DNA from: Clostridiales bacterium
Lineage (GTDB): Bacteria > Bacillota > Limnochordia > Darwinibacteriales > B1SED10-159
DNA length: 33,619 nt
Assembly (NCBI GenBank): GCA_003551965.1
Contig: PUOC01000058.1
Coordinates: forward strand, 1-33,619
Direction of reading: 5' to 3'
Below, piece by piece: positions 1 to 33,619 of the stretch. The number at the start of each line of letters is the position of its first letter. Position 1 is the stretch's first letter. A model generated the notes under the pieces. It was not told the DNA's origin. It saw only the letters and a list, made by a program, of their open reading frames with translations, and did not search any database. The position numbers and the translations under genes are program-made.

Positions 1-340
1 AGCCATTGCGCTGGCAGCGGTGAACGATAATTTCGTTGGGCATGCCCGTGGTATCGGGAAGCTGCTCCCGCTTACCCGGATCGTCCTTGGTCATGCAGGC
101 GGCCGCCGCTAAGGCCAAGCCTGCCGCCGCTCCCCCGCAGACATAGGCCGCCGGATTATGGGTCAATGCCGCAATGCGCCGGCCGATCTCCTGCTGCAGT
201 TCGGGGATATCCACAAACGCTTCACTGGCCTGCCCCATGGCTTCCACCACCTCCGGCGGCATCCGGGATCCGCCCATGTAGGTCATGGTGTCATGGCCAT
301 TGATCAGACGCTGTATCTGCAGTTCATCGTAGATATGCAT
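1..340 (-). CDS. SelA-like PLP-dependent enzyme, N-terminal part (runs off the window)
   Basis: The reverse strand from 340 reads without a stop for 113 codons to the window edge, so only the N-terminus is present. It begins MHIYDELQIQRLINGHDTM, continues with MGGSRMPPEVVEAM and a segment rich in small residues (GGAAAGLALAAAACM), and then has LPDTTGMPNEIIVHR. This layout is typical of proteins related to L-seryl-tRNA(Sec) selenium transferase and D-glucosaminate-6-phosphate ammonia-lyase (fold-type I PLP enzymes). The PLP lysine would lie outside the window. The start has an AGGAGG Shine-Dalgarno 7 nt upstream and sits 10 nt after the SDR stop, so it is the last visible gene of the sugar-transporter operon. 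In catabolic operons such proteins are more often amino-sugar-acid lyases than true SelA. That assignment is inference. Confidence 0.72.
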   Translation of the reverse strand, partial: MHIYDELQIQRLINGHDTMTYMGGSRMPPEVVEAMGQASEAFVDIPELQQEIGRRIAALTHNPAAYVCGGAAAGLALAAAACMTKDDPGKREQLPDTTGMPNEIIVHRCQRNG

Positions 341-350
341 ACTTTGCCTC

Positions 351-1121
351 CTAGTTGATCTGGCCCATCAATCCGCCGTCCACCACAAGATCCACCGCGG
401 TCACGTAGGACGATTCGTCACTGGCCAGGAATAATGCGGCATAGGCTGCCTCTTCCGGTGTGCCAATGCGCTTCAGCATCGGATGCTCTGCAGCCCGCTG
501 CCAGTGCTCCGAACTGGGTATCGATTCTATCGTCGGACGCGTGGCAATGATGCCGGGACAGAGACAGTTGGCGCGAATACCTTGGGGGCCGAAATCCATG
601 GCAATGGATTTGGTCAGGTGCGATACAGCGGCCTTGGCGGCATTGTAAGCTGCGGAATTGGCTGCCACTCCCAGCCCCCGCACGGAGCCGTTGTTCACAA
701 TGGAACCGCCGCCCCCTGCTGCCATCAACGGCACGGCATATTTGCAGCAGTAATAGACGCCGTCTAAGGTCACTCCCATGGTCCGCCGCCAATCCTCCGT
801 GGTTGTGTCGACGACATTTTTAAAGGGCTGCCACCAGGGATTGGTGATGAGAATACTTAAGTTCCCGGCCCAGGCGGCAGTTTCTTCCATAACCCGCCGG
901 CACTGCTCCTCGACGGTGACATCGTGCTCCATGCATAACAGGCGCCCTTCATACCCTTCACATTCCTGCCCTAAGCGGTCAAGCCCTTCCCGGTCCACAT
1001 CCGTGGCCGCGATCCGGCACCCCTCCCGCAGGAAGAGATCCACCATCGATCGGCCCATACCGCTGGCTGCCCCTGTAATGACAGCTGTTTTACCCTGCAG
1101 CCGCACTGTACTTCCCCCCAT
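351..1121 (-). CDS. SDR-family oxidoreductase
   Basis: Classical short-chain dehydrogenase/reductase, 256 residues. It has the NAD(P)-binding TGAASGMG at residues 16-23, an acidic residue after strand 2 (TDVD, residues 40-43, favouring NAD), catalytic Ser146 (NNGSV), Tyr159 and Lys163 (YNAAK), and the CPGIIATRP substrate-loop region. The usual NNAG motif after strand 4 is replaced by ILITNPWW (about residues 90-97), which is unusual. It lies between the MalG-type permease and the SelA-like gene with gaps of only 3 and 10 nt, so it is probably co-transcribed and acts on the imported sugar or its acid. The ATG at 1121 has a weak AAGG upstream. A GTG at 1106, giving the usual family start (V)RLQGKTAV, is an alternative. 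Confidence 0.88.
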   Translation of the reverse strand: MGGSTVRLQGKTAVITGAASGMGRSMVDLFLREGCRIAATDVDREGLDRLGQECEGYEGRLLCMEHDVTVEEQCRRVMEETAAWAGNLSILITNPWWQPFKNVVDTTTEDWRRTMGVTLDGVYYCCKYAVPLMAAGGGGSIVNNGSVRGLGVAANSAAYNAAKAAVSHLTKSIAMDFGPQGIRANCLCPGIIATRPTIESIPSSEHWQRAAEHPMLKRIGTPEEAAYAALFLASDESSYVTAVDLVVDGGLMGQIN

Positions 1122-1124
1122 TTC

Positions 1125-1958
1125 TTAGCCTTTCAGTGCACCCATGGTCGCACCTTCCGTCACCTGCTCCTGGAGGAAGATGTAGCCGATGAAGATGGGT
1201 ACAATGGCAATCACCAAACCGGCAAACAGCGCTCCCCAATCCACTTGGTAGCGCATGACCACCTGCAGATCGGCCAATCCCAGCGGCAAGGTCTTCAGTT
1301 CATCGGACGCTAGGATAATCAGGGCCAGGATAAATTCGTTCCAGATCCCTAAAAAGTTGAAAATAAGGGCCGTCATCACCGCCGGTTTCGACACAGGCAG
1401 CATCACCCGCCAGAAAACCTGGGCATGGCTGCAGCCATCGATAATCGCGGCCTGTTCCAAATCCCGGGGCAGCGTCGAAAAATACCCGGAAAGCAAAAAA
1501 ACCGTAAAGGGCAGCGAGAAGGCAATGTACACTGGTATCAGGCCCCAGTAACTGTCCAGCAGCCCCAAGGTGCGCAGCAGATCGTGCAGGGGCACCAGGG
1601 CAATCTGCACCGGGACCATCAGCCCGCTGACAAAGGCCACCAAGATGATGCGGCTGCCCCGGAAAGGATAGCGCACCAGGACATAGGCGGCCATGGCCGC
1701 AATGATAACAATCAGTGAAATGGACACCGCCGTGACAAAGATACTGTTGAACAAATACTGTCCAATATTGGCTTCAAACCAGGCCCGGACATAGTTGTCC
1801 CACTGCATGCGGGACGGCAGCGTCCACGGACTGCCGTAAATTTCGGCGCTGGTCTTAAACGACGTAACCACCAGCCATACCAGTGGGCCCAAGACAATGA
1901 GGGTGTAGAACCCGACGAATAGAAGGCGGACAGCGTCGCCTACACTGCGTGGTTTCAT
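1125..1958 (-). CDS. Carbohydrate ABC transporter permease, MalG type
   Basis: Inner-membrane permease subunit of a CUT1-type sugar importer. Hydrophobic segments start at about residue 10 (LLFVGFYTLIVLGPLVWLVV). The C-terminal half holds the EAA loop that contacts the ATPase (EQAAIIDGCSHAQVFWRVMLP). It ends with the short GATMGALKG tail typical of MalG homologues. An in-frame ATG exists at 1976, but the Shine-Dalgarno GGAGGT lies just downstream of that ATG and 9 nt before the ATG at 1958, so the latter is the likely start (277 residues). It directly follows the MalF-type gene. No ATPase gene is in this operon, so it probably shares an MsmX/UgpC-type ATPase encoded elsewhere. Confidence 0.92.
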   Translation of the reverse strand: MKPRSVGDAVRLLFVGFYTLIVLGPLVWLVVTSFKTSAEIYGSPWTLPSRMQWDNYVRAWFEANIGQYLFNSIFVTAVSISLIVIIAAMAAYVLVRYPFRGSRIILVAFVSGLMVPVQIALVPLHDLLRTLGLLDSYWGLIPVYIAFSLPFTVFLLSGYFSTLPRDLEQAAIIDGCSHAQVFWRVMLPVSKPAVMTALIFNFLGIWNEFILALIILASDELKTLPLGLADLQVVMRYQVDWGALFAGLVIAIVPIFIGYIFLQEQVTEGATMGALKG

Positions 1959-1976
1959 TCCGCTCCGACCTCCCAT

Positions 1977-2864
1977 TTAATATTCCACCGTTTCCCGCTG
2001 CATAAAGCGCCGCAGCAGCAGACTGACAGTGAGCACACCGATAAAGAGCAGCACAGCCATGGCCGTAGCATATCCCATCTGAAACTCGATGAACGCCTTG
2101 CGGTAGAAGTACGTCGTGAGAATTTCGCTGTGGCGGCTCGGTCCGCCCTGGGTCATGATCCAAACCAAGTCAAAGGCCAGGAAGGCATTGACGACCATAA
2201 AGACCACAGCCACCGAAACGACTTCCCAGATCAAAGGCAGCGTAATATGGCGGAAAATTGTCCAGCGCGACGCTCCATCGATCAAGGCACTTTCATGGTA
2301 CTCCGGCGGGATGTTGCGAATGGCGGCCACGAACATGACCATATAAAAACCGACATTGCGCCAAATCAGGGGTGCTGCCACCGCACCGAGCACCACCGCC
2401 GGATCCGCGAGCCAAGTTCGTGCCAGCCCCTCCAAACCAATACCCGCCAAGAGACTGTTTAGGATTCCAATTGACGGATGGTAGATAAAAGACCACAAAA
2501 TAGAGATGGCTACCCAGGAAATCAGTGCCGGGAAAAAATAGACCGAACTCAGCAGTGTGCTGCCGCGAAAACGGCGGGCAAACACCGATGCAAAGAACAG
2601 CGACAAAACCAGGGTAATGATGGGAAAAACGATCAGAAAGAAGAGGTTGTTGCTGACTGCTTTCCAGAAAATCGGATCGTGAAACAGCAAATTGCGGAAG
2701 TTGTCCAATCCGACCCAATCCATGTCCGGAGACAACCCGCCCCACCGGTATAGACTGACATGCAGCGTCTGCAGTATAGGATAGATAAAGAATACCACAA
2801 AAATTCCTACGGCCGGGGCCAGAAACCCCGCTTTGAACCCGATCTGCCGGTACACTGCCTTCAC
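1977..2864 (-). CDS. Carbohydrate ABC transporter permease, MalF/UgpA type
   Basis: Second inner-membrane permease of the CUT1 importer, 295 residues. It opens with a positively charged N-terminus and a first membrane segment (AGFLAPAVGIFVVFFIYPIL). The conserved region around YRWGGLSPD follows, and the EAA loop is ESALIDGASRWTIFRHITLP. The start is GTG, preceded by GAAGGGGG. The neighbours are the sugar-binding protein upstream (58-nt gap) and the MalG-type permease, which follows at once. It forms the heterodimeric channel with that protein. Confidence 0.92.
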   Translation of the reverse strand: MKAVYRQIGFKAGFLAPAVGIFVVFFIYPILQTLHVSLYRWGGLSPDMDWVGLDNFRNLLFHDPIFWKAVSNNLFFLIVFPIITLVLSLFFASVFARRFRGSTLLSSVYFFPALISWVAISILWSFIYHPSIGILNSLLAGIGLEGLARTWLADPAVVLGAVAAPLIWRNVGFYMVMFVAAIRNIPPEYHESALIDGASRWTIFRHITLPLIWEVVSVAVVFMVVNAFLAFDLVWIMTQGGPSRHSEILTTYFYRKAFIEFQMGYATAMAVLLFIGVLTVSLLLRRFMQRETVEY

Positions 2865-2922
2865 GTGACCGCCCCCTTCGTGCGGGAGAGGGAGGGTATG
2901 GCCTCCCTCTCACAGCGTGCTG

Positions 2923-4245
2923 CTAGAAATCAACTTCAAACAATTCGACGTTTGGGTCTTCCCGGGTCCTCTCGGAAGCTGTTTCCATCACTTCCACATA
3001 GTCTTCCGGATCCAGTTCACCCAAAAGCAGCGATGTGGTATTGTCCGCCCAAGTGCCGAACCACTCCGGATACCATCCCTGGATTGGCACATGGGTAAAG
3101 GTCCTGTCGGCCTCTTCTACCATATCCGCCATGATCTGCAGTTCTTCCGACAGATCCACATTAGCACCGACCACCGTGGTCATGGCATCCTTTTGCTGCA
3201 CAAATTCCTGGGCCATGGGTTTGGATGTCAAGAACTTCAAGAAATCCACAGCCTGCTCCGGATGATCGGCATCCCGGGGCACAATCCACTTCTCGGCATC
3301 CATGACATTGAGTGCATTGGGGTCACCGACGCCGTCTTCGAACTTCGGGTATTGGAAGGGCACCATCTCGAAGTCGTCGGGAGCAATACCTCCCATTTCC
3401 GCCGGCATCCAGGAGCCGTTGGCCACCATAGCCGCATCGCCCATCACAAACTGCGTCTGGGCTTCCATGTGGTCCATGCCCATGGCACCGCTCTGGAAGA
3501 AGCCTTCGTCTTTTAACATCCTAAACTTGCGCACCGCTTCCAAGACGCCGTCCTGCAGCCAGGCACCTTCTTCTAAATTCAGCACGGAATTCAACGCATC
3601 CATACCGGCCTGCCGCTGGATAAACTGCATAACCCAATAGATGTTGTAGTCGGCAATCTGACCCTGCAGGGCAATGGGAACGATTCCTTCCTGCCTGATT
3701 TCGTCGCCGAGAGCCATGAGATCAGCAAAGGTTTGCGGCGGTTCCCAGCCGTATTCCTCAAACATCTGGGGATTATACCACATGTTCCAGGTCAGAAGAT
3801 CCAGGGATACACCCCAGATTTCATCGGAACCATCGGTGAGCGTGCGCAGCGTACCGGGCATAATGGTCTCTTTCCACTTCTTGTCTTCCTGAAAGTACGC
3901 GGGTGAATGCATGGCCTCTGTGATTGGATGGATCAAATCCGCCCGCAAAAGCTCTGCATTGGTAATGCCTTCCCGGACCAACCAGGTAACATCCGGCGGA
4001 TTGCCCTGCAGAAATCTCGGACGCAGGACGATTCCAATTTCGGGGCTGCCCTGGATGGTGACCTCCACATTAGGATGCATTTCCTCATACTCACGGGCCA
4101 CATATTCAAAGAAATCCGTTCCGAACGCGCCGTCAAACACTGCCACTTCCAGTTCGATGGTCTCGGCGGCCGCACCGGCCGACAACAAACAAACTACGGC
4201 CATAGCGAGGAACAATCGTACCACTGCGTTCTTTGCTCGTTTCAT
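2923..4245 (-). CDS. Extracellular sugar-binding protein (family 1), ABC transporter
   Basis: Family-1 solute-binding protein, 440 residues, the usual length. It has a Sec signal peptide of about 27 residues (basic MKRAKN, hydrophobic LFLAMAVVCLL, AGAAAE cleavage region). Typical family segments follow: EYEEMHPNVEVTIQG near the N-terminus, a middle ADLMALGDEIRQEGIVPIALQG, and a late HPEQAVDFLKFLTS. It captures a sugar or oligosaccharide outside the membrane and delivers it to the two permeases encoded next. It is the first gene of its unit, with AAGGAGGA upstream of the ATG and a long structured leader before it. Substrate unknown. The surrounding SDR and SelA-like genes suggest an acidic or amino sugar (inference). 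Confidence 0.9.
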   Translation of the reverse strand: MKRAKNAVVRLFLAMAVVCLLSAGAAAETIELEVAVFDGAFGTDFFEYVAREYEEMHPNVEVTIQGSPEIGIVLRPRFLQGNPPDVTWLVREGITNAELLRADLIHPITEAMHSPAYFQEDKKWKETIMPGTLRTLTDGSDEIWGVSLDLLTWNMWYNPQMFEEYGWEPPQTFADLMALGDEIRQEGIVPIALQGQIADYNIYWVMQFIQRQAGMDALNSVLNLEEGAWLQDGVLEAVRKFRMLKDEGFFQSGAMGMDHMEAQTQFVMGDAAMVANGSWMPAEMGGIAPDDFEMVPFQYPKFEDGVGDPNALNVMDAEKWIVPRDADHPEQAVDFLKFLTSKPMAQEFVQQKDAMTTVVGANVDLSEELQIMADMVEEADRTFTHVPIQGWYPEWFGTWADNTTSLLLGELDPEDYVEVMETASERTREDPNVELFEVDF

Positions 4246-4624
4246 ATTCGTCCTCCTTCACATCCCTCTGTTGCTTCCATGCTGCAGAACACTTTCTCCC
4301 CGGCCGGCAGCCACAGGGCACCGGCTCTACGGTCTCCTGCCAACGGCGGCCATTCCTCCTTTCTTTCATCTGGCATCTATGGGAAGCGCCATCGCCGCTT
4401 CCCGCTCCATGGCCCACAGGGACCATTGGCTGCAGGGCTGCTTGTACAAACTATGGACCCACCTGGTTTCACACAAACCTGTAATACAAAAAAGATCATA
4501 TCATCTGACCTTTACTCATTACATTCCATTTTCTATTCCGTTTTCCTTCTCTTTGGACGAAAAATTTACGGGCGGAATGTAACGCCTCATCTGCCCGCCC
4601 ATGATTTCCTGGCTTTGGGACGCG
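4246..4624 (-). promoter_or_regulatory. Long leader / regulatory region of the sugar-transporter operon
   Basis: About 380 nt without a gene, upstream of the sugar-binding protein. Visible structure: a 9-bp inverted repeat TTACATTCC (4519-4527) and GGAATGTAA (4574-4582) separated by 46 nt; an 8-bp perfect hairpin GGGAAGCG/CGCTTCCC (4381-4403); and a second hairpin at 4409-4426 whose loop strand reads CCCTGTGG on the minus strand. An isolated AAAGGAGGA-ATG near 4360 would encode only eight residues. A TATGAT hexamer near 4500 lacks a convincing -35. I see no recognised riboswitch class. Confidence 0.35.
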
Positions 4625-4663
4625 CATGGGGCACCGCTGCCCAAAAAGCACCGGTGCCCCATG
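4625..4663 (-). terminator. 12-bp hairpin after the FAD oxidoreductase gene
   Basis: A perfect 12-bp stem, 4625-4636 paired with 4652-4663 (core ATGGGGCACCG / CGGTGCCCCAT), has a 15-nt loop and starts 15 nt after the stop codon of the FAD gene. No T-run follows on the minus strand, so it may be an atypical terminator or an mRNA 3'-end stabiliser. It separates the binding-protein/FAD unit from the sugar-transporter unit. Confidence 0.55.
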
Positions 4664-4677
4664 GATATGCTGCTCAA

Positions 4678-6027
4678 TTAGAGAACGATAGACCCTCCTT
4701 CGGCCAACACCGCCCGCAGTTGGCCGGCGGCCACGGCCGTCACTGCCTTGTCCTGCTGCAGGGCCAGATAACTGGCGACACCGGCCGCTTCCCCTGTTTG
4801 GTTCATGTTCACCATCACCCGCAGGGCTCCGAATGCTCCCTGATCGGTATCGAGAATGCGCCCGGCCATGACCACGTTGCGCGTTCCTTTGGGCAGCAGA
4901 GAGCGAAAGGGAATTTGGTAGAAGGTGGGATCCTCGTCCACGGGCTCCCGCCAGCGGCCCACCGTTTTGTCAATGCGGTTTCTGAAAACGACTTCGCTGC
5001 CATCCAGGTAGCGGAAGGTGATGCCCGGCCCGTCGCTGTGGTGTATATCCACCCGATAGGTGCCGTTGGCAATAGCATCGTCATACCTGCGGCCATGCAA
5101 GACATCCTCCTGGGTAATGCGAAAGTCAGCATGGAAGCGCCTTGTTTCCCGGATGCCGATGGCCGATGGCAGGCCCAGCAGTGTCAAGGGCGGCGCGTCC
5201 TGGACGTGATCCCGCATCAGGTCCATCATCGCCCGAACCTGTCGGCGGCCCTCCATTTCGGCAAAGGTCAGATCACTGGCTCGGCTGCAGTCCGCGCCGA
5301 ATACATGGGTCTCCGCATGCATCCACACATCGGGACTGTTGGGCACCACACTGCTCCAGCCCCAGTCCTCCGGCAGATCATAGTCACCCCCATGGCTTTG
5401 GAGAAGCTCTATAAACCGTTCCCGGGGTATGGAGCCCATGCCCTGGATCTTTGCGCACGCCGTGGGGGGCTGCAGGTGTTCTTCGGAATAATGGGCAAAG
5501 CCCATATCCCGGCAGAGGTCGCCATCGCCGGTGGCGTCGACGAAATAGCGGGCCTTGATTACACCGCGGCCGTCCTTGTTCTCCACAAACACGCCCCGCA
5601 GTTCACCGTTGTCCTCGTCCCGCAGCGGTGCGGTATACATGGTGTGCAGGTACGGTTTCACCCCGGCCTGCTTGACAAGGACATCCAATTCAATCTTCAG
5701 TTCTTCTGTGTTCAACCGCAGGGCATCGAACCGCCCCTGGGACTGGAGCACCGCATCCCGTGTCCGCAGGGCTTCCACCACCTCATGGGTCAAACCGCCG
5801 ATTATCTGCTGTTTGTTTTCCGTATCATAGAGGCTGTGCCAGATATTGACCAAACCGGCGGCAGCGGTCCCGCCGAAGCAGTTGCCCCGCTCCACCAGTA
5901 CCGCCCGCGCACCCAAACGGGATGCCCGCACCGCTGCAAATACACCGGTGGCGCTGCCTCCGAGAACACAGATATCAGCATCTTCAATAACGGGAATTTC
6001 CCTGGCTTTTTCTACGATCCGCTCCAT
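4678..6027 (-). CDS. FAD-dependent oxidoreductase (FAD_oxidored family)
   Basis: Flavoprotein of 449 residues. The N-terminal dinucleotide fold ICVLGGSATGVFAA (about 19-32) ends in the acidic ribose-binding Glu of VLVERG (residue 47) and is followed by FGGTAAAGLVN. Mid-protein IGIRETRRF and the RRYDDAIANG segment match the two other FAD enzymes in this window. The C-terminus has the second FAD-contact region NVVMAGRILDTDQGAFGALRVM, then TGEAAGVASYLA. The frame is open back to 6123, but the ATG at 6027 has AGGAGG plus GAGGA upstream and gives the family start, so I chose it. There is no signal peptide, so it acts in the cytosol. It follows the family-5 binding protein by 32 nt. The substrate is unknown; proteins of this family are often mis-annotated as xanthan lyase. 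Confidence 0.88.
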   Translation of the reverse strand: MERIVEKAREIPVIEDADICVLGGSATGVFAAVRASRLGARAVLVERGNCFGGTAAAGLVNIWHSLYDTENKQQIIGGLTHEVVEALRTRDAVLQSQGRFDALRLNTEELKIELDVLVKQAGVKPYLHTMYTAPLRDEDNGELRGVFVENKDGRGVIKARYFVDATGDGDLCRDMGFAHYSEEHLQPPTACAKIQGMGSIPRERFIELLQSHGGDYDLPEDWGWSSVVPNSPDVWMHAETHVFGADCSRASDLTFAEMEGRRQVRAMMDLMRDHVQDAPPLTLLGLPSAIGIRETRRFHADFRITQEDVLHGRRYDDAIANGTYRVDIHHSDGPGITFRYLDGSEVVFRNRIDKTVGRWREPVDEDPTFYQIPFRSLLPKGTRNVVMAGRILDTDQGAFGALRVMVNMNQTGEAAGVASYLALQQDKAVTAVAAGQLRAVLAEGGSIVL

Positions 6028-6059
6028 CGTGGTCCTCAACCTCCTGCCGTGGGAACATG

Positions 6060-7961
6060 TCAGCGATCCAGAAATACCTGTTCCGGATTGAACGTGGTAC
6101 TCCACATGGTGTCCCAACCCCAATAACCGATTTCCGAGAAGTTCTTCATGTCTTTATTCTTGATGATCGGGAAGGGAGCCTGGCCGACAGCCCCGATAAC
6201 CCAGAGGTTTTCCGCCTGCAATTCCAGGATGCGCTGGGTCATGTCAAAGCGCAGTTCTTCATCGGGCTCAACCAGCAAATCTTCCCACAGCTGCCGGGCT
6301 TCCTTCACTTCCGGGGGCGGTTCCTGGCCGTGTTCACCGTCGCTATTGAACCAACGGGCCCATTCGGTGGACCAGACCTGGGACCAGGTGACATTGGTTG
6401 CGACAAAATAGTCCGGCGCCAAGGGGAAGAGCATATCACTGGCATTGTTGCCCATCCATGTGGTGGCGTCCATGAGATTACCCTCGCCGCGCACCGACTG
6501 CAGTTCACCGGATATTTCTTCATAATCCACAACCAAACCGAACTCGTTCCAGTATTCAGCCACCAGTTCACTGGTGGGCAGGCAGACGCCTTCCCAATCA
6601 ATGAATTCAATCTTAAAGGCTATGGGTCGGCCATCGGGGCGCAGCCACCGTCCCTGCCCGTCCTGCTCCAATCCCATTTCGATCAGCAGTTCTTCCGCCC
6701 GCTCCGGATCGTATTCCGCATAGGCATCGGCAAACTCCTGACGGAAATATTGACTGGAATCCAGGACCGTGTACTGGCGAGCTACGGCATGGCCGAAATA
6801 CAGGGCCTCACTGATATCCTCCCGATCAATGGCCAAAGACAGCGCCTGGCGGAAGCGTTTGTCCTGGAATATTTCCCGCAGCACTTCGTCTTCGTGGGTC
6901 AAGTTGAGTTGGAAAATGACGTGCGTTCCGCGGGCATTGTTCCAAAACAGTGTTTCAAAATTCCCTTCTTCTTCATAACTGGCATAGAGAGGCACATCGC
7001 GGACATCGGTGACGCGCCCGGCGAAATCCACCTGCCCGTCGATGATCATCCCGGCCGCCACTTCCACACTACCCACAATCTGGGAAACCAAACGATCCAC
7101 ATAGGGAAGCTGGTTGCCTTCTGTGTCCACCTTCCAGTAGTAGGGATTGCGTTCATAGACACGGCGTTCCGCTGTCATTTCGCTGATGAAATAGGGGCCT
7201 AAGGTCGGCAATCCTTCCACCGTTGGTGCATGGGCTGTGCGGTCATTCTTGTAACTGAACAGTTCATACCATTCGTTAAACCCTTCATCGGCCACCAGCT
7301 CGGCCAACTCCTCTTCTTCCACAAAGGCAGGGTGGAATTGGCTGAGGTAGTGCTTGGGATGGTAGAGGCCGCCGCCAAAGGAGTGGCCCATGCGTTCCAT
7401 GAAGAAGGGCTGCGGGCCGGCAAAGGCAAACTCCACGGTGTGGTCGTCTATGACCGTCAACTCAAAAACGTCTTCTCCGTACCGCCAGGCCGTTCCCACC
7501 ACAGGAGTCAAGTCCTCATTGAGCAGAATGTGTTCGTACCAGAAGACAATGTCCTCGGAAGTAAACGGCTCACCATCGGACCAGCGTACGCCTTCCCGGA
7601 AATGGAACGTGTACACCGAGGCATCCTCGGATACATCCACGGCCGTGGCAAAGTGCGGTTCCAGAACAAATGTTTCCGGATTGGGCTTCACCGGTTGATT
7701 GAAGACGGACATCAGCATGTGATCGTCGCCCCACCCCGTGGGGCTCAAAGTGACCAAGTTCAGCTGCTCAGTGTAGCGGCCGATCTGCTCCAGGGGTTCC
7801 ACCACGTACGGTTCCGCCGGCAGCCGATCCGCCAGCGGCGGCAGTTCTCCAGCCTCCACCAATGGCTCCAGCATGGGAGGTTCTCCGGCGGACAGAAGGG
7901 GCGACGACATCCCCAAGACCAAGGCAGCGATCAAAACGACCCGCATCCAGCATTTGATCAT
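6060..7961 (-). CDS. Family-5 solute-binding protein (Opp/Dpp type), orphan
   Basis: Extracellular solute-binding protein of the peptide/oligosaccharide family, 633 residues. A signal peptide (MIKCWMRVVLIAALVLGMSS) is followed by the mature N-terminus PPMLEPLVEAGELPPLADRL. This opening recurs in the second family-5 protein at 26-28 kb (LPP-x2-(E/D)RLP-x-EP-x-V-x-EPLE). Family hallmarks are FHFREGVRWSDGEPFTSEDI near residues 110-130 and DKRFRQALSLAIDREDI in the second half. No permease or ATPase gene accompanies it. Its only operon partner is the FAD oxidoreductase. It may dock on the Dpp/Opp-type transporter encoded at 21.7-26 kb (inference). The start at 7961 has AAGGAGG upstream; the frame continues open further upstream without coding character. 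Confidence 0.9.
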   Translation of the reverse strand: MIKCWMRVVLIAALVLGMSSPLLSAGEPPMLEPLVEAGELPPLADRLPAEPYVVEPLEQIGRYTEQLNLVTLSPTGWGDDHMLMSVFNQPVKPNPETFVLEPHFATAVDVSEDASVYTFHFREGVRWSDGEPFTSEDIVFWYEHILLNEDLTPVVGTAWRYGEDVFELTVIDDHTVEFAFAGPQPFFMERMGHSFGGGLYHPKHYLSQFHPAFVEEEELAELVADEGFNEWYELFSYKNDRTAHAPTVEGLPTLGPYFISEMTAERRVYERNPYYWKVDTEGNQLPYVDRLVSQIVGSVEVAAGMIIDGQVDFAGRVTDVRDVPLYASYEEEGNFETLFWNNARGTHVIFQLNLTHEDEVLREIFQDKRFRQALSLAIDREDISEALYFGHAVARQYTVLDSSQYFRQEFADAYAEYDPERAEELLIEMGLEQDGQGRWLRPDGRPIAFKIEFIDWEGVCLPTSELVAEYWNEFGLVVDYEEISGELQSVRGEGNLMDATTWMGNNASDMLFPLAPDYFVATNVTWSQVWSTEWARWFNSDGEHGQEPPPEVKEARQLWEDLLVEPDEELRFDMTQRILELQAENLWVIGAVGQAPFPIIKNKDMKNFSEIGYWGWDTMWSTTFNPEQVFLDR

Positions 7962-8571
7962 CAATACACGCCTCCTTTTTGTCTTATCCAACAGGACCGT
8001 TCCTCTGCTATGCCTCCTTTGCTGGAAAGTGAACAGCACACGGCGGTCAAACCCCCCCGCAACCTCCTGGCATGCCAGCTGCTGCCGCCATGTTTCGCAC
8101 CACCGCGGCCCAGGCCCAATGACAATGCCCATATTTTGGCAATACCTGTCAATGCTCTCTTATTCTGTCAATCTATTCCATTCGCCGGCGCTGCCATCAC
8201 CCGACGAGAGGATTTCCTTCCGCCACGGATCATCATGGACCGGGTTTCAAACTGGCTCCGGTGCGGCTGAACACACACATCCGGCAGCGGCAACGCTTAG
8301 ACTCGCTGTTCATTCTATTTGCGGTGTTTATAAATTTCTGCGTTTTGTCACCACTTCCTGCCGGCATCGGAAGATTTTGCGGACATCCTGCCGGCACGAA
8401 GAGAGTCCAGAGGCACGATTCACACAGAAGCGCCCAAGGGGCGATACCCCGATACAGGAAGGTTCTGGCGTCGTTCTCTAGAAGGCGTCGATATGAGCAC
8501 GGTGAAACGACCGCAACTGCCCTGCCGCGATCGCCGTTTTGAGCTTCATATTCCTATGGGAGGTTATGTTC
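7962..8571. promoter_or_regulatory. Divergent intergenic region, binding protein / OmpA-like gene
   Basis: About 610 nt with no gene. Two perfect TTGACA hexamers occur on the minus strand (8166-8171 and 8147-8152, 19 nt apart) without a clear -10 for either. On the plus strand a TATAAA (8329-8334) is a possible -10 for the OmpA-like gene, with only a poor -35. The 11-bp direct repeat TCCTGCCGGCA occurs at 8356-8366 and 8386-8396, 30 nt apart, about three helical turns. The first copy is framed by CTTCC/GGAAG. These are operator candidates only. Confidence 0.3.
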
Positions 8572-8763
8572 ATGTTCACCCGTACGACTGCATTGCTGCT
8601 TGCTGCCGTCTTTGTTTTGGCGTCCATGGCAGGAACCGCTGCAGCCGGTGAAGACTTTCCCGGCAGCGAAGACCACCCTTTGGTCTCTAGGTTCCCCGGC
8701 TCGTTCATCTACAGCTGGGAATACCGGGTATTCGATGCCCTCGTCGTACCCACCGGACCATAG
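8572..8763 (+). CDS. Fragment 1: signal peptide and start of the first DUF4892 module
   Basis: 63 residues. MFTRTTALLLAAVFVLASMAG is a clear Sec signal with a likely AAA-GE cleavage site, followed by SEDHPLVSRFPGSFIYSWEYRVFDALVVPTGP and TAG. The DUF4892 start signature (HPLVSR-x-PGS) is visible. The rest of the module is in the next frame, so alone this fragment cannot fold as the domain. Confidence 0.6.
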   Translation: MFTRTTALLLAAVFVLASMAGTAAAGEDFPGSEDHPLVSRFPGSFIYSWEYRVFDALVVPTGP

Positions 8764-9437
8764 TGGAAGAAGAGCAGCCCGATGAAGGACCACTGCCGGA
8801 CACAGCCGCAGCCGCCTCCCGGGGCCGTATGTACGTACCGGAAGACGGGATCATGGCCGAAGGTGCCGTGACACAGCTGACGTACGTTGCACCGGAAGGG
8901 CACTCCGTTTTGGAAGTTCACCGCAGCTATGAACAGGCCTTTGCGGACGCCGGGTTTGAAATCCTCCACAGTGCCAGCGGCGAAGGGGACATCGGGCCCT
9001 ATGAAGCCTGGCACATAACCCGCTATGGTGCCGGCCCCGAACACCGCGGTTACCTGCTGCGTGAATCCGTGGAAGAACAGTATTTGGCAGTGCGTCTAGA
9101 GCGGACCGAAGGCGATGTCTATGCCGCCCTTTATGTCACGTATAGCGAAGGCGGTGAATTCCCCGGCCAGCCCGTAACGCAACTGGATATCGTGGAGGAA
9201 GAGACCATGGAAGAAGGACAGATTGCCGCTCACCCGGACTACGAGCGAACCGAGCCCGATATAGAGCCCATGGCAGAGGAAGATTACGAAGGAAGCAGCA
9301 ACCATCCCGTGCTTTCCCGCTTTTCCGGCTCCTTTATCTATGCCCAAGAACACGATGCTTTTGACAAATACATTCTTCCCACGGGACAGATCGTGGAAGG
9401 CGACCTGCCCGAAGACGACGAAGATATGCCCGACTGA
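8763..9437 (+). CDS. Fragment 2: rest of first DUF4892 module and start of the second
   Basis: 224 residues counted from a GTG at 8763 that overlaps the TAG of fragment 1. There is no convincing Shine-Dalgarno, so independent translation is doubtful. It carries VTQLTYVAPEGHSVLEVHRS and IGPYEAWHITRYGAGPEH of module A, an acidic linker, then NHPVLSRFSGSFIYAQEHDA of module B, and ends at TGA within the acidic PEDDEDMPD linker. Confidence 0.5.
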   Translation: MEEEQPDEGPLPDTAAAASRGRMYVPEDGIMAEGAVTQLTYVAPEGHSVLEVHRSYEQAFADAGFEILHSASGEGDIGPYEAWHITRYGAGPEHRGYLLRESVEEQYLAVRLERTEGDVYAALYVTYSEGGEFPGQPVTQLDIVEEETMEEGQIAAHPDYERTEPDIEPMAEEDYEGSSNHPVLSRFSGSFIYAQEHDAFDKYILPTGQIVEGDLPEDDEDMPD

Positions 9438-9479
9438 GCCGCGGCCCGGCGGCGGGATATCATAAAGCCGGCCCAGGGA

Positions 9480-10238
9480 TTGGCCCTGGAAGGAGAAGTG
9501 ACCAAGCTGACCTACATCGTGCCCCAGGGACGCTCCGCCTTGGAGGTCTACCGCAGCTACAAGCAGGCACTGCATGAGGCCGGCTTTGAAGTTCTTTTCT
9601 CCACCACCGATGCGGGGGAAATCGGACCCTATGAAGCCTGGCACGCGGCCCATTATGGCGACGGGCCCGAACACCGCGGCCACCTCTTGCGCAGTCCCCA
9701 GGACGACTATTATATCGCAGCCCGCTTAGCGCATCCCGAAGGCGACGTCTATGCCGCCATCTATATCCTCTTCAGCGATGAAGGCCGGGATTACCCCTAT
9801 AATGTCCGTGTCCAAGCCGATATCATCGAAGAAGGGACTATGGAGGAAGGCCTAGTCCGTGCCGACACCATGGAGCAGCGTTTGGACATCCATGGATCGG
9901 TGGCAATCCACGGCATTCACTTCGATTTCGACAGCGCGGAACTGCTTCCCGAGTCCGACGAAACTCTAGCGGAAATAGCCGGACTCTTAGCCGATAACGA
10001 CGAACTGGAGCTCTACGTGGTCGGTCATACCGATGATGTGGGCGACACAGCGTACAATCTCGAACTTTCCGAACGGCGAGCCGAAGCGGTCGTGGAAGCT
10101 TTGGTGGAAGATTATGGCGTGGCATCCCACCGCCTGACTCCCTTCGGCGTCGGCCCTACGGCGCCGGCGGCCTCTAACGAGACGGAAGAAGGCCGAGCGC
10201 AAAACCGCCGCGTCGAGTTGGTACAAAGGGCACAATAA
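9480..10238 (+). CDS. Fragment 3: rest of second DUF4892 module and OmpA domain
   Basis: 252 residues in the same frame as fragment 2, so only the TGA at 9435-9437 separates them. The TTG at 9480 is just a convenient start. It contains VTKLTYIVPQGRSALEVYRS and IGPYEAWHAAHYGDGPEH (module B). From about residue 145 it has an OmpA C-like domain: IHFDFDSAELLPES, LYVVGHTDDVGDTAYNLELS, RRAEAVVEAL, and the NRRVELV end. The peptidoglycan-binding Asp (GHTDDVG) and Arg (NRR) are present. Confidence 0.65.
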   Translation: MALEGEVTKLTYIVPQGRSALEVYRSYKQALHEAGFEVLFSTTDAGEIGPYEAWHAAHYGDGPEHRGHLLRSPQDDYYIAARLAHPEGDVYAAIYILFSDEGRDYPYNVRVQADIIEEGTMEEGLVRADTMEQRLDIHGSVAIHGIHFDFDSAELLPESDETLAEIAGLLADNDELELYVVGHTDDVGDTAYNLELSERRAEAVVEALVEDYGVASHRLTPFGVGPTAPAASNETEEGRAQNRRVELVQRAQ

Positions 10239-10273
10239 ACCGGAAACAGCAACTGCACCGCGTCACGTCTACA

Positions 10274-10309
10274 GGGCCTCCCGCACACAAAGTGCAAGAG
10301 GCCCCTTTC
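10274..10309 (+). terminator. Rho-independent-like terminator after the OmpA-domain gene
   Basis: Stem GGGCCTC (10274-10280) pairs with GAGGCCC (10298-10304), with an inner GCAC/GTGC pairing in the loop. A short CTTT follows on the plus strand, 35 nt after the OmpA stop codon. The T-run is short, so efficiency is uncertain. Confidence 0.55.
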
Positions 10310-10374
10310 CTGGCGATCCCTGTCTGCAAAGAACCCGTACCCATCCGCTGCCCTCGCTAGGGAAGCAGTCACCC

Positions 10375-11274
10375 CTACCCTGCACCGCGGAAGGCCGCAA
10401 AGCGGTGCTGCAGCCGTTCCCGATCCGGCCAGTCCTTTTTCTTCACCGGAAGCAGCAGGCGCTGGCCGTGCAGCCCTTGGATACCATAGCGCAGCATCGG
10501 ACCATCCTCCTCTTGGAGAAGATCTTGCCGCACTACGATTTCAAAATCAGGAGTTACGCCCGCAAACTGCCGATCAAAGACGGCGTGATGCATCTTGCAC
10601 AGCGATAGACCATTGTTCACCACTGGCTGCCCGGCTTCTTCCCCGTCGGCAATAATATGCGCCGCGTCCAATAGTTCGCGGTGACGGAGGCGGCAGAAGG
10701 AACACTGCCGTTGGTATGCGTCCAAAACCCGCTCGCGGAAGGAGCGCTGGTGGAGCCGGCTGCGGACTAACGATGTCACATAGCGGCGGCGGTGCACAGC
10801 TCCTTCGGCTACTGCCTGATGGGCTGTCTGGTCTGGAATGATAGCCCGTTCTTCGTCAACGGCAACGGTGAACGTCAACCGCCGAGGATCGTCATCGACA
10901 ATGAAGATCGGCTACACCGCCAGATAGCGGCCGGGGATCAGGGCATGGAAATAGACCAGCGGTATCTGCTGGCGCATGGCCTCCCGCAGCCCCGCGTTGT
11001 CGCGATGGCCAGGGTCGGTCCCCCGATAACGATAGAGCAAAAAGCCATCGTCGGTGACTGCATCATCGTAGGGACCGCTGGACGCAGTCCGTATGGAAAG
11101 CGGAATTTCAGCGAACACCTTGGGTTTCCAGATCCCCGGCTGGCCCACTAAGGTCACCCGCTGGCCCTGGAAATAAAAGCCTCGCTGCAGATCCGCCCAG
11201 GAAAACACATCATCGACTTCGCTCTGTTTCGACAGCCAAGCAAAGGCCGCTAACCGGACCTGAATTTCGTCCAT
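10375..11274 (-). pseudogene. HNH endonuclease gene with in-frame amber stop
   Basis: Two ORFs in one frame, separated only by TAG at 10912-10914, form a restriction-endonuclease-like HNH protein of about 299 residues. The N-terminal half starts MDEIQVRLAAFAWLSKQ at 11274 (GGGAGG upstream) and has a DNA-mimic/SRA-like style region with GIWKP and GPYDD. The sequence then reads GRYLAV-stop-PIFIVDDDP and RLTFTVAVDEE; a Trp or Tyr codon is expected at the stop. The C-terminal HNH core has CSFC, LLDAAHIIAD, NNGLSLC and MHHAVFD, so the metal-binding and catalytic residues are intact. From family knowledge it is probably a DNA-cleaving defence or restriction nuclease, but as it stands the catalytic half is cut off. 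Confidence 0.8.
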
Positions 11275-11309
11275 ACACTCGCCTCCCTGCCTGCAATCCA
11301 ACGCCAGCT

Positions 11310-11337
11310 ACCAAGTGGGCATCCACCACCACTTGGT
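11310..11337. promoter_or_regulatory. 9-bp inverted repeat upstream of the HNH gene
   Basis: ACCAAGTGG (11310-11318) and CCACTTGGT (11329-11337) form a perfect inverted repeat with a 10-nt spacer, 36 nt before the HNH start. It could be an operator or a leader hairpin of that gene. Confidence 0.4.
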
Positions 11338-11459
11338 CACGCGCCCCTACTGATTCTAGAATTAGCCATACGCTCCGCCCATCGGCCTGGCTGCCTCCAG
11401 AATAGGCATTGGACGTACCTGTCACCAATCTATATATCCCTGAAGAGCATGTGCCATGC

Positions 11460-11517
11460 ATGGGAACGCCTTTTCCCATAATCTGCTAAAGCTTCTTACA
11501 TTGCATCACATAAGAAG
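11460..11517. promoter_or_regulatory. Two inverted repeats in the region upstream of the Gfo/Idh/MocA gene
   Basis: The 500-nt non-coding stretch 11302-11800 holds two operator-like palindromes besides the HNH one. They are ATGGGAA-6-TTCCCAT at 11460-11479 and CTTCTTA-12-TAAGAAG at 11492-11517, 12 nt apart. A TTGACG (11584-11589) lacks a matching -10. Together they suggest a regulated promoter for the plus-strand oxidoreductase gene. The regulator is unknown. Confidence 0.4.
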
Positions 11518-11800
11518 GATAAAGTCAACAACAGTGCCAAGTTCCTATCGTCTGCCATCACAACAAAGGTAAGTTGCGTGCGTTTGACGAAGATTTGGTT
11601 TAGTTTCGTCTGGCTTGCAGGCGCAGGACATAGTCGAGGCTGTGCCGCTTGAGGGAGCGGCCTTTCGGATATGGACTCAAGCCAGCGCCCCGTTGGGCGC
11701 CGGAGGCCGGCAAGAAAAGCAGCAAGAACTGTCTGCGCAGCGGCGGGTCTGGCCGAACACTGTCTGTACCAAAAACCTAAGACGAAGGGACGGATGGCCC

Positions 11801-12910
11801 ATGAAGGAAAAAGTGCGTGTGGGAATCATCGGCACGGGAGGGATTGCCGGAGCCTATGCCCGCGCCTATCACGAACTGGAAGATTTGGTGGAGGTGGTCG
11901 GACTCTGCGACATTGTACCGGACAAGGCAGCCGCCTTTGGCGAACGGTTTGGCTTTGACAAAGCCAAAACCTTTGAAGACCACCAGAAGATGCTGGAACG
12001 CCTGAAACTGGATGCCGTCAGTGTATCCACTTACAACACAGCCCATGCCGGTCCCACCATCGACGCCTTAGACGCCGGCCTGCACGTGATCTGCGAAAAA
12101 CCCATGAGTGTTACCTTGGACGAAGCCGTTTCCATGGCCAAGGCAGCCAAGAAAAACAAGCGCATGCTCTCCATCGGATTCCAAACCCGCTACGACCCCA
12201 ATGTGAAGGCCCTGCGGGACCTGGTACAGTCGGGAATTCTCGGCGATGTCTATTACGTGGAAACCGGCGGAGGCCGTCGCCGCGGGATCCCCGGCAAAAC
12301 CTTTATCAGCAAGGAAGAAGCAGGTTTCGGCGCCATCGCAGATATCGGATGCTATCCCCTGGACATGGCCCTCAATGCCTTAGGGTATCCCAAGCCATTG
12401 ACCGTATCCAGTTATGCAGCCGACTTCATGGGTAAGAACCCTAAATACGCTGTGGGACCTAAGGGCCGCAATTGGGATCCGGCCGAGTTCAACGTCGAGG
12501 ACTTCGGCGTAGCGCTCGTTCGCCTCGAGGGAGGCTTGGTACTCAATTTCAAGATCGCCTGGTCCATGCACATGGATACCTTAGGCCCCGCCATGTTCCT
12601 CGGAACAGACGCAGGGCTCAAAGCCACCTCCGACTATGTCGGGCCCTATGGCGGGGGTTGGGGAGCCATCGCCAGCATGGAACTCTTCCATGATATCCAG
12701 GGCCATACCACATACAGCCCCATTCCCGTGCAAGAACGGCAGCGCAACGTCTTCACGGAAAAGGTCAGGGACTTTGTGGCCAACATCCAGCGGGGAGGGG
12801 AAGCACCCATTCCCGGGCTGCAGATCGTGCGCAACCAAGCTGTCATCGACGGCATTCTCCGTTCAGCCCAAACCGGCCGGGAAGTGTCCATAGACATTCC
12901 CGAAATTTGA
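11801..12910 (+). CDS. Gfo/Idh/MocA family oxidoreductase
   Basis: NAD(P)-dependent sugar or inositol dehydrogenase type, 369 residues. The N-terminal Rossmann fold has VGIIGTGGIAGAYA (residues 7-20), and the catalytic-motif EKP is at 99-101 (HVICEKPMS). The C-terminal alpha/beta domain includes DIGCYPLDMALNALG, with the conserved Asp/Cys/His-type position D-I-G-C-Y-P, and FTEKVRDFVANIQRG. The frame is open from 11615, but only the ATG at 11801 gives the family start. Its Shine-Dalgarno is mediocre (GAAGGGA, distant). It is monocistronic, with an operator-like region before it and a strong terminator after it. It may oxidise the same imported sugar as the neighbouring FAD enzymes (inference). 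Confidence 0.9.
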   Translation: MKEKVRVGIIGTGGIAGAYARAYHELEDLVEVVGLCDIVPDKAAAFGERFGFDKAKTFEDHQKMLERLKLDAVSVSTYNTAHAGPTIDALDAGLHVICEKPMSVTLDEAVSMAKAAKKNKRMLSIGFQTRYDPNVKALRDLVQSGILGDVYYVETGGGRRRGIPGKTFISKEEAGFGAIADIGCYPLDMALNALGYPKPLTVSSYAADFMGKNPKYAVGPKGRNWDPAEFNVEDFGVALVRLEGGLVLNFKIAWSMHMDTLGPAMFLGTDAGLKATSDYVGPYGGGWGAIASMELFHDIQGHTTYSPIPVQERQRNVFTEKVRDFVANIQRGGEAPIPGLQIVRNQAVIDGILRSAQTGREVSIDIPEI

Positions 12911-12930
12911 CAACACCAACGGACGCGGCA

Positions 12931-12966
12931 GGGAGCGCACCAAAACGGTGCGCTCCCTTCGTTTTG
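12931..12966 (+). terminator. Strong rho-independent terminator
   Basis: A perfect 11-bp stem, GGGAGCGCACC (12931-12941) with GGTGCGCTCCC (12947-12957), has a 5-nt loop and is followed by TTCGTTTT on the plus strand, 20 nt after the Gfo/Idh/MocA stop. It lies between convergent genes. On the minus strand there is no T-run, so it serves the plus-strand gene. Confidence 0.85.
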
Positions 12967-12985
12967 CCTGCTTGGACTGCTCTCC

Positions 12986-14065
12986 TCAAGGGCGCCACAG
13001 GGTGGCTGCGATGTAACGCTCCCCTTCGGGATCATCGTTGTAGTAGTACACCGTCACCACCGTGCCGTCGGCTCGGACCACCGTCCGCGGATAACCAAGA
13101 TCATGGTTTCCGGCATCATCCCGCAGTACAACCGGATCCGTCCAAGTGCGGCCGTCGTCTTCGCTCAGCACGGCTTGAATGCCAAAGGGTTCCGCCCGAT
13201 GGCCATAGATGATGCATAGACGCCCATCGGGAAGGCGGTGCAAGGTCGGCGGATTGCCTCCATAGCCGGTAGAAGGCGCCGGCCGGGCCAGCCACTGCCA
13301 CGATCGCCCTGCATCATCGGAGGCGTAGAGGTCGATGAAATTGTGTTTGACGTCATCGCGGCAGCGCAGGGCCGAAAGCAGGCGTCCGGATGGAAGGGCC
13401 AGACTGGCCGGCATAATGGTAAAGCCTTCCGGTTCCGGGCTGACCCAGGACAGGAACTGAAAGCTGACGCCGCCGTCGTTGGTTTCGGCGCAGAACACCC
13501 GGCCCTCGCCCCCGTCGGACTTCGCTCCCGTGAAGAAGAACAGAGCATGCTCGGAAGAGCGGACCACGTAGTCTGTACGGGCCGCGGTTCCCGGCACATC
13601 AAAATCTGGAAACAGATAGGGGCCCTGCCAGGACCGGCAGCGGTCCCGGGAAGTATAAAACCACGAACGGGCGCCGGCAGCCAATCCGGTGCGCCCGCAC
13701 ATCAGGGCCAGTTCCGGGTCCTTGAAATCCAAGGCCCGGGGACTGCCCAGGGGCAGATCGTCCCAGGCGGCCCTGTCGCCGATCTTCAGTTCGTCCACCA
13801 CATGTTCATCGGCGGAAAGGGAACCAGCGGCGGGAACATAGCAGTTCGTTTCTTCCACGGTCCAGGAGAAACCGCCGTCGGATGAGCGGGCCTGGTGGGC
13901 TGTGAGCGGCCGTGTGCGATCCCGGGGATGAAACCCCGCTCCCTTGTCGGGATAGCCCACAGTAAAGCCCACTACAATTTCCCCATTCCAGCACCAAATT
14001 CCATAGTTGGCCGGCCAGCCGGCATAGCGCTCGGCATCTCGAAATACCGTTACATGTTCTGGCAT
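12986..14065 (-). CDS. Sialidase-like (BNR repeat) beta-propeller protein, copy 1
   Basis: A beta-propeller protein of about 359 residues with Asp-box repeats: SSDGGFSWT, SDDAGRSWQ, SEDDGRTWT. It begins MPEHVTVFRDAERYAGWPAN. There is no signal peptide, so it is predicted to be cytosolic. The Arg-Ile-Pro motif of GH33 sialidases is not visible, so sialidase activity is not shown. Six- and seven-bladed propellers of this kind also include several lyase families. Two ATGs are possible: 14071 lies 2-3 nt from AAAGGAG, while 14065 lies about 8 nt from it and is preferred. It is the last gene of the 12-gene minus-strand operon, 52 nt after the next propeller gene. Confidence 0.82.
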   Translation of the reverse strand: MPEHVTVFRDAERYAGWPANYGIWCWNGEIVVGFTVGYPDKGAGFHPRDRTRPLTAHQARSSDGGFSWTVEETNCYVPAAGSLSADEHVVDELKIGDRAAWDDLPLGSPRALDFKDPELALMCGRTGLAAGARSWFYTSRDRCRSWQGPYLFPDFDVPGTAARTDYVVRSSEHALFFFTGAKSDGGEGRVFCAETNDGGVSFQFLSWVSPEPEGFTIMPASLALPSGRLLSALRCRDDVKHNFIDLYASDDAGRSWQWLARPAPSTGYGGNPPTLHRLPDGRLCIIYGHRAEPFGIQAVLSEDDGRTWTDPVVLRDDAGNHDLGYPRTVVRADGTVVTVYYYNDDPEGERYIAATLWRP

Positions 14066-14117
14066 TGTCATGTCTCCTTTCCACTGCAGAGAGTTGCGGT
14101 GAAAACGCCGCTGACTG

Positions 14118-15164
14118 CTATTCCAGCGGGCCTGCCGGTGAGGACTGCAGTTCCGCTTCTGTGAGCGCGACGTGTTTGATGGCGGTGCGGTGATGGGTAT
14201 AGGCCGCGTGGATCAGGCCGTCCCTTGCAATCACTGCCGGATAACTGTATTCGTGGGCGCTAGGCACGGCAATGTTGGTCAGGCTCGCCGCATAGTCCGA
14301 TGTTGCCGGACCCTGCTCCAATTCCCGATCATGGTCCCAAGTGTGCCCTCCGTCCGATGAAAGGGCTATGTTCAGCGGACTGCGGGGTCCCCAGGCCTGC
14401 TGTCCGTCGGGCCTGGTACCCGCCCCCAAACCAGCGCGGTTATATACCAACACCAGGTTCCCTGAGGACAAGCCGACCATATCGATACCGCTGTTGTTGT
14501 TGGGAAGTTCCGTCGGCTGCGGCTGTGTCCAGGTCTTGCCGTCATCGCGGGATTCCATGGCATAGACAAAGCCCTCCCAACTGCGGGCTAGGGACAGCAG
14601 GGAGCCGTCAGGGCGCTCAGCCACGGTCGGCTGGATCACCCGTTCGCGGCAGTCGATCATGATCAATTGCCAATGGCGGCCCTGATCTTCAGAGCGCAGA
14701 AAACCAGGGCTCCACGTGACCTCGTTTTCCACAGGAACCAGCCAGGTGCCGGCGCGGGTTCGCAGCGGCTTGTTCTTGCCTAGAATACCCGGCTGTTCCC
14801 AGAAAAGTTCCAAATCGGTCCAGGAATGCCCTCCGTCCGGGGAGCGCTTCAGGAATAGGCGGGATCCTCCCTGGCACCATGTACCGTAATTGATCGGTGC
14901 GATCAGCCACAGATTGTCGTCCGGACCCGCAAATAGACGGGGGTTTCCCGCGGCCCGCTGGTGGACATTGACCCACACGGAAGGTGGCGACCAGGATGGG
15001 GAGCCTGCCGGCTTGATGCTGCCTAGAATGGCCGAATCCTCCGCCGACTCCTTGCTGCCGGCAAACCAAGCGGCGGCCAGGCTGCCGTCCTGCAGGGCCG
15101 CCAACGTCACCGCGTGGCAGGACGGGTAGTCATCCCGCCCGGTAAAGATATACTGCGATTCCAT
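14118..15164 (-). CDS. Sialidase-like (BNR_2 type) beta-propeller protein, copy 2
   Basis: About 348 residues matching the BNR_2 layout: SCHAVTLAALQDGSLAAAWFAG near the N-terminus, then LKRSPDGGHSWTD, RSEDQGRHWQL, SRDDGKTWTQP and LSSDGGHTWDH (four Asp boxes), and the C-terminal EYSYPAVIARDGLIHAAYTHHR. There is no signal peptide. As in the other two propellers of the operon, the GH33 Arg-Ile-Pro motif is missing. In BNR_2 proteins the conserved His of SCHA and the Arg/Tyr-rich core suggest a glycan-cleaving site, but the activity cannot be named. The start is at 15164; the GAGGAG Shine-Dalgarno abuts an upstream in-frame ATG (15173) and is 9 nt from 15164. Confidence 0.85.
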   Translation of the reverse strand: MESQYIFTGRDDYPSCHAVTLAALQDGSLAAAWFAGSKESAEDSAILGSIKPAGSPSWSPPSVWVNVHQRAAGNPRLFAGPDDNLWLIAPINYGTWCQGGSRLFLKRSPDGGHSWTDLELFWEQPGILGKNKPLRTRAGTWLVPVENEVTWSPGFLRSEDQGRHWQLIMIDCRERVIQPTVAERPDGSLLSLARSWEGFVYAMESRDDGKTWTQPQPTELPNNNSGIDMVGLSSGNLVLVYNRAGLGAGTRPDGQQAWGPRSPLNIALSSDGGHTWDHDRELEQGPATSDYAASLTNIAVPSAHEYSYPAVIARDGLIHAAYTHHRTAIKHVALTEAELQSSPAGPLE

Positions 15165-15243
15165 GAAGCCCATCTCCTCTCCGTCTTTCGTGCGCTGCCT
15201 GCTGGGGGAACACCCTGCAGCGGCAGGCAGATTGTCCCCGGCG

Positions 15244-15287
15244 GGCGCTGCCGCCCTTGGCCGGCACCCATGGAGCTAGGTGCCGGC
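15244..15287 (-). other. Two hairpins at the 3' end of the aldolase gene
   Basis: GCCGGCACC (15260-15268) pairs perfectly with GGTGCCGGC (15279-15287), and the loop contains the TAG stop codon (15276-15278) of the aldolase gene. A second small hairpin GGGCG/CGCCC follows at about 15244-15255. No T-run follows, so this is more likely an intercistronic mRNA structure than a classic terminator. Confidence 0.5.
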
Positions 15288-16238
15288 TTTGTCTTCGGCC
15301 GTACACCCCCCATCCAACCTGTACTGCTCCCGCATTTGGGAAGTCAGCTGCTGCAGCTGCTCCACTTCCAGCCGCTGCGCTGCCGTAAAGCGGTCCGCAT
15401 CCTGTGTGCGGCAGTGGAGATGGATCGGTATTCCTTCCAGACGAAAATGGTACTTGGCGTTGACCGGATAGAGCTGCCGTTCAATGACCGACGCCAATCC
15501 CAAGAACGCCTGCAGCCGCTCGCCTTCCCGCAGCCGCTGCCGCCAATGGCGATGGAGCCAGACATACAGATCGGCGTGGAAATTGGCCATCACACCGCTG
15601 TAGCCGGCGACGCCGAGTCCCAGGGACAAGAACAGAGTAGCGGCATTGGCATTGTAGATCTTGAGCGATGAATCCTCCACGGCCGCCAGCTTCGCTTCCA
15701 TATCTTCCAGGCTGCAGCTGGTATCCTTCAAGAAGACAAACCGTCCTGAGGCAGCACACCACGCCAGCAACTCAGGACTGACCAGGCGCTTGTAGGGATA
15801 GGGGCACTCATAGAGTCCAAAGGGGATATCGGGTATGGACTCTAGGATCCGTTCCGCATGGCTGCGCCAGACATCGTCCGATTCCCCTTCCCCCGCTAGG
15901 CGGTTGGTCACCAGCACCAATGCTTCCACGCCCGTGTCCGCCAGTGCTTTCAGTTCCTCGATCTGTGCAGTGATACTAGACCCGGTATGCCCCGACGCAA
16001 CCACCACCGCCCGTCCAGCCGCCTTGTCTTGCACAAACCGGGCCAAGCCCAGCCGTTCCTGCAGGGAAAGATAGAACATTTCGCTGGACTGGCAGACTGC
16101 GAATATTCCCTGCACGCCACAGCGGATGTACCATTCAACCACGGCTTCGGCGGCCCTATAGTCCACGGCCCCGCGGTCGGTGAACGGGGTAATCATTGTC
16201 GGCCACACACCGTTGGGAATTGTGGTGTTAACTGTCAT
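15276..16238 (-). CDS. DHDPS/N-acetylneuraminate lyase family aldolase
   Basis: Class I aldolase of the DapA/NanA superfamily, 320 residues (normal length). It opens IPNGVWPTMITPFTDRGAVD. The Schiff-base Lys171 is in FVFLKDTSC and the catalytic Tyr143 is in GLYECPYP. The usual GTTGE/GSTGE carboxylate-binding motif is replaced by VCQSSEM (about 49-54), which argues against standard DapA or NanA activity. It probably cleaves or condenses a 2-keto acid such as a keto-deoxy sugar acid (inference). The ATG at 16238 has AAAGGAG 9 nt upstream and overlaps the end of the sulfatase gene by 11 nt, pointing to translational coupling. It is cytosolic. Confidence 0.88.
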   Translation of the reverse strand: MTVNTTIPNGVWPTMITPFTDRGAVDYRAAEAVVEWYIRCGVQGIFAVCQSSEMFYLSLQERLGLARFVQDKAAGRAVVVASGHTGSSITAQIEELKALADTGVEALVLVTNRLAGEGESDDVWRSHAERILESIPDIPFGLYECPYPYKRLVSPELLAWCAASGRFVFLKDTSCSLEDMEAKLAAVEDSSLKIYNANAATLFLSLGLGVAGYSGVMANFHADLYVWLHRHWRQRLREGERLQAFLGLASVIERQLYPVNAKYHFRLEGIPIHLHCRTQDADRFTAAQRLEVEQLQQLTSQMREQYRLDGGCTAEDKAGT

Positions 16239-17697
16239 GGGGCATCGCTCCTTTTCTCGATTCTGCGGTGGTGGAACCCCCTGGTGTTTCACCGCACAGC
16301 AGCTGCTGCACCCACCAGCTGGACAAACGGACCGTCAGATCGTGTTTGATGCCGCAGTACTGGGAGTGGTGCCAGAGATTATGGACCTCTCCCGGGTCTT
16401 CGTCCATGTCATAGAGTTCGCCGTCCACGGGATGTCCTTCGTCAAGATAATAATAAAGACTGAGCTTATAGCGGTCATCCCGGATCATCACCGCGTGCAT
16501 TTCCGGTCGCACACTGCGGTTGGTCCGAAAGCAGGATACGGCTTCCTGGCGCCGTGTTCTTGCACCATGCCCCGTAAAGAGCGGGCAGGCATCGGGCATC
16601 CAAGCCGTCAGTTCCCGGCTGGAGTACCCGGCGGCCGCCAAGATCGTCGCGGTGATGTCCTGTGTCTGCACCAACTGCTGTCGCCGTCTGCCGCCCGCAG
16701 CCTCCGGTTGCTGGGGCCAGCGCATGATCAGGGGAACCCTGCTGCAGGCATCGTAGAAGAACCCGCCCTTGGTCAAAAGCCTGTGGTCGCCCAGCATATC
16801 GCCATGGTCGCTGCTGAAGATCACAAGGGTGCTGTCACGGCAGCCGCTGTCGTCTAGGGCCTGCAGTACCCGGCCCACTTCTTGGTCAATTAGGGAAATG
16901 GACGCATAATAACCGCGCCGCATGGCCAAGAGCTTGGACTCCGCGTCCCTTTCGGGATAAGCCGCCTCACTGGCCCGCTGCACAGCCAGCGGTTTGTCCC
17001 CCAGGGGCTCCTGCACCGCTGCCGGCGGCATCAGGCTCCCTTCATCCACGATCTGCAGCAATTCTTCGGGGCCGTCATCATAGGGATCATGGGGATCAAA
17101 CAAGCTCATAAAGCAGAAGAAAGGCTGGGAGGTCCGGCGCCGGGTAATGAAATCGATGGTGCGCTCTGCTGCCCAATGGGTCATGTGCCGATCCCGGGGA
17201 ACCGGACCCGTCCTGCGGCCGCGATCGATCATAGCCTCTCGAAACGCCGGATCCTGCTCTTGCAGCCACTGGCTGTAGGCATTGAAGGGCGAGTCATGAT
17301 GCAGGGCCGGATCATGGCACCATTCATAGATGTCGAAACCGTCATGGGGATGGCGCTCTTTAGCCTCTGAAAACCGACTGCTGACATGGAATTTGCCGAA
17401 CAGGGCCGTCTGATAGCCCCGTTCCTGCAGGCGCCGGGGAAAGCACACCTCCGCCGGGGAAAGATTATCGTAGAGCCGCTGGACGCCATGCTGCGGAACG
17501 GTCTTGCCGGTCATGAGACTGGCACGGCTGGGCGTACAGATCGTGTTGGGAACATAGGCGTTTTCAAATAGGCAGCCAGTGGCGGCCAAGCGGTCTAAGT
17601 GGGGAGTCGGCACGGCCTTCGATCCATAGCAGCCTAAGGAATCAAACCGCTGCTGATCGGTCATAATCAGCAGGATATTCGGACGTTCTTGATGCAT
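16228..17697 (-). CDS. Sulfatase (formylglycine-dependent)
   Basis: Type I sulfatase of 489 residues. The metal site starts with ILLIMTDQQRFDSLG (residues 8-22). The maturation signature C-T-P-S-R lies in TICTPSRASLMTGK with Cys54 as the formylglycine site. Further hallmarks are FDPHDPYDD, VIFSSDHGDMLGDH (metal Asp and His) and the C-terminal DDRYKL...ELYDMDEDPGEVHNL. There is no signal peptide: translation from 17697 begins MHQERPNILL, with GGAGGG 7 nt upstream. So it probably acts inside the cell on an imported sulfate ester, unlike most glycan sulfatases. The Cys-type site can be matured by an FGE or a radical-SAM enzyme; neither is in the window. Confidence 0.93.
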   Translation of the reverse strand: MHQERPNILLIMTDQQRFDSLGCYGSKAVPTPHLDRLAATGCLFENAYVPNTICTPSRASLMTGKTVPQHGVQRLYDNLSPAEVCFPRRLQERGYQTALFGKFHVSSRFSEAKERHPHDGFDIYEWCHDPALHHDSPFNAYSQWLQEQDPAFREAMIDRGRRTGPVPRDRHMTHWAAERTIDFITRRRTSQPFFCFMSLFDPHDPYDDGPEELLQIVDEGSLMPPAAVQEPLGDKPLAVQRASEAAYPERDAESKLLAMRRGYYASISLIDQEVGRVLQALDDSGCRDSTLVIFSSDHGDMLGDHRLLTKGGFFYDACSRVPLIMRWPQQPEAAGGRRRQQLVQTQDITATILAAAGYSSRELTAWMPDACPLFTGHGARTRRQEAVSCFRTNRSVRPEMHAVMIRDDRYKLSLYYYLDEGHPVDGELYDMDEDPGEVHNLWHHSQYCGIKHDLTVRLSSWWVQQLLCGETPGGSTTAESRKGAMPHDS

Positions 17698-17805
17698 CCC
17701 CGTACCCTCCATTCCTTTTCTGCAGGGCGTGACCCCTTTTGTTTTGACTCTGTCTCTGTGCGGCCACCTCCGGCCAGGAACCGCCCAGTCAGTGCTTGGC
17801 CATGG

Positions 17806-17876
17806 CTTGAAGCGACGAGCGTTTTCGTCTGCGCCCGCCACGGGGGCGAAGCAAGCCCGCAGGGTCAAACTTCAAG
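17806..17876 (-). other. Possible multi-stem RNA structure between FAD and sulfatase genes
   Basis: The 167-nt gap (17698-17864) is the largest in the operon. CTTGAAG (17806-17812) can pair with CTTCAAG (17870-17876, at the end of the FAD gene). This would enclose a GACGA/TCGTC hairpin (17814-17829) and a CGCCC/GGGCG hairpin (17832-17848). The result would be a closed, branched structure. Stems are short and it could be chance. Confidence 0.3.
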
Positions 17877-19127
17877 GTTGGCACCCCGCCTTTCGACCTC
17901 GGAGCGCACTGCTTGAACGTCCAGATCCCGCAGTTCGCAGCCTCTATCCACGGCCATACTGGCGGCAATGCCAGCGGCCTGCCCCATCATGGAACAGCTC
18001 GTTGTGACGCGGGCGGACGACAGGGCCAGCTGATCCGCGGAAAGACACCGGCCGGCTCCCATGAGATTGACACTGTCACGCACCAGCAGGCAGCGCAGGG
18101 GAATTTGGTAAGGCGGTACATCCAGCTCGTCCGGCGGCAGCTGGTATGTGCGTTTGTCGTCATCGGGTTTGTGGCCGTCCAAGTAAAAGGTGCCGCGGGC
18201 AATGGCATCGTCAAAGCTCCTTCCGGCCCGCAGATCGTCCACGGTTAAACGGTACTCGCCCACAATGCGGCGCCCTTCCCGGATTCCGATCTGTGGGGAA
18301 CAGTGGTCCAACAACCAATGCTGTTTTTCCACCCGCTGGTAGTAATCGAGAACTTCCATCATTCTCCGCCTGGCTTGGATTTCAGCCGCGGTCATGGATT
18401 CGGTATCGGTGGAGTCAAACATGGGCACCTTCAACTTCACTGCATTGCTGCGGGGACCGTTGGGCCACAGCGTCGTCATGGGCAGGTCTTCTTCCCGGTC
18501 TATGCGGCCAAACCAGCCCTCGGGCAGCTGCACCCGGGCATCCTGTTCTTCCACATGGCGTATGAAGAACATCAGCGACATGGGCAGCTGCAGTCCGTCC
18601 TGCTCCCGCCCCTTCTCCGTGGCAAAGCCGGCTGTATGAACCACCTCCGCCTCACCGGTGCAGTCAATGAATTGCTTGGCCTGCACAGCCTCCAACCCGG
18701 ATTTGCCGCAGAGTATGCATTCGGTTATGCGCCCGTCGCGGGCCGCGGCACTGACAAAGCGGGTATGCAAAAGCAGTCTGACACCGCGGCGCAGCAGCAG
18801 TTCCTGCAGAACAATGCTGAGAATTTCGTGGTCAAACACCCGGGCGTGCACCGTTCCCGGACGATAGGGGGCAATGGCATCAAATGCTTCTAGATCCGCC
18901 ACCACCGCATCAAACACTTCTCCCTGCCCCTTGGTTTCACCGCAGAACGCCGCCACGCCGCCGGTGGTGGCATTGCCGCCCACGACACCAAACCGATCCG
19001 CCAAAACCACGTCGGCACCGGAAGCCGCTGCCGAACAGGCCGCGGAAATGCCGGCCATGCCGCCGCCCACCACCATAACGTCGGCTCGGTATTTCACAGG
19101 CACGTCCTGGCTGAAATGTACATGCAT
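17865..19127 (-). CDS. FAD-dependent oxidoreductase, tandem copy A
   Basis: Flavoprotein of 420 residues. It has VVGGGMAGISAACSAA (about 19-34), VVGGNATTGGVAAFCGETKGQ, and HEILSIVLQELLLRRGVRLLLHTRF before a second strand. Mid-protein is IGIREGRRIVGEYRLTVDDLRAGRSFDDAIARGTFYLDG. The C-terminal FAD contact is VNLMGAGRCLSADQLALSSARV, followed by MMGQAAGIAAS. The frame is open to 19346, but the ATG at 19127 with AAGGAGAG upstream is the natural start. It resembles the next gene along its whole length, so the pair arose by tandem duplication. It is cytosolic, in the middle of the operon. It may oxidise or epimerise the imported sugar through a keto intermediate; this is inference. Confidence 0.9.
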   Translation of the reverse strand: MHVHFSQDVPVKYRADVMVVGGGMAGISAACSAAASGADVVLADRFGVVGGNATTGGVAAFCGETKGQGEVFDAVVADLEAFDAIAPYRPGTVHARVFDHEILSIVLQELLLRRGVRLLLHTRFVSAAARDGRITECILCGKSGLEAVQAKQFIDCTGEAEVVHTAGFATEKGREQDGLQLPMSLMFFIRHVEEQDARVQLPEGWFGRIDREEDLPMTTLWPNGPRSNAVKLKVPMFDSTDTESMTAAEIQARRRMMEVLDYYQRVEKQHWLLDHCSPQIGIREGRRIVGEYRLTVDDLRAGRSFDDAIARGTFYLDGHKPDDDKRTYQLPPDELDVPPYQIPLRCLLVRDSVNLMGAGRCLSADQLALSSARVTTSCSMMGQAAGIAASMAVDRGCELRDLDVQAVRSEVERRGANLEV

Positions 19128-19168
19128 CGCTGCCTCTCTCCTTCCCTGTCTCCCATGGTACTGCCACC

Positions 19169-20539
19169 CTAGCTGCCTTGGCCTGCTTCTGTCACCGCTT
19201 TTGGATCCGGCCGGGTCAAATCCAGGTTGGCACCCTTCGCTTTTAGATGCCGACTGAGGGCCCGGCCGTCGATGGCGCGCACGGAGGCACCCTCCTCGGC
19301 CGTCCAGGCAGCCGCTCGTCCCGCCGCCTGCCCCATCATGGCACACGTGGGCATGACCCTAGCCGAGGACAGAGCCAGCTGATCGCTAGAAAAGCAGCGG
19401 CCGGCCATGAGCAGATTGTCCGTCCCGCGGGCCATCAGGGACCTCAGGGGGATGTGGTACGGAGGCACTTTCTGTTCTTCCCGGCTCAGCAGATAGGTCC
19501 GCTTCTCATCGTCGGGCCGCATGCCGTCTAAGTACATGACGCCCCGGGCTACCGCGTCTTCAAAGGATCGGCCCGCCCGCAGATCATCCACTGTCAGAAC
19601 GTAATCTCCGGCAATGCGGTGCGTTTCCCGCAGGCCGACGATGGGCGAGCTGTGGTCAAAAAACCAGTGGCGGCTTTGGGCCGCCGTCGGCTTTCCTTCT
19701 GCATAGCCGAGAAAGGCCCGCCGGTTGCCGTCGGTGTCCCGCTGGTAATAGTCGACGATTTCCCAAGCTCGCCGCCGGGCCCGGATCTCCAGGGCCGTCA
19801 TGTCCTCGGTTACGGCGGTGTCAAAACCGATGACCTTCGCCTTGATGGCCAGGGCCTTGGGCCCTGCCGGCCAAACGCTGGTCATGGGCAGCTGTTCTTC
19901 ACTGGCAATGGTATCAAGCCAATCCTCCGGCACCTGCGGTTCTGCAGGCTGCTCCAGCTCACGGACGAAAAACATCATCGACGGAGGAAGAAGTCCCAGC
20001 GGAGCCCGGGGCAGCATTTCGCACCCGGCAGCCCGAGCCAGGCAGGCGTCGCCGGAAGCATCGATGAATACCGAGGCCCGCAGTGCTTCCAGGCCCGAGG
20101 CGCCGACGATCAGGGCAGGGCCCAGTACAGGGCCCTCCCGCATGACATCGGCAAAACGGGTATGCAGAAGAACACGAACACCATATTGCGACAGCAGTTC
20201 CTGTAGAATAATGGCAAGGACTTCGTGGTCAAACACCCGCACAGAATTGGTGAAATTGTCCGCTGGACCCGGGTAGGGGGCGATACCTTTCCACTCTTCC
20301 TGCATGGCCAGGATTTCATCGAAGATCCTGCCCTGTCCCGCGGTTTCTCCCTGCCAGTTGGCCACACCGCCCACAGTGGCATTGCCGCCCACGGCGGCAA
20401 AGCGTTCCACCAAAACGACCGAAGCCCCTTCCTCCGCAGCAGCGCAGGCGGCGCAAACACCGGCTATACCGCCGCCGATCACGGCCACGTCCGCCTCATA
20501 CTGAATCGGCACCGCCCGCTTCCAGTTCACATGATCCAT
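19169..20539 (-). CDS. FAD-dependent oxidoreductase, tandem copy B
   Basis: Flavoprotein of 456 residues, paralogue of the preceding product of the same operon. It has AVIGGGIAGVCAACAAAEEG (about 19-38), AVGGNATVGGVANWQGETAG, HEVLAIILQELLSQYGVRVLL, VGLRETHRIAGDYVLTVDDL, GRSFEDAVARGVMYLDG, NLLMAGRCFSSDQLALSSARV and MMGQAAGRAAA. Compared with copy A it has a longer mid-region and a C-terminal tail of about 15 residues. The start at 20539 has GGGAGG 8 nt upstream; an in-frame ATG at 20563 is less well placed. Copies A and B are 41 nt apart and may form a heteromer (inference). Confidence 0.9.
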   Translation of the reverse strand: MDHVNWKRAVPIQYEADVAVIGGGIAGVCAACAAAEEGASVVLVERFAAVGGNATVGGVANWQGETAGQGRIFDEILAMQEEWKGIAPYPGPADNFTNSVRVFDHEVLAIILQELLSQYGVRVLLHTRFADVMREGPVLGPALIVGASGLEALRASVFIDASGDACLARAAGCEMLPRAPLGLLPPSMMFFVRELEQPAEPQVPEDWLDTIASEEQLPMTSVWPAGPKALAIKAKVIGFDTAVTEDMTALEIRARRRAWEIVDYYQRDTDGNRRAFLGYAEGKPTAAQSRHWFFDHSSPIVGLRETHRIAGDYVLTVDDLRAGRSFEDAVARGVMYLDGMRPDDEKRTYLLSREEQKVPPYHIPLRSLMARGTDNLLMAGRCFSSDQLALSSARVMPTCAMMGQAAGRAAAWTAEEGASVRAIDGRALSRHLKAKGANLDLTRPDPKAVTEAGQGS

Positions 20540-20576
20540 GGAAAGCCCTCCCTTGAGATCCACGCCCGGTCCTCAG

Positions 20577-21722
20577 CTACCGGGCATTTCCAACCCGCAG
20601 TACGTCCAGTGCCGCGATCTCGATCTTCAACACTTCCACCGATTGCTTGGCACTGCAAAAGGTAACATAGATGCTGCCGTCATGTTCGATGGCGTGAGGA
20701 TAGTCAACTATGCGTCCTCCCACCAGATAACCTAAGCTGTGAAAGACCAATCCGTCGTCACTGACCGCGATGGTCAGCGGATCCCGCTGGTTGGGATTGC
20801 TGTTGGATATGAGAACGTAGCGGCCGTCGCTGAGGCGAAAGCCGAAGAACTTGGAACGGGCATCGGGGAAGTTGGTCGGCGCGGGCTGCGTCCACGTCCG
20901 GCCGTTGTCTGCTGAAAAAGAGCGAAACAGAAAACCACTGCGATTGTTGTCCCGAAACAGGGCCGCCAAATGATTATCGGGAAGGACCCACCAGCAGGGT
21001 TCCTCTGCCGCCACTGAGCCCGTGTCGTAGTGGATATCCACAACATCCCACTGATCATAGGCCTCGGCGCCGCCCACCAGCATGGATACACGTCCTTCCT
21101 TGTCCCGCCGGCTCATCAGCCAGCGGCAATCGGGCAGCTGTTTGGGGGGAAAATTGTTGATCGAGTTGTCTTTGACCAGGCCCCCATACCGCCACAGCCT
21201 TTCACCGTTGGGTTCGCAGACGAAGCAGTGCAGCTGCAGGCCGTCACCGGTGTATCCCGGCGCCTGGTAGCGGGCAGCCAGGGCCAAAAGTTTCCCCTGC
21301 CGCAGCCAAAAACCCCTGGCAATCCAGCCGAAGCCGTCATCGGGAGGTCCTGCTACGTCGCGCGGCTCTGACCACCGCACCCCATCGGGGCTGGTAGAAT
21401 AGGATATCAGCTGCCCCGGCTGATCGTGGCCCGGGGTAATATTGCGATGGGCGGCAGCATCGGCGTCCCGGGGGAGGCCGGGCCCATCGCTCCACATGGC
21501 CCAAAAGCGGTTGTCGTGATACACCAGGTAGTTGTGCTGATTGACTTTCCGTCCCCACGCGTAGCGCACATCACTGACGGTGCTGTGTTCCACAGTGACC
21601 TTCGGCAGAGTGGAAAAGTCGAATTGAAAGGGATCTCCGTCCAGCTGGGGGCAGTGAAGCATCAGTGGCGATGCAGGGTTTTCCTTCGGATCTGGCCAAG
21701 AAAGCTCGCTTTTCGGGTTCAC
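20577..21722 (-). CDS. Sialidase-like beta-propeller protein, copy 3
   Basis: About 381 residues with propeller features: STSPDGVRWSEP and SFSADNGRTWTQP (Asp boxes), then LTIAVSDDGLVFHSLGYLVGGRIVDYPHAIEHDG near the end. It opens NPKSELSWPDPKENPASPLML with no signal peptide. The start is inferred as GTG at 21722, because GGGAGGT lies 6-7 nt before it and inside the only upstream in-frame ATGs (21749, 21737). It lies 23 nt after the ATPase stop, so transporter and enzymes are one transcript. Family-level function (glycan hydrolase, lyase or binding) cannot be resolved. It differs clearly from propeller copies 1 and 2. Confidence 0.8.
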   Translation of the reverse strand: MNPKSELSWPDPKENPASPLMLHCPQLDGDPFQFDFSTLPKVTVEHSTVSDVRYAWGRKVNQHNYLVYHDNRFWAMWSDGPGLPRDADAAAHRNITPGHDQPGQLISYSTSPDGVRWSEPRDVAGPPDDGFGWIARGFWLRQGKLLALAARYQAPGYTGDGLQLHCFVCEPNGERLWRYGGLVKDNSINNFPPKQLPDCRWLMSRRDKEGRVSMLVGGAEAYDQWDVVDIHYDTGSVAAEEPCWWVLPDNHLAALFRDNNRSGFLFRSFSADNGRTWTQPAPTNFPDARSKFFGFRLSDGRYVLISNSNPNQRDPLTIAVSDDGLVFHSLGYLVGGRIVDYPHAIEHDGSIYVTFCSAKQSVEVLKIEIAALDVLRVGNAR

Positions 21723-21745
21723 GGCACAACCTCCCATTTTAATGA

Positions 21746-22756
21746 TCATTCGGCATCCAGGAGAAAATGACAGGCCACATAGTGGTCGGACCCAGCCTCC
21801 ACCAAGTAGGGCTGTTCGGTGACGCAGCGCTCGCTGGCAAACAGGCAGCGGGGATGAAAGGCACAGCCGCTGGGCGGATTGGCCGGGTCAGGAACGGCAC
21901 CGTCCATCTGGGCCGCTTCCTTTTTGGCATCGGGATCGGGTATGGGGATCGCCGACAGCAAAAACTGCGTGTAGGGGTGGATGGCCTCCCGGAAAATCGT
22001 CTCCGTAGGCGCCTGCTCCACTACCTTGCCTAGGTACATGACGGTAATGCGGTCGCTGACATGCTGCACCACACTGAGGTCATGGGTGATAAAAAGATAC
22101 GTCAAGGCAAATTCTTCCTGCAGATCCAAAAACAGATTGAGTATCTGTGCCTGCACCGAAACATCCAGGGCTGATACGGCCTCATCGCAGATGATCATGG
22201 ATGGATTGAGAATCAAGGCGCGGGCAATACTGATCCTCTGTCTCTGTCCGCCGCTGAATTCGTGGGGATAGCGACGCCTGTAGTCGCCGTTCAGTCCGAC
22301 GGTCTCCAGGCGCCGGACTACGGCATCTTCCCGTTGACGGCGGCCTTTGACGCCATTGACCAGCAGCGGCTCCCCAATGATGTCGCCGACGAGCATGCGC
22401 GGGTTCAGTGACGAATGCGGATCCTGAAATACCAGCTGCACTTGCCTGCGATAGGCCTTCAAGTCCCGCTCCTTCAATGTGGTAACGTCTTGGTACCCAT
22501 CCCCCATCCGAAAGCGTATCCTCCCGCCGGTCGGGTGTAAAAGGCGGGATACGGTACGGCCGAAGGTTGTCTTTCCGCAGCCGCTCTCACCCACCAATCC
22601 CATGGTTTCTCCCGCAGCCATGTCCATTGTTACACCATCGAGTGCCTTAACATGGCCCACGACTCGCTTAAACAGTCCTTTCTTCACCGGGAAATATTTC
22701 TTGAGATCATCAACCAGCAGGAGCGAATCCGCCCTGGTCTGTCCCTGGGCCGTCAT
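21746..22756 (-). CDS. Peptide/oligosaccharide ABC transporter ATPase (OppF/DppF type)
   Basis: ATP-binding subunit, 336 residues. Walker A GESGCGKT is at 56-63, Q-loop VFQDPHSSLNPR, signature FSGGQRQRISIARAL and Walker B MIICDEAVSALD. The C-terminal oligopeptide-transport Cys region is GCAFHPRCLFASERC. It pairs with the OppD-type ATPase whose stop codon overlaps its ATG by 4 nt (ATGA), indicating translational coupling. It energises import by the two Dpp-type permeases. Confidence 0.95.
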   Translation of the reverse strand: MTAQGQTRADSLLLVDDLKKYFPVKKGLFKRVVGHVKALDGVTMDMAAGETMGLVGESGCGKTTFGRTVSRLLHPTGGRIRFRMGDGYQDVTTLKERDLKAYRRQVQLVFQDPHSSLNPRMLVGDIIGEPLLVNGVKGRRQREDAVVRRLETVGLNGDYRRRYPHEFSGGQRQRISIARALILNPSMIICDEAVSALDVSVQAQILNLFLDLQEEFALTYLFITHDLSVVQHVSDRITVMYLGKVVEQAPTETIFREAIHPYTQFLLSAIPIPDPDAKKEAAQMDGAVPDPANPPSGCAFHPRCLFASERCVTEQPYLVEAGSDHYVACHFLLDAE

Positions 22757-23760
22757 GGCCGATCCCTCCCTTCATACAGCCAGCACCGCACCAGGCCCTC
22801 TTCCACAGCAAACAGGGGCGGCTCCTCGGAGCAGCGGTCCATGCGCTGGGGACAGCGGTTGCGGAAGCGGCACCCCTCAGGGATATTGAACGGATCCGGC
22901 ACAGAACCTTCAATGCTGGCCAAACGCGATTTACGGGGCAGCTTGTTGGGATTGGGCACAGACTTTAAGAGCGCCATCGTATAAGGATGCTTGGCACCAT
23001 GGTAGATGCGGCGCACACTACCCGACTCGACAATTTTGCCCATATACATCACCTGGACATCGTCGGCTATTTCGGCGATAACGCCCAAGTCATGGGTAAT
23101 AAACATAATGGCCATGCCTAATTCCTGCTGCAGCTCCTTCATCAGCCGTATAATGGAGGCCTGCACAGTCACATCCAGAGCCGTGGTCGGCTCATCGGCA
23201 ATTAGAAGCCGCGGCCGGCAGGACAGAGCCAAGGCAATCATGGCCCGCTGCCGCATGCCGCCGCTCAACTCATGGGGATAGCGGTTGATGACACCCTCGG
23301 CTGACGGCATGCGCACCCGGCGCAGCATCTCAATACAGTATTCCGTTAGTTCACGGGGCGGCATCTTGCGATAGGCCAAGACACTTTCGGCAATTTGGTT
23401 GCCGATGGTATATACCGGGTTGAACGCCGTCATCGGTTCTTGGAATATCATGGAGATGTCCCGGGCCCGAATGCGGCGAATCTGCTTCCCTAAGGGATCC
23501 AATTTCACCAGGTCCGTGACCCGATCGCGGTCATCTGTAACTCGAATGCTGCCATAGAGTGTGCCGTGGGGCCGCGGCTCCAGCCGCAGCAATGACAATG
23601 CGGTTATGCTCTTGCCGCAGCCGCTCTCGCCAACCACACCCAAGACTTTGTCCGCATCAATATCGAACGTGATGCCGTCCACGGCCTTGACAATGCCATC
23701 TTCGGTTCGGATGTGAATGCGCAGGTCTTCGACTTGCACTAAATGGTTTGCGCCAACCAA
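22753..23760 (-). CDS. Peptide/oligosaccharide ABC transporter ATPase (OppD/DppD type)
   Basis: ATP-binding subunit, 335 residues. Walker A GESGCGKS is at 44-51, Q-loop IFQEPMTAFNP, signature LSGGMRQRAMIALAL, Walker B LLIADEPTTALD and H-loop ITHDLG. The C-terminal Cys region is GCRFRNRCPQRMDRC. The start is TTG at 23760 with GAGGTGAT 7-8 nt upstream. An ATG in that Shine-Dalgarno is out of frame. It follows the DppC-type permease by 75 nt. Confidence 0.94.
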   Translation of the reverse strand: MVGANHLVQVEDLRIHIRTEDGIVKAVDGITFDIDADKVLGVVGESGCGKSITALSLLRLEPRPHGTLYGSIRVTDDRDRVTDLVKLDPLGKQIRRIRARDISMIFQEPMTAFNPVYTIGNQIAESVLAYRKMPPRELTEYCIEMLRRVRMPSAEGVINRYPHELSGGMRQRAMIALALSCRPRLLIADEPTTALDVTVQASIIRLMKELQQELGMAIMFITHDLGVIAEIADDVQVMYMGKIVESGSVRRIYHGAKHPYTMALLKSVPNPNKLPRKSRLASIEGSVPDPFNIPEGCRFRNRCPQRMDRCSEEPPLFAVEEGLVRCWLYEGRDRP

Positions 23761-23835
23761 CAGCCATCACCTCGTCTTTCGCAATCGGGATACCGGTGCT
23801 GTTTTTGTAATCAGAGTGGCACAGGGGTGTTGCGA

Positions 23836-24969
23836 TCACAGTTTTTGGAAGGGATCCGCGGCATCCCGGAGACCATCGCCGACGAAATTGAAGGCCAATA
23901 CCGCGATGACGACAAATACCGAAGGCAGCAGAATCCAAGGGTACATGGCCACAGTCTGAAAGCTTTGGGCCCGCTGCAGCAACACACCCCAGCTGATCGC
24001 CGGCGGCCGCAGGCCTAAGCCCAGAAAACCAAGGGATGTTTCCGTAAGAATCAGTGCCGGAATGGACAGGGTCAGATTAACGAGAATATAGCTTAAGAAA
24101 TTGGGCACCATGTGCATGCGGATGATCCGCAGCGTAGGGGTGGAGTAGCTGCGGGCGGCAATGATGAAATCTTCCTCCCGCAGGGAAATGAATTTGCCCC
24201 GCACCACCCTGGCTAAGCCTGTCCAGCCAATAAAGGAAAGGATGACCACAATGGCCATGTAGCGGCGTTCAATGGGCCAATCAATGGGAATGGCAGCGGA
24301 CAGCGCCATCCAGAGGGGAAGCTGCGGAACCGACATGATCACTTCGATCACCCGTTGGATGATCATGTCGGGAATGCCCCCGAAGTAACCGGAAATTCCT
24401 CCGAAAAAGACACCAAGTATAAGCCCCAGCCAGACGGCGGAAAAAGCCACTCCCAGTGAAATGCGGCTGCCGTAGATGATGCGGCTCAACAGATCCCGTC
24501 CTAAGTGGTCGGTCCCCAAAAGGTAGGGCCCTTCCGCGTCTTCCAAACCGAAGAGATGTATATCGGTGGGAATCAAACCCAGCAGGCGGTACTCATAGCC
24601 GCGAACAAAGAAACGAATGGGATGGACCGTTTCCTTATCCTCTGTATAGGTGGTCTGGAAGGTCGCCGGGTCGAACTCCCGGACAATTCCGTACACGAAC
24701 GGTCGCTGCAGACGGCCGTCTCTGACCATATGAACCCGCTGCGGCGGCGCGTATTCCAGCTCACCGTAGCGGAAGGGCGCCACGGGAGTGAAGAACTCAG
24801 CAAATATGGCCATGGCAATGAATATCAGTAGGACCACAGCGCCGCTCATCGCCAACTTGTGGCGGAAGAAGCGCCGAAGCATCAGCTGGCCTATGGATAG
24901 CGATTTTCTCTGGCCATTGTCGGTGGCGTTTTCGGCCGGTTGGTTGTTGAACGTGTGGTGTTCTTCCAT
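23836..24969 (-). CDS. ABC transporter permease, DppC/OppC type
   Basis: Membrane permease of 377 residues, longer than typical DppC (about 300) because of an extended periplasmic loop of about 80 residues after the first membrane segment (from VAPFRYGELEY to RLLGLIPTDIHLFG). This trait occurs in oligosaccharide-type members of the family. It has the diagnostic YLLGTDHLGRDLLSRIIYGSR. The cytoplasmic EAA-type loop around FIIAARSYSTPTLRIIRMHM is followed by LTETSLGFLGLGLRPPAISWG. A soluble N-terminal tail (EEHHTFNNQP) precedes the first helix. AGAGGAGGG lies upstream of the ATG, and 13 nt separate it from the DppB-type gene. Confidence 0.94.
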   Translation of the reverse strand: MEEHHTFNNQPAENATDNGQRKSLSIGQLMLRRFFRHKLAMSGAVVLLIFIAMAIFAEFFTPVAPFRYGELEYAPPQRVHMVRDGRLQRPFVYGIVREFDPATFQTTYTEDKETVHPIRFFVRGYEYRLLGLIPTDIHLFGLEDAEGPYLLGTDHLGRDLLSRIIYGSRISLGVAFSAVWLGLILGVFFGGISGYFGGIPDMIIQRVIEVIMSVPQLPLWMALSAAIPIDWPIERRYMAIVVILSFIGWTGLARVVRGKFISLREEDFIIAARSYSTPTLRIIRMHMVPNFLSYILVNLTLSIPALILTETSLGFLGLGLRPPAISWGVLLQRAQSFQTVAMYPWILLPSVFVVIAVLAFNFVGDGLRDAADPFQKL

Positions 24970-24982
24970 ATGCCGCCCTCCT

Positions 24983-25969
24983 CTAACTGTAGGTGATCCG
25001 GGGATCGGACATGGCTAGGACGATGTCTGAGATCAGCGTGCCGATCACGGTCAAGACACTGATAATCAACAAAAAGCTGCCGGCCAAATACACATCCTGT
25101 GTACGCAGCGCCTGGAATATCATGGGGCCCATGGTGGGCAAATTCAACACGATGGAAACAATGGTCTCGCCGGATATGACCTGGGGCAAAAGCCAGCCGA
25201 TAGTGCTGAAGATGGGATTAAGGGCCACCCTTGTTGGGTGTTTGAGAATAACCCGCCACTCCGATATGCCCTTGGCTCGGGCCGTCCGTACGTAGTCACG
25301 GCTGAATTCATCGAGCATGGTGGCCCGCATGGTCCGAACCAAGCCCGCCGTACCTGCCGTACCGATGACAATGATGGGCACGATCAGATGCTGCAGTGTA
25401 TCCATGGCCTTAGCCAGGCTCCAGCTGGCACCCTCGAACTCCGGGGAAGATAACCCTCCGATGGATGTACCGAAATTGGCAAACATGAAATACATAATAA
25501 CGAGGGCTAGGATAAAATTGGGAATGGAAACGCCGATAAAAGCCCAAAACGTAAACACATAGTCCTGCCATTTGTGCTGTTTCACAGCGGACAGCAGGCC
25601 GATGGGTATGGCGACGCTGTACTGGAAGATGATGGTCAAGGCCGAAATCATGATGGTGGCTGGCAGCCGCGAGGCCAGCAGCCGGCTGATCGGCGCATTC
25701 CAGACAAAGGACTGCCCGAAATCGCCCCGGAGAACGATGCCGGTGATCCACTGCCAATAGCGTATATGCATGGGACGTTCCAACCCGTATCGCGCCTTTA
25801 AGCGCTCGACCTGCTGGGCCGTGACTTCCTCGCCGGCGGACTCCAGCTGGGCAATGTAGGAAGTTAAGAAATCGCCCGGCGGTGCCTGGATGACGATGAA
25901 TGCCAAAATGGAGATGATCACCAGCGTCGGTACCATGTAGAACAGTCGCCGGATAATATAATTGACCAT
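24983..25969 (-). CDS. ABC transporter permease, DppB/OppB type
   Basis: Membrane permease of about 328 residues. It begins VNYIIRRLFYMVPTLVIISIL, the usual first membrane helix. A periplasmic loop contains the ERLKARYGLERPMHIRYWQW segment and RGDFGQSF. The coupling loop is YVRTARAKGISEWRVILKHP. A GTG at 25984 is an alternative start. ATG 25969 gives the family N-terminus and lies 11 nt from AAGGGTGG. It follows the binding protein by 79 nt, with a strong hairpin in that gap. Confidence 0.93.
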   Translation of the reverse strand: MVNYIIRRLFYMVPTLVIISILAFIVIQAPPGDFLTSYIAQLESAGEEVTAQQVERLKARYGLERPMHIRYWQWITGIVLRGDFGQSFVWNAPISRLLASRLPATIMISALTIIFQYSVAIPIGLLSAVKQHKWQDYVFTFWAFIGVSIPNFILALVIMYFMFANFGTSIGGLSSPEFEGASWSLAKAMDTLQHLIVPIIVIGTAGTAGLVRTMRATMLDEFSRDYVRTARAKGISEWRVILKHPTRVALNPIFSTIGWLLPQVISGETIVSIVLNLPTMGPMIFQALRTQDVYLAGSFLLIISVLTVIGTLISDIVLAMSDPRITYS

Positions 25970-26001
25970 GGCTGCTGCACCCACCCTTCTTCAGTGGCCC
26001 C

Positions 26002-26028
26002 AGGGAAAGCAGCTCCGCTGCCTTCCCC
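26002..26028 (-). other. 12-bp intercistronic hairpin after the binding-protein gene
   Basis: On the minus strand GGGGAAGGCAGC-GGA-GCTGCTTTCCCT forms a 12-pair stem (two G-U pairs) with a 3-nt loop, 20 nt after the binding-protein stop. There is no T-run. Such structures between binding-protein and permease genes commonly protect the upstream mRNA and let the binding protein be made in excess. That role is inferred here. Confidence 0.6.
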
Positions 26029-26048
26029 AGGTGCCAGCCGTTTATCCA

Positions 26049-28037
26049 TTACCAACCGTGCTTCATACGACGTTCGAGAATCGGCAGCTGAACATCTTCC
26101 GGATAGAACTCTGTGATCTGGGCTTCTTCGGCCGTCAGCGGGTCGCGGCCGTCGAAGAACATGCGGGAAGCTTGATACGGCTGCCATCCCTGGGCCCAAT
26201 AGCCGCCTTCGGGAATTATCAGATCGTTGGCAGCCACGATCAATTTCTGGCGGGGACCGACAATTCCGATCCGCCACAACTGTTCGGCCTTGGTCTCCAG
26301 CAGTTCGTGCATCATTTCTTCGCGCAGTTCGGGATCGGCGGTGACCAGCATGGTTTCGGCCAGTTCATTGAGGTGCTTCAAGAGCTCCGGAGGTTCCTCC
26401 CCTTCTGCACCATCGGTGGCAAACCAAACACCATAGACACCCCACTGGGATGCATTTAACCCGCCGTGTTGATTGTCCATGGGAGCAAAGGCTGTCAGCT
26501 GGCCTGCGCTGGCATGGTAGGAAATCGGACGCCAGCCGGTATAGAGCCAGCAGTCGATTTTGTCCCCTTCCAACAGCAGTCCGCGGGCATGATCCCGGTC
26601 CTGGGTCGTGGAAGACACATCGATGCCGAAGTCACCCCATTGCTGCTGGAGCATTTCCATGATGTCATCGTTTTCCCAGCGGGCCGTCAAGACCACCGTC
26701 CACGTAAGCTGCTCGCCGTCGGGGCGGAGCCAGCGGCCGCGGTCATCCCGGCTCAATCCCATGTCCAAGAGCAATTCCTCAGCCCGCTCCGGGTCATAGT
26801 CCGTGTAGGCTGTGGCATACTCGTCTCGATAGAACGGTGTCTCCGGCAGCGCTGTGTCCTGGTAGGGACGATACAAGCCGTAGTATATGCGCTCGTTGAT
26901 CTCATCCCGGTTAATGACCAGGGACATAGCCTGGCGGAAGCGTTTGTCGGAGAAGACTTCACGCAGTCCTGGATCGCCGGGTGTCAGGTTGAAAGCCAGC
27001 AGCGGGCCGCTGTCGCCCTCGGAGAACTGGCGAACCGTGTACCCGGCCTGGTCAGCGTAGCGGTGATACAGGGCTGCATTGGCGAAGACCGTGTGCCGGG
27101 CCTGGAAATCAGTTTCGCCGGACATGATGCGCCCTTGAATCAGCTCTTCGTCGGCTACGATCCGGGAGTTGACCCGATCAATATACGGCAGTTGGTTGCC
27201 CTCTTGGTCGACCTTGAAGAAATAGGGGTTGCGTTCCCAGATTTCACCTTCATCGGTTTTTTCCACAAGAACATGGGAATCCAGACTGGGAGGGAAGTTG
27301 CCGGAAAACTGGATGTCGCTGTTCGGTTCTAGGGACTGCCAGTAACCTATCCATTCATCATAACCCAGTTCCTCAGCCTGCTCCTGCGCGGCATCGGCCC
27401 CGATGAAGTCTGGGTGGATCTGTGACCAGAAATGCTTCGGCATCGGCACAATGGGAGCGATCCCGGAGTCCCGCCAGAACGGCATCGGTTCATTGGAATG
27501 CACACGAACATGGTAGGTGTCGACTTTCTCTACCAAACGATAGTCGGAATCATCGGGTTCTGGGGCACCCGGATTCAGTTCTTCATGGTACGCCACATGT
27601 TCATAGGTGAACATGTAGTCATCGGCCGTCAATTCCACCCCGTCTGACCACCGCAGCCCTTCCCGCAGGAAAAGGTCGATGGTCATGGCATCTTCGGACT
27701 CCTCATAGCCAGCCACGAAGGTGGGAAGATACTCGCTTTCCGGCATTTTGAAGTAGACCGGATTGGCGGGATGGCCCGGATCCACGAAGTGACGCGCTTC
27801 CAGAGGATACATCGGTTCGTGGTCCAAAATGCGGACGGTGCCCCCGTATTGACCTATTTTCCCTTCCAGGGGCTCGGCCACAAACGGTTCCTTCGGCAGC
27901 CGTTCCTCCACGGGAGGCAGCAATCCCATCTCCACCATTTCCTTAAGCATGGGCGCTTCGTTGAAACTGGCGGCCTGGGCCGCAGAACCAAAGACTACCA
28001 CCAAAAGCAAGCCCAACAACATCAAGCGTCTAGACAT
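26049..28037 (-). CDS. Family-5 solute-binding protein of the Dpp/Opp-type transporter
   Basis: Extracellular binding protein, 662 residues. The signal peptide is MSRRLMLLGLLLVVVFGSAAQAA, and the mature start is NEAPMLKEMVEMGLLPPVEER, paralogous to the orphan protein at 6-8 kb. Family hallmarks are LFLREGLRWSDGVELTADDY, NPYFFKVDQEGNQLPYIDR, SDKRFRQAMSLVINRDEI and DPERAEELLLDMGL. This long subfamily is often an oligosaccharide rather than peptide receptor. It is the first gene of the 12-gene operon. The start at 28037 has GAGAGGAG 8 nt upstream; GTG at 28046 is an alternative. The operator-like element lies about 160 nt upstream. Confidence 0.93.
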   Translation of the reverse strand: MSRRLMLLGLLLVVVFGSAAQAASFNEAPMLKEMVEMGLLPPVEERLPKEPFVAEPLEGKIGQYGGTVRILDHEPMYPLEARHFVDPGHPANPVYFKMPESEYLPTFVAGYEESEDAMTIDLFLREGLRWSDGVELTADDYMFTYEHVAYHEELNPGAPEPDDSDYRLVEKVDTYHVRVHSNEPMPFWRDSGIAPIVPMPKHFWSQIHPDFIGADAAQEQAEELGYDEWIGYWQSLEPNSDIQFSGNFPPSLDSHVLVEKTDEGEIWERNPYFFKVDQEGNQLPYIDRVNSRIVADEELIQGRIMSGETDFQARHTVFANAALYHRYADQAGYTVRQFSEGDSGPLLAFNLTPGDPGLREVFSDKRFRQAMSLVINRDEINERIYYGLYRPYQDTALPETPFYRDEYATAYTDYDPERAEELLLDMGLSRDDRGRWLRPDGEQLTWTVVLTARWENDDIMEMLQQQWGDFGIDVSSTTQDRDHARGLLLEGDKIDCWLYTGWRPISYHASAGQLTAFAPMDNQHGGLNASQWGVYGVWFATDGAEGEEPPELLKHLNELAETMLVTADPELREEMMHELLETKAEQLWRIGIVGPRQKLIVAANDLIIPEGGYWAQGWQPYQASRMFFDGRDPLTAEEAQITEFYPEDVQLPILERRMKHGW

Positions 28038-28198
28038 AGCCTGCACTCCTCTCTTCGTTACGATACTCCGTCGCGACTGGCTGCAAACAGCAATAGGCAG
28101 TCATCCCTCCTTCGTCGTTTTCTGCACAGACAAAAGACAGCCAAATCAACCAAAACAATGGGCACATGATTGCGGGTATATTGGCTTATGTTCTACAT

Positions 28199-28220
28199 TA
28201 TCGAACCACATTCTATATAG
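28199..28220 (-). promoter_or_regulatory. 22-bp operator-like element upstream of the 12-gene operon
   Basis: On the minus strand the 22 bases from 28220 to 28199 begin CTATATAGAATGT and end GGTTCGATA. They match 29350-29371 at 21 of 22 positions. In both places the element points toward the catabolic gene. The adjoining GTTC-N9-GAAC (28190-28206) adds a second imperfect dyad. A TAGAAT/TATAGA inside could be a -10, but no good -35 precedes it, so activation may be needed. It is a likely IclR site (inference from position and repetition). Confidence 0.6.
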
Positions 28221-28308
28221 CCGATACGTTAACAAAATACGGCGTCTCCTCCAAAAATCCTTCTATATTCTTAAAAAATGTTTTTCTGATTTAAAGCTTT
28301 GGACGCGG

Positions 28309-28344
28309 AAAGCCCATTGGCGGGACTGCACACCGCCAATGGGC
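28309..28344 (-). terminator. Terminator after the iclR-type gene
   Basis: A perfect 12-bp stem, GCCCATTGGCGG (28312-28323) with CCGCCAATGGGC (28333-28344), has a 9-nt loop and is followed by TTTCC on the minus strand, 46 nt after the regulator stop. It separates the regulator from the 12-gene operon, which therefore has its own promoter. Confidence 0.75.
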
Positions 28345-28390
28345 TCCGGGATATCCGTTTGCTTTTGCGCAGTGCGGGCGCGTACCCCGC

Positions 28391-29209
28391 TTACGCGTTC
28401 TCTTGGTTTGATGCCGCTTGCTGTCTGTGGTCATCTGTCAGCCACTCGATCCTCGGCAGCAGGTGGGCAAACCGCGTGATCTGGGAAACAGCCTGCTGCA
28501 CCTTGGTGGCGTACTGCTCAATGGTTTCAGGTGTAAAGTTGACACTGGGCCCCGAAACACTGATAGCTCCCACCAAATTGTCTTTGCCAGTGCGAATCGG
28601 CACCGCCACACAGCGGATCGACAGCTCGCTTTCTTCATTGTCAACGGCATAGCCGCGCTGTCGGATATGGTCTAGTTCCTTCATCAGGTCAGAGCGGTTA
28701 TTCAAGGTGTTGGGCGTGAACTTGGGCAGGCCGTGGACATCGGCCACTGCGTCGATCTCTTCGGTACGCATATGGGCGAGCATAGCCTTACCGACTCCAG
28801 TGGCATGCATATAGGCCAACCGGCCTACCGTGGAATACTGAATCAAGCGGACGGAAGGATAGACGGCCTCCAAATAGAGCGCTTTGCCGCTGCGGGGAAC
28901 TGTCAGGTACACGATCTCTCCGGTCTGCTGCTGCAGCTCTTCCAAGGTCGGCAGTATGTAGGTGCGGATTTCCATTTGGTTGCGGACCACAAACCCCAGC
29001 TCGAAAAAGCGCAATCCGAGACTGTAGCGGTTGCTGACTTCGTTCTTTTCCAGGTATCCGCAGGCGCAAAGGGTACCCATTAACGTCACCAATGTAGTTT
29101 TCGGTATGGCCAACACCCGCGAGAGCTCAGTCAAACTCCACTCGGGCCTATCCTCAGTGAAGCAGTCAAATATCTGGCAAACTTTCTCCAGCGATTTGAT
29201 GGTTTTCAA
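28391..29209 (-). CDS. IclR-family transcriptional regulator
   Basis: About 272 residues. An N-terminal winged helix-turn-helix (WSLTELSRVLAIPKTTLVTLMGTL, about 24-47; wing at CGYLEKNEVSNRYSLGLRFFELG) is followed by the IclR effector domain (RSGKALYLEAVYPS, MHATGVGKAMLAH, RGYAVDNEESELSIRCVAVPI, ISVSGPSVNF). Start choice: AGGAGG directly abuts ATG 29218, so the TTG at 29209, 9 nt away, is the better start and gives the usual (M)KTIKSLEKVCQIF. It is divergent from the uroD-family gene. The 22-bp element lies between -35 and -10 of its own promoter, implying autoregulation. It probably also controls the 12-gene operon. Confidence 0.93.
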   Translation of the reverse strand: MKTIKSLEKVCQIFDCFTEDRPEWSLTELSRVLAIPKTTLVTLMGTLCACGYLEKNEVSNRYSLGLRFFELGFVVRNQMEIRTYILPTLEELQQQTGEIVYLTVPRSGKALYLEAVYPSVRLIQYSTVGRLAYMHATGVGKAMLAHMRTEEIDAVADVHGLPKFTPNTLNNRSDLMKELDHIRQRGYAVDNEESELSIRCVAVPIRTGKDNLVGAISVSGPSVNFTPETIEQYATKVQQAVSQITRFAHLLPRIEWLTDDHRQQAASNQENA

Positions 29210-29330
29210 TGCAATCATCCTCCTACGTGGCTGCCGTTTGCGGAAGGCCATGGTTTCGATCTTCTCTTTCCCTGCCGACACCGTTTCTGCAGCAATCGAC
29301 AAAATCGAAGCAGGAAAAAGAGGGGACACG

Positions 29331-29358
29331 TTGTAATAGGGTGTTAGTTCTATATAGA
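29331..29358 (+). promoter_or_regulatory. Candidate promoter of the uroD-family gene
   Basis: TTGTAA (29331-29336), a 16-nt spacer and TATAGA (29353-29358). The -10 lies inside the palindrome TTCTATATAGAA (29348-29359) and the 22-bp element. The start codon is about 150 nt downstream of the predicted transcription start. Confidence 0.5.
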
Positions 29359-29371
29359 ATGTTGTTCGATA
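29350..29371 (+). promoter_or_regulatory. 22-bp operator-like element in the iclR/uroD-family divergent region
   Basis: The plus strand begins CTATATAGAATGT and ends TGTTCGATA, matching 28220-28199 (minus) at 21 of 22 positions. Its left end completes the 12-bp palindrome TTCTATATAGAA (29348-29359). It covers the -10 hexamers of both divergent promoters. This is the expected position for an autoregulatory IclR-type site. Confidence 0.65.
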
Positions 29372-29378
29372 TAGTCAA
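29351..29378 (-). promoter_or_regulatory. Candidate promoter of the iclR-type gene
   Basis: On the minus strand TTGACT (29378-29373), a 16-nt spacer and TATATA (29356-29351). The -10 overlaps, base for base, the plus-strand -10 of the uroD-family promoter, so the two promoters face each other and cannot easily be used at once. Confidence 0.55.
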
Positions 29379-29516
29379 ACAAGCATCGCTTTCAAGCATA
29401 ATTTTACTACACCCCCTGCGTGATGTCCACTGGTGGATACGACAGGGTCTTAACCAACAGAGGCTTCAGTGTGTTCGCGGCACTGCAGAAAGAGAATGAA
29501 CAAAGGAGGCCTTCTC

Positions 29517-30662
29517 ATGATCCCGTCACTGGATCGGTTGCTGGAACGGATCGCCGAAGAAAGGCTGCAGACACCGGATGGGCCTGGGCTTATTTCGGCT
29601 CTTCTTCAGCAGAAACCGGTTAACCGCCTGCCGCTGGTTTTTTGGCGGCCGCAGAACACCGCCGTTCCCGGCAGCAGCTTTGCCATGGACGAGCAGTTCT
29701 TTTGCAAAGAAAAGATGCTGGCGGCGCACCTGGAGGACATGGCTGCCTGCGCCGCTGGCACCTATGACGCTGTACTCTGTATTCGGCCCAATTTCGGGAC
29801 CGTCTTTGTCCCGGCCATGCTGGGGCTTGATTTCACTGTCCCTCCCAATGCCTACCCTTGGCTGACAAGTCACTTCACGAAAAAGCAAATACTCGCTGTG
29901 GATCCAAACATGGTCAGCTCTTCCGCAATGATGGAACGCTGTCGAGAGTACATTGCCTATTTTCGCCAAATACTGCCGGAGTGGATACATGTCTACATGC
30001 CCGATACCCAAGGTCCCTTTGATTTGGCCCATCTGCTCTTGGGCGACCAGCTGTTCCTGGAGCTGTACGATGACCCGGCCTTTGTCCACCATGTGTTGGA
30101 AATCGTTACGCAAGCCTACATTGCGGTGACGAAGGAGATAAAACAGGCCCTCAATGAGCCTCTGCATCAATGCTTCCACGGCCATGCCCTGGCTCGCGGC
30201 ATTGTGATGGAAAACGGCGGGGCGCGTATCTCTGAAGACAGCGCTACGCTGCTGAAGCCGGAGCACATCGATGAGTTCGTGCTACCCTACGACAAAGCGG
30301 CCTTGGAAGAGTTCGGCGGCGGGTTCGTTCACTACTGCGGAAAAAACGAGCATCTCATGGACGCCTACCTGCAGATGGACTGTGTGCGTGCCGTCAATTT
30401 AGGAAACCCAGAGATGCACGATTTTTCGAAAACGATGCACCAGGTTGTCCAGCAGCAGAAATGCTACTTCGGCCTGTGGCCGGCTCTCGAAGGCGAAACT
30501 TGCCGAGAGTATGTACAGCGAATGCGGCAGGCCAGCAATCAAGGCCGGCAGGGGTTAATCCTGCATTGGGATGAATCGCTGTTTCCCCAGTACACCTGCG
30601 GCGAAATCCATGCCCTGTGGACAGAGGCGATGACCCAAGTGACGAAGCCGGATCAGCGATAA
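29517..30662 (+). CDS. Uroporphyrinogen decarboxylase (URO-D) family protein, methyltransferase-like
   Basis: 381 residues with the URO-D TIM-barrel layout. A C-terminal zinc-type motif FVHYCGKNEHLM (His272, Cys274) follows the VLPYDKAALEEFGGG segment, as in MtaA/MtbA-type corrinoid methyltransferases. True HemE motifs (N-terminal RxPVWxMRQAGRYxP) are absent, so haem synthesis is unlikely. Family members catalyse methyl transfer to or from cofactors. No corrinoid protein is encoded nearby, so the partner is unknown. The start at 29517 has AAAGGAGG upstream. Its promoter shares the 22-bp element with the 12-gene operon, so it probably belongs to the same pathway (inference). Confidence 0.85.
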   Translation: MIPSLDRLLERIAEERLQTPDGPGLISALLQQKPVNRLPLVFWRPQNTAVPGSSFAMDEQFFCKEKMLAAHLEDMAACAAGTYDAVLCIRPNFGTVFVPAMLGLDFTVPPNAYPWLTSHFTKKQILAVDPNMVSSSAMMERCREYIAYFRQILPEWIHVYMPDTQGPFDLAHLLLGDQLFLELYDDPAFVHHVLEIVTQAYIAVTKEIKQALNEPLHQCFHGHALARGIVMENGGARISEDSATLLKPEHIDEFVLPYDKAALEEFGGGFVHYCGKNEHLMDAYLQMDCVRAVNLGNPEMHDFSKTMHQVVQQQKCYFGLWPALEGETCREYVQRMRQASNQGRQGLILHWDESLFPQYTCGEIHALWTEAMTQVTKPDQR

Positions 30663-31572
30663 ACCCATCGATTGGACAGGCTGACCGGTCTGATCAGCCA
30701 ACCATGACAGAGTACTTTCCGATAAAATACCCCTCCCTCAGAGAACTCATTCCTCGATCACAGCCTGTAAGGCCATTCACAGATGGTTCGTCGTCTAGGG
30801 CGAGCGAATGCCCCGTCCATAAGCTACACAGAGCTCCATGCGTGTGGTTCGCTCGAAAGAAGCTCAAGTGATAGTCAACGCTGGAACAGACCGGATTGCT
30901 GAAGCAATGCGGCCACCTCTGTTTTAGGAACAAATGCCACTGCCCTGTGCAGCCTTTGCTCACATACGCCATCCGGCACCCGGTTGTGTACCTTCTTTGT
31001 GATAGATCGCTCGCTGCGGGTGCTTTGCCGGAACACAAAGCGCGGCATGGAATAAGTTCGTTGCCAACATAGATCAGCAAAACTGTTTACTAATTGTGGA
31101 ATTTTATTGAAGGTTATTCCTTCCAATTGTGGAATTGTCGTATACATCCAACAAATACGGGAATGGAGGTGGTTGGACGACTTGCAAATGACACTGCGAA
31201 AAGTCCAGGGCCAATGGCTAATTCATGCCACGAGTGGGACACCCTTCCAGGACGATTAGGAATCGATGTTCATTGAGGGCAACGGGGAACACCGTTGCAC
31301 GCCATCCCTGACACCAGCGGAAGAGTAAGCGGCATATTGGGGCCAAATTCCATCGCGGAAACCAAATTCCATGCATCCGATCGCAGGGAAACTGTATGTG
31401 TGCGTGCGTTCACTGCGATACGTCTTTCTCCAAAGTTTTGCCCGGTTCTTTACTTCACCATCGTAACACCAAACGATCCGTCCATCTTGGCATGTTACTC
31501 TCCTCGCAGCCAATCACCACCACCGATGACGCTTTTTCAGCATCACTGCCGTATAGTGCGCGGTGCTGGAAC
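30663..31572. other. Non-coding or degenerate stretch after the uroD-family gene
   Basis: About 900 nt without a convincing gene. A weak hairpin GGCTGA/TCAGCC (30680-30700) follows the uroD-family stop. A minus-strand open frame, 30875-31147 (90 residues, ending FVPKTEVAALLQQSGLFQR), and another at 31256-31513 (85 residues, containing QDGRIVWCYDGEVKNRAKLW) look like remnants. Neither has a good ribosome site or a family I recognise. Confidence 0.35.
31092..31136. repeat. Direct repeat AATTGTGGAATT, two copies
   Basis: The 12-mer AATTGTGGAATT occurs at 31092-31103 and 31125-31136, 33 nt apart (about three helical turns). Between the copies lies the imperfect dyad TTGAAGG-TTATT-CCTTCCAA. It resembles a tandem operator, but no intact gene lies next to it. 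Confidence 0.45.
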
Positions 31573-31611
31573 AAACAAGCCCTCCCCTAGGCAATGGGGC
31601 GGGCTTGTTTT
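31573..31611. terminator. Bidirectional terminator-like hairpin
   Basis: AAACAAGCCC (31573-31582) pairs with GGGCTTGTTT (31601-31610), with an inner CCCC/GGGG pairing. The plus strand continues with TTTTG. The minus strand reads CTTGTTTGTT after the stem, about 90 nt beyond the lipoprotein stop, so it can end that transcript. Confidence 0.65.
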
Positions 31612-31699
31612 GTCCGTATGCTCCCCTGATTCGCGAACGAACACTAGCCGAGACAGTGGGCTCTTCGATGAAGTGCTCCCGATTCTGATCCGGTGCAGG

Positions 31700-32548
31700 C
31701 TACGGTATTTCCGAGTAGCGGATCACAAGCTGTGGGTGCTGGGCAGCGTCGGGTGAACGAGAGCTCCAGAACTCAAAGCCGAAAAAGTCATCTGGAAAAA
31801 CATGCCCCACTCGAACACCGTAGTCCTCTGCTTCTTGGTTCATCCATTGATGAACAATGTCGGTTACGTCCCATTCCAGCCATTCGTCCTCTGCAAAGAA
31901 CTCCTCAAACTCCAAGGAGTCACTGGGGTTGGCGAATACGACAGGTCTTTGGTCCCACGTAGTATCCTCATCCCACGGTTCGAGCACTTGAAATACACCT
32001 ACAGAGCCGGTGGCTATCTCAGTAGTATGAATGAGTAACCGCAGCTTTGCAGAGTGCACCACAATGTCAGCAGCCAGTTCTGGCAGGTGATAATGCACAT
32101 CGAAATGGAGATAACCATTGGTCTTCCAATCGGCGTCTTCACCCCAGTACTCCACCCAGAAAAACTCATGGGGTTCATATTGTTCGGACTTGGCAATGGC
32201 CGTATCCAAAGCAGGACGCAGAACGACGGTTGATGAGGAAACAAAGACCGCCCTGACGGTTTCATTTCCGTCAATGTATATCTCGGTTTGTGCTTCGTCT
32301 TTTTCTTCGACGTTACCCTCCCAATGCCTGAAATACCATCCGGGTGCGGGTTCTGCAGTTAACGTCGCGCTGGCAGCGGCACTGTAAGGATGGGCACCTG
32401 GGCTCGGCGTCACCGTTCCGTGCCCCGTCGGTTCTTCCATCGTCAGAGTATAGGTTGCACCGCCATCGCCGTTTAATAAGGGACATCCAATTGACGTCAA
32501 GGCCAAAACAGCTAAAACCAGATAGGAAAGTGTCCGTAGTTTCACCAT
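31700..32548 (-). CDS. Lipoprotein with Flg_new_2-type repeat and DNRLRE/CBM96-like domain
   Basis: 282 residues. A lipoprotein signal MVKLRTLSYLVLAVLALTSIGC has its lipobox Cys at residue 22. A short bacterial repeat follows (YTLTMEEPTGHGTVTPSPGAH to GWYFRHWEGNVEEKDEA). From about residue 105 to the end there is a DNRLRE/CBM96-like beta-sandwich: TVVLRPALDTAIAKS, LHFDV, AKLRLLIHT, VFQVLEPWDEDTTWDQRP, EWDVTDIVHQWMN, FWSSRSPDAAQHPQLVIRY. Such domains bind glycans at the cell surface, so a polysaccharide-contact role is likely. The start at 32548 has GGGAGGG 7 nt upstream. It probably shares a transcript with the small ORF upstream. Confidence 0.88.
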   Translation of the reverse strand: MVKLRTLSYLVLAVLALTSIGCPLLNGDGGATYTLTMEEPTGHGTVTPSPGAHPYSAAASATLTAEPAPGWYFRHWEGNVEEKDEAQTEIYIDGNETVRAVFVSSSTVVLRPALDTAIAKSEQYEPHEFFWVEYWGEDADWKTNGYLHFDVHYHLPELAADIVVHSAKLRLLIHTTEIATGSVGVFQVLEPWDEDTTWDQRPVVFANPSDSLEFEEFFAEDEWLEWDVTDIVHQWMNQEAEDYGVRVGHVFPDDFFGFEFWSSRSPDAAQHPQLVIRYSEIP

Positions 32549-32607
32549 AGATAGCCCTCCCTGTTTGCAGATGAACCAGAGTTAACAGGGTCCTCCCAAC
32601 AGGCTTC

Positions 32608-32784
32608 TTAACGATACCTCATACAACTCCATTGACCCGTATGCCACAGTAGCCTAGGGGCTCCGACCAAGAGCCACAGCCACTGCTCTGCAGCGGTCCA
32701 CCAACCTGTGGGCCTACCTCCGACCTGACGCCCTAACGCAGCCGGTCCCGCAGACAGCGATACAAGCCACTCCCTATGGTCCAT
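32608..32784 (-). CDS. Trp-rich small protein, 58 residues
   Basis: A complete small ORF, ATG 32784 to TAA 32608, with a near-ideal Shine-Dalgarno (GAGAGGAGGT, 4-5 nt from the ATG) and the good promoter at 32865-32893 about 75 nt upstream. It begins MDHREWLVSLSAGPAALGRQ. Seven of its 58 residues are Trp, mostly in TGWWTAAEQWLWLLVGAPRL, an amphipathic or membrane-touching stretch. It has two Arg/Tyr residues at the very end and no signal peptide. It lies 59 nt before the lipoprotein gene on the same strand. I do not recognise a family. It could be a membrane-associated small protein or a regulatory leader ORF. Confidence 0.5.
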   Translation of the reverse strand: MDHREWLVSLSAGPAALGRQVGGRPTGWWTAAEQWLWLLVGAPRLLWHTGQWSCMRYR

Positions 32785-32864
32785 TCTGACCTCCTCTCCC
32801 GTAGTTGGGCATTGACAAGCTTCTTGCAGCCGAAAATCAAATCCTCCACTTTCTTCTCATTTTT

Positions 32865-32893
32865 ATTATATATGTACGAAATCTCAAACTCAA
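32865..32893 (-). promoter_or_regulatory. Sigma-70-type promoter for the small ORF / lipoprotein unit
   Basis: On the minus strand TTGAGT (32893-32888), exactly 17 nt, then a perfect TATAAT (32870-32865), in the most AT-rich patch of the window. The predicted start of transcription, near 32858, leaves a leader of about 74 nt before the 58-codon ORF and about 310 nt before the lipoprotein. Confidence 0.7.
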
Positions 32894-33359
32894 CCGAATT
32901 TCAATTTTTTCTGTTATCTTGAGCCAGATGCAACGGGCGTCGGCCTAGTTCACATGGCACACTCTGCCTTGGCACTGCATGTGACGTCATGTGCAGAATC
33001 TTTCGCAGGCTCTCTCGGGAGTGTCGAAAAAACGGCCGTGGCAGCGTCATTCCAAGACTGGCGAAATGTCCTTAAAAGGGTTACGCCGGCCTAGCGCTAT
33101 CCGTATGGGCACGAGAAGGGGTACATCAACACCCTTCTAGATGACCAGGCTCGCCCACGCACACCGGTGTTTCGGGCTGCGGTGCGAGACATTGCGCGAA
33201 AAGCGTTGCCCCGGCTCGGCAGACCAGCTCGTTTCGCGGGCACAAACCCATGCAACCGGTCTCTAGTCCCGTTCGTGGCCATCAAAAACTGCCTGCCATA
33301 TGTTCGGTAGATGAGTCGTCGGCCGGAGGCTGTTCAGTGATGATACTGAATTAAGCTTT
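32894..33359. other. Intergenic stretch without visible genes
   Basis: About 470 nt. The open frames are short, lack ribosome sites and have no recognisable motifs. I see no RNA gene, repeat array or insertion-sequence end. Confidence 0.4.
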
Positions 33360-33619
33360 TCAAGACTGTTCCACTCTGACGCCAGCCCCAAGAACGATCT
33401 GTGGAGAAGTCTTAGGTGGTGATGCACGGATTGGCAAGCCTGCCATCACTATCGATGCACCCATGATGGCGACAACTCGTCCTGAACTCTCCACTTCAAA
33501 TGACTTGGGCGCAAAAGCAAAAGGCCCATGGCAGACTTTGCCTTTCTGCCAGGTGTCCGCCAAGCGGAATGCGTTACGTGGCGTCGATCTGGCTTCTAAG
33601 CCCACCATATTTCTCGCGG
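33360..33619 (-). CDS. Unrecognised open frame, partial at the window edge
   Basis: The minus-strand frame is open from the window end to TGA at 33360. An ATG at 33608 would give 82 residues, but no Shine-Dalgarno is seen, and the frame continues upstream off the window. It contains RLADTWQKGKVCHGPF, SSGRVVAIMGASIVMAGLPI and the end PQIVLGAGVRVEQS. There are no motifs I can name. It may be the C-terminus of a larger gene or a chance frame. Confidence 0.2.
   Translation of the reverse strand, partial: ARNMVGLEARSTPRNAFRLADTWQKGKVCHGPFAFAPKSFEVESSGRVVAIMGASIVMAGLPIRASPPKTSPQIVLGAGVRVEQS

Follow-up and report, generated by a model that had tools for sequence, protein, structure and literature searches.

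A putative upstream open reading frame in the leader of a surface lipoprotein gene from a Clostridiales bacterium

In the translational attenuators ermC and cat, which have leader peptides, translation of the upstream reading frame opens a hidden downstream start. In the RNA phage MS2, a long-range pairing between the coat and replicase regions hides the downstream start until upstream translation takes place. For the toiL uORF, located upstream of topAI-yjhQ in E. coli, it has been proposed that the downstream ribosome site is masked by a structure, an effect that would be relieved by a ribosome on the uORF (PMC12121999). The locus considered here, a 58-codon ORF (ORF58) ahead of a surface lipoprotein gene, resembles toiL-topAI by its short leader ORF and, in some foldings, by a predicted pairing over the downstream ribosome site. 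It differs from this system in that the pairing of ORF58 is predicted only and varies with the ends chosen for folding, the two loci being likened by arrangement and not by sequence. Compared with ermC, cat and MS2, no stalling motif was identified in ORF58, the fold depends on the stretch considered and relatives were not found in the genomes searched. As to the DNRLRE/CBM96 lipoproteins, the downstream gene is a member by the NCBIfam and Pfam cut-offs, both of which it clears, and ORF58 stands outside this family.

The window analysed, that is, the whole stretch of DNA, comprises 33,619 nucleotides. On its minus strand, a promoter, a Shine-Dalgarno (SD) sequence, ORF58 and the lipoprotein gene follow each other in this order, all in line, with 59 nt between the ORF58 stop and the lipoprotein gene. 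The first-pass annotation had described a perfect TATAAT with 17-nt spacing, a strong SD sequence and a short Trp-rich ORF, and these features are all present. The -10 box matches at 6/6 positions and the -35 box at 4/6 (total 10/12), the SD motif has eight bases, and ORF58 encodes 58 residues including seven Trp. The downstream product, correctly recognized at that stage as a surface lipoprotein, contains LTSIGC, which we take to be a lipobox-like motif, a Flg_new_2 domain (residues 39-104) and a CBM96/DNRLRE domain (residues about 129-277). The features are as follows.

32865-32893, minus strand: sigma-70-like promoter, TTGAGT-17-TATAAT (sequence scan)
32789-32796, minus strand: SD sequence GAGGAGGT of ORF58, 4 nt 5' of the ATG at 32784 (sequence)
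32608-32784, minus strand: ORF58, 58 codons with 7 Trp, ATG at 32784, stop ending at 32608 (ORF list)
32756-32780, minus strand: ORF58 codons 2-10, predicted pairing segment in some foldings (varies with the chosen ends)
32544-32562, minus strand: lipoprotein translation start, from the SD sequence GGGAGGG through the start codon, predicted to pair with ORF58 codons 2-10 (folding; varies with the chosen ends)
31700-32548, minus strand: lipoprotein gene, 282 aa (ORF list and domain matches)

ORF58 probably just belongs to the leader preceding an ordinary surface lipoprotein gene, its peptide not being a selected protein and any effect being exerted in cis. The promoter near 32865-32893 would drive an mRNA in which about 310 nt of leader precede the lipoprotein gene, transcription presumably starting near 32858, a position assumed from that of the promoter. 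ORF58 would lie inside this leader, and ribosomes may well start there, given the strong SD motif. At most, they would act in cis, either by keeping the leader open or by being loaded near the lipoprotein start. The observed parts of this reading, namely the anatomy of the locus, the absence of coding signal and the fact that relatives were not found, speak for it; the rarity of an SD motif combined with an ORF (about 0.4% of shuffles), the Trp excess and the small number of informative codons count against it.

The window contains six TATAAT hexamers, and only that of 32865-32893 has a -35 box matching at four of six positions. With both strands considered, 31 of 100 dinucleotide shuffles of the entire window yielded at least one such promoter, compared with 10 of 1000 dinucleotide shuffles of 32549-33619 (1071 nt) on the minus strand alone. 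The promoter is locally uncommon, yet not decisive. When the 311-nt leader was shuffled 2000 times, 5.75% of the shuffles contained an ATG ORF of at least 58 codons; ORFs of at least this length beginning with any of three start codons were found in 16% of leader shuffles, and ORFs of at least 50 codons together with a five-base SD motif in about 0.4%. Thirteen other ATGs have a six-base SD motif in front, nine of them being gene starts according to our own classification. Because the SD motif is strong and the combination of ORF and SD is rare in shuffles, ribosome initiation at 32784 is plausible. As for Trp, picked as the residue of interest only after the sequence had been seen, at least seven residues per 58 were found in none of 337 shuffled ORFs and in 3 of 927 overlapping stop-free 58-residue segments taken from the six frames of the window, among which ORF58 itself may be counted. 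The ORF58 frame takes seven of nine TGG triplets.

What this locus mainly illustrates, as it stands, is that a good promoter and a good SD motif are not sufficient for a small ORF to be a protein gene. With 22 window genes as the training set for codon scores, ORF58 was compared with 258 real-gene segments and 1290 shadow-frame segments. It scores -0.17 per codon, a value as low as which none of the 258 real segments (themselves in the training set) was found, and which 441 of the 1290 shadow segments reached. When synonymous choice only was considered, which in ORF58 rests on 49 informative codons, the score was -0.21; none of the 258 real segments was as low under leave-one-out scoring, and 1002 of the 1290 shadow segments were as high. 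Moreover, the G+C content by codon position is flat in ORF58 (0.60/0.62/0.59), compared with 0.62/0.43/0.68 in the window genes. Native-type codon use is absent from ORF58 by both the per-codon and the synonymous-only scores against the 258 window segments. A gene that is new or was acquired recently could look like ORF58 too, because the informative codons are few and the neighbouring lipoprotein gene, a real one, also scores low (-0.078).

Relatives of ORF58 were searched in 60 related genomes, in 72 class genomes (own genome included) and in genome_contigs; the genome sets hold two others of the same family and none other of the same genus. No homologue with kept frame and start was found in these collections. 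At E<=0.01, the peptide matched its own genome and, weakly, 4 of the 71 other class genomes (5 of 72 in all), and two of these four matches contain an internal stop. A conserved small protein was rejected, since the weak matches are about as numerous as those of the reversed peptide used as a control (3 of 72 class genomes at E<=0.01). In genome_contigs and viral_contigs, 593 and 68 pattern matches, respectively, were obtained, none of which was confirmed. ORF58 has no match in Pfam, PHROGs or PDB sequences, and NCBIfam yielded just TIGR03750 (14 bits, E 0.036) against a cut-off of 70.75. A realignment of eight loci with composition correction off gave E-values down to 3e-6 (L012, L013), which are not taken as evidence, the loci, from a 24-kb set, having been preselected for similarity. 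Among the alignments listed, which cover the locus of ORF58 itself, L013 and a part of L012, the similarity looks compositional.

At the DNA level, the own genome contains no other match to the 352-nt leader stretch (E<=0.001), and the matches of this stretch in other genomes of the 60 cover just 16-46 nt, with E 0.018 or worse. None of the genomes searched yielded an orthologous leader; because the sets hold no other genome of the same genus, the lack of relatives weighs little. It fits a young or fast-changing locus and does not by itself refute a regulatory role. The leader is apparently lineage-specific and ordinary, with ORF58 as a putative upstream ORF whose translation is possible. If translated, ORF58 would be a further example of a leader ORF, from a lineage that has been little sampled, with a surface protein tuned by upstream translation. 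A mobile or phage origin of 32549-33619 was rejected, no phage or plasmid match being obtained at E<=0.01. Conserved synteny was also rejected: the UROD-like neighbour has matches of only 28-37% identity in G001-G003, and the sole DNA match of 30663-33619 to these three genomes (E<=0.001) is 91 nt within the lipoprotein gene, in G003.

The first-pass annotation also raised the possibility of a translated leader controlling the lipoprotein gene. Such a leader is compatible with the strong SD motif and with the position of ORF58, the mechanistic support being solely a predicted pairing that depends on the ends of the fold. When 32858-32509 is folded, the lipoprotein SD-ATG region is 0.085 unpaired and pairs with ORF58 codons 2-10, whereas dinucleotide shuffles of the same stretch average 0.32 (sd 0.09), with 8 of 600 as low. 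None of 200 mononucleotide shuffles reaches so low a value, nor does any of the 18 other gene starts in the window when taken with the same flanks. Covering the ORF58 start brings the site to 0.34 unpaired and reduces its opening cost from 13.3 to 10.7 kcal/mol; masking the whole of ORF58 opens it by 0.19, which 8 of 200 shuffles match. From these values, it can be proposed that codons 2-10 hide the lipoprotein start and that a ribosome starting or stalling on ORF58 would open it. We consider this unlikely, however. Over 24 choices of fold ends the unpaired value ranges from 0.076 to 0.34; it is 0.20 when the fold ends at 32480 and reaches 0.33, the null level, when the end is 32440, 69 nt deeper in the lipoprotein gene than 32509. 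With three other flank sets, 5, 6 and 2 of the 18 other genes show values no higher than that of the lipoprotein gene. Moreover, the site of ORF58 is itself as costly to open (13.7 kcal/mol), and a modelled ribosome positioned on either the Trp cluster W28-W36 or the stop leaves the lipoprotein site closed (0.075 and 0.087, respectively). Folded without the lipoprotein start, the leader has a z of 0.46, its folding being equalled or bettered by 69 of 100 shuffles. That a lineage-specific uORF of this type, hiding the lipoprotein start by its early codons, would switch the surface protein on upon ribosome loading or stalling there seems more doubtful still.

The WW and WLW motifs of the peptide recall a Trp-sensing transcription attenuator, but we hold this to be extremely improbable: no intrinsic-terminator-like site was found in the scan between ORF58 and the lipoprotein gene, Rfam shows neither a Trp leader nor a T-box, and we know of no link of the downstream lipoprotein gene to Trp supply. 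At gathering scores, Rfam gave no match over the whole window, and the sole match of a permissive search of 32400-33100 was sR47, sub-threshold (E 4.2) and inside the lipoprotein gene; a known RNA element in the leader was rejected on these grounds. The terminator and Rfam scans give attenuation no support. A chance ORF in an untranslated leader, with no translation at all, is a tenable, if less probable, reading than the cis-acting or neutral leader ORF that we prefer. The missing coding signal and relatives argue for it, as does the codon-score rank of ORF58, 31 among 62 ORFs of at least 40 codons from two parts of the window, most of which are shadow frames in our judgement; the eight-base SD motif at good spacing argues against it. 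It should be noted that the likelihoods given to the preferred reading and to its rivals overlap, an untranslated ORF and a cis-acting ORF both being partly within the former. The promoter, the strong SD motif and the in-frame Trp excess could also be taken to indicate a real orphan small protein, perhaps membrane-bound and a partner of the lipoprotein. This is improbable in view of the non-native codons and of the relatives not found, and the own genome has lipoprotein paralogues yet holds no other leader-like DNA. No transmembrane segment was found in ORF58 either, its Kyte-Doolittle maximum over 19 residues being 0.57, when the usual transmembrane threshold is about 1.6. The membrane-associated partner suggested by the first-pass annotation is thus unsupported.

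With the lipoprotein as query, 17 matches were obtained in its own genome, the gene itself included, and nothing was confirmed in the genome_contigs scan. The matches are mostly single-domain; the own-genome paralogue C122 spans both domains in one frame. The upstream regions of 11 of the 16 other own-genome matches were compared as nine stretches, eight of which were readable upstream and one of which has 11 bases. With gene starts set mechanically, one of the eight (L039) has a 25-codon ATG ORF directly after AAGGAGA and another (L040) a 10-of-12 promoter-like site. A leader common to the paralogues was rejected, as nothing else in the own genome matches the window leader at E<=0.001. The lipoprotein (31700-32548, minus strand) is itself fairly rich in Trp (11 of 282 residues, against 2.1% in window genes), and its synonymous codons are atypical. 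In G003, near a contig end (C373, 5588-5710; L031), 41 residues are 66% identical to lipoprotein residues 170-210, with 79% DNA identity over 91 nt, an identity higher than in the remaining listed matches, the gene itself excepted.

Gene-poor stretches flank the lipoprotein gene on both sides. The regions 30663-31699 (about 1.0 kb) and 32894-33619 (0.7 kb), the latter reaching the contig end, have no closed ORF of at least 40 codons with a native-like score, and neither is duplicated elsewhere in the own genome. Elsewhere in the window, three successive ORFs occupy 8539-10238 on the plus strand (8539-8763, 8763-9437 and 9480-10238). The former begins with a signal-peptide-like start and the latter has what is presumably an OmpA-like end. 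Similar segments can be seen by eye among the three (HPLVSRFPGSFIY / HPVLSRFSGSFIY; AVTQLTY / EVTKLTY), which suggests gene pieces duplicated in tandem and perhaps frame-shifted. The two longer ORFs, 8763-9437 and 9480-10238, score as coding.
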